A DNA stretch of 64,000 nucleotides from contig NZ_MDFN01000016.1 of assembly GCF_001730525.1 (NCBI RefSeq), forward strand, positions 1 to 64,000, written 5' to 3'. This document shows positions 1 to 64,000 of this stretch, piece by piece (the stretch's first letter is position 1; every line of letters starts with the position of its first letter). Position numbers and translations under genes: made by a program. The notes beneath the pieces are model-generated. The model saw nothing but the letters and a program-made list of their open reading frames with translations, did not search any database and was not told the origin of the DNA. This DNA comes from Arcticibacter eurypsychrophilus (GTDB taxonomy: Bacteria > Bacteroidota > Bacteroidia > Sphingobacteriales > Sphingobacteriaceae).

Positions 1-30
1 TACTAATCCCGGTTTTACCGGACAACAATA

Positions 31-70
31 TTTATTTATATACATCCTAATTTATTTACACACATCCTAA
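31..70. repeat. Two tandem 20-bp direct repeats upstream of the sigma-54 regulator gene
   Basis: Two adjacent 20-base units occupy 31-50 and 51-70. Both begin TTTATTTA and end ACATCCTAA, and they differ at two positions only. They lie 70 bases before the start of the NtrC-type regulator, so a regulator-binding role is possible but not shown. A short CCGGT/ACCGG hairpin lies just upstream at about 9-21. Confidence 0.6.
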
Positions 71-139
71 ACCTTTTTTTAATACAATTAAACTTTCTGA
101 CAGTAGAAAATGAGTAATATTGGATCTTAAATATTCCAC

Positions 140-1477
140 ATGGGTCCTACTGTTCTGATTATTGATGACGAAAACAAGTTACGCGGTTTGCTTGCCCGCA
201 TTATAGAACTGGAGGGATTTACAGTTTTGCAAGCTCCGAATGGAAAATCAGGACTGAAGATGGTCGAGAACGAGGACATCAGGGTGGTAATCAGCGACGT
301 AAAACTGCCTGATGCCAACGGAGTTGAACTCGTTAAATCGATCAAAGAGATCAAGCCATTTGTTGAAGTGATCAACCTAACCGCATATGGGACCATACAA
401 GATGGTGTCCTTGCCATTAAAAATGGGGCATTTGATTATATCACAAAGGGCGATGATAACGACAAAATCATTCCGCTGCTGAACAAAGCCCTTGATAAAG
501 CGAATCTGCAATATCGGGTGAGTCAGCTGGAGCAAAAAGTAAGCAGCAAATATAGTTTTGATACCATACTAGGGAACTCAAGAGCTATAAAAGAAGCAAA
601 AGAACTAGCCAGGAAAGTAGCAAAAACCGATACTACCGTTTTGTTTCTAGGTGAAACAGGAACAGGAAAGGAAGTATTTGCACAGGCTATTTTATATGAA
701 AGTGCCCGTAAGATGAAACCCTTTGTAGCAGTCAACTGTAGTGCCATTTCGCGCGAACTATTAGAGAGTGAACTCTTTGGCTATAAAGCCGGTGCCTTTA
801 CAGGCGCTCAGAAAGATAAAAAAGGACTCTTTGAGGAAGCTCATGGAGGTACAATCTTCCTGGATGAGATTGGTGAGATGAGCCTCGATCTTCAGGCTAA
901 AATGTTACGCATCCTTGAATCAGGTACTTTTATTAAAGTGGGTGATACAAAAACCACAGAAGTAAATGTCCGCCTGATGGCTGCAACAAATCGCAACCTG
1001 CAAGAGGAGGCTGAAGCCGGCCGTTTCCGTCTCGATCTCTTTTACCGCCTTTCCGTTTTCACTATCTATTTACCCGCCTTGAAAGATCGTAAAGAAGACA
1101 TTGAACTCATTGCCAAACATTACCTGAAAGAGTTTGCCGAAAAAACGAGTTTCGGTAGCGGTAAAATGGACGACAAGTTTATCCAACTTTTAAAAGATCA
1201 TTCCTGGAAAGGAAATATCAGGGAACTTAAAAACATAATGGAACGCGTAACCATTCTTTCTGATGGAGGAATCATTACTCCCGATTTATTACCCTACGAA
1301 TTTCACTCCGGACAGCAGGAAACTCAATCTTTGGACCTAGCCAGTGTAGAAAAACATCATATCTCCAAAGTACTGCAGCATACCAAAGGGAATAAAACGG
1401 AAACAGCAAGATTGTTGGGGATAGGCCTGACAACCCTTTACCGTAAAATTGAAGAGTATAACATCCAGTCCTTTTAA
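140..1477 (+). CDS. Sigma-54-dependent response regulator (NtrC family), probable kdp activator
   Basis: This 445-residue protein is a two-component response regulator that activates sigma-54 RNA polymerase. The receiver domain spans about residues 3-118, with phospho-acceptor Asp53 in the VVISDVKLPD stretch. The AAA+ domain follows from about 140 to 375: Walker A GETGTGKE at 171-178, an intact GAFTGA sigma-54 contact loop at 218-223, and the Walker B region FLDEIGE at about 240-246. The C-terminus is a Fis-type helix-turn-helix (about 405-442). It stands directly before kdpFABC and the two sensor genes, where other bacteria have the OmpR-type KdpE, so I infer that it controls kdp. A TAATATTG sequence at 115-122 resembles the Bacteroidota -7 element. 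A strong bidirectional terminator follows the gene. Family assignment is secure; the target operon is inferred from position. Confidence 0.93.
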   Translation: MGPTVLIIDDENKLRGLLARIIELEGFTVLQAPNGKSGLKMVENEDIRVVISDVKLPDANGVELVKSIKEIKPFVEVINLTAYGTIQDGVLAIKNGAFDYITKGDDNDKIIPLLNKALDKANLQYRVSQLEQKVSSKYSFDTILGNSRAIKEAKELARKVAKTDTTVLFLGETGTGKEVFAQAILYESARKMKPFVAVNCSAISRELLESELFGYKAGAFTGAQKDKKGLFEEAHGGTIFLDEIGEMSLDLQAKMLRILESGTFIKVGDTKTTEVNVRLMAATNRNLQEEAEAGRFRLDLFYRLSVFTIYLPALKDRKEDIELIAKHYLKEFAEKTSFGSGKMDDKFIQLLKDHSWKGNIRELKNIMERVTILSDGGIITPDLLPYEFHSGQQETQSLDLASVEKHHISKVLQHTKGNKTETARLLGIGLTTLYRKIEEYNIQSF

Positions 1478-1491
1478 TCTAAAACACCCTT

Positions 1492-1540
1492 CCATAATGA
1501 AAAAAACCCTTCCAAAACGGAAGGGTTTTTTTCATTATGG
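1492..1540. terminator. Strong bidirectional hairpin terminator
   Basis: A perfect 22-bp stem (1492-1513 pairs with 1519-1540) closes a 5-base loop. The stem contains seven A on one side and seven T on the other around a CCCTTCC/GGAAGGG core. It separates the regulator gene from the kdp structural genes, so kdp should start from its own promoter. Confidence 0.88.
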
Positions 1541-1608
1541 ATTATATCAAATTGATGAAACACTTTTATCTATCTGTATATAAATTAGTTACATCTACAA
1601 CTTTATTT

Positions 1609-1624
1609 AGGTACAACCATTGAT
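1609..1624 (+). promoter_or_regulatory. Candidate sigma-54 (-24/-12) promoter for kdp
   Basis: The 16 bases AGGTACAACCATTGAT fit the sigma-54 consensus (TGGYACR-N4-TTGCW). GG, T, A, C, A and TTG fall at the correct spacing; the exceptions are A for the first T and A for the C of the -12 GC. Transcription would begin near 1635, just before the small ORF at 1647. A short palindrome, ATCAA-A-TTGAT, at 1546-1556 could be an upstream activator site. The adjacent regulator keeps GAFTGA, which supports the reading. The missing GC at -12 is the main weakness. Confidence 0.45.
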
Positions 1625-1646
1625 AAGGAATATCAAACGAAAAGAT

Positions 1647-1730
1647 ATGTTAACGATATTATTACTACTAGCCCTCTTAATTTTATGCTGGGTGATTTAC
1701 AAATCCATCGATTGGTTCGAGAAAATCTAA
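1647..1730 (+). CDS. 27-residue single-pass membrane peptide preceding kdpF
   Basis: An ATG at 1647 opens a 27-codon frame encoding a hydrophobic helix (MLTILLLLALLILCW, then VIYKSIDWFEKI). It ends five bases before the kdpF start. The hydrophobic stretch with a short charged tail looks like a membrane-embedded small protein. Its placement as first gene of the kdp transcript suggests a Kdp accessory peptide, but I do not recognise a named family. It could also be a leader peptide. Evidence is composition, length and tight spacing only. Confidence 0.5.
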   Translation: MLTILLLLALLILCWVIYKSIDWFEKI

Positions 1731-1734
1731 AACT

Positions 1735-1812
1735 ATGACCGCATTATTTATCATCGCATTAGCAGTTTTTGTATACATGGTGTATGTACTGCTTAAACCT
1801 GAAAAATTTTAA
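1735..1812 (+). CDS. kdpF: KdpF, small subunit of the K+-transporting ATPase
   Basis: This 25-residue peptide (MTALFIIALAVFVYMVYVLL, then KPEKF) is a single transmembrane helix ending in the Y-x-L-L-x-P-E-x-F signature typical of KdpF. KdpF stabilises the KdpFABC complex in the inner membrane. It lies nine bases before kdpA. The gene is too short for routine gene calling, and the assignment rests on the C-terminal motif and the operon position. Confidence 0.88.
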   Translation: MTALFIIALAVFVYMVYVLLKPEKF

Positions 1813-1821
1813 TTCATTATC

Positions 1822-3540
1822 ATGAATACCGAATTAACTGGAGTAATCCTCACCTACATCATCACGCTGGCCATAGCAATTCCATTAGGAATTTACCTGG
1901 CTAAAGTATTCTCAGCAGAGAAAGTATGGACAGACTTTTTCAAGCCTTTGGAAAAATTCATCTATAAACTATCCGGTATAAATCCTGATCAACCCATGGA
2001 CTGGAAACAGCACATGAAAGCCTTATTAACTATCAACATGGTTTGGTTGATTTACGGATTTTTTGTACTGATCTTTCAGGATAAGCTTCCTCTGAATCCT
2101 GATGGAAATCCTGGACAGACACCTGATTTGGCCTTCAATACCATTATCAGTTTTGTGGTTAACTGCAATCTTCAACATTATTCAGGCGAAAGCGGACTTA
2201 CCTACCTGACACAGCACTTCGTAGTCATGTTCCTGCAATTTGTAAGTGCCGCAACCGGCATCGCAGCTGCATTCGTATTATTCAAGGCCTTTAGAGAAAA
2301 AAGCACAACCAATTTAGGCAACTTCTGGTTTTACTTTGTTCGTTCAATCACCCGCTTATTACTTCCTCTTTCTTTTTTAATAGCTATGGTACTCACCTTT
2401 AATGGTACACCATCCAGTTACGAAGGGAAAGATCAATATATTTCCCTTCAGGGCGATACCGTAAATGTATCAAGAGGACCTGCCGCAGGAATGATTGCCA
2501 TCAAACATCTGGGAACAAATGGTGGTGGATGGTTTGGCGCAAACTCTGCACATCCATTAGAAAACCCCAACTATCTCACCTCAATGGTTGAGTTAATTGC
2601 CCAGGTCATCATTCCTATTGCTATGGTCATTGCCTTCGGATATTTCATCCGCAGAAAAAGACTCGCATGGATGATCTTTGGCGTAATGACTATAGGCATG
2701 TTGCTCTTGCTGATCCCAACACTCAGCTCAGAGCTTGGCGGAAGTCATGCGCTTGCAAAAATGGGCATCTCGCAACACACCGGTGCCATGGAAGGCAAAG
2801 AAGTACGTTTCGGTCCGGCAATGTCAGCCTACTGGAGTACCGTAACCACTATTATTTCCACCGGATCAGTAAACAGTATGCATGATAGTTCCATGCCGTT
2901 AACCGGCTTATGGCAGATGCTGGGAATGATGATCAACTCATTCTATGGAGGTTGTGGCGTAGGTATCCTCAACTACTTCATTTATCTGATCATTGCGGTC
3001 TTTATATCTGGACTTATGGTTGGCCGAACCCCCGAATTCCTTGGGCATAAGGTCGAAGCCAGAGAAGTTAAAATAGCAGCCATCATCACCCTGCTAAGTC
3101 CCTTTCTAATTTTAGCAGGTACTGCAATTGCAAGTCACGTACTTACAACATCTCCCAATGCCGACTGGGCAGTAAAACCCGGAAACTGGTTAAATAACCC
3201 TGGGTTTCATGGTTTTTCAGAGATTCTTTATGAATATACCTCATCGAACGCCAATAACGGATCCGGCTTTGAGGGATTAGGCGATAACAATATCTGGTGG
3301 AACGTTTCAACCGGCCTGATCTTGTTACTAAGTCGATTTCTTCCTATCATCGCTCCTGTTGCAATAGCAGGACTACTTGCAAAGAAAAAATACATCCCCG
3401 AGTCTGCAGGTACTTTAAAAACCGATACATTAACCTTTAGCATGATGACCTTTGCGGTTATCGTTGTACTCAATGCACTTTCATATTTCCCTGCCCTGGC
3501 CTTAGGACCAATAGCAGAATACTTTACTCTCATTAAGTAA
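1822..3540 (+). CDS. kdpA: K+-transporting ATPase subunit A (KdpA)
   Basis: KdpA, 572 residues (E. coli about 557), is the channel-like, K+-selective membrane subunit of the high-affinity KdpFABC pump. The sequence shows about ten hydrophobic helices and the repeated selectivity-filter loops of the family, such as [16 protein letters not shown] (about residue 112), [15 protein letters not shown] (about 233) and [11 protein letters not shown]. It starts nine bases after kdpF and ends eight bases before kdpB, so the genes are co-transcribed. Expression is expected under K+ limitation. No anomalies were seen. Confidence 0.97.
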
Positions 3541-3548
3541 ATACATCG

Positions 3549-5588
3549 ATGAAAAATCAATCCAATCCATTATTTGAATCTGCTTTAGTGCAAACCGCAC
3601 TGAAACAGTCAATCCATAAACTTGATCCCCGGATAATGATTCGAAACCCGGTGATGTTCACAGTGGAAATCGGCACCTTGGTCATGCTGTTTGTTACTTT
3701 ATATTCCTCCACGCATCATGATCAGGGATCATTTGGATATAATCTAAGCATATTTATAGTGCTTTTACTCACCCTCCTATTTGCCAATTTTGCTGAAGCG
3801 ATTGCAGAAGCTCGAGGTAAAGCGCAGGCCGACAGCTTGCGCAAAACACGGGAAGACACACCTGCCAAAGTTTTACTAGAAAATGGTACCACAGAGATCC
3901 GTTCATCCAACCAATTACGAAAAGGAGATGTATTCGTTTGTGAAACCGGAGATACCATTCCAACCGACGGCGAAATCATCTCAGGGATTGCTACGATAGA
4001 CGAGTCCGCTATTACAGGAGAGTCAGCCCCTGTGATCAGGGAATCAGGGGGCGACAAATCATCCGTTACCGGTGGTACAAAAGTATTATCCGATTACATT
4101 AAAGTACAGGTTACTACCCAACCGGGGGAAAGCTTCCTGGATAAAATGATTGCTTTGGTAGAAGGTGCTTCCCGTCAGAAAACACCGAATGAAATTGCCC
4201 TGACCATTTTGCTTGCCAGTTTTACCTTAGTGTTCATCATCGTTTGTGTGACACTGAAACCCTTTGCAGACTATGCGAAGACACCCATTACCATTTCAGC
4301 CTTTATTTCCTTATTTGTTTGTTTGATCCCCACTACAATTGGAGGTCTGCTTTCGGCGATAGGAATTGCTGGAATGGATAGAGCTTTACGTGCCAATGTA
4401 ATCACTAAATCAGGTAAAGCAGTAGAAACTGCAGGTGATATTGATACATTGTTACTCGATAAAACAGGAACCATCACTATAGGAAATCGAAAAGCCACAA
4501 ACTTTTACCCTACAGCAGGAGTCAACCTAAATAATTTTGTTAAAAGTAGTTTACTCAGTTCTCTTTCTGATGAAACACCCGAAGGAAAGTCAATTGTAGA
4601 ACTTGCGGAAAGTTTAATGCCACGAGGATCATTTAACAGGTTAGAAACTTCATCAGCAAACTTTGTTAAGTTCACCGCAGAAACACGCTCAAGTGGAGTG
4701 GATTTACAGGACGGAAGGCAAATTAGGAAAGGTGCATTTGATACTATTAAAGTGATGTCAGAGCAAGCAGGTAATACATTTCCTGAGGATATTAAATCAA
4801 AAGTCATTGAAATCGCTTCTAATGGAGGAACCCCTTTAGTAGTAGCAGAAAACCTGAAAGTGCTTGGTGTAATTGAACTTCAAGACATCATCAAACCGGG
4901 CATTCAGGAACGTTTTGAACGCTTACGTAAAATGGGTGTAAAAACAGTCATGGTGACCGGTGACAATCCACTTACAGCCAAGTACATTGCTGAAAAAGCA
5001 GGTGTAGATGATTTTATTGCTGAAGCTAAACCTGAGGATAAGATGAACTACATCAAGGAGGAGCAGGCAAATGGTAAATTGGTCGCTATGATGGGTGACG
5101 GTACCAATGATGCTCCCGCTTTAGCACAGGCCGATGTTGGTGTAGCTATGAACAGTGGTACACAGGCTGCTAAGGAAGCAGGAAACATGGTAGACCTTGA
5201 TAATGACCCAACTAAGCTGATTGAGATTGTAGAAATCGGAAAACAACTGCTCATTACCAGGGGAACATTAACTACCTTTTCTATTGCCAATGACGTTGCC
5301 AAGTATTTTGCCATCGTACCCGCTCTTTTTATAGCATCTATACCGGCTTTGCAGGGTATGAATATCATGAATCTGCACAGTCCCGAAAGTGCCATCCTTT
5401 CCGCAGTGATCTTTAATGCCATCATTATTCCTATGCTGATTCCCCTTGCACTTCGTGGAGTGGCTTATAAACCCATAGGTGCAAGCGCCCTGTTACGCCG
5501 TAATATACTTATATACGGAATTGGCGGAGTGGTTGCCCCTTTTATAGGGATCAAATTAATTGATCTCCTGATTACTTTTATGTTTTAA
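3549..5588 (+). CDS. kdpB: K+-transporting P-type ATPase subunit B (KdpB)
   Basis: KdpB, 679 residues, is the ATP-hydrolysing P-type ATPase subunit that powers K+ uptake by KdpFABC. The phosphorylation motif [13 protein letters not shown], the actuator motif ITGESAPV, the nucleotide-binding KGAFD motif and the hinge [10 protein letters not shown] / [12 protein letters not shown] are all intact, with the expected membrane helices. Length matches E. coli KdpB (682). It lies between kdpA and kdpC with gaps of 8 and 10 bases. Confidence 0.97.
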
Positions 5589-5598
5589 AATTACTAAA

Positions 5599-6171
5599 AT
5601 GAAAAAATACATCATACAATCTATCCGTTTAACTTTAGTACTTATAGTACTGCTATGCGTGATATATCCTATCTTAATCGCTTTTGTTGGTAAACTTTCA
5701 AAAGGTGAAGGCGGTGGACAGAAGATAGTAGTAAACGGAAAAACAGTTGGTTATGCCAATATTGGACAGCTATTTACACGCACTGACTATTTTTGGGGAC
5801 GCCCATCTGCAGTGGAATATAATGCAGCAGGCTCTGCTGGATCTAATAAGGGTCCTTCCAACCCGGATTACTTAAAGCAGGTTGAAGAACGAATTGATAC
5901 CCTTCTGAAGTATCACCCCTATTTAAAACTTGCTGAAATCCCTGCGGACCTTGTAACCGCATCAGGCAGTGGTCTTGATCCTGACATTTCTCCTGAGGCT
6001 GCTCGTATCCAAATCAGAAGAGTGGCTGAAAACCGAAAACTAAATATAGATGAAGTAACTGCATTAGTAAACAAAAACACCGAAGGTCCTCTTCTTGGAT
6101 TAATAGGACCATCAAAAGTAAATGTGCTAAAATTGAATCTTGCTCTAAATGATATGACGAAATCCAGGTAA
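5599..6171 (+). CDS. kdpC: K+-transporting ATPase subunit C (KdpC)
   Basis: KdpC, 190 residues, has one N-terminal membrane helix (about residues 8-30) and a periplasmic domain that works with KdpB and KdpA. Family motifs visible are YFWGRPSA, SNPDYLKQVEERI, ASGSGLDPDISPEAA and LNLALND near the end. It closes the kdpFABC block; a gap of about 160 bases without a clear gene separates it from the sensor genes. Confidence 0.96.
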   Translation: MKKYIIQSIRLTLVLIVLLCVIYPILIAFVGKLSKGEGGGQKIVVNGKTVGYANIGQLFTRTDYFWGRPSAVEYNAAGSAGSNKGPSNPDYLKQVEERIDTLLKYHPYLKLAEIPADLVTASGSGLDPDISPEAARIQIRRVAENRKLNIDEVTALVNKNTEGPLLGLIGPSKVNVLKLNLALNDMTKSR

Positions 6172-6333
6172 AATAACCGATGAGATTTTTTCACCATTCG
6201 CTAAACAACTGATTGGATAGCTTTACAGCAAAAGAGTTTATACAATGGTAAAGCTAAGGAAAAGATTAAATAAACAAATGCCTGTTTTTTGCTAAGGCCC
6301 TTTATATGAATAAGTATTATAATTGATCAAACA

Positions 6334-7464
6334 ATGGACGACGACTTCCGGGAAAACTCTGTACAAAAGTTTCTTGATCTGGTAAAAAAGACTAGGAGAG
6401 GCAAATTTAAAGTCTACATAGGCATGAGTGCCGGTGTTGGAAAGACGTACCGGATGCTTCAGGAAGCACATTCTCTACTCCGAAACGGCATCAATATTCA
6501 AATTGGCTATATTGAAACACACAATCGTTCTGAAACACATTCTTTACTCGAGGGCATCCCTCTAATTCCAAGAAGGAAAATCTTTTATAAGGGAAAAGAA
6601 CTGGAAGAGATGGATGTTGCTGCTATTCTAAACAGGCATCCCGAAGTAGTTATTGTTGATGAACTTGCTCATACCAATGTAGAAGGGAGTAAAAATCAAA
6701 AACGCTGGCAGGATGTTGTAGACCTTCTTGAAGCTGGTATTAGTGTTATTTCAGCAGTAAACATTCAGCATATGGAAAGTCTGAATGAAGATGCTCAGAA
6801 AATAACAGGCATCCAGATCACGGAACGGATTCCCGACAATATCCTTTCCATGGCGGATGAGATTGTCAATATCGACTTAACAGCAGACGAACTTATTGAT
6901 CGTCTTAAAGAAGGAAAAATCTATGATAGCAGCAAAATTAATCTGGCTCTTAAGAATTTCTTTCAGGCTGATAAGATCCTGCAACTGCGTGAACTGGCAC
7001 TCAAGGAAGTTGCTCATTATGTAGAACGAAAAATCAATGCGGAGATCCCAAAGCAGATTAAACTTCGCCCCGAACGCTTTCTTGCATGTATCTCCTCCAA
7101 CCCCCAGATCGCAAAAACAGTAATCAGGAAAACTGCCCGTCTGGCCTCCTATTACCGGTCCCCCTGGTTAGTGTTGTATGTGCAAAGCAGCGCTGAAAAT
7201 GCAGATCGGATTAAGCTTGATAAACAACGTCATTTAATTAACAACATGAAGCTTGCTACAGAACTGGGGGCAGAAGTAATAAGAGTTAAAAGTGACTATA
7301 TTACGCAAACTATTATGCAAATTGCTGAAGAAAAAGAAATTACTACAATTTGTGTTGGAAAACCTCATTTAAATATTTGGCAAGTCTTGTTACGGACTGC
7401 CATCTTCAACCAGCTACTCCAAAAAATAGCAGCAACTGATACTGATTTAGTTATATTATCATGA
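6334..7464 (+). CDS. kdpD: Truncated KdpD: cytoplasmic sensor and Usp domains only
   Basis: This 376-residue protein matches only the N-terminal half of KdpD. It has the KdpD domain with Walker A GMSAGVGKT (30-38) and Walker B VIVDELAHTN (about 107-115), followed by a universal-stress-protein-like domain (about 245-376). The four membrane helices and the histidine-kinase core of full-length KdpD (about 890 residues) are absent. The stop is clean and the next gene overlaps it by four bases (ATGA), so this is an operonic arrangement and not a frameshift. I infer that it senses K+ or c-di-AMP, as the Usp region does in some KdpD proteins, and signals to the kinase encoded next. The function is inferred from family and context. 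Confidence 0.9.
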   Translation: MDDDFRENSVQKFLDLVKKTRRGKFKVYIGMSAGVGKTYRMLQEAHSLLRNGINIQIGYIETHNRSETHSLLEGIPLIPRRKIFYKGKELEEMDVAAILNRHPEVVIVDELAHTNVEGSKNQKRWQDVVDLLEAGISVISAVNIQHMESLNEDAQKITGIQITERIPDNILSMADEIVNIDLTADELIDRLKEGKIYDSSKINLALKNFFQADKILQLRELALKEVAHYVERKINAEIPKQIKLRPERFLACISSNPQIAKTVIRKTARLASYYRSPWLVLYVQSSAENADRIKLDKQRHLINNMKLATELGAEVIRVKSDYITQTIMQIAEEKEITTICVGKPHLNIWQVLLRTAIFNQLLQKIAATDTDLVILS

Positions 7465-9215
7465 AAATAAAAAGCAAACTACGCCTCGGATTCGGATTCC
7501 TATTCGTTGTGGTTATATTATTCGGGGGTCTATCTTTATATTATCTGCGTGAGATCTCAAACAACGCAAAAGTTATCCTGAAGGATAATTATGAGAGTCT
7601 TCATTATGCACGTGAAATGAGAACAGTACTGGACGAGACTGATTTGCCTCTTTCAGACATTGCCATTAACCGTTTTAACGCAGAGCTGCAAAGAGAGTTA
7701 AAGAACATTACAGAACCAGGGGAAGCTGAGGCGGCAACCAATCTTCAAAAAAGCTTTCAAGTATTACAAAACCCCATTCTTCAGATGAAGCAACTGGAGT
7801 CAGCTGAACGTTTTGCCCGGGTTTACCTCCGTAAAATTGAAGAATTGAATATGCAGGCTATTGTACGCAAAAACAACCAGGCGCAGCAGTCCGTAGAAAA
7901 GGCCACCATCTACCTGGGCATGATTGGCACATTCACTTTTCTAGTTTTGTTTAGTTTCAGTATCAACTTTCCCGGCTTTATAGCCAATCCTGTAAATGAA
8001 CTTACGGAAGGAATCAAGGAGATCAGTAGGAAAAACTATAAAACCAGACTAAATTTTAAAACCACAAAGGAATTTGAAGAAGTAGCGAGTGCTTTTAACC
8101 ATATGGCCTCCCGACTGAATGAATGGGAAAACAGTAACCTGGCACAAGTAATATCTGAAAAACTGCGGATCGAAACCATTATTGAACAGATGCAGGACGG
8201 GATAATAGGTTTAAATGAGAAAAACAAAGTCATCTTTATTAATCCTGCTGCGGAAAGTCTGTTAAACTTAAACGAAGAAAACATTGTAGGCTCTGATGCC
8301 CTTGATGTTGCAAAGAGAAATGATCTGCTAAAAAACCTTTTAGAAAATAAAAATCAGGATAAACCCATTAAGATCTATGCAAATGGAAAAGAGTCCTACT
8401 TCCAATTAGAAAGCAGGGAGATCACCATTCCTTTATACAATCAAAACTATGATAATCCAATCATTAAATCGGAAGAGTCTGCCGGTGAAGTGTATATACT
8501 AAGAAATATAACCAAATTCCGAGAGCTCGATGAAGCCAAGACCAATTTCATTGCCACCATTTCCCATGAGTTAAAAACCCCTATCGCTTCCATAAAAATG
8601 AGTCTACGGTTACTATATGACAATCGTGTAGGCAACCTAAACACGGAACAATCTGAGTTATTAAATCACATCAAAGATGATGCGGAGCGACTTTTAAAAA
8701 TAACAACTGAACTACTCGATCTGGCACAAGTTGAAACCGGAAACATTCAACTCAACCTCATGGCTGCTGATCCAAAACAAATTGTGGAATATGCAGTCAA
8801 CGCAGTGAAATTTCAGACCGAACAAAAGCGAATAACCCTAGGCATTAAAGTAAAAGATAACCTGCCTAAAGTACATGCTGATCTTGAAAAAACCGCTTGG
8901 GTGTTGGTTAACTTCCTATCAAATGCTATAAGATATAGTCCGGAAAATTCAACAATAAGCATTGAAGTGAAAAGCATGAGTAACTTTATTCAGTTTACCG
9001 TTCAGGATTCAGGAAATGGAATTGAAGAGAGATATCTGGACCGGCTGTTTGAACGCTATTTCCAGGTGCCGACAGATGGGCGCAACAAATCAGGATCAGG
9101 ACTAGGATTAGCTATTTCCAAGGACTTCATCGAAGCACAAAAAGGAGATATATTTGTTGAAAGTGAACTAGGTGCCGGAAGTAAGTTTGGTTTTAACCTT
9201 CCTAAAACCGCTTAG
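7461..9215 (+). CDS. Membrane HAMP-PAS sensor histidine kinase, partner of the split KdpD
   Basis: A 584-residue histidine kinase. Membrane helices lie at about 8-29 and 149-172 and bracket a periplasmic domain of about 120 residues. HAMP follows (about 172-225), then PAS (about 235-350), then HisKA with phospho-acceptor His369 in ISHELKTPIASI. The ATPase domain has the N box NFLSNAIRYSP and the G box GSGLGLAIS. Its ATG overlaps the stop of the truncated kdpD. With the NtrC-type regulator at the head of the island it forms a plausible three-part control circuit for kdp. The kinase is certain; the pairing is inferred. Confidence 0.93.
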   Translation: MKIKSKLRLGFGFLFVVVILFGGLSLYYLREISNNAKVILKDNYESLHYAREMRTVLDETDLPLSDIAINRFNAELQRELKNITEPGEAEAATNLQKSFQVLQNPILQMKQLESAERFARVYLRKIEELNMQAIVRKNNQAQQSVEKATIYLGMIGTFTFLVLFSFSINFPGFIANPVNELTEGIKEISRKNYKTRLNFKTTKEFEEVASAFNHMASRLNEWENSNLAQVISEKLRIETIIEQMQDGIIGLNEKNKVIFINPAAESLLNLNEENIVGSDALDVAKRNDLLKNLLENKNQDKPIKIYANGKESYFQLESREITIPLYNQNYDNPIIKSEESAGEVYILRNITKFRELDEAKTNFIATISHELKTPIASIKMSLRLLYDNRVGNLNTEQSELLNHIKDDAERLLKITTELLDLAQVETGNIQLNLMAADPKQIVEYAVNAVKFQTEQKRITLGIKVKDNLPKVHADLEKTAWVLVNFLSNAIRYSPENSTISIEVKSMSNFIQFTVQDSGNGIEERYLDRLFERYFQVPTDGRNKSGSGLGLAISKDFIEAQKGDIFVESELGAGSKFGFNLPKTA

Positions 9216-9383
9216 CTCATCCTTCAAAAAAATAAGCCATATAATACATAAAGTGGCTCATTGAACAATAAACACTTAAAAAAACTATTATAAAAGTGTT
9301 TAGTATGTCACATTATCAAAATTATGACGCTGATCATTTTCCGTCATTAAAATTTTAGTTAAAATTGAAAAAACATTTAAATT

Positions 9384-9890
9384 ATGAAAAAACTAATCAT
9401 GTTAACTGCTTTTGTACTTCCTGTACTTATAAGCGCTTGTGGAGGTAATCCAAAAAGCACTGAAACCACTCAAACAGAAACACCAGCAGCAACAACAACA
9501 GAAACACCCGAAGCCACTACTTCAAATACAGTAGTGATTACCGCTAACGACCAGATGAAATATGATCTTACCGAGATCAAAGTAAAGGCAGGCGAAGAAG
9601 TAACACTTACTTTAAAAAATGCAGGAACTATGGCAAAAGAGGCTATGGGTCATAATTTCGTTTTATTAGCACAAGGAACTGATGTAGCTGCATTTGCTAC
9701 TGAAGCAATGGCTAATAAACCTTCCGATTACATCCCTACTGGTTCAAAAGCAATCTTAGTACATACCAAACTTCTTGGACCAGGTGAATCAGATACCATC
9801 ACCTTCACAGTCCCTGCAGGCGAATATGAATTTATTTGTAGTTTCCCAGGTCATTATGGTATGATGCGTGGAAAAGTTATCGCTGAATAA
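9384..9890 (+). CDS. Azurin-like blue copper lipoprotein
   Basis: A 168-residue secreted cupredoxin. A lipoprotein signal ends at the lipobox LISAC (Cys about 19), followed by a Thr/Glu/Pro-rich linker to about residue 48. The plastocyanin/azurin fold fills the rest. Type-1 copper ligands are visible: His in AMGHNF, then Cys, His and Met in the FICSFPGHYGMM cluster. The spacing and the LGPGESDTITFTVPAGEYEF strand are typical of azurin. It probably carries electrons in the periplasm. It is separated from the kdp cluster by about 170 bases and ends in its own terminator, so it is probably monocistronic. Confidence 0.93.
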   Translation: MKKLIMLTAFVLPVLISACGGNPKSTETTQTETPAATTTETPEATTSNTVVITANDQMKYDLTEIKVKAGEEVTLTLKNAGTMAKEAMGHNFVLLAQGTDVAAFATEAMANKPSDYIPTGSKAILVHTKLLGPGESDTITFTVPAGEYEFICSFPGHYGMMRGKVIAE

Positions 9891-9910
9891 TTAGCACGAA
9901 TACCCAAATT

Positions 9911-9953
9911 AGAAAACCCTTATTGAAATTCAAGATTTCAATAAGGGTTTTCT
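9911..9953. terminator. Bidirectional terminator between the azurin gene and nrdF
   Basis: A perfect 18-bp stem (9911-9928 with 9936-9953) closes a 7-base loop. A CCCTTATTG/CAATAAGGG core is flanked by A- and T-rich tracts. It serves two convergent genes. Confidence 0.85.
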
Positions 9954-9974
9954 ACTTTTAATGGATTATTATCC

Positions 9975-10958
9975 TTAGTTATATCGCTCCGCTACCATCA
10001 GGAAATCCTCATCCCTCAAATGAACAATTTCTGTAGCTTTTTCATAATTGGTGGATTTCTTAGAGAAAAAATCATGCTGAGTAGTATCCCCATTCAATCC
10101 ATTTAGTACGATAGGATTAATTTCCTTGACCTCAAATAGCTCATCGAAACCCAAGTTCATTAAAGCTTTGTTGGCGTTATAACGAACGTATTCTTTCACC
10201 TCTGCAGTAAGGCCAATATCGGTGTAAATCTCATCTGTATACTTGAGCTCATTTTCATACAACAAGCTAAGAAGCTCCTCCATCTCTTGTTTAACCCCTT
10301 CTTTATCTACAATTCTCTTGTAAACATCCTGAGCAAGCAAACCTACAAACACCCCATGTATCGATTCATCCGCCACTATCTTTTTGATAATATCCGCACT
10401 CGCCACCATTTGTCCTTGTCCGCACAACCACAAGGGCATGAAGAACCCACTATAAAACAGAAAAGACTCTAGAAATACTGAAGCAGAAAGCGCCATAAAC
10501 AATTCCCTGTCCGTTACCGTTTCCTTATCCAGCGCCCTGTAGTAGCCGTCAATAGTTGATGCTTTTAGTTGCAGTTTCTTATTCTCCTGAACCCATTTAA
10601 AAAGCTCATTGATTTCGGGTGTACTTGTTACCGTAGTAAAGATGGTGGAATATGACTTCGCATGGATCGCTTCCATCATGCACATAAAAGAAAGTACCGC
10701 CTTATTTTGCAAAGAATCAATATGATCCAGAATCTTAGGCATCCCGGTATGACTTTGCAGCGTATCCAGTAAAGTTAAACCACCCAAAGCCTTTTTATAT
10801 ACCTCCTGAACAGCCGGCTCCAGACTCTTCCAGCTGTCAATATCTTTAGAAGGAATATATTCTGTATCTACCCAAAATTGACGGATATTCTGTTCCCAAA
10901 ACAGATTCGCATAATCATTATCAGGCGTATTCCAGTTTACTGCTGTATATTGTTTCAT
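9975..10958 (-). CDS. nrdF: Class Ib ribonucleotide reductase small subunit (NrdF)
   Basis: NrdF, 327 residues, houses the dimetal-tyrosyl radical cofactor that activates NrdE for dNTP synthesis. Metal ligands are readable: Asp65 (LTLLDTLQS), Glu96 and His99 with the nearby radical Tyr103 (MMEAIHAKSY), Glu164 (VFLESFLFY), Glu198 and His201 (ADESIHG). The C-terminal FLMVAERYN tail includes the conserved Tyr needed for radical transfer. It is the last gene of nrdHIEF, 23 bases after nrdE. An adjacent nrdI points to class Ib, with an Mn2 cofactor likely. Confidence 0.95.
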   Translation of the reverse strand: MKQYTAVNWNTPDNDYANLFWEQNIRQFWVDTEYIPSKDIDSWKSLEPAVQEVYKKALGGLTLLDTLQSHTGMPKILDHIDSLQNKAVLSFMCMMEAIHAKSYSTIFTTVTSTPEINELFKWVQENKKLQLKASTIDGYYRALDKETVTDRELFMALSASVFLESFLFYSGFFMPLWLCGQGQMVASADIIKKIVADESIHGVFVGLLAQDVYKRIVDKEGVKQEMEELLSLLYENELKYTDEIYTDIGLTAEVKEYVRYNANKALMNLGFDELFEVKEINPIVLNGLNGDTTQHDFFSKKSTNYEKATEIVHLRDEDFLMVAERYN

Positions 10959-10981
10959 GCTATTTTATATAAAATCCATAA

Positions 10982-13072
10982 TTAAACTCCACAAGCCACA
11001 CACTCGTCAACCCCTACTTTACGTGTCCGGGTATAATACAGTGACTTCAATCCCAACTTATGCGCATAGATATAGTACACCGCCAAATCTCTTGTATTAT
11101 CCTTTGTATTGGTATGTAAGATCGTAGAAATTCCCTGATCCACATGGCGTTGAATTACAGAGATGAGTCGCAACACCTTTTTCTGATCCATATCATAAGC
11201 CGATTTATAAAAAAAGAAATTATCATTAGTCAGGTATGGCATCGGATAATACGTCGTACTATCACCATACTCGCGCACCTCAATAATATCAACCACAGGC
11301 ATTACAGAAGCCGTAGAATTCATGATATAGGAAGTAGACTGATTAGGCGCAATTGCCATCCGGTAAGCATGATACAAACCAAACTCTGCGACCAATGCCT
11401 TAAGTGAAGCCCAATCCTCTTTACCAGGAATAGAAATTCCTTCAAATAAAGCAATAACCTTCGCACCAACGGGTTTAATGTCATCAGTGATATAGGAATC
11501 AAAGTATACGCCCGAAGCATAATCAGAACGTTCAAACCCTTTGAAGGTTCTATTCCTTTCCCTGGCAATCTCCATCGAACGCTCAATTGAATAATAATTG
11601 ACCATCATAAAAAATACATTACTAAATTCAAGTGCTTCGTCACTTTCATACATAATAAAGTTTTTAGCCAGGAAAGCATGTAAGTTCATAGCGCCCAAAC
11701 CCACACTATGCAGTTCCTCATTCGCCTTTCGGATCGAAGGAACCATCTCAATATTCGTAATATCAGAAACAACAGTAAGAGAAGTCATAGCCGTTTTTAC
11801 CGCCTCCTTAATACGTTTGTTTTCCATCACAGTAACAATATTCAACGAGCCCAGATTACAGGAAATCCCATAACGGATTGTATCCTCTTTGCCATAACCC
11901 GCTATATCCGATACCTCAGAGATTTGCATGATCTCCGTACACAGATTAGAAAACTTAACACTTCCCAATCCGCTTAACGGATGATTTTTATTCGCATTCC
12001 CTTTGAAAAATATATACGGATATCCGCTTTCTTTTTGAGTATGCGCAATCTTTACCAATAAGTGACGGGCATTCACCTTCTTTTTCTTCACTTTCGGATT
12101 GGTAATCAGCTCTTCATACATCGCATCCATATTCATTTCATCCAAATACCGGCCGTATTCCAGATAAACCGTGTGCGGATAAAACAAATAACACGCTTCA
12201 TCTTGTTCCGCTAACTCCATAAATTTATCCGGTACGATCACGCCAATAGACAACGACTTAATCCGCACCTTCTCATCCACATTGATCTTCTTACAATCCA
12301 GAAATTCTTCAATATCCGTATGGAAAATATTCAGGTAGACAGCACCAGCACCAGGACGCTGACCAAGTTGATTAGCATACGAAAAAGTATCTTCCAGAAT
12401 TTTCATTATTGGAAGCACTCCACCGGAACGGTTCTCCATTCCTTTAATCGATTCACCACGACCACGAACCTTTGACATATTAAAAGAAACCCCACCACCA
12501 ATAGAAGATAACTTCATGGCCGAATCAATCGCATAACCAATCCCATTCAGATTATCCCCTACCTCATCCAGAAAACAAGACACCAGTTCACCTGAACGCT
12601 TTTTACCAGAATTTAAAAAAGTAGGAGTAGCAGGCTGATACTCCTGGTTAATCAACATAGTAGCCTGCGCCAAAGCTTCCGCAATATCTCCACGGGATAA
12701 AAACAAAGCCACAGCCACTACCCGATCCTCATAACGTTCCAAAAACTTTTCACCCGAATCATCCCTTAAGGCATAACTCTGAAAGAACTTAAACGCACTC
12801 ATAAAAGATGGAAATCTGAACTTACGCGCATATACCAGGTCATACACCTGTTTCATTTCCTCAAAAGTATACGACTCATAAAAGTTAATATAATAGTCGT
12901 TCTCAATCAGATAATCAATCTTTTCCTTCAGCGTATAAAAGAATACTGTATTCTTATTTACATAATCCAGAAAATACGATCTTACAGCCTCTTTGTCCTT
13001 GTGCAAACTGTATTCATCATCCTGCTTTCTCATAATCTCATTATTGAGCAGGATCCATTTTTTAGCAATCAT
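10982..13072 (-). CDS. nrdE: Class Ib ribonucleotide reductase large subunit (NrdE)
   Basis: NrdE, 696 residues, reduces ribonucleoside diphosphates. Visible landmarks include the substrate-site region LVSCFLDEVGDNL, the loop SSIGGGVSFNMSKVRGRG, the catalytic-site segment NLCTEI and the C-terminal redox pair CVACGV that is re-reduced by NrdH. No N-terminal ATP cone is seen, as expected for class Ib. It overlaps nrdI by 11 bases, so translation is probably coupled. The upstream Met (MIAKKWILLNN) was kept as start because of this overlap; a second Met lies at residue 14. Confidence 0.95.
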   Translation of the reverse strand: MIAKKWILLNNEIMRKQDDEYSLHKDKEAVRSYFLDYVNKNTVFFYTLKEKIDYLIENDYYINFYESYTFEEMKQVYDLVYARKFRFPSFMSAFKFFQSYALRDDSGEKFLERYEDRVVAVALFLSRGDIAEALAQATMLINQEYQPATPTFLNSGKKRSGELVSCFLDEVGDNLNGIGYAIDSAMKLSSIGGGVSFNMSKVRGRGESIKGMENRSGGVLPIMKILEDTFSYANQLGQRPGAGAVYLNIFHTDIEEFLDCKKINVDEKVRIKSLSIGVIVPDKFMELAEQDEACYLFYPHTVYLEYGRYLDEMNMDAMYEELITNPKVKKKKVNARHLLVKIAHTQKESGYPYIFFKGNANKNHPLSGLGSVKFSNLCTEIMQISEVSDIAGYGKEDTIRYGISCNLGSLNIVTVMENKRIKEAVKTAMTSLTVVSDITNIEMVPSIRKANEELHSVGLGAMNLHAFLAKNFIMYESDEALEFSNVFFMMVNYYSIERSMEIARERNRTFKGFERSDYASGVYFDSYITDDIKPVGAKVIALFEGISIPGKEDWASLKALVAEFGLYHAYRMAIAPNQSTSYIMNSTASVMPVVDIIEVREYGDSTTYYPMPYLTNDNFFFYKSAYDMDQKKVLRLISVIQRHVDQGISTILHTNTKDNTRDLAVYYIYAHKLGLKSLYYTRTRKVGVDECVACGV

Positions 13073-13433
13073 GTATTTGTTCTAAAATTTCTATAAAATT
13101 GTTGACGTCTTTTTTAGTTCCCGAAAGTTCAAACTTCAGTGACACAGGAATCTGATATTTAAGCGATACCAGATCTGCAGCACGAGCAAAGTTTTGTCCC
13201 CAGTTCCTGTTTCCACTCGAGGAAACAGTCATGATATTTCCCGCATGAGTACTTAAAAATTGAACTGTAGATTCTGGAATTTCCCCTATCCGCGTAGTAA
13301 AAGTAACCAGGTGCCCCGGATGGTTGACTTGTAGATCAGGACCTATCTTTTGTAGGTTCCAATCCCTTAGTACCCTCAGCTTTTCCATAAACCGTTCCAC
13401 ATTACCGGTTTTAGAATCATAATAAATCCACAT
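13062..13433 (-). CDS. nrdI: NrdI flavodoxin-like activator of class Ib ribonucleotide reductase
   Basis: NrdI, 123 residues, is a flavodoxin-like protein that supplies superoxide for assembly of the Mn2-tyrosyl radical in NrdF. The N-terminal FMN phosphate loop reads YYDSKTGNVERF, and the later SSSGNRNWGQNFARAAD segment is the family's glycine-rich flavin loop. It lies between nrdH (5-base gap) and nrdE (11-base overlap). Its presence makes the class Ib assignment firm. Confidence 0.95.
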   Translation of the reverse strand: MWIYYDSKTGNVERFMEKLRVLRDWNLQKIGPDLQVNHPGHLVTFTTRIGEIPESTVQFLSTHAGNIMTVSSSGNRNWGQNFARAADLVSLKYQIPVSLKFELSGTKKDVNNFIEILEQIHDC

Positions 13434-13438
13434 GTATG

Positions 13439-13681
13439 TTATACTACAAGCGCTTTCAGCAATTCATCCGGTTTGAACCCAATGATGCGATGCAAAACCT
13501 CATCCTGATCAGTAACGATCACTGTGGGCACAGATCTTACTTTATATTTCATTGCAATTTCGGGCTGATCAAAAGCATTTACTTTCTCATACTCAATCCC
13601 TTTTAAATCAAGATACTCGGATACCATATTGCATGGGGCGCAGTCATCCTTCTCAAATTTGATAATTCTTCTCCTAGTCAT
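13439..13681 (-). CDS. nrdH: NrdH glutaredoxin/thioredoxin-like reductant
   Basis: An 80-residue thioredoxin-fold protein with an active-site CAPC (Cys14-Cys17) and a cis-proline segment SVPTVIV. It probably reduces the C-terminal cysteines of NrdE. As first gene of the nrdHIEF run it should lie closest to the promoter. The 180 bases upstream are AT-rich; I could not identify a convincing NrdR box there. Confidence 0.9.
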   Translation of the reverse strand: MTRRRIIKFEKDDCAPCNMVSEYLDLKGIEYEKVNAFDQPEIAMKYKVRSVPTVIVTDQDEVLHRIIGFKPDELLKALVV

Positions 13682-13863
13682 ACTGATCTATTTATTTTAT
13701 GTACAGACGTCGAATATTTTGAATAAATGCTATTACACACTAATGCACATCTGTATCACAAATCTGCATTATGATTTTCTATTTATTTCGAATAGTTATA
13801 TACATGCTGTGGAGAAATATTTTTAATAGCCAAAATATGTGACCTTATTCTTACAAATCTGAC

Positions 13864-16032
13864 TTATTTACCTTTGATTAGTCTCCTTATAATAGATCCA
13901 GCCTTACTAACTGTACTCATCCGACCCGCTAAGGCTTCGATCAGATTGCCGTCCGTTTTATCAATATCTTCCCTGTCAATACCAAGTTCCAACTGTTTGG
14001 GAAACAACATAATTAGACTATAGTTACTAAAGTATTGATGCAGATAATAAGGTAGTTTGTCAAGCTGTTTAACATAGGATACATGTCCCTTTCTGGAAGA
14101 TATAATCAGAAATAAGTCATTCTGCTTCAACTCACGACTAAGGATCAGAAAGTCATCCCAATTTTCAAAGAGCTGAAAAGTTTTATTAACAGAAATCTTA
14201 CCCGGCTGGTCTACATCTTTTAAAGTGTCGATGCTTGTTTGATTTGCGTAGAACACCAATGGCAAAGCGGCTTCCCTTGCAATGGTATATAATTTTTCAA
14301 TCCAATGCATAAAACCCGGCTCAAGTTCAGCCTTAGCAGGAACTACTGCTATAATTCTTTTCAAGGTGTTAATAGGCTGTAGCGGTCTGTATATATAAAC
14401 CGTTTCGTTGGTTCTTTGCAAAATGTTGCCCGCTACAGGACCAAAGAACTGGAGCTGTGTGCTATTCTTGTGCAAGCCGATCAATACATCTGTAATACCA
14501 TGTTCCTTAATCGTATAGGTAATCGCATTACTCACATTTACATCAAATCGGGTTAAAGGAATCAACGTATTTTCGGATGCAGAGGCATGGCGGATAGCGG
14601 TACCCATCATTTTTTTACCTGCCACCTGTACACTATCCGAACTATTCTCATCACTCACGATATGAAGCGCGTAAACCGGAATAGTACTTTTACGGGGTTT
14701 TAGAATAAGTCCCAAATCAACCAGATCCTTTACCGTTTCCGGGTAAGCCATAGAAATAAGGATTTTCTGATGAGGATCCAACTCCTTATCTGTCATATTC
14801 TCTTCTTCCAGAGCAAGCATTTGTGACGCCTTTTCCACTACGAAAGAACTGATTGCGCAACTAATCAGGATCAGCAAGATTGTACCATTCAATACATCCT
14901 CATTTAAGAGACGAATAGGTTCACCATCAGCCGTTTCCCCAATAATAATATTGTACCCAACCAGAATGATTGCCAAAGTAGCTGCAGCATGAGAAGTACT
15001 CAAACCAAAAAGCATCTTCCCTTCCGTAGCAGACAGTTTAAATAATTTCTGAGAGATCCAGGCAGCGAAATATTTGGTGCATACCGCAACCAGCACAATG
15101 ACACCCGCAACCTTTAAAGCCCCTGTTCCGCGATATAACACAGTTACATCCACCAGCATCCCTACCCCAATTAAAAAGAAAGGAATAAATAAGGCATTAC
15201 CTACAAAATCAATACGATTCATTAAAGGAGAAGAACGCGGCACAAATTGATTCAATACCAATCCAGAGAAAAACGCGCCTATAATTGCCTCAATACCTGC
15301 CGCTTCAGCAAGAAATGATGACAGAAAAACAATGGCCAATACAAATATATATTGAGAAATACTATCCTCAAACCGCTTAAAAAACCAGCGGATAATGGGA
15401 GGAAATACAAAAAACACAACACAAACGAAAACAATACAGGAACCACCTAATTGAATCCAGAAGGAGGAAGAAACATCACCTTTAGTTACGCCTGCCACAG
15501 CAGCCAGGATCAGCAGAGCCAGAATATCCGTAATCATGGTTCCTCCAATGGCAATCGTCACCGCCAAATTCTTAGCAACTCCATAACGACTCGCTATTGG
15601 ATAAGAGATTAAAGTATGCGTAGAAAACATACTGGCAAGCAACACGGAAGACAACAAACCATACCCCAGCACATAATAGCTAGCCAGTGATCCCACACAT
15701 AAAGGCAGCAAAAAAGTAATTAACCCAAACACGACGATCTTTTTGCGGTTCTTCATAAACTCCGTCATATCGATTTCCAATCCGGCAAGAAACATGATAT
15801 AAAGCAAGCCAACAGTACCAAAAAGAACGATACTACTGTCCCTGGTTAATAAATTAAGTCCATAAGGACCAACGATAACCCCGGCTATAATCAAACCGAT
15901 AATATGCGGGACTTTAATTTTATTAAAAAGTATGGGGGCAAAAAGTATAATAAACAGTACCAAAGAAAAAATCATAACAGGATTTTTCAAAGGCAATGAG
16001 AATTCAAGATTCGACAATAAGAAAATATACAT
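13864..16032 (-). CDS. CPA2-family cation/proton antiporter with C-terminal Usp-like region
   Basis: A 722-residue membrane protein. The first ~420 residues form about 12-13 membrane helices of the Na+/H+ exchanger (CPA2, Kef/GerN-like) fold, with family motifs such as VPHIIGLIIAGVIVGPYGLNL and the helix FLAGLEIDMTEF. The remaining ~300 residues are soluble and resemble two degenerate universal-stress-protein domains (for example ILISMAYPETVKDLVDLGLIL). It likely exchanges Na+ or K+ for H+ at the inner membrane. The ion is not determinable from sequence. It lies 24 bases after the lipoprotein gene on the same strand, so the two may share a transcript. Confidence 0.92.
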   Translation of the reverse strand: MYIFLLSNLEFSLPLKNPVMIFSLVLFIILFAPILFNKIKVPHIIGLIIAGVIVGPYGLNLLTRDSSIVLFGTVGLLYIMFLAGLEIDMTEFMKNRKKIVVFGLITFLLPLCVGSLASYYVLGYGLLSSVLLASMFSTHTLISYPIASRYGVAKNLAVTIAIGGTMITDILALLILAAVAGVTKGDVSSSFWIQLGGSCIVFVCVVFFVFPPIIRWFFKRFEDSISQYIFVLAIVFLSSFLAEAAGIEAIIGAFFSGLVLNQFVPRSSPLMNRIDFVGNALFIPFFLIGVGMLVDVTVLYRGTGALKVAGVIVLVAVCTKYFAAWISQKLFKLSATEGKMLFGLSTSHAAATLAIILVGYNIIIGETADGEPIRLLNEDVLNGTILLILISCAISSFVVEKASQMLALEEENMTDKELDPHQKILISMAYPETVKDLVDLGLILKPRKSTIPVYALHIVSDENSSDSVQVAGKKMMGTAIRHASASENTLIPLTRFDVNVSNAITYTIKEHGITDVLIGLHKNSTQLQFFGPVAGNILQRTNETVYIYRPLQPINTLKRIIAVVPAKAELEPGFMHWIEKLYTIAREAALPLVFYANQTSIDTLKDVDQPGKISVNKTFQLFENWDDFLILSRELKQNDLFLIISSRKGHVSYVKQLDKLPYYLHQYFSNYSLIMLFPKQLELGIDREDIDKTDGNLIEALAGRMSTVSKAGSIIRRLIKGK

Positions 16033-16056
16033 AATTCAATTTCAAAAAGGCTTGAT

Positions 16057-16629
16057 TTACTTAGATAACTCAAGTGCGTACACGATTTTACAATCGCTTC
16101 CTCGAATTATTTCGCGGCTGCCCATTAGTTTACCGCTTGCGTTTCGCTGAAGCCTGACCAGCATTCTTGTTGAAGCATCAGCCTGATCCACACCAGGACG
16201 CGCGGTAAGCTCAATTCCTCTTGATGTAGAGATCCCCGAATATACGCGCACCAACTTGTCTCTTACCGTTGCCTTGGCTATTAACACATCGTTTTGATAG
16301 CCAATTACCCATTGCTCATTTTTCGTGTCACCAATGGCAGAACCGGGACAACTTGCTTCGATACAGGTCATCCTGACATCCCATGCGCCCACAAGAGCGC
16401 CGATATGAATGGCCGTATCTGCAGGGTTAATTTGTGTACTATCCAATCGTTTCACACGATCAGTTAATTCCTGCTCCTTGATCTGCAATGTTTTTTCTTT
16501 GAGTATCAGCTGTTGCTCTTTTTGCGCAAGCTCTATCTCTTTTTTACGCAAAAGCTGCTCCTTCTTCTTATCGTAACAGCCTGAAAAAAGAAATAAAATG
16601 AGGAGTGAAAAGCAGATACTTCTATTCAT
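16057..16629 (-). CDS. Putative coiled-coil lipoprotein of unknown function
   Basis: A 190-residue protein with a lipoprotein signal (lipobox LFSGC, Cys18). A strongly charged Lys/Glu/Gln coiled coil follows at about residues 20-62 (LLRKKEIELAQKEQQLILKE). The C-terminal domain (about 75-188) has four cysteines or so and a GAWDVRMTC start reminiscent of small beta-barrel domains. I do not recognise a named family. It is encoded just upstream of the antiporter on the same strand, which may indicate a shared envelope role. The assignment to a family is open; the gene itself is well supported by length and signal peptide. Confidence 0.8.
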   Translation of the reverse strand: MNRSICFSLLILFLFSGCYDKKKEQLLRKKEIELAQKEQQLILKEKTLQIKEQELTDRVKRLDSTQINPADTAIHIGALVGAWDVRMTCIEASCPGSAIGDTKNEQWVIGYQNDVLIAKATVRDKLVRVYSGISTSRGIELTARPGVDQADASTRMLVRLQRNASGKLMGSREIIRGSDCKIVYALELSK

Positions 16630-16701
16630 AGACAGGGTATATATTAGAGTAAAGGTAGAGAATATAGGTGGGAATTGGAATTCAAAGAAAGAGCTAAAAC
16701 T

Positions 16702-19293
16702 TTAATTAGATATACTTCTTTTCTTCTCCTCTTCAGCACCCGAAACCTTCTTCACTGGCTTGGACTGACTTTTCCCGAATCGGTAACTTAAATTTAGCCT
16801 GAGAATTCTTGTATCATTCTTAACTTTCCAAGTGTCATCTAAGGTACTAGTAATAATATTCGAGGTATATCCCTGTGATCTGAGTACATCATTAACATTG
16901 ACGCTTATCGAACCTTTATTATCAAAAATGGACCGTTTCAATCCAAAACTTAGATTATAGGTTGGTTCATAGTTGTATGCTCCATCTTGATAATTAGGAA
17001 TGTATAAAAATCCGAGTTCCGCAGAGTATGTAGTACTAATCGTAATAGTATTACTACTATTCATGTAAGAGGAAAGCCTTTTTGGGTTGGTTATAGCAAA
17101 ACCATCTATCTTACCTTTAAATGTGGGATAGAACGTCATGAAATTATTATTCGTAAACCAAAAAAAGTTTATTTTTTTTGAATAGGAAAGGTCAACATTA
17201 AGAGAAGTAGAACTCTCGATGTTGATTGGCTGAGAAACCGTGATATAACTCTCAGGATTGGCAAATACCCAGTTAGTCATGAAATTAGTTGTACGACTGT
17301 AACCGACAGTCATAAAAAGGGAATTCTTGTAGGAATAACCAACCTCTGCATTATATGAATTTTGCGGCTTTAGATAAGCATTACCTTGTAGATAGGTTGT
17401 TGTATTGATAAATCTGAGCAGCGGATTTAAGCTTGAATAAGCAGGCCTGTCAACTCGACGAGAGAGATTTAAAGTCAATCGATTTTTTTTATTTACGTTA
17501 AAAGTGAAGAAAGCGGAGGGAAATAACTGGAAATAGTTCCTTTCAAAATTTTCATTACTAAGTACTTCCTCTCCTTTTCCATTGGTGTTTTCTGCACGGA
17601 TGCCTAGTTGTATGTCCAATTTACGTACTGCCTTTTTCATATTGACATACCCTGCATTTATACTCTCCGTATAGTTGAAGTTATTACTCAAAGTATTATC
17701 TTTAACAGCACCTTGTGCAAGCATCTCAAAATATCTACTATCAGTTTTCGAGGAAGCGCGGCTTGATTTTAGACCTAACTCAATAGTAAAGATCTTTTTA
17801 ATCGGAAGGATGTAGTCGCCTTTAATTGAAATCACAGACAGTTCTCTATTTTGATTTAATAAAATATTGGTATTGGTATTTGGTAATTCTGATTGGACCT
17901 GTTTATTAAAAATGTCTTGGTGTGCATCTGTATGGTAATTTAAAAAATCAAAATCAAAAGAGAGTTCCTGGCCTGCAGTATCCACTTGGTGTAATAGGTG
18001 CGCATTAGAAGAATAATAAGCAAGTACATCCCGGGAAATGTTTAAAAAACTGAAGTTCTTATTACTTTGGTTTTGGGAGTTCAGCTGTGAATTCGAATTT
18101 GATTCATTATCAAATGTCTGAAACTCGCCATTGCCAGCGATGGTGAGGGTTGTTTTAGGCGCAAGATAGACATCAACGGCAATCGATGGTGTATGAGTTT
18201 TATAAATCCGAACATGATTATTTTGAGAACCTAAGGTTGACTGCAGACTTCCAGCGTTTAAAAAGTTGGTCATGGCAACAGAGCTCCTGAAACCTTTGTT
18301 ATAGGTATAGTTTTCTGATACGGACAGATTTATTATATCATTCTTAAAATTAACAGCTGAACCTCCATTACTTTTGCTATATCTTCCCTGGCTATATGAG
18401 CCATTTAAGGTTCCATTGAGGCCAGTTTTTTTTCCTTTCTTTCTAACAATATTAATGATACCACCACTCCCCGCTGCTTCATACTTAGCTGAAGGCTTAG
18501 AAAGAATTTCAACTTTTTGAATATTCGATGATGCTAAGCCTGTTAGGAAGTTAGTTAATTCTTGCCCTGAAAGCCTGGTCGGGCGACCATCTATATACAC
18601 ATTTACTTGCGGGTTCCCGTTTAAGATCACTTGCCCCTCTGGGCTTATTAACACCCCAGGAAGCTTTTCAATAACTTCCAGCATAGATGCCCCTTCACTT
18701 AAGATGCTGTTTTGAATATTAACGGTAGTCATGTCAGCAGTTCGTTCAATAAATGGTGTCTGGGAGACTATATTTACCTGCTTAAGTTCAGTTGTTTTAG
18801 AAGCAACTAACACAAAATCTTGAAGGATTACCGCGTGCTGAGACCCTGATACTACGATCGTACTTGTTTTAAACTGAATATAACCTAATACTTGTGCCGA
18901 GATCAGATAACTTCCATTTTTTACTGGCTTAAAAATGAAAGTGCCGTCACCGCTGCTTAGCGTAATTTTCACTACGGTTGAATCAACAGCATTTTTTAGA
19001 ACAATGGTGCCATAATCAATTGGTGCCCCCTGTTGATTAACCAGCCTCCCCGATACAGATCCATCTTGCAGAGATGTTCCGGCAACCAAGTTTGCACAAC
19101 TTGCAAAATTGAATAAGATCCAGGCACCGAAACAAAGTTTACGGCTGGGAAACCAATCCTTAAAAAGAATTCTTATTGAAAAAGGACTAGTTAATTTAAA
19201 GAAATACCCTGAAATGGACATAATATTTGCTCCGGATAAAAATTCATCAATGGTTAATCTACATAATTGACTGCATTCCTGAATTTTATTCAT
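16702..19293 (-). CDS. Outer-membrane beta-barrel receptor (TonB-dependent-receptor-like)
   Basis: This protein of up to 863 residues has a carboxypeptidase-regulatory-like domain at about 78-160 (GSVSGRLVNQQGAPIDYGTI). A plug region with PGVLISPEGQVILNGNPQV and VYIDGRPTRLSG follows, then a large beta-barrel of the outer-membrane beta-barrel (OMP_b-brl_3) type ending LRLNLSYRFGKS plus a basic tail. No SusD partner is adjacent, so it is probably not a glycan SusC. The start is uncertain: a usual signal peptide is not at Met1, and the hydrophobic LCFGAWILFNFASC stretch lies near residue 54. Met25 (19221) is an alternative start. The substrate is unknown. Confidence 0.88.
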   Translation of the reverse strand: MNKIQECSQLCRLTIDEFLSGANIMSISGYFFKLTSPFSIRILFKDWFPSRKLCFGAWILFNFASCANLVAGTSLQDGSVSGRLVNQQGAPIDYGTIVLKNAVDSTVVKITLSSGDGTFIFKPVKNGSYLISAQVLGYIQFKTSTIVVSGSQHAVILQDFVLVASKTTELKQVNIVSQTPFIERTADMTTVNIQNSILSEGASMLEVIEKLPGVLISPEGQVILNGNPQVNVYIDGRPTRLSGQELTNFLTGLASSNIQKVEILSKPSAKYEAAGSGGIINIVRKKGKKTGLNGTLNGSYSQGRYSKSNGGSAVNFKNDIINLSVSENYTYNKGFRSSVAMTNFLNAGSLQSTLGSQNNHVRIYKTHTPSIAVDVYLAPKTTLTIAGNGEFQTFDNESNSNSQLNSQNQSNKNFSFLNISRDVLAYYSSNAHLLHQVDTAGQELSFDFDFLNYHTDAHQDIFNKQVQSELPNTNTNILLNQNRELSVISIKGDYILPIKKIFTIELGLKSSRASSKTDSRYFEMLAQGAVKDNTLSNNFNYTESINAGYVNMKKAVRKLDIQLGIRAENTNGKGEEVLSNENFERNYFQLFPSAFFTFNVNKKNRLTLNLSRRVDRPAYSSLNPLLRFINTTTYLQGNAYLKPQNSYNAEVGYSYKNSLFMTVGYSRTTNFMTNWVFANPESYITVSQPINIESSTSLNVDLSYSKKINFFWFTNNNFMTFYPTFKGKIDGFAITNPKRLSSYMNSSNTITISTTYSAELGFLYIPNYQDGAYNYEPTYNLSFGLKRSIFDNKGSISVNVNDVLRSQGYTSNIITSTLDDTWKVKNDTRILRLNLSYRFGKSQSKPVKKVSGAEEEKKRSISN

Positions 19294-19487
19294 TAAGCTG
19301 AAAGATTGATAAGATACTGGCTCAATTTCGAGGTGAATCTGATTAATTATGTCAAGACACTAAGATCATTAACTTTAATGATAAGTTGTTGTTTTAATTT
19401 AAAAAATATTTATGAAACCTAACACTAATCTGTCAAAAAGAATTAAAGACCCATAAATTAAATTAGAACGATGGTTAAAAGAGTTCC
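19294..19487. other. Intergenic stretch upstream of the beta-barrel receptor gene
   Basis: AT-rich non-coding DNA between the receptor start and the first copy of the 368-bp repeat. I see no ORF, hairpin terminator or clear promoter motif. The receptor's promoter should lie here on the minus strand. Confidence 0.5.
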
Positions 19488-19855
19488 AATCTCCGCTGTA
19501 ACCTTATTATTGTTTATTTTACTATCGACTAGTGGTATTAGGGGTACTTATTGTCTTTTTACAAAATGAAACAAGTGTTAAGCAGTCAATTAAAAATCAA
19601 ACCTAGATCTTATCATTTTTGCAAATTCTTAAAATTTAAAAGTCGCCTGAACAGCTTATCTATCATTCACCTTAATTTAAAAACTTATAAAATTAATCTT
19701 ATCATCTTTTAAGGTTCCAGTTACTCCTAGGCTCCTATTTGGCGGCAAGAGAAATTTGTCCACTTGGGAAATGACTTGACTTTCAAAAGCTTCAAGTCCA
19801 AAATTGACCGCCGCAAACCTTAGCCCCTTATTTACAGCCGTCACTATTCAAAACA
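19488..19855. repeat. 368-bp direct repeat, copy 1
   Basis: This segment recurs at 22138-22506 in the same orientation, with about 14 substitutions and one single-base indel by hand alignment. It begins AATCTCCGCTGTAACC and ends CACTATTCAAAACA. Its outer ends carry a weak inverted GCTGTAA match. On the minus strand it contains an open 55-codon GTG-start frame (19677-19844) that is also open in copy 2. It has no transposase. Confidence 0.9.
19677..19844 (-). other. Possible 55-codon ORF inside repeat copy 1
   Basis: A GTG-start frame, open for 55 codons, ends LKDDKINFISF. The same frame is open, with identical length, in the second repeat copy. Of 11 differences between the copies, about five are synonymous and six are not, so there is no strong sign of protein selection. 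It may be a small gene, a gene remnant or chance. I do not recognise the product. Confidence 0.25.
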
Positions 19856-19890
19856 AGTAAAAAAACAGATGAAAAACAAAACTTAGCACT

Positions 19891-20115
19891 ATAGCAGGAA
19901 GTTCAACGGCAGGCACCAATGGAAACATCAACTATGTTTATCTGCCAGGCAGGTATTCCATGTCTTTTTCTGGTTCTTTAGTGACTAATAATGATGGAAG
20001 CAAACACCATCTGATCGGAATTGTGCCAGATATAAAAGTAAAACGAACCATCGAAGGAATTAACCAACAACGAGATGAGGTTTTTGATTCGGCATTAATT
20101 GAGGCAATAAAATAA
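19891..20115 (+). pseudogene. C-terminal remnant of an S41-family (tail-specific-like) peptidase
   Basis: A 74-codon frame without a start encodes AGSSTAGTNGNINYVYLPGR, then SMSFSGSLVTNNDGSKHHLIGI, then VPDIKVKRTIEGINQQRDEVF and a natural stop. This is the usual C-terminal end of the S41 protease domain (the STAGTNGN and DGSxxHxxGIxPD motifs). A TGA lies seven codons upstream in frame, and the rest of the gene is missing. It starts 35 bases after repeat copy 1, so a rearrangement at the repeat probably removed the body of the gene. The catalytic Ser/Lys region is absent, so no activity is expected. Confidence 0.8.
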
Positions 20116-20205
20116 ATGGACACATTGAAAATTCTTTCACTATTGTTTTAAGAATTTTGAACGTTCCACAAATACTTACGTAATTAAAATCATTTTGGGT
20201 GTTAT

Positions 20206-20703
20206 CTAAAAATGTTCACCCAATACTCTAAACATTTCAATAGTATTAACGCACTGTATACCTAATGGTGAACACACATCTGGAATTTTTAATTTGCTTT
20301 TTCTATTCGGTTCACTTGTTTCATGAGTAACTATCTTACCACCATTTGCCAAAGAGTAAGCAATTAGCCAGGCATCAGCTTCATTTGCATCCAAAAATTC
20401 ATTTAATGCTGCTGAATTATAATGGGTTGATTTAGAATGTGCCCAATTTGAAACAACAATATATTGCTCTATGATAAGATCTGTATTTTTAAAGAAATCG
20501 TTTGACAGATTTGCGTTACACCATAAAGTCAATTCATCTTTATTCAGATGTATCTCATCCTTTACTTTATCAATAGAAACAATCTTTCCTTCTGTAGCCA
20601 ATTCTTTAACCTTTAACCAAAAACCAGGTACAACATCCATTGGGTAGTGCATTCTGTGAGCCTGAATAAAGAAGTTGCTGTCTAAAATGAAAGGATTTAC
20701 CAT
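20206..20703 (-). CDS. PIN-domain ribonuclease-like protein (DUF4411 type), probable toxin
   Basis: A 165-residue protein with a PIN-like nuclease fold. The acidic residues expected at the metal site are present: Asp8 (FILDSNFFI), Glu50 (KVKDEI), Asp110 (EADAWLIAYS) and Glu128 (VTHETSEPNRKSK). The layout is that of DUF4411 proteins. It starts four bases after the stop of the ImmA/IrrE-type gene, so the two are co-transcribed. PIN proteins paired this way are usually regarded as toxins that cleave RNA, with the partner acting as antitoxin or regulator. The fold is well supported; toxicity is inferred. Confidence 0.85.
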   Translation of the reverse strand: MVNPFILDSNFFIQAHRMHYPMDVVPGFWLKVKELATEGKIVSIDKVKDEIHLNKDELTLWCNANLSNDFFKNTDLIIEQYIVVSNWAHSKSTHYNSAALNEFLDANEADAWLIAYSLANGGKIVTHETSEPNRKSKLKIPDVCSPLGIQCVNTIEMFRVLGEHF

Positions 20704-20707
20704 TAAG

Positions 20708-21838
20708 CTAGAAAAGATGTTTAGTTACAAAATTTTGATAGGTATCACCCTTTAAACCGGTAATCTTATAAGCATCACGGTATAAAAGTTTATTTTGCTT
20801 TACAGCTTGATCTACATATATAGCAAAACTCACACTAATTCGTTTTCGAGCAGTCGCATAAAAATCACCCCCACTTCCTTGACTTTCTTTTTTAAGTCGC
20901 AACCCTTCCATATATTGGTTATAAAAATGAAAGAATTCCGCTTTAGTGATTTTATCTAAATCCAAAGCCCTTCTAGCAATTACAATTGGACTAACTTTAA
21001 AATATCTTGCAACTTTTGTGATATCAGCTTTTTGTATCCACAATCTATTAAAAGAACTTGCCGGAACTAAAAATTCAGCAGCGATTTGATCGCATAATTT
21101 CTCAACGGGGTCATTAGCCGGCATTAAGTTTCGATTATCAAATCCAGCACTTTTACCTAGCCAGATATGAGCAAGTTCATGAATAATGGTAAACAATTGA
21201 GCCGCTTTAGCATCAGCAGCATTCACAAACATGAAAGGTACCATTTCGTTTACCAAAACAAAACCTCTACATTCTTCAACTGGAATTACACGCTGTGTAT
21301 TATTTTCTACAACACCATTGAAGTTAATTATGATACCTGCATTTTCAATTTTCTTTGTGATGAAGCTCAAAGTATCTTCATAGGTTTGAAAAGCGTTAGC
21401 CCATTCCGCATTCAGATTTAAAGTAATTCTGATATCATGTACAACATCCTCAAAGTTTGCCTTACTATCAAACTTACCCACAAAAGAGAGCGGGTCTTCA
21501 TTATTTTCCAATAAATAATCAGTGAGCCAGTCTTGCCTACGCTGTAATATTAAAATGGTATCGTAAATATTTAAACTAACCTGATTAGTTTTGCTATTGC
21601 CAGTTCTAAAAAATGGAAATGTAATGTGTTCTTTAGGTGGTTCCTGAAGAAATAAATAGCCAAAAGGAATATGAACACGCTTTGCAAAATCCTCTAACTG
21701 CTTAACGGTTGGATTTTTATCCTGTTCAATCCATTTTTTAACATTGGGGAACTTTTCTAAAAAATCCTCCAAAACATATCCTGCCCGAGCAATTGCCCAA
21801 GTAAGCATAGTTGGATTGATATTTATTTCAGTTCCCAT
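20708..21838 (-). CDS. ImmA/IrrE-family metallopeptidase with N-terminal HTH-like region, probable antitoxin/regulator
   Basis: A 376-residue protein. The N-terminal ~65 residues look like a helical Xre-type region (VKKWIEQDKNPTVKQLEDFA). A zinc peptidase domain follows, with HELAH at 220-224 and the family's downstream EKLCDQIAAEFLVP segment at about 246-259. I chose the ATG at 21838 (MGTEININPTML) because the longer frame to 21889 would run into a CRISPR-like repeat and gives no family match at its N-terminus. It forms an operon with the PIN gene, four bases apart. By analogy with Xre-COG2856/PIN modules it may act as antitoxin or as a damage-responsive protease. This role is inferred. Confidence 0.88.
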   Translation of the reverse strand: MGTEININPTMLTWAIARAGYVLEDFLEKFPNVKKWIEQDKNPTVKQLEDFAKRVHIPFGYLFLQEPPKEHITFPFFRTGNSKTNQVSLNIYDTILILQRRQDWLTDYLLENNEDPLSFVGKFDSKANFEDVVHDIRITLNLNAEWANAFQTYEDTLSFITKKIENAGIIINFNGVVENNTQRVIPVEECRGFVLVNEMVPFMFVNAADAKAAQLFTIIHELAHIWLGKSAGFDNRNLMPANDPVEKLCDQIAAEFLVPASSFNRLWIQKADITKVARYFKVSPIVIARRALDLDKITKAEFFHFYNQYMEGLRLKKESQGSGGDFYATARKRISVSFAIYVDQAVKQNKLLYRDAYKITGLKGDTYQNFVTKHLF

Positions 21839-21860
21839 TTTACAAATATAATTATATAAT

Positions 21861-22141
21861 TGATTTCTACCTCCTGAGGCCAGAATCAACTGATCTAGAT
21901 ACTATATTTCAGCTTGTCTTAATCCTTATTTGTGGTGGATATACCTCTTGAGGACTATGTTCGAAAAAATCTTCAGTCACTTTAAAAAGTCTTAATCCTT
22001 AATGTGTTGGACCTACCTCTTGAGGGATGATTTTACGCGTTATTAAAACCTACGAGTCAAAGTCTTAATCCTTATTGTGGTGGATCTACCTCTTGAGGCC
22101 ATAGGGTACATTAAGGAAACAGGCACTTTACTGTCTTAATC
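21861..22141. CRISPR. Decayed CRISPR array: three full repeats plus truncated repeats at both ends
   Basis: Three repeats of 37-38 bases lie at 21916-21953, 21989-22025 and 22062-22098. They start GTCTTAATCCTTA and end CTCTTGAGG, and differ from each other by one to three substitutions plus one inserted base. A 3' half-repeat (21861-21879) and a 9-base 5' fragment (22133-22141) flank them. The four intervening spacers are 36, 35, 36 and 34 bases long and are unrelated to one another. Degenerate repeats and cut ends mark a decaying array. No cas gene is present within the window. Transcription direction cannot be decided. Confidence 0.8.
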
Positions 22142-22506
22142 TCCGCTGTAACCTTATTATTGTTTATTTTACTATCGACTAGTGGCATTAGGGGTACTTA
22201 TTTGTCTTTGTACAAAATGAGACAAGTGTTAAGCAGTCAATTAAAAATCAAACCTAGATCTTATCATTTTTGCAAATTCTTAAAATTTAAAAGTCGCCTG
22301 AACAGCTTATCTATCATTCACCTTAATTTAAAAACTTGTAAAATTAATCTTATCATCTTTTAGGGTTCCACTTACTCCTAGGCTCCTATTTGGCGGCCAG
22401 AGAAATTTGTTTACTTGGGAAATGACTTGACTTTCAAGAGCTTCAAGTCCAAAGTTGACCTCCGCAAATCTTAACCCCTTATTTACAGCCGTCACTATTC
22501 AAAACA
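22138..22506. repeat. 369-bp direct repeat, copy 2
   Basis: Second copy of the element at 19488-19855, same orientation, roughly 96 percent identical by hand alignment. Its left edge meets the last CRISPR repeat after its first nine bases. No continuation of the CRISPR repeat is found beyond the right edge. Together the two copies bracket the peptidase remnant, the PIN/ImmA pair and the CRISPR relic. Confidence 0.9.
22328..22495 (-). other. Possible 55-codon ORF inside repeat copy 2
   Basis: Counterpart of the frame at 19677-19844: GTG start, 55 codons, ending LKDDKINFTSF. Both copies have an in-frame TGA two codons upstream of the GTG. Coding status is doubtful for the reasons given for copy 1. 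Confidence 0.25.
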
Positions 22507-22613
22507 CTTAACCTCCATAACTCAAAGCTCATCGAATAGTTTCGATAAGGAATAACCTTCATATTTGAAAGTATTTAATTAAATCCCACTCAATGGCTAA
22601 TCCTTTTAAATCT

Positions 22614-23681
22614 TTAATCTTTCAAAGTCGGTCCATGCACCACTAATCTACCATCTTTAGTAACTTCCATTTTGTCAATAAACACTAGTCTTTGGTGTCC
22701 TGAAGCTTCAGTACGTCCATGATATACGCAAAGCATTTCCTTGCCGTCTGGTGTATATGTAATACTATTGTGCCCAGTTCCAGTTACTTTACCATTTTTT
22801 TGTAAAACAGGATTATTTTCTGCTTTCTTAAATGACCCTAAAGGACTTTTTGAAGTTGCATATCCTACTGCATAATTCTGCCCATCAAAGTTATTGGCAG
22901 AATACATCATGTAATATATCTCCCCTTTTTTGAAAATATTAGATCCTTCGGTCCATCTCCTGTTAACTTCCTTAGATGTTACTGACCTGCTCTCCCATTC
23001 ATCTTTCAGGTTTCCCATTTTAACCGGTGGTCGCAGTAACAAAACAGGCTCTCCTATTACACCTGAAAAGTCAGATTTCATCTCAACACCATATACCCAA
23101 CTTTCTTCCACCTCTTCATACCATCCTTTTTTCTTTGCCCAGTTTGCTACTTCACTTTTTACAGGGTGCTTATAGCATCATCTCGAATAGTACAAATAGG
23201 TTTTACCATTTTCAAACCACACATTAGCATCAATAATTGGATAATCCGGATTAAAAATTGGACGGTTGTGCAAATCTATAAAAGGTCCTGTCGGTTTATC
23301 TGACACGGCTACTCCTATCTTGAAATTTTCCTTTTCGTTATTAGGATTATGCTTCCATTGGGCGCTGTAGAACATATAGTATTTACCATCTCTTTTGTAA
23401 ACTTCGGGTGCCCAATAAGAATCTATACCCCATCCATTCTCATTATTATGGTAGTATACCTGCCCTTCAAGCTTCCAGTCTTGTAAATTGCTTGATGAAT
23501 ATGCTCCAAATCCAGACTCAACATCGCCACCAGTGCCATACATGTAGTATTTCCCGTCACCATCATACAATACATAAGGATCTCCAAATGGTATAGGTAA
23601 GGGGTTTTCTATAGCTTTTTGGGCTTTAGCAATAAAAACCGTCAGGAACAGACACAACACAATAAACTTAATCTTTCTCAT
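22614..23681 (-). pseudogene. Glycoside hydrolase family 43 gene interrupted by one in-frame TGA
   Basis: The full frame would give about 355 residues: a signal peptide (MRKIKFIVLCLFLTVFIAKAQ) and a GH43 five-bladed propeller acting on arabinan or xylan side chains. Three GH43 acidic residues are visible: Asp in IPFGDPYVLYD (base), Asp in PIIDANVWFE (pKa modulator) and Glu in RWTEGSNIF (acid). A TGA at 23178-23180, in frame after YLYYSR, splits it; the frame continues uninterrupted on both sides. The upstream product would lack the catalytic acid, so it should be inactive. The start at 23681 gives a proper signal peptide. The mutation looks recent, or it may be a sequencing error. Confidence 0.87.
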
Positions 23682-23865
23682 AATCTTATTTGACATTAAA
23701 TTAAAAACATAAATGAAAAGATAGCAATATAGCGCTGTATTCTTACTCACTATTTGCCCCTTATTTTTTGCACTCACATATGCGATAGTTAACCAATAAT
23801 CGATTAAATAAATTATAGCAGGTGCACTCTTTCTAACAAGATGTGCATAATATATCAACAGAAGA

Positions 23866-24834
23866 CTAGTCCTTCCTGCTAAAGAAAACACGCTTATTTA
23901 AGGTAACATCCGGAAAAACTTCTTTGACTTTAGTCTTTTTACTAGTAGCACAAGCATGCCTATTCATTTGACTTTCCAGTCCCAGCATCAGCAGATTACC
24001 TTTATAAAACATCTGTTTGATCTTGTCTTCCATGCCCTCGTAGTCGGTCGGTTGCATATTAACTTCTTTTAAGGGGTAGTTAGATGGTTTCTCAGATTGG
24101 AAAGCACCGATTATAGCACAAGGACTGAACTCTTTACTGTTCAACAAGACGCTTTCATTGGTTTGACCAACAGAGGAATAGAGCATTAACGACATACTTA
24201 CCAATGCCAGGCAATCATCAGGAATTGTTTCTGTAAAAGTAATCACTTGTCCTTTAACACTTTGATACCCTTCCAAATCCAGGTCTTGAAACCCTAAGTT
24301 TTCATAATACTCTTCCCTGAAGTTAAAAGCAACCAACATTAGCCTTATGCGGTGTTTCATATAGGCTCCGCTTGCCCCTTTAGGCCTTTTGATTCCAGTT
24401 TGGGTGTTCAAGGAGCCCAAGGTAACACTCACCAAACCTTCTTCACTTTTACTTACCGAGTGGCTCAACTGCAACACTTCATTCAGCCTACTGCTTGCAT
24501 TAAAGTCAATTCCCTGCAATAAAGATAGGTTTCCGTCATGCAGATCCCGTTTCCCTTTCTCACCACTCACATTATTTAATATCGACCGGTACACCAATTG
24601 GGTACTCCTATAAGCTGCAGTTCCATCCTTGAAAAAATAAGCCGGTTCAAATGCAGTCCTAATCACTGCAGCTGCCGAACTCGAAAGTCCAAACTCTGTA
24701 GCGCTCCTAATCGTTTTTTCCGTTTGCTTAAATGCCTTTGCTTTGCCTTGGATGATGTTCTTTCCCCGGTACTCCCTGTAAATCACAGAACCCGCTGTTC
24801 CGTGTACCATTCCTTTCTTATCTATACTAGCCAT
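23866..24834 (-). CDS. Conserved protein of unknown function
   Basis: A 322-residue soluble-looking protein without signal peptide or membrane helix. The N-terminus (MASIDKKGMVHGTAGSVIYR) and a Gly-Lys-rich segment recall the DUF6266-type proteins that are numerous in Pedobacter, but the match is weak and by memory. A Lys-rich C-terminus ends FFSRKD. Two-part repetition is suggested by the paired beta-rich regions (about 105-210 and 215-290). It lies upstream of the broken GH43 gene on the same strand, 184 bases away. No function is proposed. Confidence 0.6.
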   Translation of the reverse strand: MASIDKKGMVHGTAGSVIYREYRGKNIIQGKAKAFKQTEKTIRSATEFGLSSSAAAVIRTAFEPAYFFKDGTAAYRSTQLVYRSILNNVSGEKGKRDLHDGNLSLLQGIDFNASSRLNEVLQLSHSVSKSEEGLVSVTLGSLNTQTGIKRPKGASGAYMKHRIRLMLVAFNFREEYYENLGFQDLDLEGYQSVKGQVITFTETIPDDCLALVSMSLMLYSSVGQTNESVLLNSKEFSPCAIIGAFQSEKPSNYPLKEVNMQPTDYEGMEDKIKQMFYKGNLLMLGLESQMNRHACATSKKTKVKEVFPDVTLNKRVFFSRKD

Positions 24835-25343
24835 ACTGTTATATTATTTGCATAAAGTGACCACTAAAAATTCTTAAAAATGAAATAAATGCTAAATCTT
24901 CTAAAATCTTCCATGTAACGACATAAATTTCCTATAAAAGGTATTCTTCAATGAAAATTGAGGCAACAAATACGCAATCCCTTCTTAAGGGCAAGTTATT
25001 CACAGCAAATCTACACTAATAAAAAACCAATGTAAGTCCGACTTAAACTAGCTCTAACTGGACTTATATGGGATACATTTCCGATTTTTATTAGAATCAT
25101 TTGTTACCTGATAGAAATCAGCTATCTACCTAAAAGAAAAACATCCCCTATTTAAGAATTAGTATTCAAAAGCAACAATGAGATCTAGTATAAAATTGAC
25201 TTAATGTATTGGCATTTAAATCGATGCAATCAAAGTCAGAGTTCTAAAAGCAAATAGACGATAACCTGAAATGTTACATACATTTATTGGACCTATTTTT
25301 GTAAGTTTACGGTCTCAAGTCTTTAAAATTAGCTTCATATCCA
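24835..25343. other. 509-bp intergenic region between divergent genes
   Basis: AT-rich DNA upstream of both the unknown 322-residue gene (minus) and the DUF1349 gene (plus). It contains a TAAGTCC/GGACTTA inverted repeat (25033-25039 and 25060-25066) and the -7-like element described separately. No gene-sized ORF, RNA gene or further repeat was recognised. Confidence 0.5.
25294..25301 (+). promoter_or_regulatory. Bacteroidota-type -7 element (TAnnTTTG) upstream of the DUF1349 gene
   Basis: TATTTTTG matches the TAnnTTTG core recognised by the Bacteroidota primary sigma factor, 43 bases before the start codon. The matching -33 TTTG is only weakly present, so this is a candidate. Confidence 0.4.
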
Positions 25344-25952
25344 ATGAACAAACACATTTTAACCCTTATTTTATTTGCAGTGACTTCAGGAGCATCGGCA
25401 CAAAACAACGCAATGAAATGGCTTAACCAACCTAAGACTTGGAGCGCCAAAGGAGACACAATCACCGTGACTGTTGACCCTGGTACTGATTTCTGGCGTA
25501 TTACCCACTATGACTTCATCCGCGATTCAGGGCCTTTTTACTATCAGGAAACCTCAGGAAATTTTGAAGCTACGGTAAAGATTTCCGGCAACTATCATGA
25601 ATTGTTTCATCAGGCTGGTTTAATGGTGCGTGTCGATAATAAGAACTGGATTAAAACCGGTATTGAATATGTTGATGGGGTGCAAAACGTAAGTGCCGTG
25701 GTTACCCGCGAGTTTTCAGATTGGTCTGTTGTGCCACGTACCGATAGTCCCAAATCAATTTGGCTCAAGCTCTTGCGTAAAGGCGATTTTGTGCAAATAG
25801 AATATTCTTTCGATAATAAAGATTTTAAGATGCTACGACTGGCCTATTTTCCGCCTGATGTAAAGGCACAAATTGGTATTGTGGCCGCTGCTCCTGGTAA
25901 ATTAAGTTTTCCTGTAGTCTTTGAAAATTTCACAGTCAAGGCTGTTAAGTAA
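25344..25952 (+). CDS. DUF1349 (concanavalin-like fold) secreted protein
   Basis: A 202-residue protein with a signal peptide ending near GASAQ (about residue 20). The remainder is a DUF1349 beta-sandwich: KWLNQPKTWSAKGDTITVTV, DFWRITHYDFIRDSGPF, the HQAGLMVRVDNKNWIKTGIE core and the WLKLLRKGDFVQIEYSFD strand are characteristic. The fold is concanavalin A/glucanase-like, but the family has no settled enzymatic role. Carbohydrate binding is plausible, given the GH43 gene nearby, but not shown. It has its own candidate promoter and faces the M13 peptidase gene convergently. Confidence 0.9.
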   Translation: MNKHILTLILFAVTSGASAQNNAMKWLNQPKTWSAKGDTITVTVDPGTDFWRITHYDFIRDSGPFYYQETSGNFEATVKISGNYHELFHQAGLMVRVDNKNWIKTGIEYVDGVQNVSAVVTREFSDWSVVPRTDSPKSIWLKLLRKGDFVQIEYSFDNKDFKMLRLAYFPPDVKAQIGIVAAAPGKLSFPVVFENFTVKAVK

Positions 25953-25996
25953 ATAAGTATAATTTATAAAATAAGAGGCTGACCTAAAAACCCTTA

Positions 25997-28048
25997 CTAC
26001 CAGATCTTTACTCTCTTATCAGGTGCCAACCATAGCGAATCCCCTTTTTTAATTTTGAAAGCCTCATAAAATTCAGGTACATCAGAGAAAGGGCCGTTTA
26101 CTCTCAGAAATGCCGGTGAATGCACATCCGTCATGATCTGATTAGCCAGGTTTTCATCTCTGGTGTGGTACAGCCAACCCAGCGAATAGCCTAGGAAAAA
26201 CCGCTGTGTAGGGCTCAGACCATTGATCTTTTTATTCTTTTTATACTGATCAGTTTTCTTAAAAGCATCTAATCCAAGCACTATTCCTCCCAAGTCTGCT
26301 ATATTTTCACCTAGCGTGATTTCTCCATTTACATGCAGACTGTCCAGTACTTTATAACTGCTGAACTGCTGCGAAAGCATCTTGGCCTTCTTCGTAAATT
26401 TCACTGAATCCTGGGCGGTCCACCATGATTTAAGATTTCCCTTCTCGTCATATTGTCTTCCCTGATCATCAAAGCCATGTGTTATTTCATGCCCAATGGT
26501 AGAAGCGGCTGCATACCCATATATCACAGCATCGTCTACATTTTCATCTTTTACCTTCGGAATCAGAAAGATAGCTGCAGGAAGAGTGATCTCGTTATTA
26601 GAGGGACTGTAATTCGCGTTGTAGGTCTGTGGTGCCATATTCCATTCCGTATGATCTACTGGTTTACCTATCTTTTTAATCTGGTGTTCATAATCCCAGA
26701 TATTGGCCCGCATTACATTGCCGGCGTAACTCTTGCGATCGATCGTTAATTTACTGTAGTCCTTCCACTTCTCTGGATAACCTACTTTAGATCGCATGCT
26801 GGATAACTTAGCTAAGGCCTTTTTCTTAGTTGCGGAACTCATCCAGTCTAACTTTTCTATATGCTCTTTGTAGGTATCGCGGATCGCTTCAACCAGGTCT
26901 TCATAACGCTTCCTGGTTTTCTCCGGGAAGTAGTCCTTCACAAAAAGCTGCCCTAATAGTTCGTCTAATAGGTCATTTTCAGTTGTCAACACACTCTTCC
27001 AGCGTGGCAATTGCTCGGGTACTCCCCTAAGCACAGTTTGATAAAATCGAAAATCTTCCTTTTCGGCAGCTTTATTCAGGTAGGGTGCAAAAGAAGAGAT
27101 TAGATGCCAACGCAGATAAGCTTTCCAATCTTCCAGAGGGTACTTTTTAAGGGCTGTGTTTATAGCCTTATAATATTCGGGCTGACCGATTATAACGGAG
27201 TCAGCATTTTTGATTTCGAGGTTGTCTAATACGATCGCCCAATCAAGACCCGGAGTTAGTTTATTTAGATTTACGGTTGCTATTTTGTTATAGTTTTTGT
27301 AAGGATCGCGTAGCGCTTCCAGCTTTCGGGAATTTGCCGCAAGATAGGCTTCTATGGCATACACTTTTGGGGCCGCAATACCGGCTTGCTGTATGTTCAT
27401 GCCTGAATGTTTAAGCATGGCGGGCAGGTGTTTCTCCTGATAGTCTTTGCGAATAGTTATGGTTCGTTTATCGGTATTAAAATAATAATCGCGTTCAGGT
27501 AATCCTAATCCGGTTTGATAGAACTGAAGAAGCATTTTTTCACTGTTCTTACCATCTTGTGCCACATACATTCCAAAGAGACTACTTGCGCCTATTTTAT
27601 TGAAATAAGCGGATGTGCTGATTACATCATTTATACTTTTGATCTGATCTATACGAGCAAATTGTTGCTTAAGCGGCTCCAGACCTTGCTTTTCGATATT
27701 GAGCGTATCCATCCCCGAGTAGTAAAAATCGCCAATTTTTTGCTGGTCGCTCCCTGCTGCTGCACTAGCATTCATGGCATCGGTACTGATCTTCTTGAGC
27801 TTGTCGCGAATCTCCTCCACGATCAAATTTACTATTCCCCAAGAAGAGTATGCTGCGGGTATCGGGTTATTTTTGATCCAGGTTCCATTGGCATATTTAA
27901 AAAAGTTTGCACCCGGACTGACGGTTGAATCTATATTCTTATAAACCTGATCATACTGCTCGTAGTTTTTAGTTTTATCCTTACAGGAAAGCATTGCGAG
28001 GAGAATAATAAAAAGTATAGGTAATTTTAGTTTGAGAGCCTTTATCAT
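25997..28048 (-). CDS. M13-family zinc metallopeptidase (PepO/neprilysin-like), lipoprotein
   Basis: A 683-residue endopeptidase. A lipoprotein signal ends LLAMLSCKDK (Cys about 22). The N-terminal M13 domain includes SPGANFFKYANGTWIKNNPI. The catalytic domain carries the zinc motif HEITH within GHEITHGFDDQG, with the third ligand Glu in GENIADLGG. YNANYSPSNNEITLPAAI is the family's substrate-side segment, and VRVNGPFSDVPEF with a C-terminal W complete the pattern. It cleaves oligopeptides in the periplasm or at the cell surface. The length is normal. It is divergent from the large sensor gene. Confidence 0.95.
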   Translation of the reverse strand: MIKALKLKLPILFIILLAMLSCKDKTKNYEQYDQVYKNIDSTVSPGANFFKYANGTWIKNNPIPAAYSSWGIVNLIVEEIRDKLKKISTDAMNASAAAGSDQQKIGDFYYSGMDTLNIEKQGLEPLKQQFARIDQIKSINDVISTSAYFNKIGASSLFGMYVAQDGKNSEKMLLQFYQTGLGLPERDYYFNTDKRTITIRKDYQEKHLPAMLKHSGMNIQQAGIAAPKVYAIEAYLAANSRKLEALRDPYKNYNKIATVNLNKLTPGLDWAIVLDNLEIKNADSVIIGQPEYYKAINTALKKYPLEDWKAYLRWHLISSFAPYLNKAAEKEDFRFYQTVLRGVPEQLPRWKSVLTTENDLLDELLGQLFVKDYFPEKTRKRYEDLVEAIRDTYKEHIEKLDWMSSATKKKALAKLSSMRSKVGYPEKWKDYSKLTIDRKSYAGNVMRANIWDYEHQIKKIGKPVDHTEWNMAPQTYNANYSPSNNEITLPAAIFLIPKVKDENVDDAVIYGYAAASTIGHEITHGFDDQGRQYDEKGNLKSWWTAQDSVKFTKKAKMLSQQFSSYKVLDSLHVNGEITLGENIADLGGIVLGLDAFKKTDQYKKNKKINGLSPTQRFFLGYSLGWLYHTRDENLANQIMTDVHSPAFLRVNGPFSDVPEFYEAFKIKKGDSLWLAPDKRVKIW

Positions 28049-28221
28049 CGTTTTAAATAGATAGTGTAATATTATGATTTCATTCTGATTATATCAAGAA
28101 AATCTATACATTTTCCAAGCTCATTCAGATAACAACAACCTACATATGTTTGGTAATGAATCCTTATTTACCTATCTATGCCGTTAAATAGGTAATTAGT
28201 GTTATCTTCATCACTATTCGC

Positions 28222-31200
28222 ATGAATATGACATTGAGTGATATTGAAATAATTTACAACTGCCAGCCAACGCCAAGTATAATAATAAATACAGATTCTC
28301 CATATTTTACTATTGCATTAGCTAATAAGTCTTTTTTGGAAACATTGCATTTGGAAAGGCAGGATATAGTAGGAAGAGGTCTTTTCGAAGCCTTTCCGAA
28401 AATTTCTACACGTACAAATTCAGGAACAAAAGATATCCTGGAAGCAGTAGAATATGTACTGCAATTTAAAAAAGCACACCAAATTAAAAAACACCAGTAT
28501 AACTTACCGGTCATGGGATCTGACCAACTGGAGGTTCATTATTGGAAAATAGATACTTATCCTTTATTAAATAATGCTGGAGAAATCCTTTATATTATTC
28601 AAAATTCTACTGATATTACATCCTTTTATTTAGAGGTTGAAGAGAAATTAAAAGCCAAACTCGCGTCTCAGTTGTCAAATGACATAGAACGGCTTGAAAA
28701 GAAAGTGCTTCAATTGAACTCAAAACAAAATGTTTCGAGCACTGAGGTCTTATCTTTATACATCCGCGGTATTGAAGCTCTTTACCCAGAAATGCAGTGC
28801 TCCATTTTGCAGATTAAAAATGATCGGGTATACAATTGGGCATCGCCGTCATTACCTAATCCTTATATTCAAGCAATTGAGGGTTTGGAAATTGGAAACA
28901 ATGTTGGCTCCTGCGGTACTTCGGCTTATACAAAAAAACAGGTGATCGTAAGTGATATTGCTAATGATCCGATTTGGACAAAATTGCGGCACATCGCTTT
29001 AGAATTTGGACTTAAAGCCTGCTGGTCACACCCAATCATCTCATCTGAGGGTGAGGTAATGGCTACTTTTGCCATGTATTACCGGAAAGTTAAAACGCCT
29101 GATGTACATGAATTAAATATAATTGAGCGGGCAACCTCTATACTTAAGGTGATCCTTGAAAATAAGCAGTATGCCAGAGCATTAAAAGAAACTACTCTTT
29201 TAATGAGTCAAGGTGAGGAACTGGCGCAATTTGGCAACTGGTCCTATGATTTCAAGAGTAATGTGTTCAGATACTCGGATGCCTTATATGCGATATGCGG
29301 TTTAAAAAAAGATAAGGTTAAACTAAACTTTAACAGTTATCTGGACATCGTGCATCCTGATGATAAAGAACGTGTTAATGCAGCCATTGAGTTACTGTTA
29401 ACAACAAAACTCAACATAGAATTAGATGAACGGATCATTCGTCCTGATGGAGAGGTGAGACATTTGAAGTCATGGAAATCAATTCAATGTGATGAGTATG
29501 GAACAATGATAAAATTGTTTGGCGCCTCTCTGGATATCACAGATAGTAAAAAAATACAGGAGGAACTATTATCTAGTGAATTGCGGTTAAGAAGTTTGAT
29601 CGATACACAAACTAATTATGTGGTCCGACTCACTTTAAATGGCCAATATACTTACTATAATAATAAATATAAAGAAGATTTTGGCTGGATGTACACGAGC
29701 GAAGACTTTTTAGGCGCTTACAGTAAGTCATCAGTGTCTCCAGATGACCTTGACCGGATTATGGAAACGTCAAAAGAATGCCTGAATCATCCAAATAAAG
29801 TCTTTCAGGTTGAAATAAATAAACCTGCAAAAAACGGTGGTGTTAAATCGTCGATTTGGCATTTAATAGCTTTAACCGATTCAAATGATGTACCGGTAGA
29901 ATTTCAATGTGTCGGGATAGATAACACGGATTTAAAGCAAGCAGAAAATGCTTTAAGGATAAATAATGAACGGCATACCTATGTAAATATGGCTACCAAT
30001 GATGCTATATATGACTGGGATCTGAAAAATAATCATATCCAATGGGGCGATGCTTTTTACAGGGTATTTGGTTATACCGTTTCGGATGATTTATATTGTA
30101 TAGGAAAATGGGCAGCTTTGGTGCATGATGACGATGAGGAAAGCACGAACAAAGCCTTAAATAAAGCTTTAAATGATCCAACTCAAACGAACATAAAATT
30201 GGACTATCGGTTCAAGAAAGCTGATGGGATTTTTGCATGTGTAGAAGAAAACGGTTATATTTTGAGAGACCTTAATGGTCAGCCTGTGAGGATGATCGGT
30301 ATAATGAGGGATGTCACAGAAAGCAAAAATGCTAAATCGGAGCTTGAAGCCGCAAGAAACAGATATAGGGATATTTTTCATTTAACTCCGCAACCTATGT
30401 TTGTTTATGAATTAGGCTCATTAATGATTCTTGATGTGAATAGTGCTTTTATTGAACATTATGGATATAGTCGTGAAGAACTTCTTTCTATGACGATCAG
30501 AGATCTACGTCCTCTTGAAGACGTTGAAACACTAAACAATATCTTACTTAATGAAGTAAAACCAGGCTTTTCTCATACCAGTTTATCGCGACATATGAAA
30601 AAATCTGGCGAGATTATTTATATACTTACAAAGGGAAATTCAATTACTTATGACGGAAAAGCGGCAAGAATAGTAATTGCAGTGGATAATACGGAGAAAC
30701 TGAAAGCAGAACAAGACTTGATTGTCAGCGAGCGCCGCTTTAAAACCTTGATTCAGGATGGTTCTGATTTAATTTCCATCCTGGATACTAATGGTAATTA
30801 CCTGTATATAAGTCCCAATGCCCAGCGTATAATGGATTTTGCATATACACTTACCGGCAAAAATGCTTTTGATTTTATTTATGAAGAAGACAAGTCGCTC
30901 GTAATGAAAGAATTTGCGATGTTAGGAAATCAAAAGCGAATTGAACTTTCTCCTTTTCGTTTTACAAACGGAGAGAAAGAAATCCGTTGGTTGCAAACCA
31001 TAGTTACGGATATGCGTGATGATTCGGCTATTCAGGGTATTGTGGTTAATGCCAGGGATGTTACTCAACGGATGCAACAGGAATTAATAGTTAAGGAACA
31101 CCTGGAACGCTATGATATTGTGTCAAAGGCAACCAGCGACACGGTTTGGGATGCAAATGTACTAACTGGTGAGGTGAGATGGAATCATGGTATTCACAAT

Positions 31201-31677
31201 ATTTTCGGATACAAAGAGGTTTCCGGACTTCAATGGTGGGAAGATCGTGTTCATCCGGAAGATTTACAGCGGATTAAAGATACTGTTAATCACAATAAAA
31301 AACATATGATCTCACGTTGGACAAATGAGTATCGTTTTCAATGTGCTGATGGAACGTATAAGTTTGTGCTGGACAGGGGGTTTCTAATGTTTAATAATGA
31401 AGGGCAGGCAATTAGAATGATTGGTGCTATGCAGGATATTACAGAACGAATCAATTATATTCAAACCATTGAGCAGAAAAATATACGCCTTAGGGAAATA
31501 GCATGGACGCAAGCTCATCTGGTAAGGGCTCCACTGGCACGGATTATGGGTCTGATGAATCTGATTAACGATCAGGATAGAGATAAAAATAATGATGATT
31601 TATTTAACTACCTCAACATTTCAGTTAATGAATTAGATAAAATTGTGCGGGACGTTATTGATAAAAGCCAGATTTAA
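28222..31677 (+). CDS. Multi-PAS/GAF signalling protein lacking a kinase ATPase domain
   Basis: A 1151-residue soluble protein with an N-terminal PAS (about 5-130), a GAF domain (about 165-315) and six further PAS units to about 1075. Several show the W-x-x-x-V-HPDD/PED motif (DIVHPDDKERV, RVHPEDLQRI) and DITE/DVTE ends. The last ~65 residues are a helical DHp-like segment with the His in IAWTQAHLVRAPLARIMG. The protein stops after DVIDKSQI, without an HATPase_c domain. No truncating mutation is evident: the stop is clean and the next gene lies 10 bases beyond, convergent. It may be phosphorylated by another kinase or act as a scaffold. The architecture is seen in the sequence; the function is inferred. 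Confidence 0.88.
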   Translation: MNMTLSDIEIIYNCQPTPSIIINTDSPYFTIALANKSFLETLHLERQDIVGRGLFEAFPKISTRTNSGTKDILEAVEYVLQFKKAHQIKKHQYNLPVMGSDQLEVHYWKIDTYPLLNNAGEILYIIQNSTDITSFYLEVEEKLKAKLASQLSNDIERLEKKVLQLNSKQNVSSTEVLSLYIRGIEALYPEMQCSILQIKNDRVYNWASPSLPNPYIQAIEGLEIGNNVGSCGTSAYTKKQVIVSDIANDPIWTKLRHIALEFGLKACWSHPIISSEGEVMATFAMYYRKVKTPDVHELNIIERATSILKVILENKQYARALKETTLLMSQGEELAQFGNWSYDFKSNVFRYSDALYAICGLKKDKVKLNFNSYLDIVHPDDKERVNAAIELLLTTKLNIELDERIIRPDGEVRHLKSWKSIQCDEYGTMIKLFGASLDITDSKKIQEELLSSELRLRSLIDTQTNYVVRLTLNGQYTYYNNKYKEDFGWMYTSEDFLGAYSKSSVSPDDLDRIMETSKECLNHPNKVFQVEINKPAKNGGVKSSIWHLIALTDSNDVPVEFQCVGIDNTDLKQAENALRINNERHTYVNMATNDAIYDWDLKNNHIQWGDAFYRVFGYTVSDDLYCIGKWAALVHDDDEESTNKALNKALNDPTQTNIKLDYRFKKADGIFACVEENGYILRDLNGQPVRMIGIMRDVTESKNAKSELEAARNRYRDIFHLTPQPMFVYELGSLMILDVNSAFIEHYGYSREELLSMTIRDLRPLEDVETLNNILLNEVKPGFSHTSLSRHMKKSGEIIYILTKGNSITYDGKAARIVIAVDNTEKLKAEQDLIVSERRFKTLIQDGSDLISILDTNGNYLYISPNAQRIMDFAYTLTGKNAFDFIYEEDKSLVMKEFAMLGNQKRIELSPFRFTNGEKEIRWLQTIVTDMRDDSAIQGIVVNARDVTQRMQQELIVKEHLERYDIVSKATSDTVWDANVLTGEVRWNHGIHNIFGYKEVSGLQWWEDRVHPEDLQRIKDTVNHNKKHMISRWTNEYRFQCADGTYKFVLDRGFLMFNNEGQAIRMIGAMQDITERINYIQTIEQKNIRLREIAWTQAHLVRAPLARIMGLMNLINDQDRDKNNDDLFNYLNISVNELDKIVRDVIDKSQI

Positions 31678-31686
31678 TTTTACCTT

Positions 31687-34600
31687 TTATAAGGGCACCG
31701 TGCGAAATGTACCATTACCGCGGTGTATAGTCACGCTTTTCATGGTGCTGTCTACATTTATAAATCGCGCAGATTGAGATAAAAATGAGGAGCCATAATA
31801 AAACTCTTGTTTAGTACTGCTTCCATTTTTATATTTTATTACCGCAATCTGGTCTGATGGTTCAGCTTTAATACTTTTCACACTTCGTTTGAGTTCAAAA
31901 ATCTTTAGTATGTCTTTATTCTGACTGGCTGCAAGCATGTAGTTTCCGCTGCTGTTATGGAGTTTAACTAATGCTTTACCATCTCCTGGAATATAGATCC
32001 CACTTTGCATAATGGATAAGGGTTTAAAATTTCCTTTTCCGTCACCTTTGAGAAATAATCCGTTTAAGGCATCGTAACGACCTACGGAAACGTCAGTACC
32101 GTAATCATTTCCATTAATCACAACATCCAGATTTCCATCGCCATCATAATCATCCACTACCATACCGTTAAGCGCAGAGAGCTGTGCCTGTATAGGTAAA
32201 GGGATGACCGTAAATTTGCCATTGCCCTCATTTCTTAAATAAGAAGATTGCAGGTTATTTGCTTTAAACCGCAGTGCTCCGTCTCGTTGTTCGGGTGTTA
32301 ACAAATCGTCCATTGTGGCTAGTGCGTAGGATTTGAAATTGGTAAAGCGTTTACGCAAACTGATTAATTGCTTTACTGCATCTTCCCGGACGTTGGCAGG
32401 ATATTCATGCTTCTGGCCATCCGGACCCGGTAAAAAAAGAGAAGGGAAAGCATCAAGCCTGCCTCTCTTATCAAAATCTTTTGCGGTAATGTAAACTGGG
32501 TACTCTTGGCTTGCCTGAAATAGTGTATTCAAGCCAGCGTTGCCTACTATGTAATCCATTCTTCCGGTATGTCTGAAATCTCCTGCTACAATGGTATTCC
32601 ACCAGCCTGGTTGATCTTTTGTGCCTGTTGTGGCGGTGGTATTGACAAACTTTCCTTTGTTATTCTTTAAAAACGTAACGGGCATCCATTCCCCGGCAAG
32701 GATAAGATCGGGCCAACCGTCGTTATCATAGTCTGAAAATAAAGCATCACATACCAAGCCTATATTTAGCAATGCTGGTGCTACTTCTTGGGTAACATCG
32801 GTAAATTTGGGCTTCCCTGCTTGACTATCGTTCCTTAATAACAGGCTGGATACTGGTTTGGGATATCCCCAGGGTTCTACTCTTCCTGAAACAAACAAAT
32901 CAAGTTTACCATCCCTATTGTAATCCATGGCCCTGACGCATAACTTGCTGCCAAAATTTGGTGGCAAGGCATCTTTGGTTAGGGTAAATTTACCTTTTCC
33001 ATTGTTTAAATAGAGCCTATCCTGGTAAGCCGGACTGCCAGGTTCGCTTTCATAACCACCGCTGGCAACATATAAATCTTGCTTACCATCGCCATTTGCA
33101 TCAAAGAGCAACAATCCAGCATCTTTATACTTTTCCTGATCTGAGGGTTGACCTGGTAATAGATCCTGCTGTTTAAATTTACCGTTTGGCTGTTGTAGTA
33201 ATACTTGCGCATGATGTTGTGCATTACCACCAGTAACGATATCATCCAATCCGTTATTATCAACATCGCCTACGGCCAATGCGGGACTATAAGCTGAAAA
33301 TTTATGAGGTAAAAGTTTTTGAATATTAAAGTCCGCAAAATCTTCTTCCTGATGTTTGTAGGTGATCCCGGACAAATGGGTTACTTCTTTAAATAGGGTA
33401 ACGGGAGCTTTAACAGGAGTCGACCAACTATCAGGAAGCTTGGCATTGCTGATGTTTACCTGTAATAACTGATTGGATTTTATATTTTTTAGCACCTGTT
33501 TTTTACCATTATACCAACGGATTACAACAGAGTCTAGCTGTGTTACTTTACCTAATCCAAAGTGTGCTGTATTTTGTATGGAGGACAAGTATCCACGGTA
33601 AGGGTTGTTTTCGTAAACCTGATGTTTGCCTTTATTGTAATATATATCTGCCCAGGCTCCTATGCCATTCCTGTTTTGTGTGTCGCCATTGAATTTAATT
33701 TGCAGATATTTTGCCTGATCTTCGGTGTTCTTGTAAACAAAAGCTTTATCATCGATATTATTGACTACCAGATCCAATGTCCCATTGTTATCAAGATCGA
33801 CATAAACGGCACCATTTGAAAAGGAGGGCTCAGTTAGTCCCCATTCTTTAGTTGCATTTTTAAATTTCAGATCGCCAGTGTTCAAATACCCGTAATTAGA
33901 AATTTTTACTGTTGGCAGTTGCTCCATGAGTGTTTGTTTGGAAGCAGATGAATAGGCGTTATTTCTGAATGTTATAAAGTCATGATCGGTTACATCTTTT
34001 GGAAATCCATTAGTCACAATGACATCCCTATACCCATCATTGTTAAAATCGGCAAGCAAGGGTGTCCAGCTCCAATCTGTTTGTGCAACTCCACTCAGGT
34101 AACTGATTTCACTAAAAATGGGACTTCCAACAGAATCGTTTCCCCCTACACGAGGTCCCTGATTGAGTTGCAGGGTATTGCGCACGTATTGATACTGATA
34201 ACCATAGTGATCCATCAATTGGAAACTTTGGTAACTATTAGGCATCATCATCATTTTCTTACGATAGTTATCTTCCGGATTCATATCCAGTTCATAGATA
34301 TCAGCAAGTCCATCGTTATTTAAATCTGCGATATCATTTCCCATGGCATTAAATGAGGTATGCTTGAAATACTCTCTGGAGTGATCGCTGAATGTACCGT
34401 CCTGATTATTGATATACAGGATATTAGAAGACAAGAAATCATTAGTGACATAAATATCTTTCCAGCCGTCACGGTTTAGATCAACTATACTGGCCGCATG
34501 GCCATATCCTTCAATCAGTATACCCGCCTTTGCTGATACGTTTTGAAATACAGGATGTTTTAATTCAGGGTCCCATGAATTCTTATACAACCTGCCGGTA

Positions 34601-35250
34601 CTGGGACTCGTGCCGTTCTTATTTATAGGTCTGTAATTATTAGCATAATAGGAAGCATCAGGCTCATTTACGGTAAGATACATATCCAGAGTACCATCAT
34701 TATTATAATCAAAAAAACTGGCCATGGTAGAGTGCGCATGAATATCTAAACCATATTCTTTGGCTAGCTCTTTAAAATGAGGGATCCCATTTTTATCTTT
34801 ACCGGTATTGATGTATAACAGGTTTTGACGTTTTAAGGAGTCGTTTAACAATGAATTACAGACGTACAGGTCCATTAAACCATCGTTATTGATATCAATA
34901 ACAGCCACTCCTCTTCCCCAGCGACCTTTTCCTTCTACTCCTGCCTCATTTGTGATATCCTGAAACTTAAAATCACCTTTGTTCAGATACAGTTTATTGG
35001 CAACCATATTCCCTGTAAAATAGAGATCAGGCAAACCATCATTATTAAAATCTCCTACTCCTACACCTCCCCCATTATATACATAAGCATTATCCAAGGG
35101 GTTAATTGAATCGTTCTCCGTAATCAGGTTATTGAACTCTATTCCTGAATGGGAAGATGGAATTTGCTCAAATAAAGTGGGCTGCTGTTTGGAACAGGCA
35201 GCTACGCAAAACCATAATACAAGAGATAAAGCAGGGTAAAATTGTTTCAT
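31687..35250 (-). CDS. FG-GAP/VCBS-repeat lipoprotein with ASPIC/UnbV domain
   Basis: A 1187-residue secreted lipoprotein (lipobox CVAAC, Cys about 19). It carries many FG-GAP/VCBS repeats with Ca-binding-like DxNxDGxxD loops (GDFNNDGLPDLYFTG, DINNDGLMDLYVCN, DYNRDGKLDLFVSG), folding into a beta-propeller. The ASPIC/UnbV domain lies near 510-610 (AHFGLGKVTQLDSVVIRWYNG). Proteins of this kind are frequent beside SusC/SusD pairs in Bacteroidota and are exported to the cell surface; a binding role for polysaccharide or protein is plausible. It is transcribed in the same direction as susC/susD but lies 373 bases downstream of susD, behind a terminator-like hairpin. Confidence 0.93.
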   Translation of the reverse strand: MKQFYPALSLVLWFCVAACSKQQPTLFEQIPSSHSGIEFNNLITENDSINPLDNAYVYNGGGVGVGDFNNDGLPDLYFTGNMVANKLYLNKGDFKFQDITNEAGVEGKGRWGRGVAVIDINNDGLMDLYVCNSLLNDSLKRQNLLYINTGKDKNGIPHFKELAKEYGLDIHAHSTMASFFDYNNDGTLDMYLTVNEPDASYYANNYRPINKNGTSPSTGRLYKNSWDPELKHPVFQNVSAKAGILIEGYGHAASIVDLNRDGWKDIYVTNDFLSSNILYINNQDGTFSDHSREYFKHTSFNAMGNDIADLNNDGLADIYELDMNPEDNYRKKMMMMPNSYQSFQLMDHYGYQYQYVRNTLQLNQGPRVGGNDSVGSPIFSEISYLSGVAQTDWSWTPLLADFNNDGYRDVIVTNGFPKDVTDHDFITFRNNAYSSASKQTLMEQLPTVKISNYGYLNTGDLKFKNATKEWGLTEPSFSNGAVYVDLDNNGTLDLVVNNIDDKAFVYKNTEDQAKYLQIKFNGDTQNRNGIGAWADIYYNKGKHQVYENNPYRGYLSSIQNTAHFGLGKVTQLDSVVIRWYNGKKQVLKNIKSNQLLQVNISNAKLPDSWSTPVKAPVTLFKEVTHLSGITYKHQEEDFADFNIQKLLPHKFSAYSPALAVGDVDNNGLDDIVTGGNAQHHAQVLLQQPNGKFKQQDLLPGQPSDQEKYKDAGLLLFDANGDGKQDLYVASGGYESEPGSPAYQDRLYLNNGKGKFTLTKDALPPNFGSKLCVRAMDYNRDGKLDLFVSGRVEPWGYPKPVSSLLLRNDSQAGKPKFTDVTQEVAPALLNIGLVCDALFSDYDNDGWPDLILAGEWMPVTFLKNNKGKFVNTTATTGTKDQPGWWNTIVAGDFRHTGRMDYIVGNAGLNTLFQASQEYPVYITAKDFDKRGRLDAFPSLFLPGPDGQKHEYPANVREDAVKQLISLRKRFTNFKSYALATMDDLLTPEQRDGALRFKANNLQSSYLRNEGNGKFTVIPLPIQAQLSALNGMVVDDYDGDGNLDVVINGNDYGTDVSVGRYDALNGLFLKGDGKGNFKPLSIMQSGIYIPGDGKALVKLHNSSGNYMLAASQNKDILKIFELKRSVKSIKAEPSDQIAVIKYKNGSSTKQEFYYGSSFLSQSARFINVDSTMKSVTIHRGNGTFRTVPL

Positions 35251-35623
35251 GTAAAAAGGTAATTAGATCAGGATCATATTAAAAATACTAGAGATGCAAA
35301 AATAAATATACTTAATGTTAAAAAAGGCAAAGGTAATTAACCAAGAAAATAACATAAAACAATAGCCGGGATAGTGAATTTTGAATCACACTATCCCGGC
35401 TTTTGGTTCAATCAGCTTATAACTGTTACTAATATGATTGCTTAAAGCCTTTCAAATTCTCTACACTTAAATAGACAAAAGCCTGTTGTGTACTGTAAAT
35501 ATATAAAACTTAAAACAGATTGCCTTCTATAAAAGCTATAGCTTGAAACTAATTACTTTCGTCAATATATATATGTTAAAGCTGACTACTATCGCTAAAT
35601 AAAGATAGCTCAAAGTTTATTAT
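35251..35623. other. 373-bp intergenic region between susD and the ASPIC lipoprotein gene
   Basis: Non-coding AT-rich DNA holding the hairpin at 35364-35401, which probably ends the susCD transcript, and the presumed promoter of the ASPIC gene. I found no small ORF or RNA motif worth naming. Confidence 0.55.
35364..35401 (-). terminator. Hairpin terminator downstream of susD
   Basis: A 13-bp perfect stem (AGCCGGGATAGTG pairing 35364-35376 with 35389-35401) encloses a 12-base loop. It is flanked by T-rich sequence on the plus side and ATTGTTTTA on the minus side. It could limit read-through from susCD into the ASPIC gene. Confidence 0.65.
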
Positions 35624-37177
35624 TTACTGATTTAACTTTGGGTTATTGTCTATTTCGGATTGTGGTATTGGTAAAAGCTCAGTTCCTGGTTTATAATACG
35701 ACAGCGGTTCGGTAGCAAAATAGCTTTTCTTTCTCCAACGAATAATATCCACATTCCGAACTTCCTCATTAGTCATTTCAGCTGACTTTTCATGAATCAG
35801 TGCTCGTGTTATCTGATCTTTTGTACTAACAGGATACTGCGCAGTTGGATAACCAGGCATGGCTACATCTGCTCTTGCCCGAATCTGATTCAAATAAGTC
35901 ACCGCAGCACCGGTATTACCCAGTTCATTCTCACTTTCTGCAAGGTTCAGCAACACTTCGGCATAACGTAAAATCCGTTGATTATTACCTCCGGGGTGAA
36001 AACTAGCAGTTGCTTTATCCTGTTTATAAATGATCTGGAACTTCCTGAAGCCCGCTTTTATACGTGTTCCATGAACAGTAGAAGCATTTCCATTTTGATC
36101 TGCTTCAGCCAACACTGAATTACCGTTATTATATTTATCACCTGTCTGGTAGAAGGTATAAGAATAGCGGGGATCGGTTTTAGTAGCACCTGTAGCTGTA
36201 CTTTCAAACTCATTTAGCATCCTGTCGGATGGAATAAGATTTCTCCAGCCTATTGGGTTTTCTTCCTGATTACGTACAGTAGATTGAGCTGCTGTACCTC
36301 CATCACCGACTCCACTGTTCCAGTTAAAGGCATTATCACCTTTATCCACAAAAACAACTTCGAAGATCGACTCACTATTAAATTCTTTTTCTTCTTCAAA
36401 GTTATCTAGGAAACGACTGGTAAGAGTGTAACCATCTGCTCCAGAAGTTGGAATTTTCAACAATGCGGCTTTAGCATTTGCATAATCACCAGACTGCATA
36501 AACACTCTGCCCAACATGGCATAGGCGGCAGACTTCGTTGCCCTGCCCTGCTCTGTTGATCCGTAACCAGACTTTCCAGGCAATGCAGCTGCTGCTTCCT
36601 GCAAATCTTTAATTGCCTGAGCATACACACTTGCAACCGGTGATTTAGGTTGATAGTCCGTGGGGCCAGTTGCTGTTTGAGTATAAATAGGAACGTCTCC
36701 CCATTGGCTGGCCAATTCATAATAGGCCCAGCCTCTTAAAAACTTAGCTTCACCGATACATCTTTTAACCAATTCAGGGTTATCCTGAACATTTGCTTCA
36801 CTTTCAGTAACAGTGTTCGCCCGATGAATAACAGTGTATAAGGCATTCCATACGGAATTCATCACTGGATTTGCCGGATCAACGACACCAATTAGAATTT
36901 GATTTCGGGGAGCTTCCAACTGACTTCCTCCGGTAACGACATCATCGCTCCTTAAATCATGCAGAAAAAACCATTCCCGGGCTACAAGGTTCGAACCTTT
37001 CCATGCAGAATATACTCCATTTGTTCCTTCCAGGAGCTGACTAGACGTATTGAAGTATAGGGCTTTCCCTATATTATTTGGGTCGGATATATTAATATTT
37101 TCCTTACATGAAAATATTAAACTTGTTGCCGTAATACCAGACATGAGTATTAGTGCAACTATTTTCTTTCTATTCAT
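35624..37177 (-). CDS. SusD/RagB-family nutrient-binding outer-membrane lipoprotein
   Basis: A 517-residue lipoprotein (lipobox SLIFSC, Cys about 24). The TPR-like helical N-terminus (AKFLRGWAYYELASQWGDVP) and the C-terminal SusD segment (HPGGNNQRILRYAEVLLNLAE, then IRARADV and IRWRKKSY) are typical. SusD proteins cap the SusC channel and bind the substrate, usually a glycan or peptide. It is translated 26 bases after susC. No glycoside hydrolase sits in the same operon, so the substrate cannot be named. Confidence 0.96.
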   Translation of the reverse strand: MNRKKIVALILMSGITATSLIFSCKENINISDPNNIGKALYFNTSSQLLEGTNGVYSAWKGSNLVAREWFFLHDLRSDDVVTGGSQLEAPRNQILIGVVDPANPVMNSVWNALYTVIHRANTVTESEANVQDNPELVKRCIGEAKFLRGWAYYELASQWGDVPIYTQTATGPTDYQPKSPVASVYAQAIKDLQEAAAALPGKSGYGSTEQGRATKSAAYAMLGRVFMQSGDYANAKAALLKIPTSGADGYTLTSRFLDNFEEEKEFNSESIFEVVFVDKGDNAFNWNSGVGDGGTAAQSTVRNQEENPIGWRNLIPSDRMLNEFESTATGATKTDPRYSYTFYQTGDKYNNGNSVLAEADQNGNASTVHGTRIKAGFRKFQIIYKQDKATASFHPGGNNQRILRYAEVLLNLAESENELGNTGAAVTYLNQIRARADVAMPGYPTAQYPVSTKDQITRALIHEKSAEMTNEEVRNVDIIRWRKKSYFATEPLSYYKPGTELLPIPQSEIDNNPKLNQ

Positions 37178-37203
37178 TGTTCTCTTTTTTAACTTAATTT
37201 CTA

Positions 37204-40200
37204 TTAAAAACCTGCCTGAATACCGAATTGAACTGATCGTGCTGGAGGATATTGTCCAAAGTCAACACCATTTGTTAATGTTCCGTTTTTAGAACCAATC
37301 TCTGGGTCAAGACCCTTATACTTTGTGAAAGTGAGTAGGTTTTGTGAGGATACATATACTCTTACGCGTTTAAATGTGGAGTTGGATAAGGATCCAAAAA
37401 CACTGGAAGGTAAGGTATACCCTATCATCACGTTCTTTAAGCGTAAATACGATCCGTCTTCAATCCATCGGGTGGATAGACGACCATTTCTATTAGGATC
37501 ACCACTAATCGCCCTAGGGATACTTGTATTCGTATTTTCTGCAGTCCAAGCATCCAGAACTTGTGTACCTGCATTAAACAAGCGGGGCATTCCTTCTAAG
37601 ATGATACGCTCGGCATTTAAAATTTTATTGCCTTGCACTCCTTGAAAGAAGAAAGCAGCATCAAAGTTCTTGTACGTTGCAGAGTAGTTTAAAGAGTAAC
37701 TAATCTTTGGAATGTAACTTCCTATATAAGTACGGTCAAAATTGTCAATTATTCCGTCGGCTGTTCCATTAGGTCCACTTACATCCCGGAATTTAAGATC
37801 TCCAGGAGACGCATTAGCTTGGATAGGGCTGCTTGTTATCTCTGCGGCGTTTTGGAATATACCATCTACAATCCACCCATAAAAGTTTTGCACAGATCGT
37901 CCTGCTACCGTATTGGTAAATACATCACCTCCTCCAAAATCGGCATCACTTCCTGATGGAAGTGTGGCATTAGGACTGTTTAAAGCCAGTACCTTATTTC
38001 GGATCCCACTGATCAATCCTGTAATATTATATTTGAAGTCGCCCTCTGTTTTATGATATCCTAATTCTAATTCCACACCATTATTCTGCATGCCTGCAAT
38101 ATTCTGAGGGGTTCCAGTCGCTAGAAACCCTAAGCTTGGTGCTGTAGGTGGAATTAAAATTAAATTATCAGTCTTCCTTTGAAAAAACTCAGCCACTACG
38201 GTAAACTTATTGTTTAAGAAGCCCAGATCAAGACCTACGTTTAGCTGTTTAGTTTTCTCCCAGCTTAAGTCAGGATTTGGCGTACCATTCGTATAAGAAG
38301 CCGTACCTGCGGATGGTATAATATTACCAAAAGGATAAGCCGCACCATTTGTTACCACATTTGCAGCATAAGGATAATTACCCAAAGCAACAGGATTTGC
38401 ACCAGTAAGACCGTAACTAGCTCTTATCTTCAGCTCAGAGATTGTAGTACTATTTTTCAAAAATTCTTCCTGATCAATTTTCCATCCAATTGATGCAGCT
38501 GGAAAATCTTCATATTTATTACCTGGCGCCCATATGGAGGTACCGTCCCTACGAATAGATGCCTGAAACAGATATTTACCTGCATACTCATAGTTAACCC
38601 TACCTAATAATGATTGAATAAAGTTCGCCTGATTGAAATTATTAGTGCTGATATTCTGTGCACCCTGAAGCGACTTGACCTGATTTGTACTTTGATTACC
38701 CGCTTCTAGTTGGGTGATAATTTTCGATCCCTGCGTTTCAAAAACAGCTGTTGCTGCAACGTGGTGTTTGTCAAACGTTTTATCAAAGGATAATTGTTGG
38801 GTAAACAACCGAACATTTGTAGAGATTCGTTGGAAACCAACAACGGCTGAAGTAGCACTCAACGTTCCTCCATCGTTATATATCGGCGTATAATTGCTAG
38901 TGTATCCATTACTATAGTTGATACCCACAGTAGATCTGAATGTTAACCATGGCACAAAATGAACATCCACGTACCCTGTACCTAATATTCCCAGATTCTT
39001 AAGGGTATTCGAACCAATCAACGCAGCTTCCACAGGATTGGTAGGGTCTGATCCATCAAAACTACTGATTGGTCCCTGAAAACCTCCATTTGTAGTAGGG
39101 TCACTAATTGGAATGTAGGGAAGCATACGCACTACATTTGTGATGGCCGTTCTGTTGCCCGCGGTCGCATCATAATTCTGATTCGCTGATGAAAGATATA
39201 GATTCTCTCCTACGGAAAACACTTTACCAAGGTTGTGATCCGAATTGATCCGATAGTTAAACCGCTCGTAACTTAATGCTTGTGCAATTCCTTCCTGTTT
39301 GAAATATCCGCCTGATGTATAAAACCGGGATACCTCATTGCCTCCGCTTAAAGAAATATTGCTTCCTGTTAATAAGGAGTTTTTCTTAAAGTATTCGCGT
39401 TGCCAATCGGTATTGGTCTGGGCGTACGTTTGAGTCGCCCCAGCGTAGATGGGTAAACCAAAGTTAGCTGGCTGTAAACGTGGAGGTAGTGCATTTGTTC
39501 CACCCAACGCCGTAGCGTACTTTACATATTGATCGGTATTCAATAGATCCAGGTATTTAGAGGGACTTTGTAATCCTGCATACGTATCAAAATTGATGCG
39601 CACCTGACCATTTCTGTCTCCTTTTTTAGTAGTCACCAGAATCACGCCATTGGTAGCCCGGGAGCCATAAATAGCTGCGGTACTGGCGTCTTTTAATACT
39701 TGAACACTTTCAATGTCTTTAGGGTCATAATCCGTTAACCCTCCATTGGTTAAGATAAAACCATCTACCACATACAAAGGATTGGAAGCAAATGAAATGG
39801 AACTATTTCCCCGGATGGTAACAATAGGAGCCGTACCTGGAGATCCATTATTGACAACAGATAAGCCTGCCACCCTTCCTTGCAAGGCCTGATCAACACC
39901 TGCTACAGGTAATGTTGAAATAGTCCTGGCATTAACTGTCGAAATCGCTCCGGTCACTGTTGCCCTTTTTTGTGTTCCGTAACCTACGACCACAACTTCG
40001 GATAAAGCACTGGCAGAAGATTTTAACAACTGAACGGCCATGACTGTTTGACCTTTAAGTGGCACTTCCTGTACGTTATACCCCAAATACCTGAACACGA
40101 GGACGCTGTTTGCATTGGGTACTTCCAGAGTAAACTTTCCATTTAAATCTGTCGAACTACCAATGCTTGTGCCTTTAATATTGATGGTCACACCAACCAA

Positions 40201-40401
40201 TGGGGCTCCGCTATCATCTGTAACCGTACCGCTTATTGGAATTGCCAACCTTTGCATTGTTAATCCCTTGGTTTCCGTTACTTTGGAAACACCTTTGACT
40301 ACTGGTTTTTCAAGCGCAATTGCTTGCACTGTTACTAATGAAATTATACTGATCAAACTCAGGTATAACTTCATTCTTTTAAAAAGGAAATGATTGATCA
40401 T
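37204..40401 (-). CDS. SusC/RagA-family TonB-linked outer-membrane transporter
   Basis: A 1065-residue TonB-dependent transporter. The signal peptide lies in the first ~30 residues, and Met10 (40374) is an alternative start. The carboxypeptidase-like domain (ISGTVTDDSGAPLVGVTINI) spans about 55-140. The plug carries the family signatures EVVVVGYGTQKRATVTGA and ASTAAIYGSRATNGVILVTT. The beta-barrel ends RSVQFGIQAGF. No anti-sigma-interacting N-terminal extension is seen, and no ECF sigma/anti-sigma pair is adjacent. With the SusD downstream it imports an unidentified oligomer across the outer membrane. Confidence 0.96.
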   Translation of the reverse strand: MINHFLFKRMKLYLSLISIISLVTVQAIALEKPVVKGVSKVTETKGLTMQRLAIPISGTVTDDSGAPLVGVTINIKGTSIGSSTDLNGKFTLEVPNANSVLVFRYLGYNVQEVPLKGQTVMAVQLLKSSASALSEVVVVGYGTQKRATVTGAISTVNARTISTLPVAGVDQALQGRVAGLSVVNNGSPGTAPIVTIRGNSSISFASNPLYVVDGFILTNGGLTDYDPKDIESVQVLKDASTAAIYGSRATNGVILVTTKKGDRNGQVRINFDTYAGLQSPSKYLDLLNTDQYVKYATALGGTNALPPRLQPANFGLPIYAGATQTYAQTNTDWQREYFKKNSLLTGSNISLSGGNEVSRFYTSGGYFKQEGIAQALSYERFNYRINSDHNLGKVFSVGENLYLSSANQNYDATAGNRTAITNVVRMLPYIPISDPTTNGGFQGPISSFDGSDPTNPVEAALIGSNTLKNLGILGTGYVDVHFVPWLTFRSTVGINYSNGYTSNYTPIYNDGGTLSATSAVVGFQRISTNVRLFTQQLSFDKTFDKHHVAATAVFETQGSKIITQLEAGNQSTNQVKSLQGAQNISTNNFNQANFIQSLLGRVNYEYAGKYLFQASIRRDGTSIWAPGNKYEDFPAASIGWKIDQEEFLKNSTTISELKIRASYGLTGANPVALGNYPYAANVVTNGAAYPFGNIIPSAGTASYTNGTPNPDLSWEKTKQLNVGLDLGFLNNKFTVVAEFFQRKTDNLILIPPTAPSLGFLATGTPQNIAGMQNNGVELELGYHKTEGDFKYNITGLISGIRNKVLALNSPNATLPSGSDADFGGGDVFTNTVAGRSVQNFYGWIVDGIFQNAAEITSSPIQANASPGDLKFRDVSGPNGTADGIIDNFDRTYIGSYIPKISYSLNYSATYKNFDAAFFFQGVQGNKILNAERIILEGMPRLFNAGTQVLDAWTAENTNTSIPRAISGDPNRNGRLSTRWIEDGSYLRLKNVMIGYTLPSSVFGSLSNSTFKRVRVYVSSQNLLTFTKYKGLDPEIGSKNGTLTNGVDFGQYPPARSVQFGIQAGF

Positions 40402-40693
40402 AGCTTTTAATTAATGGTAGAATATGTAATTGGTTAGATAAATTAAAGTTTTTATTAGTGTGACAACGTTGGCAATATATCCTATATGAAACTCACTTAA
40501 ATTTGGTTAGCTGTAGATTTAAATGAACGATTAAATTATTATCATAAATGTAATAACAATATTACACTTAACCAAGATTAAAAATAAAAATTATTTACAC
40601 ATAATAGTATACACTTTTTACCACCTTCCCTAAATAACATACAGTAATGGTTACTTTTATTTAACCCTTTATAATTTAATAAACCATACTGTT

Positions 40694-41623
40694 ATGCAGC
40701 TTAATTTGCAACTTAAAAATCTCTTGTTTGTTATCTTGGTAAGATCCCAACATATTTCTCAGCTTGTCCAAACGGATTTTAAACACGTATTACTTATACT
40801 CTTGTTCCTAAACCTCGGCATATCTAAAACCACGGCGCAACAGAAAGAAATTAAACCGGTTACAGTACCTGATTCAGAACATCGTTTATTACACTCTGCA
40901 ATTGCAGGTCATGATTATGACTTATACATTCATTTCCCTGCTGGTTACGATACAGCGAAAACGAATTACCCGGTCTTATATGTCATGGATGGTGCAAACG
41001 ATTTTTCGCCCACATTGGAATATTTAGGCCTTCTCATGGCTGAATATCGTATTAAAGAACCTATAGTAGTTGCCATTGGGGACGGTGGGTTAATCGGTTC
41101 TGCGACCAATAAACGGAACCGTGATTTTACTCCTACAGCATCGCCTTCCATGCCTGGCAGCGGTGGTGCATTTCTGTTTTTAAATTTTATTGAAAAAGAA
41201 CTTATTCCACTGATAGAGTCGGAATACAAAGCAGATTCAAGCAACAGAACCTGCTATGGCTATTCTATGGGAGGACTTTTCAGTACTTATATATTGTTTC
41301 AAAAACCCTACTTATTCAAAAATATACTTATTGGAAGTCCGGCGTTATCTTATGACCAAGGAACGATATTCGATATAGAAAAGAAATATGCTGCTCAACA
41401 CACTGACTTGGCGGTAAACGTATTTATTGAAGTTGGTGAACTGGAAATGCCGGAACAGAAAGCTAGCTTTCAAAAGTTAGCTAACCTTCTCCAAACTAGA
41501 AAATATAAAAGCCTACACCTGCATACTGTAATTATTGAGAAAGTCACGCACTTAACGGGTAAACCTGTCACGATGCTTAAAGCGCTTGGATGGGCTTATA
41601 CTAAACCGCATCGTATCTTTTGA
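40694..41623 (+). CDS. Secreted alpha/beta hydrolase of the esterase D/Fes (YbbA-like) type
   Basis: A 309-residue hydrolase with an N-terminal hydrophobic export segment (HVLLILLFLNLGISKTTAQ, about 31-49). The fold includes the strand PVLYVMDGANDFSP, an oxyanion-side IVVAIGDGG, the nucleophile Ser in CYGYSMGGLFSTY and a late VTHLTG histidine. The family contains enterobactin esterases and acyl-carbohydrate esterases. The unusually long n-region before the hydrophobic part makes the start uncertain, but no later Met precedes the signal. It is divergent from susC, and co-function with that locus is possible. Confidence 0.85.
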   Translation: MQLNLQLKNLLFVILVRSQHISQLVQTDFKHVLLILLFLNLGISKTTAQQKEIKPVTVPDSEHRLLHSAIAGHDYDLYIHFPAGYDTAKTNYPVLYVMDGANDFSPTLEYLGLLMAEYRIKEPIVVAIGDGGLIGSATNKRNRDFTPTASPSMPGSGGAFLFLNFIEKELIPLIESEYKADSSNRTCYGYSMGGLFSTYILFQKPYLFKNILIGSPALSYDQGTIFDIEKKYAAQHTDLAVNVFIEVGELEMPEQKASFQKLANLLQTRKYKSLHLHTVIIEKVTHLTGKPVTMLKALGWAYTKPHRIF

Positions 41624-41712
41624 TCATCAATTACTTTTTATTTAAGACCCTACAGGTTTAAATTTTTATTACCGGGAAGCAGAGATTCCTCAGCAAGCTG
41701 AACTAATGTGAA

Positions 41713-42855
41713 TTAGTTTATTAAAGTAAGCTGAAGAATTTCAACCCAGTTAGGGTTTTTACCAATCGACAGCTGAGATCGCTTAATGAGTGTTCCCTTT
41801 TTATGATCAATCCGGTATACAGTCAATCCATTCGATTGCTGACCAACTGCAAGCAAATATTTCCCTTCAGGATCGATATTAAATCCCCTTGGTTGCGTTT
41901 CAGTTGGATAACTGCCAACCAAGGTCAGGTTACTCTTCTTTTTATTGATCCGAAATGCCGCAATTGTATTTGAACTCCGCTCCGAGACGTAGATAAACTT
42001 ACCATCAGGTCTCAAATGGATATCAGCAGCTGCCGGTCTACCTTTAAATCCTGCCGGCATTACTGAATAAGAGAGTACTAGTTTCAACAGGCCAGATTCA
42101 TTCAACTGATACTTATTTAAAGTACCATCTAATTCGTTCACACCAAATGCATCATGACCATTGGGATTAAATACCAAATGTCGCGGACCCGCACCTTTCT
42201 TGACAGCAACAGAAGAAGGTTGGTTAACCGTCACCTTACCCGTTCTTTCATCGAAGCGATATTGAAGAATCACATCATCGCCTAAATTAGGAACAAACAT
42301 ATAGCGATTAGAGGGGTCAGTTAGAATAGCATGTGCATTTTTGCCTGTTTGTAAAACCTGCAGGGGGATAGAATCGATCACCCCATCTTGACCAATTGCA
42401 TTTACCGAAATCTTGTTACCAAAATAAGAAGCGCCAAATAAATAATGCCCTGTATGATCGGTAGAGATATAAGCCATGTTATCCGTTAGTGGAACAGTTT
42501 TTATCCATTCCAGTTTGCCAGTATGCGGATCTATGGCAAAGCTACTAACAGCATAAGGTTTTGATCTTAAAGAAGCATAGAGATATTTGTGGTCCGGACT
42601 AATCGCTAAAGGCATTACGCTGCCATTGACTGGCTCTTTTTCTATCAGTTTTAAACTACCATCTCGCTTATTCAATTCCAAAACATAGATTTCCCGACTA
42701 TCCGCATTGGAGATATACACTATAGTAGGTGTTGTTTTGCTCTTAGAGGCTAAAACACCAAAACTATTGACATCGGGTAATTTTTTCAGCGTACAAAAGG
42801 ATAGAACTGAAATAAATGAAAAAGCGACTAAAATAAATGTTTTACTATTTACCAT
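41713..42855 (-). CDS. Lactonase-family seven-bladed beta-propeller (6-phosphogluconolactonase-like)
   Basis: A 380-residue secreted propeller. The signal peptide ends near residue 20-23 (SVLSFCTLKK); the residue before the Cys is Phe, so a lipoprotein fate is uncertain. The blades contain YISNADSREIYVLELNKRDG, KYLYASLRSKP, GPRHLVFNPNG, IHLRPDGKFIYVSERSSNTI and GFNIDPEGKYLLAVGQQSNG. All are signatures of the lactonase (YbhE/Pgl) family. Because it is exported, cytoplasmic 6-phosphogluconolactonase activity is unlikely; an extracellular lactone or sugar-acid role is more plausible. It stands convergent to the esterase gene. Confidence 0.9.
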   Translation of the reverse strand: MVNSKTFILVAFSFISVLSFCTLKKLPDVNSFGVLASKSKTTPTIVYISNADSREIYVLELNKRDGSLKLIEKEPVNGSVMPLAISPDHKYLYASLRSKPYAVSSFAIDPHTGKLEWIKTVPLTDNMAYISTDHTGHYLFGASYFGNKISVNAIGQDGVIDSIPLQVLQTGKNAHAILTDPSNRYMFVPNLGDDVILQYRFDERTGKVTVNQPSSVAVKKGAGPRHLVFNPNGHDAFGVNELDGTLNKYQLNESGLLKLVLSYSVMPAGFKGRPAAADIHLRPDGKFIYVSERSSNTIAAFRINKKKSNLTLVGSYPTETQPRGFNIDPEGKYLLAVGQQSNGLTVYRIDHKKGTLIKRSQLSIGKNPNWVEILQLTLIN

Positions 42856-43024
42856 GATTGTTTGGTTTAAAACCTGCTAATTACATTCCATCTCAATAAA
42901 CCAGATGGGTAAGTTTATAACCAGAACCAGAAACCTCCTTAGTTAGAATGGCTAAAAATGAATACAGGATAGCATGATAAGTAAAAAAACGAGCAACAGT
43001 TAAAAGTTAAATCAACCTTCCAGC

Positions 43025-43240
43025 TTAATGAAATATTTTTCTGGTAATATTCATTTTATACCTTTTCAAAGCTGATAGATCATGGTTTAACGTATAAAGA
43101 CCTATTAATTCCAATCCTATTCCCATTCCAAAACATAAACCATAGATAGCGTCAGGCAATCCTGGCAAGATATGTTTCAGGATTAATGCAGTTGCTAGAA
43201 CCAGACAGCCAACTGTCATACACCAATTTCTTTTCTTCAT
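43025..43240 (-). CDS. Small two-helix membrane protein, unknown function
   Basis: 71 residues, with two predicted membrane helices (about 7-23 and 30-52) and a basic tail (KRYKMNITRKIFH). A short Gly/Leu-rich loop links the helices. I do not recognise a named family. The coding call rests on the ATG, a reasonable length and the ordered helix-charge layout. Confidence 0.6.
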   Translation of the reverse strand: MKKRNWCMTVGCLVLATALILKHILPGLPDAIYGLCFGMGIGLELIGLYTLNHDLSALKRYKMNITRKIFH

Positions 43241-43312
43241 GAAATGCGGATATTACTTCTAAACAATACTATCAATTTTCAACAAATAAAACAATATAAT
43301 CAGGTATCAATT

Positions 43313-43326
43313 TAGAAATATTTCTA
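43313..43326. promoter_or_regulatory. 14-bp palindrome, first of two operator-like sites
   Basis: TAGAAATATTTCTA is perfectly palindromic. The 12-base core AGAAATATTTCT occurs again at 43380-43391. Both lie upstream of the KTSC gene; the second ends about 34 bases before a TAnnTTTG element. Confidence 0.45.
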
Positions 43327-43379
43327 GTCTCAAATCTAGTTGAAGTGTGTTCACTTGTCGGCAAGTTTAATCTTAAATT

Positions 43380-43391
43380 AGAAATATTTCT
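43380..43391. promoter_or_regulatory. Second copy of the AGAAATATTTCT palindrome
   Basis: Identical 12-base palindrome, 66 bases (centre to centre) from the first. A dimeric regulator may bind both, but the regulator is unknown. Confidence 0.45.
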
Positions 43392-43424
43392 TTTCTCGGA
43401 AGTAGCACATGTAATTAATTTTCA

Positions 43425-43432
43425 TAGCTTTG
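43425..43432 (+). promoter_or_regulatory. TAnnTTTG -7 element for the KTSC gene
   Basis: TAGCTTTG fits the Bacteroidota -7 consensus exactly, 83 bases before the start codon. A -33 TTTG was not found at the usual spacing. Confidence 0.4.
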
Positions 43433-43514
43433 CACTTTATTCCTAGAAAGTTAAGCATATCGCATTACGTTTGCCTTTTTTCCTTCGTAGGCAATAATTA
43501 CCAAAAAAGAATTC

Positions 43515-43961
43515 ATGAAGAAGATTGTAGATTTTAGAAAGCTGTTAAGCGTTAATGAAAATACTGAGTTAAAGGAGTTAAAGACCATTTACAGGAACGT
43601 GATGAAAGATTGTCATCCTGATAAAATCCTTGATAATCCTGAAGCTAAAATTGAAGCAGAAGCAAAGAGCAAAGAAATTATTGAAGCTTACCACTTTTTA
43701 GTAAGTATCGCGCCTGAAACAAAAGAAGCAAATCTGGAAGGATATAATCTGACTACCAGCGCTAGTGGTATTACTGATTTTGAATATAAAGCACAGACAT
43801 TAAAAATCACCTTTACAGACGGAAGTGCATACGAATATTTTGATGTTCCAAAGAACACGTATACAAAATTAGTAAACTCTGATTCTCCGGGTCGTTTTGC
43901 CCGCAGACATATTTTTACCGAGTTTGTATACCGTAACATAACTAAGCTTGCAACAGCTTAA
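43515..43961 (+). CDS. J-domain-like and KTSC-domain fusion protein
   Basis: 148 residues. The N-terminal ~70 residues resemble a DnaJ J-domain (LKTIYRNVMKDCHPDKI, with an HPD tripeptide, and AYHFLV at the helix IV position). The C-terminal ~60 residues are a KTSC domain (LKITFTDGSAYEYFDVPKNT and RRHIFTEF); the KTSC motif itself is not obvious in the sequence. KTSC domains accompany lysyl-tRNA synthetases or nucleic-acid-binding proteins and have no settled role. I infer possible chaperone recruitment by the HPD. Two identical palindromes upstream suggest regulated expression. Confidence 0.85.
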   Translation: MKKIVDFRKLLSVNENTELKELKTIYRNVMKDCHPDKILDNPEAKIEAEAKSKEIIEAYHFLVSIAPETKEANLEGYNLTTSASGITDFEYKAQTLKITFTDGSAYEYFDVPKNTYTKLVNSDSPGRFARRHIFTEFVYRNITKLATA

Positions 43962-44016
43962 CCTAAATTCTTTACAGGATTTTGTTTAGCTGCCCAATTC
44001 ATCATCAGGATTTGAA

Positions 44017-45054
44017 ATGTCTACATTTGAAATCCCAATGAATCAACAAACGAAATTTATTTGGGCAGATCACCTACGTGTAGCCGCTACTATAGCCGTT
44101 ATCACCGTTCATGTTTCTGCCTCTATACTTCCTTTATACAAACAAATTCCCGATCTCACCTGGTGGACCGGGAATTTGTTTGATAGTGTCTCCCGCTTTT
44201 GTGTTCCCATATTCGTAATGCTTTCCGGTGCACTTCTCCTACCTAAAGATACTGCCCTACCCCAATTCTTCAAAAAAAGATTATCACGGTTAATCTACCC
44301 TTTCCTATTCTGGTGTGTAGTTTATATCGTACATTATTTTCTGTTTTACACAAAAAGCATTCAAACTTTATCTGCAAATGAACTTTACGCCCAACTGGTT
44401 GATCAGATTAAGTATAAAGTAATCTCCTATCATTTTTGGTATATCTACATGATAATCGGATTGTATCTGGCTATACCCTTTATGGGAAAATGGATCAGGA
44501 AAGCCAGGGAATCAGCCCTGTTGTATTTTCTTGGTGTCTGGTTAGTTGGATTATTACTTTTAGAAAATGTAGGAAAAGGAGTTGAAATCAATCATTTCAT
44601 CAGATATATTGGTTATCTCGTTTTAGGATATTACCTCTCCAGAAAAGAATTCAGCTTTAATACCGCCAAGGTTGCTCTTATACTGATTGTTACAGGCATA
44701 TTGATAACGGCTGTAGGCACTTATATCCTAACGTCTTACTATGGGAAATTTAATCTCTTTTTTTATGGATATACCAGTCCTAATGTAATTCTTTTTGCAT
44801 CAGGAGTTTTTCTGTATTTTAAATCACTGAAAATCAATCCTGATAAAAAGAATAAGGTTATTACTTTCATTAACCGATATAGTTATGGAATCTATCTGGT
44901 TCATATACTTATATTAACGCATCTCAAAATAAGTTGGCGCACTATTCATCCCCTGTTGGGAATTCCATTAACGGTTGTCTGCTGCTTGTTGATTTCATCT
45001 CTGGTTATTTATGTGATCAACAAAATCCCTGGTGGAAAGTATATTTCAGGTTAA
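44017..45054 (+). CDS. Acyltransferase-3 family membrane protein (OafA/WecH-like)
   Basis: A 345-residue integral membrane acyltransferase with about ten helices. The N-terminal motif ADHLRVAATIAVITVHVSAS carries the catalytic His of the family, and RFCVPIFVMLSGALLLPKD matches the second conserved block. Such proteins O-acetylate surface polysaccharides or peptidoglycan. An alternative start is Met8. It is 55 bases downstream of the KTSC gene, possibly with no shared function, and convergent to the ABC permease gene. Confidence 0.92.
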   Translation: MSTFEIPMNQQTKFIWADHLRVAATIAVITVHVSASILPLYKQIPDLTWWTGNLFDSVSRFCVPIFVMLSGALLLPKDTALPQFFKKRLSRLIYPFLFWCVVYIVHYFLFYTKSIQTLSANELYAQLVDQIKYKVISYHFWYIYMIIGLYLAIPFMGKWIRKARESALLYFLGVWLVGLLLLENVGKGVEINHFIRYIGYLVLGYYLSRKEFSFNTAKVALILIVTGILITAVGTYILTSYYGKFNLFFYGYTSPNVILFASGVFLYFKSLKINPDKKNKVITFINRYSYGIYLVHILILTHLKISWRTIHPLLGIPLTVVCCLLISSLVIYVINKIPGGKYISG

Positions 45055-45133
45055 TACGTCTATAATTTTACAGGAATACCTTCTAAAAGCAACTCAATCA
45101 CTCCCCTTCTAAAAAGTACCATTTGATATCTTG

Positions 45134-46822
45134 TTAATCAGCCAATTCCAAACTTTCCCAGGTTTCTTTCCGGTAAAAGCTAAATGAAAGCCATGCCATG
45201 AAAGTCATGATCACCACAGCAATCCAAATAGCCCATTCCCATCTGGCGGTATAATAATGCAAAAACCCTAATGCCATAGGCAGAAGCATTACGCCAAAGG
45301 TTTTAAAAATCTTCCCTCCCTTCTTAATGTTGACAGGTTGTGAAAAAGGCAATCCCTTGACTTGAAAAAGAGCAACCAGGATTCCAAAAACTATTCCTAC
45401 CATAAATGCCAGCAGCAGATCATTGACCACCTTTGGTCCCCAGAACAGCACACTTAAAACCGAAACTACCGTAAAATAAGGCAGATAAAACTTAATGATC
45501 ACCGCTTTAAACATCCCTGCCAATATTTTTCCAGGCTGCTGATGCGGAGTGGTAAAATAGATCCATGAAGCCTTATACTTCTCTGTCATGCTTACATGTT
45601 GCATCACGGTAGTTAATATCAAACTCGTTAAATAAAGTGCCAAAATATACAAATTACCCGTCATGAGTTGATGCCAGCGTTCTGACAAGCTTCCTTTCAC
45701 ATTAATAAATCCGAAATACACAAAATACACCGGTACAAAGGCAAAAGAAGGGTATACTTTCACTTTAAAGTCCCTGTAACGGGAGGAAAGTAACCAGGTA
45801 ATTTTGAAACCAGCATTTTCGATAGGATCTGGTGCAATTCTTTTAGCAATAGAATTCATTAAACCTTTGGATGCTCCTTGTCCTTCCGAAGAAATAACGG
45901 TGCCTTCTTCCCCACTGCTGCTAATCGCTAAGAGCTTTTGATTAAAGCCCGGCGCAAGTACTTTTACCACGAAAATCAAGGAAATAACAGGTGCCACAAG
46001 CGCCAATACGCTATAAAACAAAGTTAAAGAGGTAGCCGATCTGAAATGCACAGCCAGTTCATGCAAAGAAGCAATCCAAACCGGAGGCAAAACACCTAAA
46101 AAGGGGTAATTCAATAGTTCAAAACCTTCCAGCATGCTCATGCTCATTAATCTTGGCAGCATATAATAGGCAGCAAAGATCAGAACTGAAAAAACAATCT
46201 GAAAATAGGAGATGAAGTCTTTAAACTTTTGCGGACTAGTTAGCTTTAAAACAACCAAGTAAATGATGTTGACTAAAAAGATACTCAGGATAGTGCCTAT
46301 AAATATCTCTAGCATAAATACCAATCCAGCGATAACGCCCTGCAGGATAAAAGTGAGAATAAGGCCAGAAATAGATAGGGCCAGCGCCATTTTAGCCGTA
46401 TGAATCCCAATATGTAATATGCGGGATACTGTGAACGTACTATCCGAAACCGGACGGGGGAGAATGATGTAATTATCCCGTACATCAATCAGCACGCTGG
46501 TAAAATCGGAGATCAGCGTAATCGACAGCATCACCATAAAAGCAGAAAAATAAACGGTATGCCCGATATAAGGTTGCTTCACCATGATTAACATGAATGC
46601 AAGGAACAACCCTGTCAGTGCTAAAAAGAACATCGTTAACCAACTGGTGTTATTGACCTCTTTTTTTTGCGTTTGTTTATGCTGACTATAAAATTTCGGT
46701 CGCCTGTCATCCATTTTCATCTTCACATTAAGAATAATGCGCAGTTGCACAGGATCAACCCCAAACCGGACAAACAAGGGCTTAAATAAAAGGATGAAGT
46801 TGATAATGTATCTGTTGAACAT
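45134..46822 (-). CDS. Putative ABC exporter permease
   Basis: 562 residues with about 12 hydrophobic segments. It resembles the ABC_export family of multi-span permeases that pair with an ATPase of the ABC-2 type. The gene ends the run ATPase, permease, and starts 52 bases after the ATP-binding gene. A long cytoplasmic loop (residues about 295-345) separates the two membrane halves. The substrate is unknown, and heavy-metal export is only suggested by the adjacent P-type ATPase. Confidence 0.75.
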   Translation of the reverse strand: MFNRYIINFILLFKPLFVRFGVDPVQLRIILNVKMKMDDRRPKFYSQHKQTQKKEVNNTSWLTMFFLALTGLFLAFMLIMVKQPYIGHTVYFSAFMVMLSITLISDFTSVLIDVRDNYIILPRPVSDSTFTVSRILHIGIHTAKMALALSISGLILTFILQGVIAGLVFMLEIFIGTILSIFLVNIIYLVVLKLTSPQKFKDFISYFQIVFSVLIFAAYYMLPRLMSMSMLEGFELLNYPFLGVLPPVWIASLHELAVHFRSATSLTLFYSVLALVAPVISLIFVVKVLAPGFNQKLLAISSSGEEGTVISSEGQGASKGLMNSIAKRIAPDPIENAGFKITWLLSSRYRDFKVKVYPSFAFVPVYFVYFGFINVKGSLSERWHQLMTGNLYILALYLTSLILTTVMQHVSMTEKYKASWIYFTTPHQQPGKILAGMFKAVIIKFYLPYFTVVSVLSVLFWGPKVVNDLLLAFMVGIVFGILVALFQVKGLPFSQPVNIKKGGKIFKTFGVMLLPMALGFLHYYTARWEWAIWIAVVIMTFMAWLSFSFYRKETWESLELAD

Positions 46823-46874
46823 AGATCAGTAGAATAGATGCGTGACTTAAACTTTGCCAGTTACTAAGGGAACG

Positions 46875-47654
46875 TTACTTTAAAGCATCTAAAACATGAT
46901 GCGCTTCTTTATTAGACTCTTCTTTACCCGTTAGTTTTGCAAATATGTGTTCTAAAGTTAAGTTTCCACCGGCTCTCAGATCCTCAAAAGAACCATCAGC
47001 AATAATTTCACCGTTGTTAATCAGTAAAATTCGATCTGAGACCTTTTCTACCACATCCATCATATGCGAACAATAAAAAATAGTTTTACCATTTTGTGCC
47101 AACAGGGCGATCAGTTCTTTAACCATCATAACCGCATTTGCATCCAAACCTGATAAAGGTTCATCCAAAATAATAATTTCAGGGTTATGAATAATCCCGG
47201 AGATTAGCAGCACTTTCTGTCGCATCCCTTTAGAGAAAGTATCCATGCGTTGATCTGCATTGGTATTGATACCAAAAGCGGTCAGCAATTTCATCGCCCT
47301 TTCGGCTATATGGGCTTCCTCCATGCCGTAAAGTTTACCTACGAAATCCAGATACTCCAAAGGAGTAAGCACTTCATAGATCTCGGCATTTTCGGGTACA
47401 TACCCTATCTTCGCTTTGATGGCGATAATATCGTCCTGTATATTCTTTCCATAAAATAAAACTTCGCCTTCATAGTCATTGATCAAACCGGTCAGTACTT
47501 TTACAGTAGTGGACTTTCCGGCACCATTTGGGCCGATATAGCCAATAACCTGTCCGGGGTAGATCTCTAAATTAATTCCTTTTAAAACCTGTTTATCGCC
47601 ATAACTCTTCCTCAGATTCCGGATGCTGATAACAGGTAATGATGCTGATTCCAT
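46875..47654 (-). CDS. ABC transporter ATP-binding protein (ABC-2 type)
   Basis: A 259-residue ATPase. It shows Walker A GPNGAGKSTTVK (about 42-53), a Q-loop region, the signature FSKGMRQKVLLISGI, Walker B IIILDEPLSGLDA and the switch histidine in YCSHMMDVV. It is of the multidrug/ABC-2 subtype and pairs with the permease encoded downstream. It starts 19 bases after the metal ATPase gene, so all three are likely co-transcribed. Confidence 0.94.
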   Translation of the reverse strand: MESASLPVISIRNLRKSYGDKQVLKGINLEIYPGQVIGYIGPNGAGKSTTVKVLTGLINDYEGEVLFYGKNIQDDIIAIKAKIGYVPENAEIYEVLTPLEYLDFVGKLYGMEEAHIAERAMKLLTAFGINTNADQRMDTFSKGMRQKVLLISGIIHNPEIIILDEPLSGLDANAVMMVKELIALLAQNGKTIFYCSHMMDVVEKVSDRILLINNGEIIADGSFEDLRAGGNLTLEHIFAKLTGKEESNKEAHHVLDALK

Positions 47655-47673
47655 AGAATATAATTAAACCATT

Positions 47674-49656
47674 TTACTTTTGCTTGTAAGCAAGTAATCT
47701 TAATCCATTAAATACCACTAATAAGGTGGAACCTTCGTGTCCCACAACTGCCGGACCAATACCCGCAACACCTACAATTGTAAGCGGTACCAGTATAGCC
47801 ACCATGCCTAAACTAATCACTAAATTCTGTCTGATAATGCGGTGCGATTTACGACTTAACCCAATAGCAAAGGGTAAATTATCCAGGTTATTGGCCATTA
47901 GCGCAACGTCCGCCGTTTCAAGGGCTACATGAGAACCTGCGGCACCCATGGCAATGCCCACACTACTTTTCGCCATAGCCGGAGCGTCATTTACACCATC
48001 ACCAACCATAGCCACGCGCTCTTCTCGTTTAAGCAAATCTTCGATCGCTTTCAATTTTTGCTCCGGAAGCAAACCTCCCCATGCATCCTTGATCCCGATT
48101 TGTTTGGCCACAGACTCTGCGACCTGTTGATTATCACCTGTAAGCATAACCATACGCTTAATACCCAATTTTTTAAGCCTCTTTATCGTATCCATTGCTT
48201 CAACACGGGGGACATCCATTACGGATATTAAACCAATAAATATATGGTCGCGTTGCACGATGATAGTGGTATTACCTGCCTGTTCTTTTTCGGAAACCTG
48301 ACTGGATATTTCCTCTGGTAAGTCCTTAAACAAGGCACTGTTTCCTATTAAAATGGTACTTCCATTTAACTCTGCCTTTACCCCATGACCATTTAGTGCC
48401 TCTACGTGTTGCGCTGGACTGATCTCCTTTTTAATTATGTCTTGCGCACCTTTAACAATAGCAGCAGCCAAAGGGTGGTCGCTCATTTTTTCTACGGCAA
48501 CCGCTACCTCAAGAACTTCTTCTTCGGAGATTCCATTAAGTCCGGTAACGCCAGTAAGTTTAGGTTTTCCTTCCGTAAGTGTTCCTGTTTTATCAAATGC
48601 GATGGCCGTTAATCCGCCCAATTCCTCTAATGGACCACCACCTTTAAACAGCACTCCGCCCCTTGCCCCTCGTGCTATTCCGCTTAAAACAGCACTTGGC
48701 GTGGAAATGGCTAAAGCACAGGGACTGGCTGCTACGAGTACAGCCATCGCCCGGTAAAAACTGTCACCAAATGATTCGTCTACCACCAAAAAGGCACAGA
48801 GCAGTAATAATACTAATGCAATTACAGCTGGCACATAATGGACCTGAATCTCATCGGTTAACAATTGAGTTTGCGACTTTTGCGCTTTAGTATCACTTAC
48901 TAACTTAATCAAACGAGCAAGCGTCGAGTCTTCAGTCAAATTAGTTACTTCCACTTCAAGCACCTGGTTGCCGTTAATTGTCCCGGCAAATACTTGATTT
49001 TCAGGTTTTACTATTTTATTATCGGAATGAAACTGATCAATATTTTCTACAGGGATCTTATCTACAGGAATGCTTTCCCCGGTAATAGGTGCCTGATTGA
49101 CAGCACTCTGACCTTTTATTACAACCCCATCAGCAGAGATCTTGCTATTCGGTTTAACGATTACGATATCACCAACAACGAGCTGATCAATAGGAATCTC
49201 TACATCCTGCCCATCGCGCCGCACTAGTGCAACTTTAGGCGCAAGTTCGGCTAAGGCAGCAATAGACTTTTTAGCTTTGTCCATGGCCGAATGTTCTAAA
49301 CCATGACCCAGACTAAAAAGAAAGAGAAGCAGTGCTCCTTCGGCCCATTTATCTAATGAAGCTGCACCAATAGCCGCAACAATCATCAGGAAATCAATAT
49401 CAAATTTTCCTTTGAGCACACTTAATACAGCCTCTTTTATGGCATAAAAGCCACCAAAGAAGAAAGACAATAAGTAAAGAGCTAAAGAAAACCAGTGGGA
49501 TACACTTGGAATTAAAGATAAAAGAAAACCAACGGTCAATAATGAACCGGCAAGAATGCTAAAGATAAGTTCGGTTTTGGAGCCAAAAACACCTTCATTA
49601 TTATGGGAACAATCATGGTTATGATTATGGTCTTGGTTATTATGATTTGATGACAT
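47674..49656 (-). CDS. P1B-4-type heavy-metal-exporting ATPase with His-rich N-terminus
   Basis: A 660-residue P-type ATPase. The membrane metal site is SPC (ASPCALAISTPSA) instead of CPC, and the last helix contains HEGSTLLVVFNGLRLL. These two features define the P1B-4 group, which exports Co2+, Zn2+, Cd2+ or related ions and lacks the usual N-terminal HMA domain. Here the N-terminus has a His/Asn-rich stretch (HNNQDHNHNHDCSHN). The phosphorylation motif DKTGTLTEG, TGES and GDGVNDAPAM are intact. It heads a three-gene run with an ABC exporter. The metal ion itself is inferred from the group. Confidence 0.93.
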   Translation of the reverse strand: MSSNHNNQDHNHNHDCSHNNEGVFGSKTELIFSILAGSLLTVGFLLSLIPSVSHWFSLALYLLSFFFGGFYAIKEAVLSVLKGKFDIDFLMIVAAIGAASLDKWAEGALLLFLFSLGHGLEHSAMDKAKKSIAALAELAPKVALVRRDGQDVEIPIDQLVVGDIVIVKPNSKISADGVVIKGQSAVNQAPITGESIPVDKIPVENIDQFHSDNKIVKPENQVFAGTINGNQVLEVEVTNLTEDSTLARLIKLVSDTKAQKSQTQLLTDEIQVHYVPAVIALVLLLLCAFLVVDESFGDSFYRAMAVLVAASPCALAISTPSAVLSGIARGARGGVLFKGGGPLEELGGLTAIAFDKTGTLTEGKPKLTGVTGLNGISEEEVLEVAVAVEKMSDHPLAAAIVKGAQDIIKKEISPAQHVEALNGHGVKAELNGSTILIGNSALFKDLPEEISSQVSEKEQAGNTTIIVQRDHIFIGLISVMDVPRVEAMDTIKRLKKLGIKRMVMLTGDNQQVAESVAKQIGIKDAWGGLLPEQKLKAIEDLLKREERVAMVGDGVNDAPAMAKSSVGIAMGAAGSHVALETADVALMANNLDNLPFAIGLSRKSHRIIRQNLVISLGMVAILVPLTIVGVAGIGPAVVGHEGSTLLVVFNGLRLLAYKQK

Positions 49657-49787
49657 GCATGTAAATTAGAATACCTGATGCCCAAAGATATTCATAACCT
49701 GTAAATACGCTGTATCTTTTGATTTTTTATAAGAAGATATTACTATTTAGAGCGCGAACTCCGCTATTTAAACAAATAAATTCAAGT

Positions 49788-50180
49788 TCAGGAAAGGGAA
49801 TTAATGTAGTCATTTAATATGGGGATGTCCGCTTCTGCCCAAACTAAAGTTCTCAGCTGTTCAGTTGTAAACCATCCGAATGATTCGTGCTCTTTTAAGC
49901 TGATTGTACCGGACAGCTGTTTACAAATAAAAGGGATCAATCGGATGGTCTTTTTTTCATAGTGATGAAGATGCGCTGGTCCGGCTTTACTGATCTCAAT
50001 AACAATATCAAGCTCTTCCTTAATTTCCCTGATTACCGATTCTTCAGCCCGCTCAAAGGGTTCCACTTTACCTCCGGGAAATTCCCATTTACCCGGAAGG
50101 TCCATACTCTTACTTCTACGGGCGGCTAAAACTTTTCCTTGCTTATCAATAATAAGCGCACAAACAACATCTAAAACCAT
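49788..50180 (-). CDS. Nudix hydrolase (MutT/8-oxo-dGTP or CTP pyrophosphohydrolase-like)
   Basis: 130 residues. The Nudix box (G-x5-E-x7-REUxEExGU) reads GGKVEPFERAEESVIREIKE followed by ELDI. The N-terminal VCALIIDKQGKVLAARRSKS and WEFPGGK are typical of MutT/NudG-type enzymes. It would hydrolyse an oxidised or modified nucleoside triphosphate to the monophosphate. Its ATG shares one base with the stop of the START-like gene (TAATG), so translation is coupled. Confidence 0.94.
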   Translation of the reverse strand: MVLDVVCALIIDKQGKVLAARRSKSMDLPGKWEFPGGKVEPFERAEESVIREIKEELDIVIEISKAGPAHLHHYEKKTIRLIPFICKQLSGTISLKEHESFGWFTTEQLRTLVWAEADIPILNDYINSLS

Positions 50181-50560
50181 TAATCATAGTAGAATTCCTG
50201 CAGGGATTGAAAATAGGTACCATTCCAGCCTTCCACAATATCATCGTAATCTTCATCCGAAATATTCACATGTTTCAGTTCCACAGATGTACCTTGTTTA
50301 TGAGGATGAAGTTTGATCGTAACGATAGAATCTTCAGCCTGATCGCCAAAGTACCATTGCTGTACGATTTTTTTATTTTCATCGAATTCAAGGTTCTTTC
50401 CGCAAATGCTTCCTTCCCATAATGAAAATTCAGAACCGACTTCTGTAGACATTACAGCTTCCTCTCCACTCCATAAATGAATTGTGATTGGATTGGTTAA
50501 TGCCAAATAAACTTCTTCAGGGGAAGCAGAAACGATATAATATTTAGAAAATTCCTTCAT
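50180..50560 (-). CDS. START/AHSA1-like SRPBCC domain protein
   Basis: A small helix-grip protein of about 126 residues, containing KYYIVSASPEEVYLALTNP, GSEFSLWEGSICGKNLEFDE and YFGDQAEDSIVTI. It is of the SRPBCC superfamily, near Hsp90-activator (AHSA1) homologues. The ATG at 50560 is preferred over the TTG at 50581. It overlaps the Nudix gene by a single base. The ligand is unknown. Confidence 0.88.
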   Translation of the reverse strand: MKEFSKYYIVSASPEEVYLALTNPITIHLWSGEEAVMSTEVGSEFSLWEGSICGKNLEFDENKKIVQQWYFGDQAEDSIVTIKLHPHKQGTSVELKHVNISDEDYDDIVEGWNGTYFQSLQEFYYD

Positions 50561-50654
50561 TTTAATTTTAAACTTGGTCAAAGATACTCATATCCTATGG
50601 AGATAGAATAACAGTATGATGAAATTAAGGGAGAGCTATGGTCAGTTTACCCTT

Positions 50655-50741
50655 GATGCCACAGTGACGCCACGGTGAGGCCACAGTGAGGCCACCTTTT
50701 ACGGTAAAAACGTGGCCTCAACGTGGCCTCACTGTAGCATC
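50655..50741. repeat. Tandem 11-mer with a matching inverted arm (large hairpin)
   Basis: The plus strand has about three and a half units of GCCACRGTGAG (50658-50695). Then CTTTTACGGTAAAAAC forms the loop region. The opposite arm (50711-50741) has GTGGCCTCAAC then GTGGCCTCACTGTAGCATC. The two arms are nearly complementary, so a long imperfect hairpin can form. It lies in the intergenic region between the START gene and the penicillin-binding protein gene, both pointing away from it. Confidence 0.7.
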
Positions 50742-50847
50742 ACCCTAGCTTCAACCTTAAATATATACCTGTTTAATCTTAATTTGACCACCATTTGTAA
50801 GTAATTATTTCCAAATAGTGTGTACTAAATTTCATAGCCAATTGACC

Positions 50848-53163
50848 ATGAATTTCCTTAATCGTTTTGTAAATCTCATATTTGCATATATGGGGAGCAT
50901 TTCATACCGTTATCTACTAAGGTTATTTGGGAGGTTTTTACTCATTCTAACGCTAACCGGATTCATCTTCTATCTGGCTATTTTCATGGGCCTTTTTGGG
51001 AAAATACCTTCCAAAAAAACGTTGAAGTCCCTACAGAATAACACTGCTTCAGAAATTTATTCCGCAGATAGTGTCTTGATTGGGAGGTACTTTGTTCAGG
51101 ATCGGACAAATGTAAAATATGAAGCAATAGCGCCTTCCGTTATTCAAGCTCTTGTAGCGACTGAGGATTCTCGGTTCTATAGCCATAATGGAGTGGATAG
51201 CCGTGGACTACTGCGCGTATTGGTTAAGACGCTGCTTTTTCAGGATGAAAGTGCTGGAGGTGGAAGTACGTTAAGTCAGCAACTGGCTAAAAATTTATTT
51301 CCCCGCAAACCTCATCACTTTTTGAGCACTCCAATCAATAAGGTGAAAGAAATGATTATAGCCGTTCGATTGGAGTCTGTTTATACCAAAAAAGAGATTC
51401 TGGAGCTGTATTTGAATACCGTACCCATGGGAGCTAATATTTTTGGAATTGAACGTGCATCACGTGTATTCTTCAATAAGTCGTCGGGAAAGTTAAATTT
51501 AGAAGAGGCCGCAGTATTGATTGGTATGCTGAAGGCAAATACCTATTATAACCCTGCACGGTATCCTCAACGCTCATTTGAAAGGCGAAACCTGGTATTG
51601 GGACAAATGCTTAAACTAGGTTATATCAGTCCCGAGGTAGCCGATTCAGTCAAAAAAAGGCCATTAGTTTTGCGTTATAACATCAAACGAACGGGTCAGG
51701 GTATTGCTCCTTACCTGAGAGAGTATTTACGAAGACAACTGATCAAATGGTGCGAAACGCATACGAATAAAGATGGCGATCCATATGATCTATATACCGA
51801 CGGTCTTAAAATATATTCCACAATTGATTCAAGGATTCAACTGGCGGCGGAACAAGCGGTACGTAATCAGATGGCACAGCTTCAGCGGACTTTTGATCGT
51901 CATTGGAGGGGTCGCGATCCTTGGGGAAAGAGCACTTCCGTTATTACATCTGCCATGCAGGCTTCTGACCGGTATAAGCGGCTAAAAGATGCAGGGAAAT
52001 CGGATACTGAAATTGCAGCGGTGTTTAATAAAAAAAGGCCTATGTCTCTTTTTGCTTTGGGAGGAAATAAGAACGTAACGATTAGCCCACTCGACTCCAT
52101 CAAATACTACCAGAAAGTACTTAATACAGGTCTGATCTCTATAGAACCGGGTACAGGAGATGTAAAGGCATGGGTTGGAGGAATCAATCACCAGGTTTTT
52201 AAATATGACCATGTACTATCCCGTCGGCAGGTAGGATCTACATTTAAGCCTATTTTATATGCTGCCGCAATCGAAAAGGGAATCAATCCCTGCACCTACT
52301 TTGATAATAAACGGGTTACCTATCCGGCTTTTGAGAACTGGTCGCCACAAAATTCCAATGGTCAGTATAGTGGCAAATACACCATGAAAGGTGCCCTTGC
52401 CTTTTCAGTGAATACGGTATCTGCACAACTGATCATGCAAACCGGAGTAAAAAGGACGATTGCCATGGCACAACGTATGGGAATTACGAGTACCATTCCG
52501 GAAGTTCCTTCTATATCGCTTGGGACAGCCAGCATTTCACTAATGGAATTAGTTGGCGCATACACGGTATTTGCAAACAGCGGAATCCTTGTTAAGCCTG
52601 TTTATATCAGCACGATTAAAAACAGCTCAGGGGATGTTATATTTAACAAAAAGACTTCTTCTGGGAAACGGGTTCTATCTGAAGAAAATGCTTCCATTAT
52701 GATTGAATTGATGAAAGGTGTGGTGGAAGAAGGCAGTGCATCAAAGCTTAAAAGTGAATTTGGCTTAACAATGGATATTGCTGGTAAAACTGGAACTACT
52801 CAAAATCAAGCCGATGGATGGTTTGTTGGTATCACGCCTAACCTGGTAACGGGAGTTTGGGTGGGTGCAGAGAATCATTTAGTGAGCTTCAGATCTTTGC
52901 AATTGGGGCAAGGAGCCCGCACAGCTTTACCCGTATGGGGTAAGTTTATGAGCAGATTGATGGATGAGCCTTCGTTTGCGAGTTATCGGTATAAGAAATT
53001 TAAGATAGTGAGTGACGAAATCAAGTCGCGATTGAACTGCCCATCGTTTATTGACGATATTCAAGTTGTTGAGCCTCTGAAGAAAGAAAATTTTATTATA
53101 AAGTTGTTCAAAAAGGGCCTTAATATTTTTAAGAAGAAGAAAAAGAATAAAGATAAAGAATAA
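50848..53163 (+). CDS. Class A penicillin-binding protein (PBP1A/1B type)
   Basis: About 771 residues from the ATG at 50848; a GTG at 50818 would lengthen it by ten residues. One membrane anchor lies at about 25-47. The glycosyltransferase-51 domain has VATEDSRFYSHNGVD and GGSTLSQQLAKNLF. The transpeptidase domain has the SxxK in RQVGSTFKPILYAA, SVN in FSVNTVSAQ and KTG in GKTGTTQNQ. It polymerises and cross-links peptidoglycan at the inner membrane. The C-terminus is a strongly basic Lys-rich tail. It is preceded by the large hairpin repeat. Confidence 0.95.
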   Translation: MNFLNRFVNLIFAYMGSISYRYLLRLFGRFLLILTLTGFIFYLAIFMGLFGKIPSKKTLKSLQNNTASEIYSADSVLIGRYFVQDRTNVKYEAIAPSVIQALVATEDSRFYSHNGVDSRGLLRVLVKTLLFQDESAGGGSTLSQQLAKNLFPRKPHHFLSTPINKVKEMIIAVRLESVYTKKEILELYLNTVPMGANIFGIERASRVFFNKSSGKLNLEEAAVLIGMLKANTYYNPARYPQRSFERRNLVLGQMLKLGYISPEVADSVKKRPLVLRYNIKRTGQGIAPYLREYLRRQLIKWCETHTNKDGDPYDLYTDGLKIYSTIDSRIQLAAEQAVRNQMAQLQRTFDRHWRGRDPWGKSTSVITSAMQASDRYKRLKDAGKSDTEIAAVFNKKRPMSLFALGGNKNVTISPLDSIKYYQKVLNTGLISIEPGTGDVKAWVGGINHQVFKYDHVLSRRQVGSTFKPILYAAAIEKGINPCTYFDNKRVTYPAFENWSPQNSNGQYSGKYTMKGALAFSVNTVSAQLIMQTGVKRTIAMAQRMGITSTIPEVPSISLGTASISLMELVGAYTVFANSGILVKPVYISTIKNSSGDVIFNKKTSSGKRVLSEENASIMIELMKGVVEEGSASKLKSEFGLTMDIAGKTGTTQNQADGWFVGITPNLVTGVWVGAENHLVSFRSLQLGQGARTALPVWGKFMSRLMDEPSFASYRYKKFKIVSDEIKSRLNCPSFIDDIQVVEPLKKENFIIKLFKKGLNIFKKKKKNKDKE

Positions 53164-53269
53164 TTACCACGCCTTAAATATTGCTTACCTTGGAAAATGA
53201 AACAATCATCAGCGTTAATAATGCTTTACTAATCTCGAGAATTCCGTTTTATACTAGTATTTATTTTTG

Positions 53270-53743
53270 ATGAATAGATTTGCAATTAAACGAATAGATA
53301 AATTGACATTCACTAAGCTTAATACCAATACCAGAATTAATTTAATCATTCAATGTGTTGGAATGCTAACAGGAACAATAACACATCTACTTTGGATAAT
53401 TAATAATGGATTTCTGTCAGAAAAATATAACGCATCGATTTCATCAAGGTTTTTTTGGGATAGCCTAACTTTTATAGATCCTATCGCCGCAATTTTATTA
53501 ATACTGAAACCCAAAATAGGTATTTGGGTAGTTGCGGTTATTATTGTTGTTGATGTGTTGCACAACGGAACTATATATTTTGGAACATTGTTGTCAGGGT
53601 CACTATCCTTTACAAGTTGGTTTAAAAATAATTGGATGTTATGGTCTCAAGTTTTGTTTCTACTATTTGTTTTAATGTCGTTTAAAATTAATAGGAAAGA
53701 ATTAAAATTAAAAAACAGGGAAACAGGAAATCTTTTTCATTGA
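53270..53743 (+). CDS. Integral membrane protein, unknown function
   Basis: 157 residues from the ATG at 53270 (the preceding TTG is less likely). About four membrane helices: near 25-45, 68-80, 83-103 and 120-140. The C-terminus is polar and charged (SFKINRKELKLKNRETGN). I do not recognise a family. It lies 106 bases after the penicillin-binding protein gene on the same strand, with no terminator seen between. Confidence 0.65.
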   Translation: MNRFAIKRIDKLTFTKLNTNTRINLIIQCVGMLTGTITHLLWIINNGFLSEKYNASISSRFFWDSLTFIDPIAAILLILKPKIGIWVVAVIIVVDVLHNGTIYFGTLLSGSLSFTSWFKNNWMLWSQVLFLLFVLMSFKINRKELKLKNRETGNLFH

Positions 53744-53816
53744 ATGCTGCTTCACAGCTTTGAATAACAACTATTCTGAGAGAAATGGCCTTCATAATTT
53801 CTTAGAAAGATCAATT

Positions 53817-54575
53817 TCAAACCTGCTTTTCCGTTAAGTGTTTCCAGTATCGCCTTGGAACGTGCCGTACATGTAAAGCCGTATTCTTTCTGGAATCAAT
53901 GGAAACATGTTTAAAATAGTCCTTCCATAAAGTTTGATACTGCTCTTCGTTTTCTGCAAAAATGTTAGTGTCTGTTGGTTTGTCCGGGTCTACGGTAAAG
54001 TCAAGCTGAATCTCTTCCGTAGTGTGCAGGTCATAAAAAACCCCATAACCGCGCTTTGTATCGTAGATTACCCACTTTTGATCTGCATAGCGGTTTTTAA
54101 AATGAGAAACAATTAAGGGTAGCACGTTAAAATCAGGTTCTATAGTGGCATAGTAGATGTCATCCTGAGTCAAGCGGAATCGAATAAAGGCCTTCATCCG
54201 GTGTCGCTCCCGACTGACCATTTTAGCAACTTGAGAAACCTTCAATACGTCAGGGTTACCATAAGCTTTTTCAGAGATTCCGGAAGAAAAAAGAAGGCGT
54301 GCATAGCGAATAATCACAGAGGCCATTTCAGGTAGCTCAGAGAGATAGCAAGAATAAATAGCAGCCATTCCAGTAGGTGACAGCTTGGTATGTAGGCCTT
54401 TTAAGACACGTTTTGCATGTTCTGCAGATGTAAATACCTCCTGCGTATTGCTGAATGCATCCGGTTGATGCTGTTCTTTAGTGCTCACAGAAACCGGTCC
54501 GAGTTTATATTCATAAACATCGTAGATGCAGCAGAGTAACCCATACCATGTTCCATCGTAGATTAGAATGGTCAT
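53817..54575 (-). CDS. TIGR03915-type DNA-metabolism protein (DUF4130)
   Basis: About 252 residues from the ATG at 54575, which restores the usual N-terminus MTILIYDGTWYGLLCCIYD. Other family features are VSQVAKMVSRERHRMKAFIR, DDIYYATIEPDFNVLPLI and the C-terminal TALHVRHVPRRYWKHL. It is consistently adjacent to the radical SAM partner in many bacteria and has been proposed to act with it on DNA, but no biochemistry is settled as far as I know. Longer starts (54599, 54608) exist; the radical SAM stop codon lies at 54610. Confidence 0.88.
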   Translation of the reverse strand: MTILIYDGTWYGLLCCIYDVYEYKLGPVSVSTKEQHQPDAFSNTQEVFTSAEHAKRVLKGLHTKLSPTGMAAIYSCYLSELPEMASVIIRYARLLFSSGISEKAYGNPDVLKVSQVAKMVSRERHRMKAFIRFRLTQDDIYYATIEPDFNVLPLIVSHFKNRYADQKWVIYDTKRGYGVFYDLHTTEEIQLDFTVDPDKPTDTNIFAENEEQYQTLWKDYFKHVSIDSRKNTALHVRHVPRRYWKHLTEKQV

Positions 54576-54609
54576 TGAATCAAACGAAGATGGTGTCATT
54601 AGGCTCAAT

Positions 54610-55863
54610 TTAAAATAGTTGCAGCTGCGTTGAGTTACTTTTCAAATACTTACTGGCTGATGAGGCCAGGATATATTGTTTAATCTGCATAGAGGATAAA
54701 TTACGGCGTTCGAAGTCTGCGCTGTTACAGGTAATAAAATATTTAGCCCGGTTTAGGGCAACCCCAAGTTTTTTCAGGTTTTCCCAATTGAGTCGCTGAA
54801 ATGTTCGTGCAGATACAATCTTTTGTGCAGATTGAACACCAATACCCGGAATTCGAAGGATCATCTGCAAGTCGGCTTTATTAATATCAATAGGAAACTG
54901 ATTAGGGTTCCGTAGTGCCCAGCTTAGCTTCGGATCAATGTCAAGATCCAGATGGGGCGTTTCGTTATTTAAAAGTTCCTTTACATGGAAGCCGTAAAAC
55001 CGCATCAGCCAGTCTGCCTGATACAACCTGTTCTCCCGAAGCATCGGAACGGCACTGTCAAATGAGGGAAGACGGGAATCATGACTCACAGGCACATATC
55101 CGGAATAATACACCCTTTTCAGGTTGAAGTTTTTATATAAACTATTGGCCGTATACATAATGTCCTTGTCGGTTTCCTTGGTAGCACCAATAATCATCTG
55201 CGAACTTTGACCAGCGGGAACGAACAACGGGGCCTTTTTAAACAACTTGATCTCGTTCTTATTCTGAATGATCTCCTGTTTAATGAAATTCATCGGCTTA
55301 ATCATATCCTTTCGGTCCTTATCCGGTGCTAATAATTTTAGTCCGCTCTCTGTAGGGATTTCAATATTGACACTAAGCCGATCGGCATATAAACCCGCTT
55401 CTTTCATGAGTTCATCACTTGCTCCAGGGATCGTTTTCAAGTGAATATATCCATTAAACTTATGTTCGAGGCGAAGCTCTTTGGCAACCCGTACCAAGCG
55501 CTCCATTGTATAATCGGCATTTTTAAAGATTCCGGAACTCAGAAACAGTCCTTCAATGTAATTACGCCTGTAAAAACTAATAGTAAGATCCACTACTTCT
55601 TTGACTGTAAACGCAGTACGTTGAATATCATTGCTTTTTCGGGTTACACAATAGGCACAATCATAGATACAAAAGTTAGTCAATAAAATCTTTAGAAGGG
55701 ACACACAACGCCCATCGGAAGTATAGGTATGACAAATGCCACTACCTGTATTACCCAATCCTTTATTATCATTTTTTCTTTTACTTCCACTTGAGGCACA
55801 GGATACATCATATTTTGCCGCATCTGCGAGTATCGCTAACTTCTCTCTTATCCGTTCTGACAT
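54610..55863 (-). CDS. Putative DNA modification/repair radical SAM protein (TIGR03916)
   Basis: A 417-residue radical SAM enzyme. The cluster motif is CIYDCAYC (CxxxCxxC), with three more Cys nearby in the N-terminal 60 residues. The partial TIM-barrel includes GLFLSSGIFKNADYTMERLV and IHLKTIPGASDEL. A helix-hairpin-helix near 345-375 (INKADLQMILRIPGIGVQSA) suggests DNA contact. It is followed closely by the TIGR03915 partner, making one transcription unit. Family assignment is solid; the substrate is unknown. Confidence 0.93.
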   Translation of the reverse strand: MSERIREKLAILADAAKYDVSCASSGSKRKNDNKGLGNTGSGICHTYTSDGRCVSLLKILLTNFCIYDCAYCVTRKSNDIQRTAFTVKEVVDLTISFYRRNYIEGLFLSSGIFKNADYTMERLVRVAKELRLEHKFNGYIHLKTIPGASDELMKEAGLYADRLSVNIEIPTESGLKLLAPDKDRKDMIKPMNFIKQEIIQNKNEIKLFKKAPLFVPAGQSSQMIIGATKETDKDIMYTANSLYKNFNLKRVYYSGYVPVSHDSRLPSFDSAVPMLRENRLYQADWLMRFYGFHVKELLNNETPHLDLDIDPKLSWALRNPNQFPIDINKADLQMILRIPGIGVQSAQKIVSARTFQRLNWENLKKLGVALNRAKYFITCNSADFERRNLSSMQIKQYILASSASKYLKSNSTQLQLF

Positions 55864-56001
55864 GTTATAAAAATACTAATTTATTTAGTAAAATAAAAAA
55901 AGAATTACATATTTATTCACACCTATTTATTAATTCTGAGTTTTTAATTTATTGACAATTGATAATTTTTATAACTTAGCTATAAGCACAGGTACTCCAA
56001 T

Positions 56002-58131
56002 ATGAAGCAAACACGTGAAATTAAAAATTTCATTTACAGTCAATATCTTGCAGATGGTCTTCGTATAACTTTTGGGGTATTATTACCTCCGCTCCTGCTT
56101 TCGCAATCGGGACATTTAGAAGCGGGCATAGCCGTTTCTATGGGTGCAATAACTACCAGTATTCCTGATTACCCTGGGGCTGTTATTCATAAAAGAAATG
56201 CCATGCTTTTCAGCATTTTATTTATGACGATTGTCTCCCTATTAACCGGGTTAATTAACGACTATCCTTTATTGATTGTAGCTGAAATATTTTCGCTCTG
56301 TTTCTTCTTTTCTATGTTTAACACCTTTGGCAATCGGGCAGCGTCCATTGGTACCGGTGTGTTAATCATCATGATTATCAATATAGACCAGAATTTTACG
56401 GTCAGGTCTATTTTCGAATACACCGGACTTTTAGTAGTTGGTGGAATTTGGTATATGGGTCTCAGTCTTGCGGTATCTCAATTTAAGCCATACCGGATTG
56501 CGCAGCATGCTTTGGGCGATTGTATCCATCAGGTAGCAGTGTACCTGAATCTAAAAGCAGTCTTTTATGAGGCTGACTTTAATTTCGATGATACCTACAA
56601 GAAACTAATTGACCAGCAAATAATTGTACATCAACAGCAGGATGTAGTTAGGGAAATCCTTTTTAAAAACAGATTAATCACGAAGTCACCATCCAATACG
56701 GCAAGGCTACTGATCTTAATTTTTGTGGATGTGATTGACTTGTTTGAACGAACCATGGCGTCACATTATGATTACCGCACGATACAAAAGAATTATGCGG
56801 CGTCAGGAGTTTTAAATGAGTTCCATAAGATTCTATCCAATATTAGTAAAGAGTTGGAAAATCTGGGTTACGATATCAATGCGAACGAAAGACCAAGGCC
56901 ATCACAGGATTTTCAGGTGCAGCTTGAAGACCTTAAATCCAAAATTGATCTGGTTGATAACAACTTAGTGCTGAAGAAGATCCTCGTCAACATTAGAAAT
57001 ATCGTAAACAGAATAAACACGATGTACAACTATTTCAGCGATAAAAAGCTAGAAAATGTGGATCTGAGTGATGAAAAAGACTTAAGACGATTTGTATCTG
57101 CACAAGTTCTTGATCCGAAACAGTTTATTGAAAACTTAAGTTTGAAGTCAGGGATTTTCCGACATGCTTTAAGGGTTGCTATTGTTGCGGTTATTGGTTA
57201 CGGCATATCCAAGCTGCTTCCTTTAGGTCATCATAGTTACTGGATCTTGCTTACCATTCTGGTTATACTTAAACCGGGATTTAGCTTAACCAAGCAGCGT
57301 AATTACCAACGGTTAATTGGTACCGTTGCAGGAGGAATTGCTGGAGCACTGATCGTTTATTACATTCATGATACGACCATTCGTTTTATGTTTCTAATGG
57401 TATTTATGATTTTGGCCTATAGTTTTCAAAGGCTGAACTATGTGGTTAGCGTATTATTTATGACACCCTATGTTTTAATCATGTTTAGTTTCATCGGGTT
57501 AGGAAGCCTTAGCCTGGTACAGGAGCGCATATTGGATACCTTCATTGGTTCATTTATCGCACTAATTGCTAGTTATTTTCTTTTCCCATCCTGGGAATAC
57601 CCTCAATTGAAGAGCTTTATGAGGAAGTTGCTGATTGCTAATTATCAATATCTGGCTAAGGTAGCGGAGGGACTTGCCGGCAAAGAGCTAAATATTACCG
57701 AATACAAATTGATCAGGAAAGAGTTATATGTAAGATCGGCCAATCTGGCATCTGCCTATCAGCGCATGTTATCGGAGCCGAAGAGTAAACAGATCAAAGT
57801 AAGGGAGGCCAGTAAGTTCATCGTTTTGAATCATATGCTATCTTCATATAATGCTACATTGATAGCGGCTATGCGGAGTGATCGTCCGGTGAAGATCAAT
57901 AATGGACATGTCAAGTTGATAAAAAGGGCTCTGTATCAGTTATGCGAAGGGATCTCGCAACTTAAAGACAAGGAAGAGGATTTCATGGAAACGGATGTAT
58001 CGATTCAAGAACCTACGCTACACCCTGATGTGGAAAACAGGGACAGTAAACTAATTACAGAGCAGCTTGGGTTTATTGAAAAGTCAGCTGGTGATATTCT
58101 AAAAACGACTAAACGAATTACAGAAAATTAG
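56002..58131 (+). CDS. FUSC-family inner-membrane protein (YccS/YhfK-like)
   Basis: A 709-residue membrane protein with two bundles of hydrophobic segments, at about 20-160 and 395-530. They flank a cytoplasmic helical region, and a long soluble C-terminus follows. Family signatures: GHLEAGIAVSMGAITTSIPD in the N-terminal half and SYWILLTILVILKPGFSLTK, then QRNYQRLIGTVAGGIAGALI, in the second. FUSC proteins are linked to export of aromatic acids, and AaeB is the best-known relative. The substrate is not predictable. It converges on bioB across a strong terminator. Confidence 0.92.
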   Translation: MKQTREIKNFIYSQYLADGLRITFGVLLPPLLLSQSGHLEAGIAVSMGAITTSIPDYPGAVIHKRNAMLFSILFMTIVSLLTGLINDYPLLIVAEIFSLCFFFSMFNTFGNRAASIGTGVLIIMIINIDQNFTVRSIFEYTGLLVVGGIWYMGLSLAVSQFKPYRIAQHALGDCIHQVAVYLNLKAVFYEADFNFDDTYKKLIDQQIIVHQQQDVVREILFKNRLITKSPSNTARLLILIFVDVIDLFERTMASHYDYRTIQKNYAASGVLNEFHKILSNISKELENLGYDINANERPRPSQDFQVQLEDLKSKIDLVDNNLVLKKILVNIRNIVNRINTMYNYFSDKKLENVDLSDEKDLRRFVSAQVLDPKQFIENLSLKSGIFRHALRVAIVAVIGYGISKLLPLGHHSYWILLTILVILKPGFSLTKQRNYQRLIGTVAGGIAGALIVYYIHDTTIRFMFLMVFMILAYSFQRLNYVVSVLFMTPYVLIMFSFIGLGSLSLVQERILDTFIGSFIALIASYFLFPSWEYPQLKSFMRKLLIANYQYLAKVAEGLAGKELNITEYKLIRKELYVRSANLASAYQRMLSEPKSKQIKVREASKFIVLNHMLSSYNATLIAAMRSDRPVKINNGHVKLIKRALYQLCEGISQLKDKEEDFMETDVSIQEPTLHPDVENRDSKLITEQLGFIEKSAGDILKTTKRITEN

Positions 58132-58142
58132 ATATTTATTGA

Positions 58143-58209
58143 AAGGGGTTGATTCGTAAGCAATTATCATCTTCTATGTGATAAAAATGGACTTACGAAT
58201 CAACCCCTT
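58143..58209. terminator. Nested hairpin, bidirectional terminator between the FUSC gene and bioB
   Basis: An 18-bp perfect outer stem (58143-58160 with 58192-58209, AAGGGGTTGATTCGTAAG) encloses a 31-base loop that can itself form a TTATCA/TGATAA hairpin. The right arm runs into ATTTTGTTT, giving a terminator for the plus strand. Confidence 0.8.
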
Positions 58210-58356
58210 ATTTTGTTTAAGAACTTTTGCGTTAAGTAAATGAGGCTTAAATGAAACCCTGTTATTACCAGATAATTATCACGTTCTTAATTAGTTGAAT
58301 CATGCTTAATTCATTCCTGATACAATATTGCTTACCAAGTAAGAACCAATTAGCGC

Positions 58357-59367
58357 TTAAATAATTGAAGATACAATTTCTTTTTGTTCAGTATTTGCAG
58401 GTCTTCCCTTTTTAAATGCCTCACGAGGTTTTAGTCCCAGTATTTCAAACATCTTCATGTCTTCGTTAAACTCAGGATTAGGGGTAGTCAGCAATTTATC
58501 ACCTGCAAAAATAGAGTTGGCACCGGCCATAAAACACAGCGCCTGATCGGTCATACTCATTTCATTTCTACCGGCTGATAAACGAACCACGCTCTTAGGC
58601 ATAATAATCCGCGCTGTTGCAATCATACGAACCATATCCCAGATAGGCACTGGCTTCTGATCTTCAAGCGGTGTCCCCTTAATCGCTACAAGCGCATTAA
58701 TAGGAACGGATTCGGGATGTTTAGCCATATTGGAAAGCGTCCGAAGCATCGAGATCCGGTCGTTGTCTGTTTCGCCCAAACCTATGATTCCACCACTGCA
58801 AACAGTTATTTTAGCTTTTCTTACGTTTTCAATAGTTTGAAGACGATCGTCAAAAGTACGGGTAGTGATAATGCGTTTGTAATCGTCTTCTGAAGTATCT
58901 ATGTTATGATTATAGGCATAAAGCCCCGCATCCGCTAGTTTTTGAGCCTGACTTTCGGTCAGCATACCAAGGGTAGCGCATACTTCCATATCCAATTCGT
59001 TCACGGCTTTAACCATCTCTATAACCCTGTCAAAGTCCCGGTTATCGCGTACTTCTCTCCAGGCGGCACCCATACATAAACGGGATGCTCCACCCTCTTT
59101 GGCTATTACTGCAGCATTAGTAACCTGGTCTACGGAAAGCATGGCATGAACCTGAACGCCTGTTTGGTAACGCGCAGACTGTGGGCAGTAAGAGCAGTCT
59201 TCGGAACATCCTCCTGTTTTGATCGATATCAGACTACTGATTTGAACTTCAGCATAATCCTCATTCAAGCGATGTATAGTACCTGCACGGTATATTAAGT
59301 CCAATAAGGGACTGTGATATATTGCTGCAATTTCTTCCTTGGTCCAATCGTTTCTGATCTCAATCAT
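58357..59367 (-). CDS. bioB: Biotin synthase (BioB)
   Basis: BioB, 336 residues, a radical SAM enzyme that inserts sulphur into dethiobiotin. The SAM cluster motif lies in [16 protein letters not shown] (CxxxCxxC). Downstream are [31 protein letters not shown] and [11 protein letters not shown], the last carrying the [2Fe-2S]-ligand Arg. The start fits the family. It is transcribed after mgtE (38-base gap) rather than in a biotin operon, and no other bio genes are in the window. Confidence 0.97.
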
Positions 59368-59405
59368 AAAACAAAAGTATACTAATTTATAGAAATTAAA
59401 AGACT

Positions 59406-60755
59406 TTAGAGAAGAAGTTTGGTTGCTAATCCTAATAATAGTAAGAAGCCAAATACATCGGTAAACGTGGTTATGATGATGGAAGAAGCAATTGCAGGGT
59501 CTATTCCTATTCGTTTTAACACCAATGGAATTGAAGCCCCTGCTATCCCAGCTATAACGAGGTTACCCGTCATGGCGATAAAAATAACCAATCCCATTAA
59601 AGGATTTTTATCATAAAATATAGCGAAGAGTAATACGATTAATCCGATACAGGCACCATTAATCAGTCCGACGGTAAATTCTTTTAATACGGTTCGGTAG
59701 GCTTGATTATCGGTCAGGTCAGTTAAAGAAATACGTCTGATAGTCACCGCAAGTGCTTGAGTAGCAGTATTTCCACCCATACCTGCAATCATAGTCATAT
59801 ATCCGGAAAGCAATACCAACTTACTGATAGTGGGTTCAAAATAACGGATTACGGAGGCGGCAAGAAAGGCGGTACCCAGGTTAATGACTAACCAGGGAAG
59901 GCGACTTTTAACCGCTTCTTTCCAATTACCAGAGAGCTCTTCATCTTCGGATACCCCGGAGATCTTTAAGATGTCTTCGGTATTTTCTTCTTCCATTACG
60001 TCAATCACATCATCAAAAGTGATCCGCCCCAAAAGGTGCATTTCGTCATCTACGACTGGAATACTGGTCAGATTATATTGCGAAATAAGTTTCGCTACCT
60101 CCTCCTGATCCGTGTTTGCTTTTACGTAAACGAAATCTTCTTTTATAAGATCATGAATAATAACGGTATTTTTTGATTTGATGATATCCTTGAGCGATAC
60201 GATTCCCTGAAGATGGTTATGATCATCAACCACGTTGATGGTATAGAACTCCTCCATCTCTTCAGATTGGCGAATAACCTCTTCTAATGCTTCGGTCTTT
60301 GTCAGTCTGCTATTAATCTTGAGCACCTGGGTATTCATCAGTCCCCCGGCAGTATCCTCATCATAAGTTAACAGATTACGGATATGACTGGCATTTTCCT
60401 CATCCAGATCACTCAGGATCTCATTCTGCCTGTCTTCGGAGAGCTGACTTAATATATCGGTAGCATCATCATAATCGAGCTCTTCCATAATTTCAGAGAG
60501 CCGTTCAGGATGAAGATTTTCCAGAATACGTTCTGGGTGAATCTCAGCATCCATTTCTGAAATGACTTCAGAGGCAAGCTCAGAAGGAAGCATGCTGATA
60601 ATACGATCACGTGATTCCTGAGACAGACTGGAAAACAAGATGGCAATTTCTGTTGCATGGTATTCCAAAAGCAAGGCCTTTAAGGCCTTATCATCACCCT
60701 CTAACGCTTGTTTCAGGCGTAGAATATCTGTTTTGTTCAGTTCAAATGATTGCAT
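59406..60755 (-). CDS. mgtE: Magnesium transporter MgtE
   Basis: A 449-residue Mg2+ channel/transporter. The N-terminal superhelical domain (to about 130), two CBS domains (about 133-255, for example [20 protein letters not shown] and [20 protein letters not shown]) and five membrane helices follow. The pore motif [15 protein letters not shown] and the DVFGF segment near the end are characteristic. Cytosolic Mg2+ binding by the CBS region gates the channel. It is encoded 44 bases after wbqC and before bioB, with compact spacing. Confidence 0.95.
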
Positions 60756-60799
60756 TGCCTGCTAAAATAATAAATGTATTGCTTATTGTATCCTTAAAC

Positions 60800-61408
60800 T
60801 TAAAGATAAGAGGAACTTTGTGGTCCCTGATTAAACAACAGATCAACGACAGTTAAGTTGGGTATAAAACCATTTCTATCATCAAATACTTGAAAATAGG
60901 GTTTAAATTCAGGTATCGGGGCTTTTTTGGGATGGATAGAATCTCTGTAATCATCCAGATCATCATAATTATCTTCGTAAGATGCTGAAAATGTATAAGA
61001 TAAGTTCAACTTCAGATTGCGAATCAGGAAGTCGAGTAATTCGATATTATAATCAAAGAGAAATTCCCATTTCCGGGTATAAAAAACTTTGAAGTCGTCT
61101 TCATAAAATTCGAAATAAGCGGAACGGCGATAGGCTGTTTGGATACTTTGCCAGTGCAGTCGTTGCCAATCGAAGTCATAACTAATTTTTACGTCTCTGA
61201 TGTCCGTTTGAAGATTTGCACCTTTGAGTACGGGAATGATAAGATCAAGTTTGCCTTGTGGCGAATGTATAGTAGCCCTGCTGCGAAAGGTTTGCTTTTT
61301 ATAATGTTCGCATCCTTCCACTATAATTTGGTCATTATGGGCTTTCAACTGGGAAAAGTATTCTACTGGTGGAAGGTAAAATGAAGAAAATATTGCGCCT
61401 TTGTGCAT
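60800..61408 (-). CDS. WbqC-family protein
   Basis: 202 residues from the ATG at 61408 (MHKGAIFSSFYLPP), which gives the family's usual N-terminus; the longer frame begins 30 bases upstream. WbqC-like proteins are often encoded in polysaccharide loci and have no established enzymatic activity. Visible pieces are VEYFSQLKAHNDQIIVEGCE, HYKKQTFRSRATI and WQRLHWQSIQTAYRRSAYFE. It is divergent from the acyltransferase gene by about 50 bases. Confidence 0.9.
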   Translation of the reverse strand: MHKGAIFSSFYLPPVEYFSQLKAHNDQIIVEGCEHYKKQTFRSRATIHSPQGKLDLIIPVLKGANLQTDIRDVKISYDFDWQRLHWQSIQTAYRRSAYFEFYEDDFKVFYTRKWEFLFDYNIELLDFLIRNLKLNLSYTFSASYEDNYDDLDDYRDSIHPKKAPIPEFKPYFQVFDDRNGFIPNLTVVDLLFNQGPQSSSYL

Positions 61409-61460
61409 GCTATATACTATGTTTGTACTCAATTGCACGAAATTAACTATAATTATACAG

Positions 61461-62336
61461 ATGAAGAAGGGTCTTAAGAACCTTGCCAGATATCCTTTAT
61501 ATATTCTTTCCTTACTTCCTTTCAGGGTGTTGTATATTATTGCTGACCTGCTTTACTTTGTATTGTATTACATTGTTAAATACAGAAGGAACGTAGTGCA
61601 TGATAATTTAAGAAATTCTTTTCCTGAAAAGAGCGAAAAGGAATTGCTTAAGATTACGAAGAAGTTTTACTTAAACCTGGTTGATACCATGGTGGAAAGT
61701 TTAAAAATGGCATCCATGACAAAGGCTTGTGTTTTAAAGCGACTCGTGATCACAAACACCAGTGAGATTAGAAAATATTACGATAAAGGGCGCCCGGTGA
61801 TTATTGTAACGGCACATTACGGCAACTGGGAATGGGGAACACCCATAATAGCATCTGTGTATCCTGAGCCAGTAATGGTGGTATATAAACCTGTACAGAA
61901 TAAAAACTTTGAAGCTATATTAAATGGCTGGCGCTCTCGTTTTGGTGGAATAATGGTTCCCATGAAACAAACCTTACGCGCTATATTATCCTGCAAAGCG
62001 AAAACTTTTGCCGTTGCTTTAGTGGGCGATCAAACCCCTGTGAGACATGAAGCGCATTACTTTACTGATTTCCTAAATCAAAGAACAGCCATATTTTTAG
62101 GAGTGGAGAAAATTGCGGTAAAAACAAATATGCCGGTTATTTATGCGCATCTGAACCGACTGAAAAGGGGTTATTACGAATGCACGCTCACCACTTTATT
62201 CGAACACCCAAAGGACACTAAACCTTATGAAATAACGGAAGGTCATACCCGGTTTTTAGAACAAATTATCAGGAAAAGACCAGAGATGTGGCTATGGTCG
62301 CACAGGCGCTGGAAATTCAAGGAGGATGATGTATAA
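61461..62336 (+). CDS. Lipid A biosynthesis-type acyltransferase (LpxL/HtrB-like)
   Basis: 291 residues from the ATG at 61461 (MKKGLKNLARYPL), preferred over the upstream start at 61401. It has one N-terminal membrane helix and the family's catalytic motif H-x4-E in TAHYGNWEWGTPI, then PVQNKNFEAILNGWR and VGDQTPVRHE. It adds a secondary acyl chain to lipid A, or acylates a similar lipid. Its stop shares a base with the next ATG (TAATG), coupling it to the glycosyltransferase gene. The reaction is inferred from the family. Confidence 0.93.
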   Translation: MKKGLKNLARYPLYILSLLPFRVLYIIADLLYFVLYYIVKYRRNVVHDNLRNSFPEKSEKELLKITKKFYLNLVDTMVESLKMASMTKACVLKRLVITNTSEIRKYYDKGRPVIIVTAHYGNWEWGTPIIASVYPEPVMVVYKPVQNKNFEAILNGWRSRFGGIMVPMKQTLRAILSCKAKTFAVALVGDQTPVRHEAHYFTDFLNQRTAIFLGVEKIAVKTNMPVIYAHLNRLKRGYYECTLTTLFEHPKDTKPYEITEGHTRFLEQIIRKRPEMWLWSHRRWKFKEDDV

Positions 62337-63361
62337 TGTCTGATTTTCCAAGTGTAGCTGTTATTATATTAAACTGGAATGGAAAAGATTATCTGGAGAA
62401 ATTTCTTCCTGGAGTAGTTCGTTCTTCTTATTCGAACTTAAGGGTTATTGTGGCCGATAATGCTTCTACTGATCAATCTGTAGTGTTTTTAAGAACTTCA
62501 TTTCCAAAGGTTGAAATCATTTTAAATACCAGCAACGAAGGATTTGCCGCCGGATATAATACTGCTCTTGCTCAAATTCAATCTGATTATTTCGTATTGC
62601 TTAATTCTGATGTTGAAGTAATTTCTGGATGGATAGAGCCAGTAATTGCCTTGATGGAGCGGGATCCTTTAATTGCGGCTGCACAGCCTAAAATAAAGTC
62701 CTATCAGCACAAAGACAGATTTGAACACGCCGGTGCGGCTGGTGGATATATAGATCGATTTGGATATACATTTTGCAGAGGCCGGATTTTTGACACCGTT
62801 GAAGAAGACTGTGGGCAATATGAAAGTGCATCAGAGATATTTTGGGCAAGTGGAGCCGCATTTTTTATTAAAAGTACGTACTGGAAGTCCATAGGAGGTT
62901 TTGATGCCGATTTTTATGCCCACATGGAAGAAATTGATTTGTGCTGGAGGTTGAAAAACAAAGGATATAAGGTTATGTATTGCCCAGCCTCTACCGTTTA
63001 TCATATCGGAGGAGGAACCCTACAAACAGAGAGCCCATTTAAAACGTATCTGAACTTCCGTAATAACCTGATCTTACTGACTAAGAATCTGGATCCTCAG
63101 AAACGGATATTTATTTTATTTATTCGCTTTTGGCTTGATTTCACCTCTTTATTAAAGTTTGTCGCTGATGGGAAATTTCAACATGCACTGGCCATAAGCA
63201 AGGCGCACCGCTCATTCCTGACGAACATTCAAAGAAACTGGTCGAAGGGAACTCCGGATGTATCTTCTTTCAATAACACTGGCTTTTATACTGGAAGTAT
63301 TGTCTGGCAGTATTTTATTAAAGGTCGAAAATACTTTAAAGATCTGATGCACTGTCCTTAA
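62336..63361 (+). CDS. Family 2 glycosyltransferase
   Basis: 341 residues. The GT2 (GT-A) fold shows VIILNWNGKDYLEKFLPGV, VADNASTDQSV, LLNSDVEV (DxD-like site) and ASGAAFFIKSTYWKSIGGFD, with EEIDLCWRLKNKGYKVMYCP as the ED-W region. A C-terminal hydrophobic segment follows. It resembles rhamnosyltransferase-like enzymes of surface polysaccharide assembly. It is coupled to the acyltransferase gene and overlaps the cobA-type gene by 26 bases at its 3' end, tail to tail. Confidence 0.94.
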   Translation: MSDFPSVAVIILNWNGKDYLEKFLPGVVRSSYSNLRVIVADNASTDQSVVFLRTSFPKVEIILNTSNEGFAAGYNTALAQIQSDYFVLLNSDVEVISGWIEPVIALMERDPLIAAAQPKIKSYQHKDRFEHAGAAGGYIDRFGYTFCRGRIFDTVEEDCGQYESASEIFWASGAAFFIKSTYWKSIGGFDADFYAHMEEIDLCWRLKNKGYKVMYCPASTVYHIGGGTLQTESPFKTYLNFRNNLILLTKNLDPQKRIFILFIRFWLDFTSLLKFVADGKFQHALAISKAHRSFLTNIQRNWSKGTPDVSSFNNTGFYTGSIVWQYFIKGRKYFKDLMHCP

Positions 63362-64000
63362 GAGCAACCACGCCTCCTATAATAATAATTGAAGGATGTG
63401 TAAGGTGATTCATTTCGGCAATAGCTGGAAGATCTTTCACTAATCCACTTCCCGATTTTTGTTTAATATGCGTAGCATGCTGAATTATTGCAGCGGGAGT
63501 ATCTCCTTTCCCTTCCTGGATATAGGTATCCGCTATTTCATGCAACTTTTTCATTCCCATATAAACCACTACGGTTGCATTGCTGTGCATGGCTAAACGA
63601 AGATCTGAAGATAGTCCGCCATCTTTTTTTGTTCCGGTAAGAACCCAGATGCCTTCACTTATAGTGCGGTGTGTAAGTGGAATATGGCTAAACCCAGATG
63701 CCTGCATACTGGTAATTCCAGGAATATAATAGGTTTTAATTCCTATTTTGCTAGCAAAAAGTACTTCTTCAAAGCCTCTTCCGAATATAAAGGGATCGCC
63801 TCCTTTTAACCGGACCACCATACCTTTTTCAAATGCCTTCTCTTTGATCAGTTCATGAATAGCATCTTGCGAGGTGTATTCGCCATAAGGTGTTTTTCCT
63901 ACGTATATTTTTTCGCAGCTGTCCTGGGCGTAACCAAGCAACTCTTTATTGGCTAAATTGTCATACAAGATAATAGGTGCGCGCTGTAAAACCTTGAGTC
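63336..64000 (-). CDS. cobA: Uroporphyrinogen-III C-methyltransferase, partial (N-terminus beyond window)
   Basis: The frame continues past the right edge: codons reading LKVLQRAPIILYDNLANKEL precede the apparent start, so the true start is outside the window. Visible SUMT motifs are VVRLKGGDPFIFGRGFEE (SAM binding), PGITSMQASGF, LTHRT and VVVYMGMKKL. The enzyme methylates uroporphyrinogen III at C2 and C7 to precorrin-2, on the path to sirohaem or cobalamin. The C-terminus overlaps the GT2 gene by 26 bases. Confidence 0.93.
   Translation of the reverse strand, partial: LKVLQRAPIILYDNLANKELLGYAQDSCEKIYVGKTPYGEYTSQDAIHELIKEKAFEKGMVVRLKGGDPFIFGRGFEEVLFASKIGIKTYYIPGITSMQASGFSHIPLTHRTISEGIWVLTGTKKDGGLSSDLRLAMHSNATVVVYMGMKKLHEIADTYIQEGKGDTPAAIIQHATHIKQKSGSGLVKDLPAIAEMNHLTHPSIIIIGGVVALKDSASDL

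What the first reader, a model, noticed from the sequence alone, without database searches (positions are those of the whole stretch)
21861..22141. Degenerate orphan CRISPR array without cas genes
Three 37-38-base repeats separated by 35-36-base unique spacers, plus partial repeats at both ends with a further spacer each, form a textbook array that is decaying: the repeats differ from one another and the last is cut after nine bases at the edge of the direct repeat. No cas genes are in the window.
Basis: seen in the sequence. Interest (0 to 1): 0.6.

Follow-up and report, generated by a model that had tools for sequence, protein, structure and literature searches.

The report
Broken leftover of a CRISPR array
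This is a real but broken fragment of a bacterial immune-memory (CRISPR) array of a kind used by type III systems, stranded in a genome in which no type III effector gene was found; one of its four memories matches a mobile element elsewhere in the same genome, and the whole is most likely an ordinary genomic relic.

Summary
Three 37-38-nt repeats at a 73-nt period (21916-22098), four unlike spacers (36, 35, 36, 34 nt) and two cut repeats (21867-21879; 22133-22141) form a genuine CRISPR array fragment. The repeat belongs to a family found mainly in Bacteroidota, often in long arrays beside Cas1, PrimPol, Cas2 and Csm/Cas10 genes; the published Bacteroides fragilis III-B repeat shares its first 15 bases. 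It is a type III array, probably read on the minus strand. 'No cas genes' holds for the window, not for the genome: a complete type I-B (I-PGING) operon with a different 30-nt repeat lies on another contig. The genome has one Cas1 (I-B) and no detectable RAMP gene. The repeat occurs in 1 of 399 family genomes sampled (this one) and RAMPs in 0 of 121, so the fragment may well have come from outside the family. Both ends are sharp breakpoints: the left abuts the promoter flank of an ImmA/DUF4411 gene pair, the right one copy of a 369-bp direct repeat; no leader is recognisable. Spacer 4 matches (31/34) a small gene in a 13.3-kb tRNA-Leu-integrated element of the same genome, antisense to it as type III needs. 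Most likely an inert relic; cas-less III-B arrays are already published.

The parts
21916..21953 (-). CRISPR repeat R1 (38 nt, one inserted base)
21989..22025 (-). CRISPR repeat R2 (37 nt, 3 substitutions against R3)
22062..22098 (-). CRISPR repeat R3 (37 nt), the copy used for comparison with the family
21867..21879 (-). cut distal repeat: first 13 nt in crRNA direction only, 12 of 13 matching
   Evidence: homology with relative G004 ends at 21866
22133..22141 (-). cut leader-side repeat: last 9 nt only, 4 of them shared with the direct repeat
21880..21915 (-). spacer S1 (36 nt); only a chance-level phage match
21954..21988 (-). spacer S2 (35 nt); only a chance-level phage match
22026..22061 (-). 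spacer S3 (36 nt); only a chance-level plasmid match
22099..22132 (-). spacer S4 (34 nt), 31/34 match to a gene of a 13.3-kb tRNA-Leu-integrated element on contig C55 of the same genome
22138..22506 (+). second copy of a 369-bp direct repeat that cuts the array on its presumed leader side
19488..19855 (+). first copy of the same direct repeat
20708..21838 (-). ImmA/IrrE-type (Peptidase_M78) gene, neighbour on the left; also in relative G004, there without the array
20206..20703 (-). DUF4411 gene next to it

Best explanation
The feature is a broken, inert fragment of a type III CRISPR array, probably read on the minus strand. Rearrangements cut it inside a repeat on both sides: on the left at the promoter flank of an ImmA/DUF4411 gene pair, on the right at a duplicated 369-bp segment. 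Without type III effector proteins it cannot act, and without a leader or a matching Cas1 it cannot grow. I favour that it came into this lineage from another Bacteroidota group (about 0.7; rival 1 is the alternative and concerns origin only, so the odds of these two overlap). Shown: the repeat family, type III neighbours in other genomes, no RAMP and no second Cas1 detected here, both breakpoints, and the spacer-4 match to an integrated element. Inferred: direction, arrival from outside, order of events, lack of expression.
For: Repeat architecture. A loose repeat pattern occurs in 95 stretches of named genomes; of the 80 held as loci, 77 have titles that I read as Bacteroidota (3 not: Thalassovita, a Bacillota and a Clostridia MAG), 56 hold three or more exact units and 32 nine or more. 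Distances under 90 between neighbouring exact units: n = 739, median 73, here 73 and 73. Closest consensus: Lunatimonas MAG L129, 5 of 37 differences. Neighbours at five loci that I picked: Cas1, CRISPR PrimPol type B, Cas2 (L120); PF08800 PrimPol-like domain and Cas2 (L129); PF08800 (L062); Csm1, 3, 4, 5 and Csm6-like (L106); Cas10 palm domain (L084). RAMPs in 12 of 13 repeat-bearing genomes that I picked, but in 0 of 6 genus genomes and 0 of 121 family genomes, this one counted in both. B. fragilis III-B repeat GTCTTAATCCTTATTATACTGGAATACATCTACAT, tied to cas10 (PMC9367070, passages). Rfam CRISPR-DR7 on the minus strand. One Cas1 in the genome, of I-B type. Junctions. Spacer 4 target in a segment between a tRNA-Leu end and a 17-bp copy of it, with an integrase gene.
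Against: The Rfam matches are below the curated threshold (25.6 and 19.3 against 37 bits). As RNA, R3 folds more stably on the plus strand (-7.1) than on the minus strand (-4.2 kcal/mol), and no fold stands out from its shuffles, so folding does not support the minus direction. Three of four spacers have no convincing target. Absence of type III here rests on RAMP and Cas1 models in an assembly of 93 contigs; Cas10 and PrimPol were not searched genome-wide, and a PF08800 protein does occur in the tRNA-Leu element. Arrival from outside rests on samples, and no donor with shared spacers was seen. A promoter-like TAnnTTTG site lies upstream on the minus strand at 22256-22249, so transcription is not excluded. 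Two flanking proteins tested at type III-like loci had no family (L084:5529-6230; L062:6250-7647).
Confidence: 0.87

Rival explanations
1. Origin within the family: an ancestor of this genus had a type III system and lost its cas genes in place, leaving this fragment. (Compatible with the inert-relic core of the best explanation.)
For: Cas-less III-B arrays in B. fragilis are put down to loss of the cas genes or to transfer of the array alone (PMC5704556, passages). The left flank is a conserved chromosomal locus.
Against: RAMPs in 0 of 121 and the repeat in 1 of 399 family genomes, this one; at the syntenic place relative G004 shows other genes and no array.
Confidence: 0.25
2. The array is still functional in trans: the resident type I-B Cas6 or complex processes its transcript into working guides.
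For: A complete I-B (I-PGING) operon with Cas6, Cas5p, Csp2, Csp1, Cas3, Cas4, Cas1 and Cas2 exists in the genome.
Against: The I-B repeat is 30 nt and of different sequence; the 37-nt family goes with type III genes; the minimum-energy fold of R1 no longer has the stem of R2 and R3; the leader side is cut.
Confidence: 0.05
3. It is a false CRISPR: a non-CRISPR interspersed repeat.
For: Only three full, non-identical repeats; a three-repeat, two-spacer 'orphan array' of B. fragilis was later judged an artefact on such grounds (PMC9367070, passages).
Against: The repeat matches a cas-linked family in sequence and period, and spacer 4 matches an integrated element.
Confidence: 0.02
4. The fragment has been taken over as a regulatory leader of the ImmA/DUF4411 pair, which lies just downstream on the same strand (compare CreTA, recalled, where a crRNA-like RNA represses a toxin).
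For: Same strand and adjacent: array end 21867, gene start 21838.
Against: The best match of each spacer in the window outside the array lies elsewhere, at scores of 21-26; relative G004 has the pair without the array.
Confidence: 0.03

Closest known systems
Type III-B CRISPR arrays of Bacteroides fragilis (repeat BfragL35; PMC9367070 and PMC5704556, passages read)
   Same: Repeat shares its first 15 bases (GTCTTAATCCTTATT) and a TGGA core; III-B arrays without adjacent cas genes, in four isolates without III-B cas genes anywhere, are reported there.
   Different: The B. fragilis repeat is 35 nt; the III-B array lengths visible in the passages run from 4 upward; here three full repeats remain and both ends are cut.
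Type III arrays beside Cas1-CAPP_B-Cas2 in Bacteroidota (PMC8211822, passages; loci L120, L129)
   Same: Repeat family, length and period; the L129 repeat differs from R3 at 5 of 37 positions.
   Different: Those have cas genes, uniform repeats and 12 and 9 units. In this genome no RAMP and no second Cas1 were found; PrimPol was not searched.
Type I-B (I-PGING) CRISPR-Cas of the same genome (contig C44)
   Same: Same cell; also a CRISPR array.
   Different: 30-nt repeat of other sequence, long array, own complete cas operon.

Membership tests
CRISPR array | near-identical repeats of about 23-50 nt at regular spacing (definition recalled) | tested here: met
   37-38 nt, 73 and 73 apart
CRISPR array | unlike spacers of similar length | tested here: met
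   36, 35, 36, 34 nt
CRISPR array | spacers derived from mobile elements | tested here: met
   1 of 4: S4, 31/34, tRNA-Leu-integrated element; S1-S3 no convincing target
CRISPR array | leader next to the first repeat | tested here: not met
   the presumed leader side is a copy of a 369-bp segment found also at 19488; depends on the inferred direction
Type III CRISPR-Cas system | repeat family linked to type III genes | tested here: met
Type III CRISPR-Cas system | effector genes (Cas10, RAMPs) in the genome | tested here: not met
   RAMP model PF03787 absent; Cas10 itself was not searched genome-wide
Type III CRISPR-Cas system | guide complementary to a transcript | tested here: inconclusive
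   S4 on the minus strand is antisense to the target's reading frame, but it is one spacer and the direction is inferred from relatives
Type I-B array of the same genome | same repeat as the resident I-B array | tested here: not met
Functional array | transcribed and processed into crRNA | not testable with these tools
   needs RNA

The most novel reading that the evidence does not exclude
A stand-alone type III array fragment, carried between bacterial families without cas genes and settled beside an ImmA/DUF4411 pair, is transcribed and its guides are used in trans (by the resident I-B Cas6 or by a type III system met on a mobile element), giving conditional immunity against a family of tRNA-Leu elements.
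Probability: 0.04. Interest if true: 0.5.

Novelty: new member of a known kind. Interest (0 to 1): 0.15.

Why it matters
It is a relic with a history: it records that a type III array was once in, or passed into, a bacterial family where the sampled genomes show no type III effector genes, and that a relative of a resident tRNA-Leu element was once a target. It also warns that a cas-free window is not a cas-free genome. It does not change what is known about CRISPR.

Tried and rejected
Rejected: false CRISPR (family match); the array being an outlying part of the resident I-B system (different repeat); a CreTA-like link to the ImmA/DUF4411 pair (no spacer match there above background, in which S1 was used one base short). 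A strict exact repeat pattern in genome contigs found nothing; the looser one found the family there and nothing in viral contigs.

Led nowhere: one exact 18-21-nt core per spacer against viral contigs, 0 hits each; the array against phages (12 records): S2 to seven Listeria phage records at 83.8-86.5%, E 0.3 to 3, four of the seven annotated there as DUF955, metallo-protease or ImmA/IrrE; S1 to a Bacillus phage at 84.8%, E 3; the other four records touch repeat R1 or its edge, E 3; all taken as chance. The array against plasmids: 22 nt of S3 in one Salmonella plasmid, E 0.8, chance. S4 alone against plasmids (16 records): 19-23 nt, E 2 to 6, chance; S1-S3 were not sent alone. The origin of the 369-bp direct repeat was not found: no match in 40 relatives or, beyond a 28-nt stretch in one genome, in a phylum sample of 395 genomes, this one counted (two candidate places a genome were scored). 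The TAnnTTTG site upstream on the minus strand was not taken as evidence, since its spacing to the next TTG is short. Paper searches: one search found no paper; some searches were seen as listings, and from that PMC5704556 and PMC6737040 were opened for passages (the latter paper not used); led to PMC8211822 and PMC9367070 (passages). No paper was read whole.

Full report
What is there. The window holds three full repeats at 21916-21953, 21989-22025 and 22062-22098 (38, 37, 37 nt), 73 bases apart, with two cut repeats outside them. R2 has three substitutions and R1 one substitution and one inserted base against R3. The four spacers are 36, 35, 36 and 34 nt. A scan of the window on both strands found no further copy at a score of 24 or more; the repeats score 59, 64 and 74, and of four shuffled windows one reached 24. 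In the window's genome the 15-base start of the repeat occurs twice without mismatch and twice with one mismatch; three of these four are in the array.

What kind of array. A loose pattern of the repeat found 95 stretches in named genomes; 80 were held as loci. I read 77 of the 80 titles as Bacteroidota (Bacteroidales, Prevotella, Cyclobacterium, Lunatimonas, Chitinophagaceae and others); the other three are Thalassovita, a Bacillota and a Clostridia MAG. 56 of the 80 loci hold three or more exact units, 32 nine or more, 13 only one. The closest consensus is that of a Lunatimonas MAG, 5 differences in 37. Distances under 90 between neighbouring exact units have a median of 73 (5-95%: 71-76, n = 739). 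Proteins were named at five loci picked from the 18 printed: Cas1, CRISPR-associated PrimPol type B and Cas2 in L120; a PF08800 (PrimPol-like) protein and Cas2 in L129; a PF08800 protein in L062; Csm1, Csm3, Csm4, Csm5 and a Csm6-like protein (below the NCBIfam cut-off, above Pfam's) in L106; a Cas10 palm domain in L084. Two other proteins tested there, in L084 and L062, had no family. RAMP genes are in 12 of 13 repeat-bearing genomes that I picked; the miss, G417 (L120), is a MAG with the Cas1-PrimPol-Cas2 set. A published table gives the B. fragilis type III-B repeat, tied to cas10, as GTCTTAATCCTTATTATACTGGAATACATCTACAT (PMC9367070, passages), which shares the first 15 bases. PMC8211822 (passages) says that CAPP_B proteins are predominantly in type III operons and almost exclusively in Bacteroidetes.

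Direction. In all five named loci the repeat reads ...GGATTAAGAC in the direction of the cas genes (my reading). Rfam's CRISPR-DR7 matches R3 and R1 on the minus strand, below its curated threshold (25.6 and 19.3 against 37 bits). On that strand R2 and R3 fold with the DR7 stem, and the minimum-energy fold of R1 does not have it; none of the folds stands out from shuffles, and R3 folds more stably on the plus strand (-7.1 against -4.2 kcal/mol), so the fold gives no support. From the genes of relatives and from DR7 I read the array on the minus strand, with spacer 4 nearest to the lost leader.

Cas genes. Of the window's 53 ORFs of 100 aa or more, 40 were compared with PADLOC and none is a cas gene; hits were the ImmA/IrrE protein, a protein at 46875-47654 with matches to several defence-protein models (best mad3), and a sigma-54-type regulator whose match leaves out the first 148 positions of the best model. 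Elsewhere the genome has one Cas1, of I-B type, with Cas4 and Cas2 beside it, in an operon with Cas6, Cas5p, Csp2, Csp1 and Cas3 of type I-PGING, next to a long array with the repeat CCCTTAATCGCACCGTACTGGAATTGAAAT. RAMPs were found in 0 of 6 genus genomes and 0 of 121 family genomes, this one counted in both; the same search rang in 4 of 14 control genomes. The loose repeat pattern occurs in 1 of 399 family genomes, this one; so does a stricter pattern with 3 mismatches allowed. Cas10 and PrimPol were not searched genome-wide.

Breakpoints. In the genus relative G004 the ImmA/IrrE (Peptidase_M78) and DUF4411 pair sits in the same place. Homology runs from 20207 to 21866 at 88% and stops exactly where the cut repeat begins; G004 has other sequence and genes there. 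On the other side the array ends at GTCTTAATC, whose last four bases are the first four of a 369-bp segment that also lies at 19488-19855 at 96% identity. The array is thus cut inside a repeat on both sides, and no leader is recognisable. The 4% difference between the two copies argues against an assembly error (inference).

Spacer 4. It matches C55:140668-140701 in the same genome with 3 mismatches in 34; in 379 family genomes, this one counted, nothing but the array and this place matched, and the reversed control pattern had no hit. The match lies in a 91-aa reading frame, without a named family, inside a segment that runs from the 3' end of a tRNA-Leu gene to a 17-bp copy of that end 13.3 kb away, next to an integrase gene; a PF08800 (primase-like) and a DnaB/AAA-like protein are also there. 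Spacer 4 read on the minus strand is antisense to that frame, as an RNA-targeting system needs. The mismatches suggest that the original target was a relative of this element (inference). A live type III system with this spacer might have harmed a cell holding the element; whether that favoured the loss of the system is speculation.

Verdict. A genuine, broken, most likely inert fragment of a type III CRISPR array, probably brought in from outside the family. Cas-less III-B arrays in Bacteroidota are in print (PMC5704556, passages), where loss of the system or transfer of the array alone are offered as explanations. That I-PGING is a form of type I-B is recalled and agrees with the I-B Cas1 model.

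Noticed in passing
window 19488-19855 and 22138-22506: A 369-bp direct repeat (96%) that flanks the ImmA/DUF4411 pair and the array; no match in 40 relatives or, but for a 28-nt stretch in one genome, in a phylum sample of 395 genomes. Its nature is unknown.
   Followed up: partly
G000:C44, L033 about 2430-8000: The resident I-B array holds some spacers several times in tandem and repeats whole blocks of spacers: internal duplication or an assembly effect.
   Followed up: no
G000:C55:139875-153193 (L177 1375-14693): 13.3-kb segment integrated at tRNA-Leu with 17-bp end repeats, integrase, primase-like and AAA proteins; its kind was not studied further.
   Followed up: partly
window 22614-23891: A glycosyl hydrolase family 43 gene split into two reading frames (22614-23111 and 23178-23891), probably a pseudogene.
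   Followed up: no
window 23866-24834: A 322-aa gene without a Pfam match whose DNA has six further copies at 81-83% in the same genome among the places listed.
   Followed up: no
window 140-1477: Sigma-54-type regulator resembling RtcR/PspF models; the best match leaves out the model's first 148 positions, where the CARF part would lie by the model's name.
   Followed up: no
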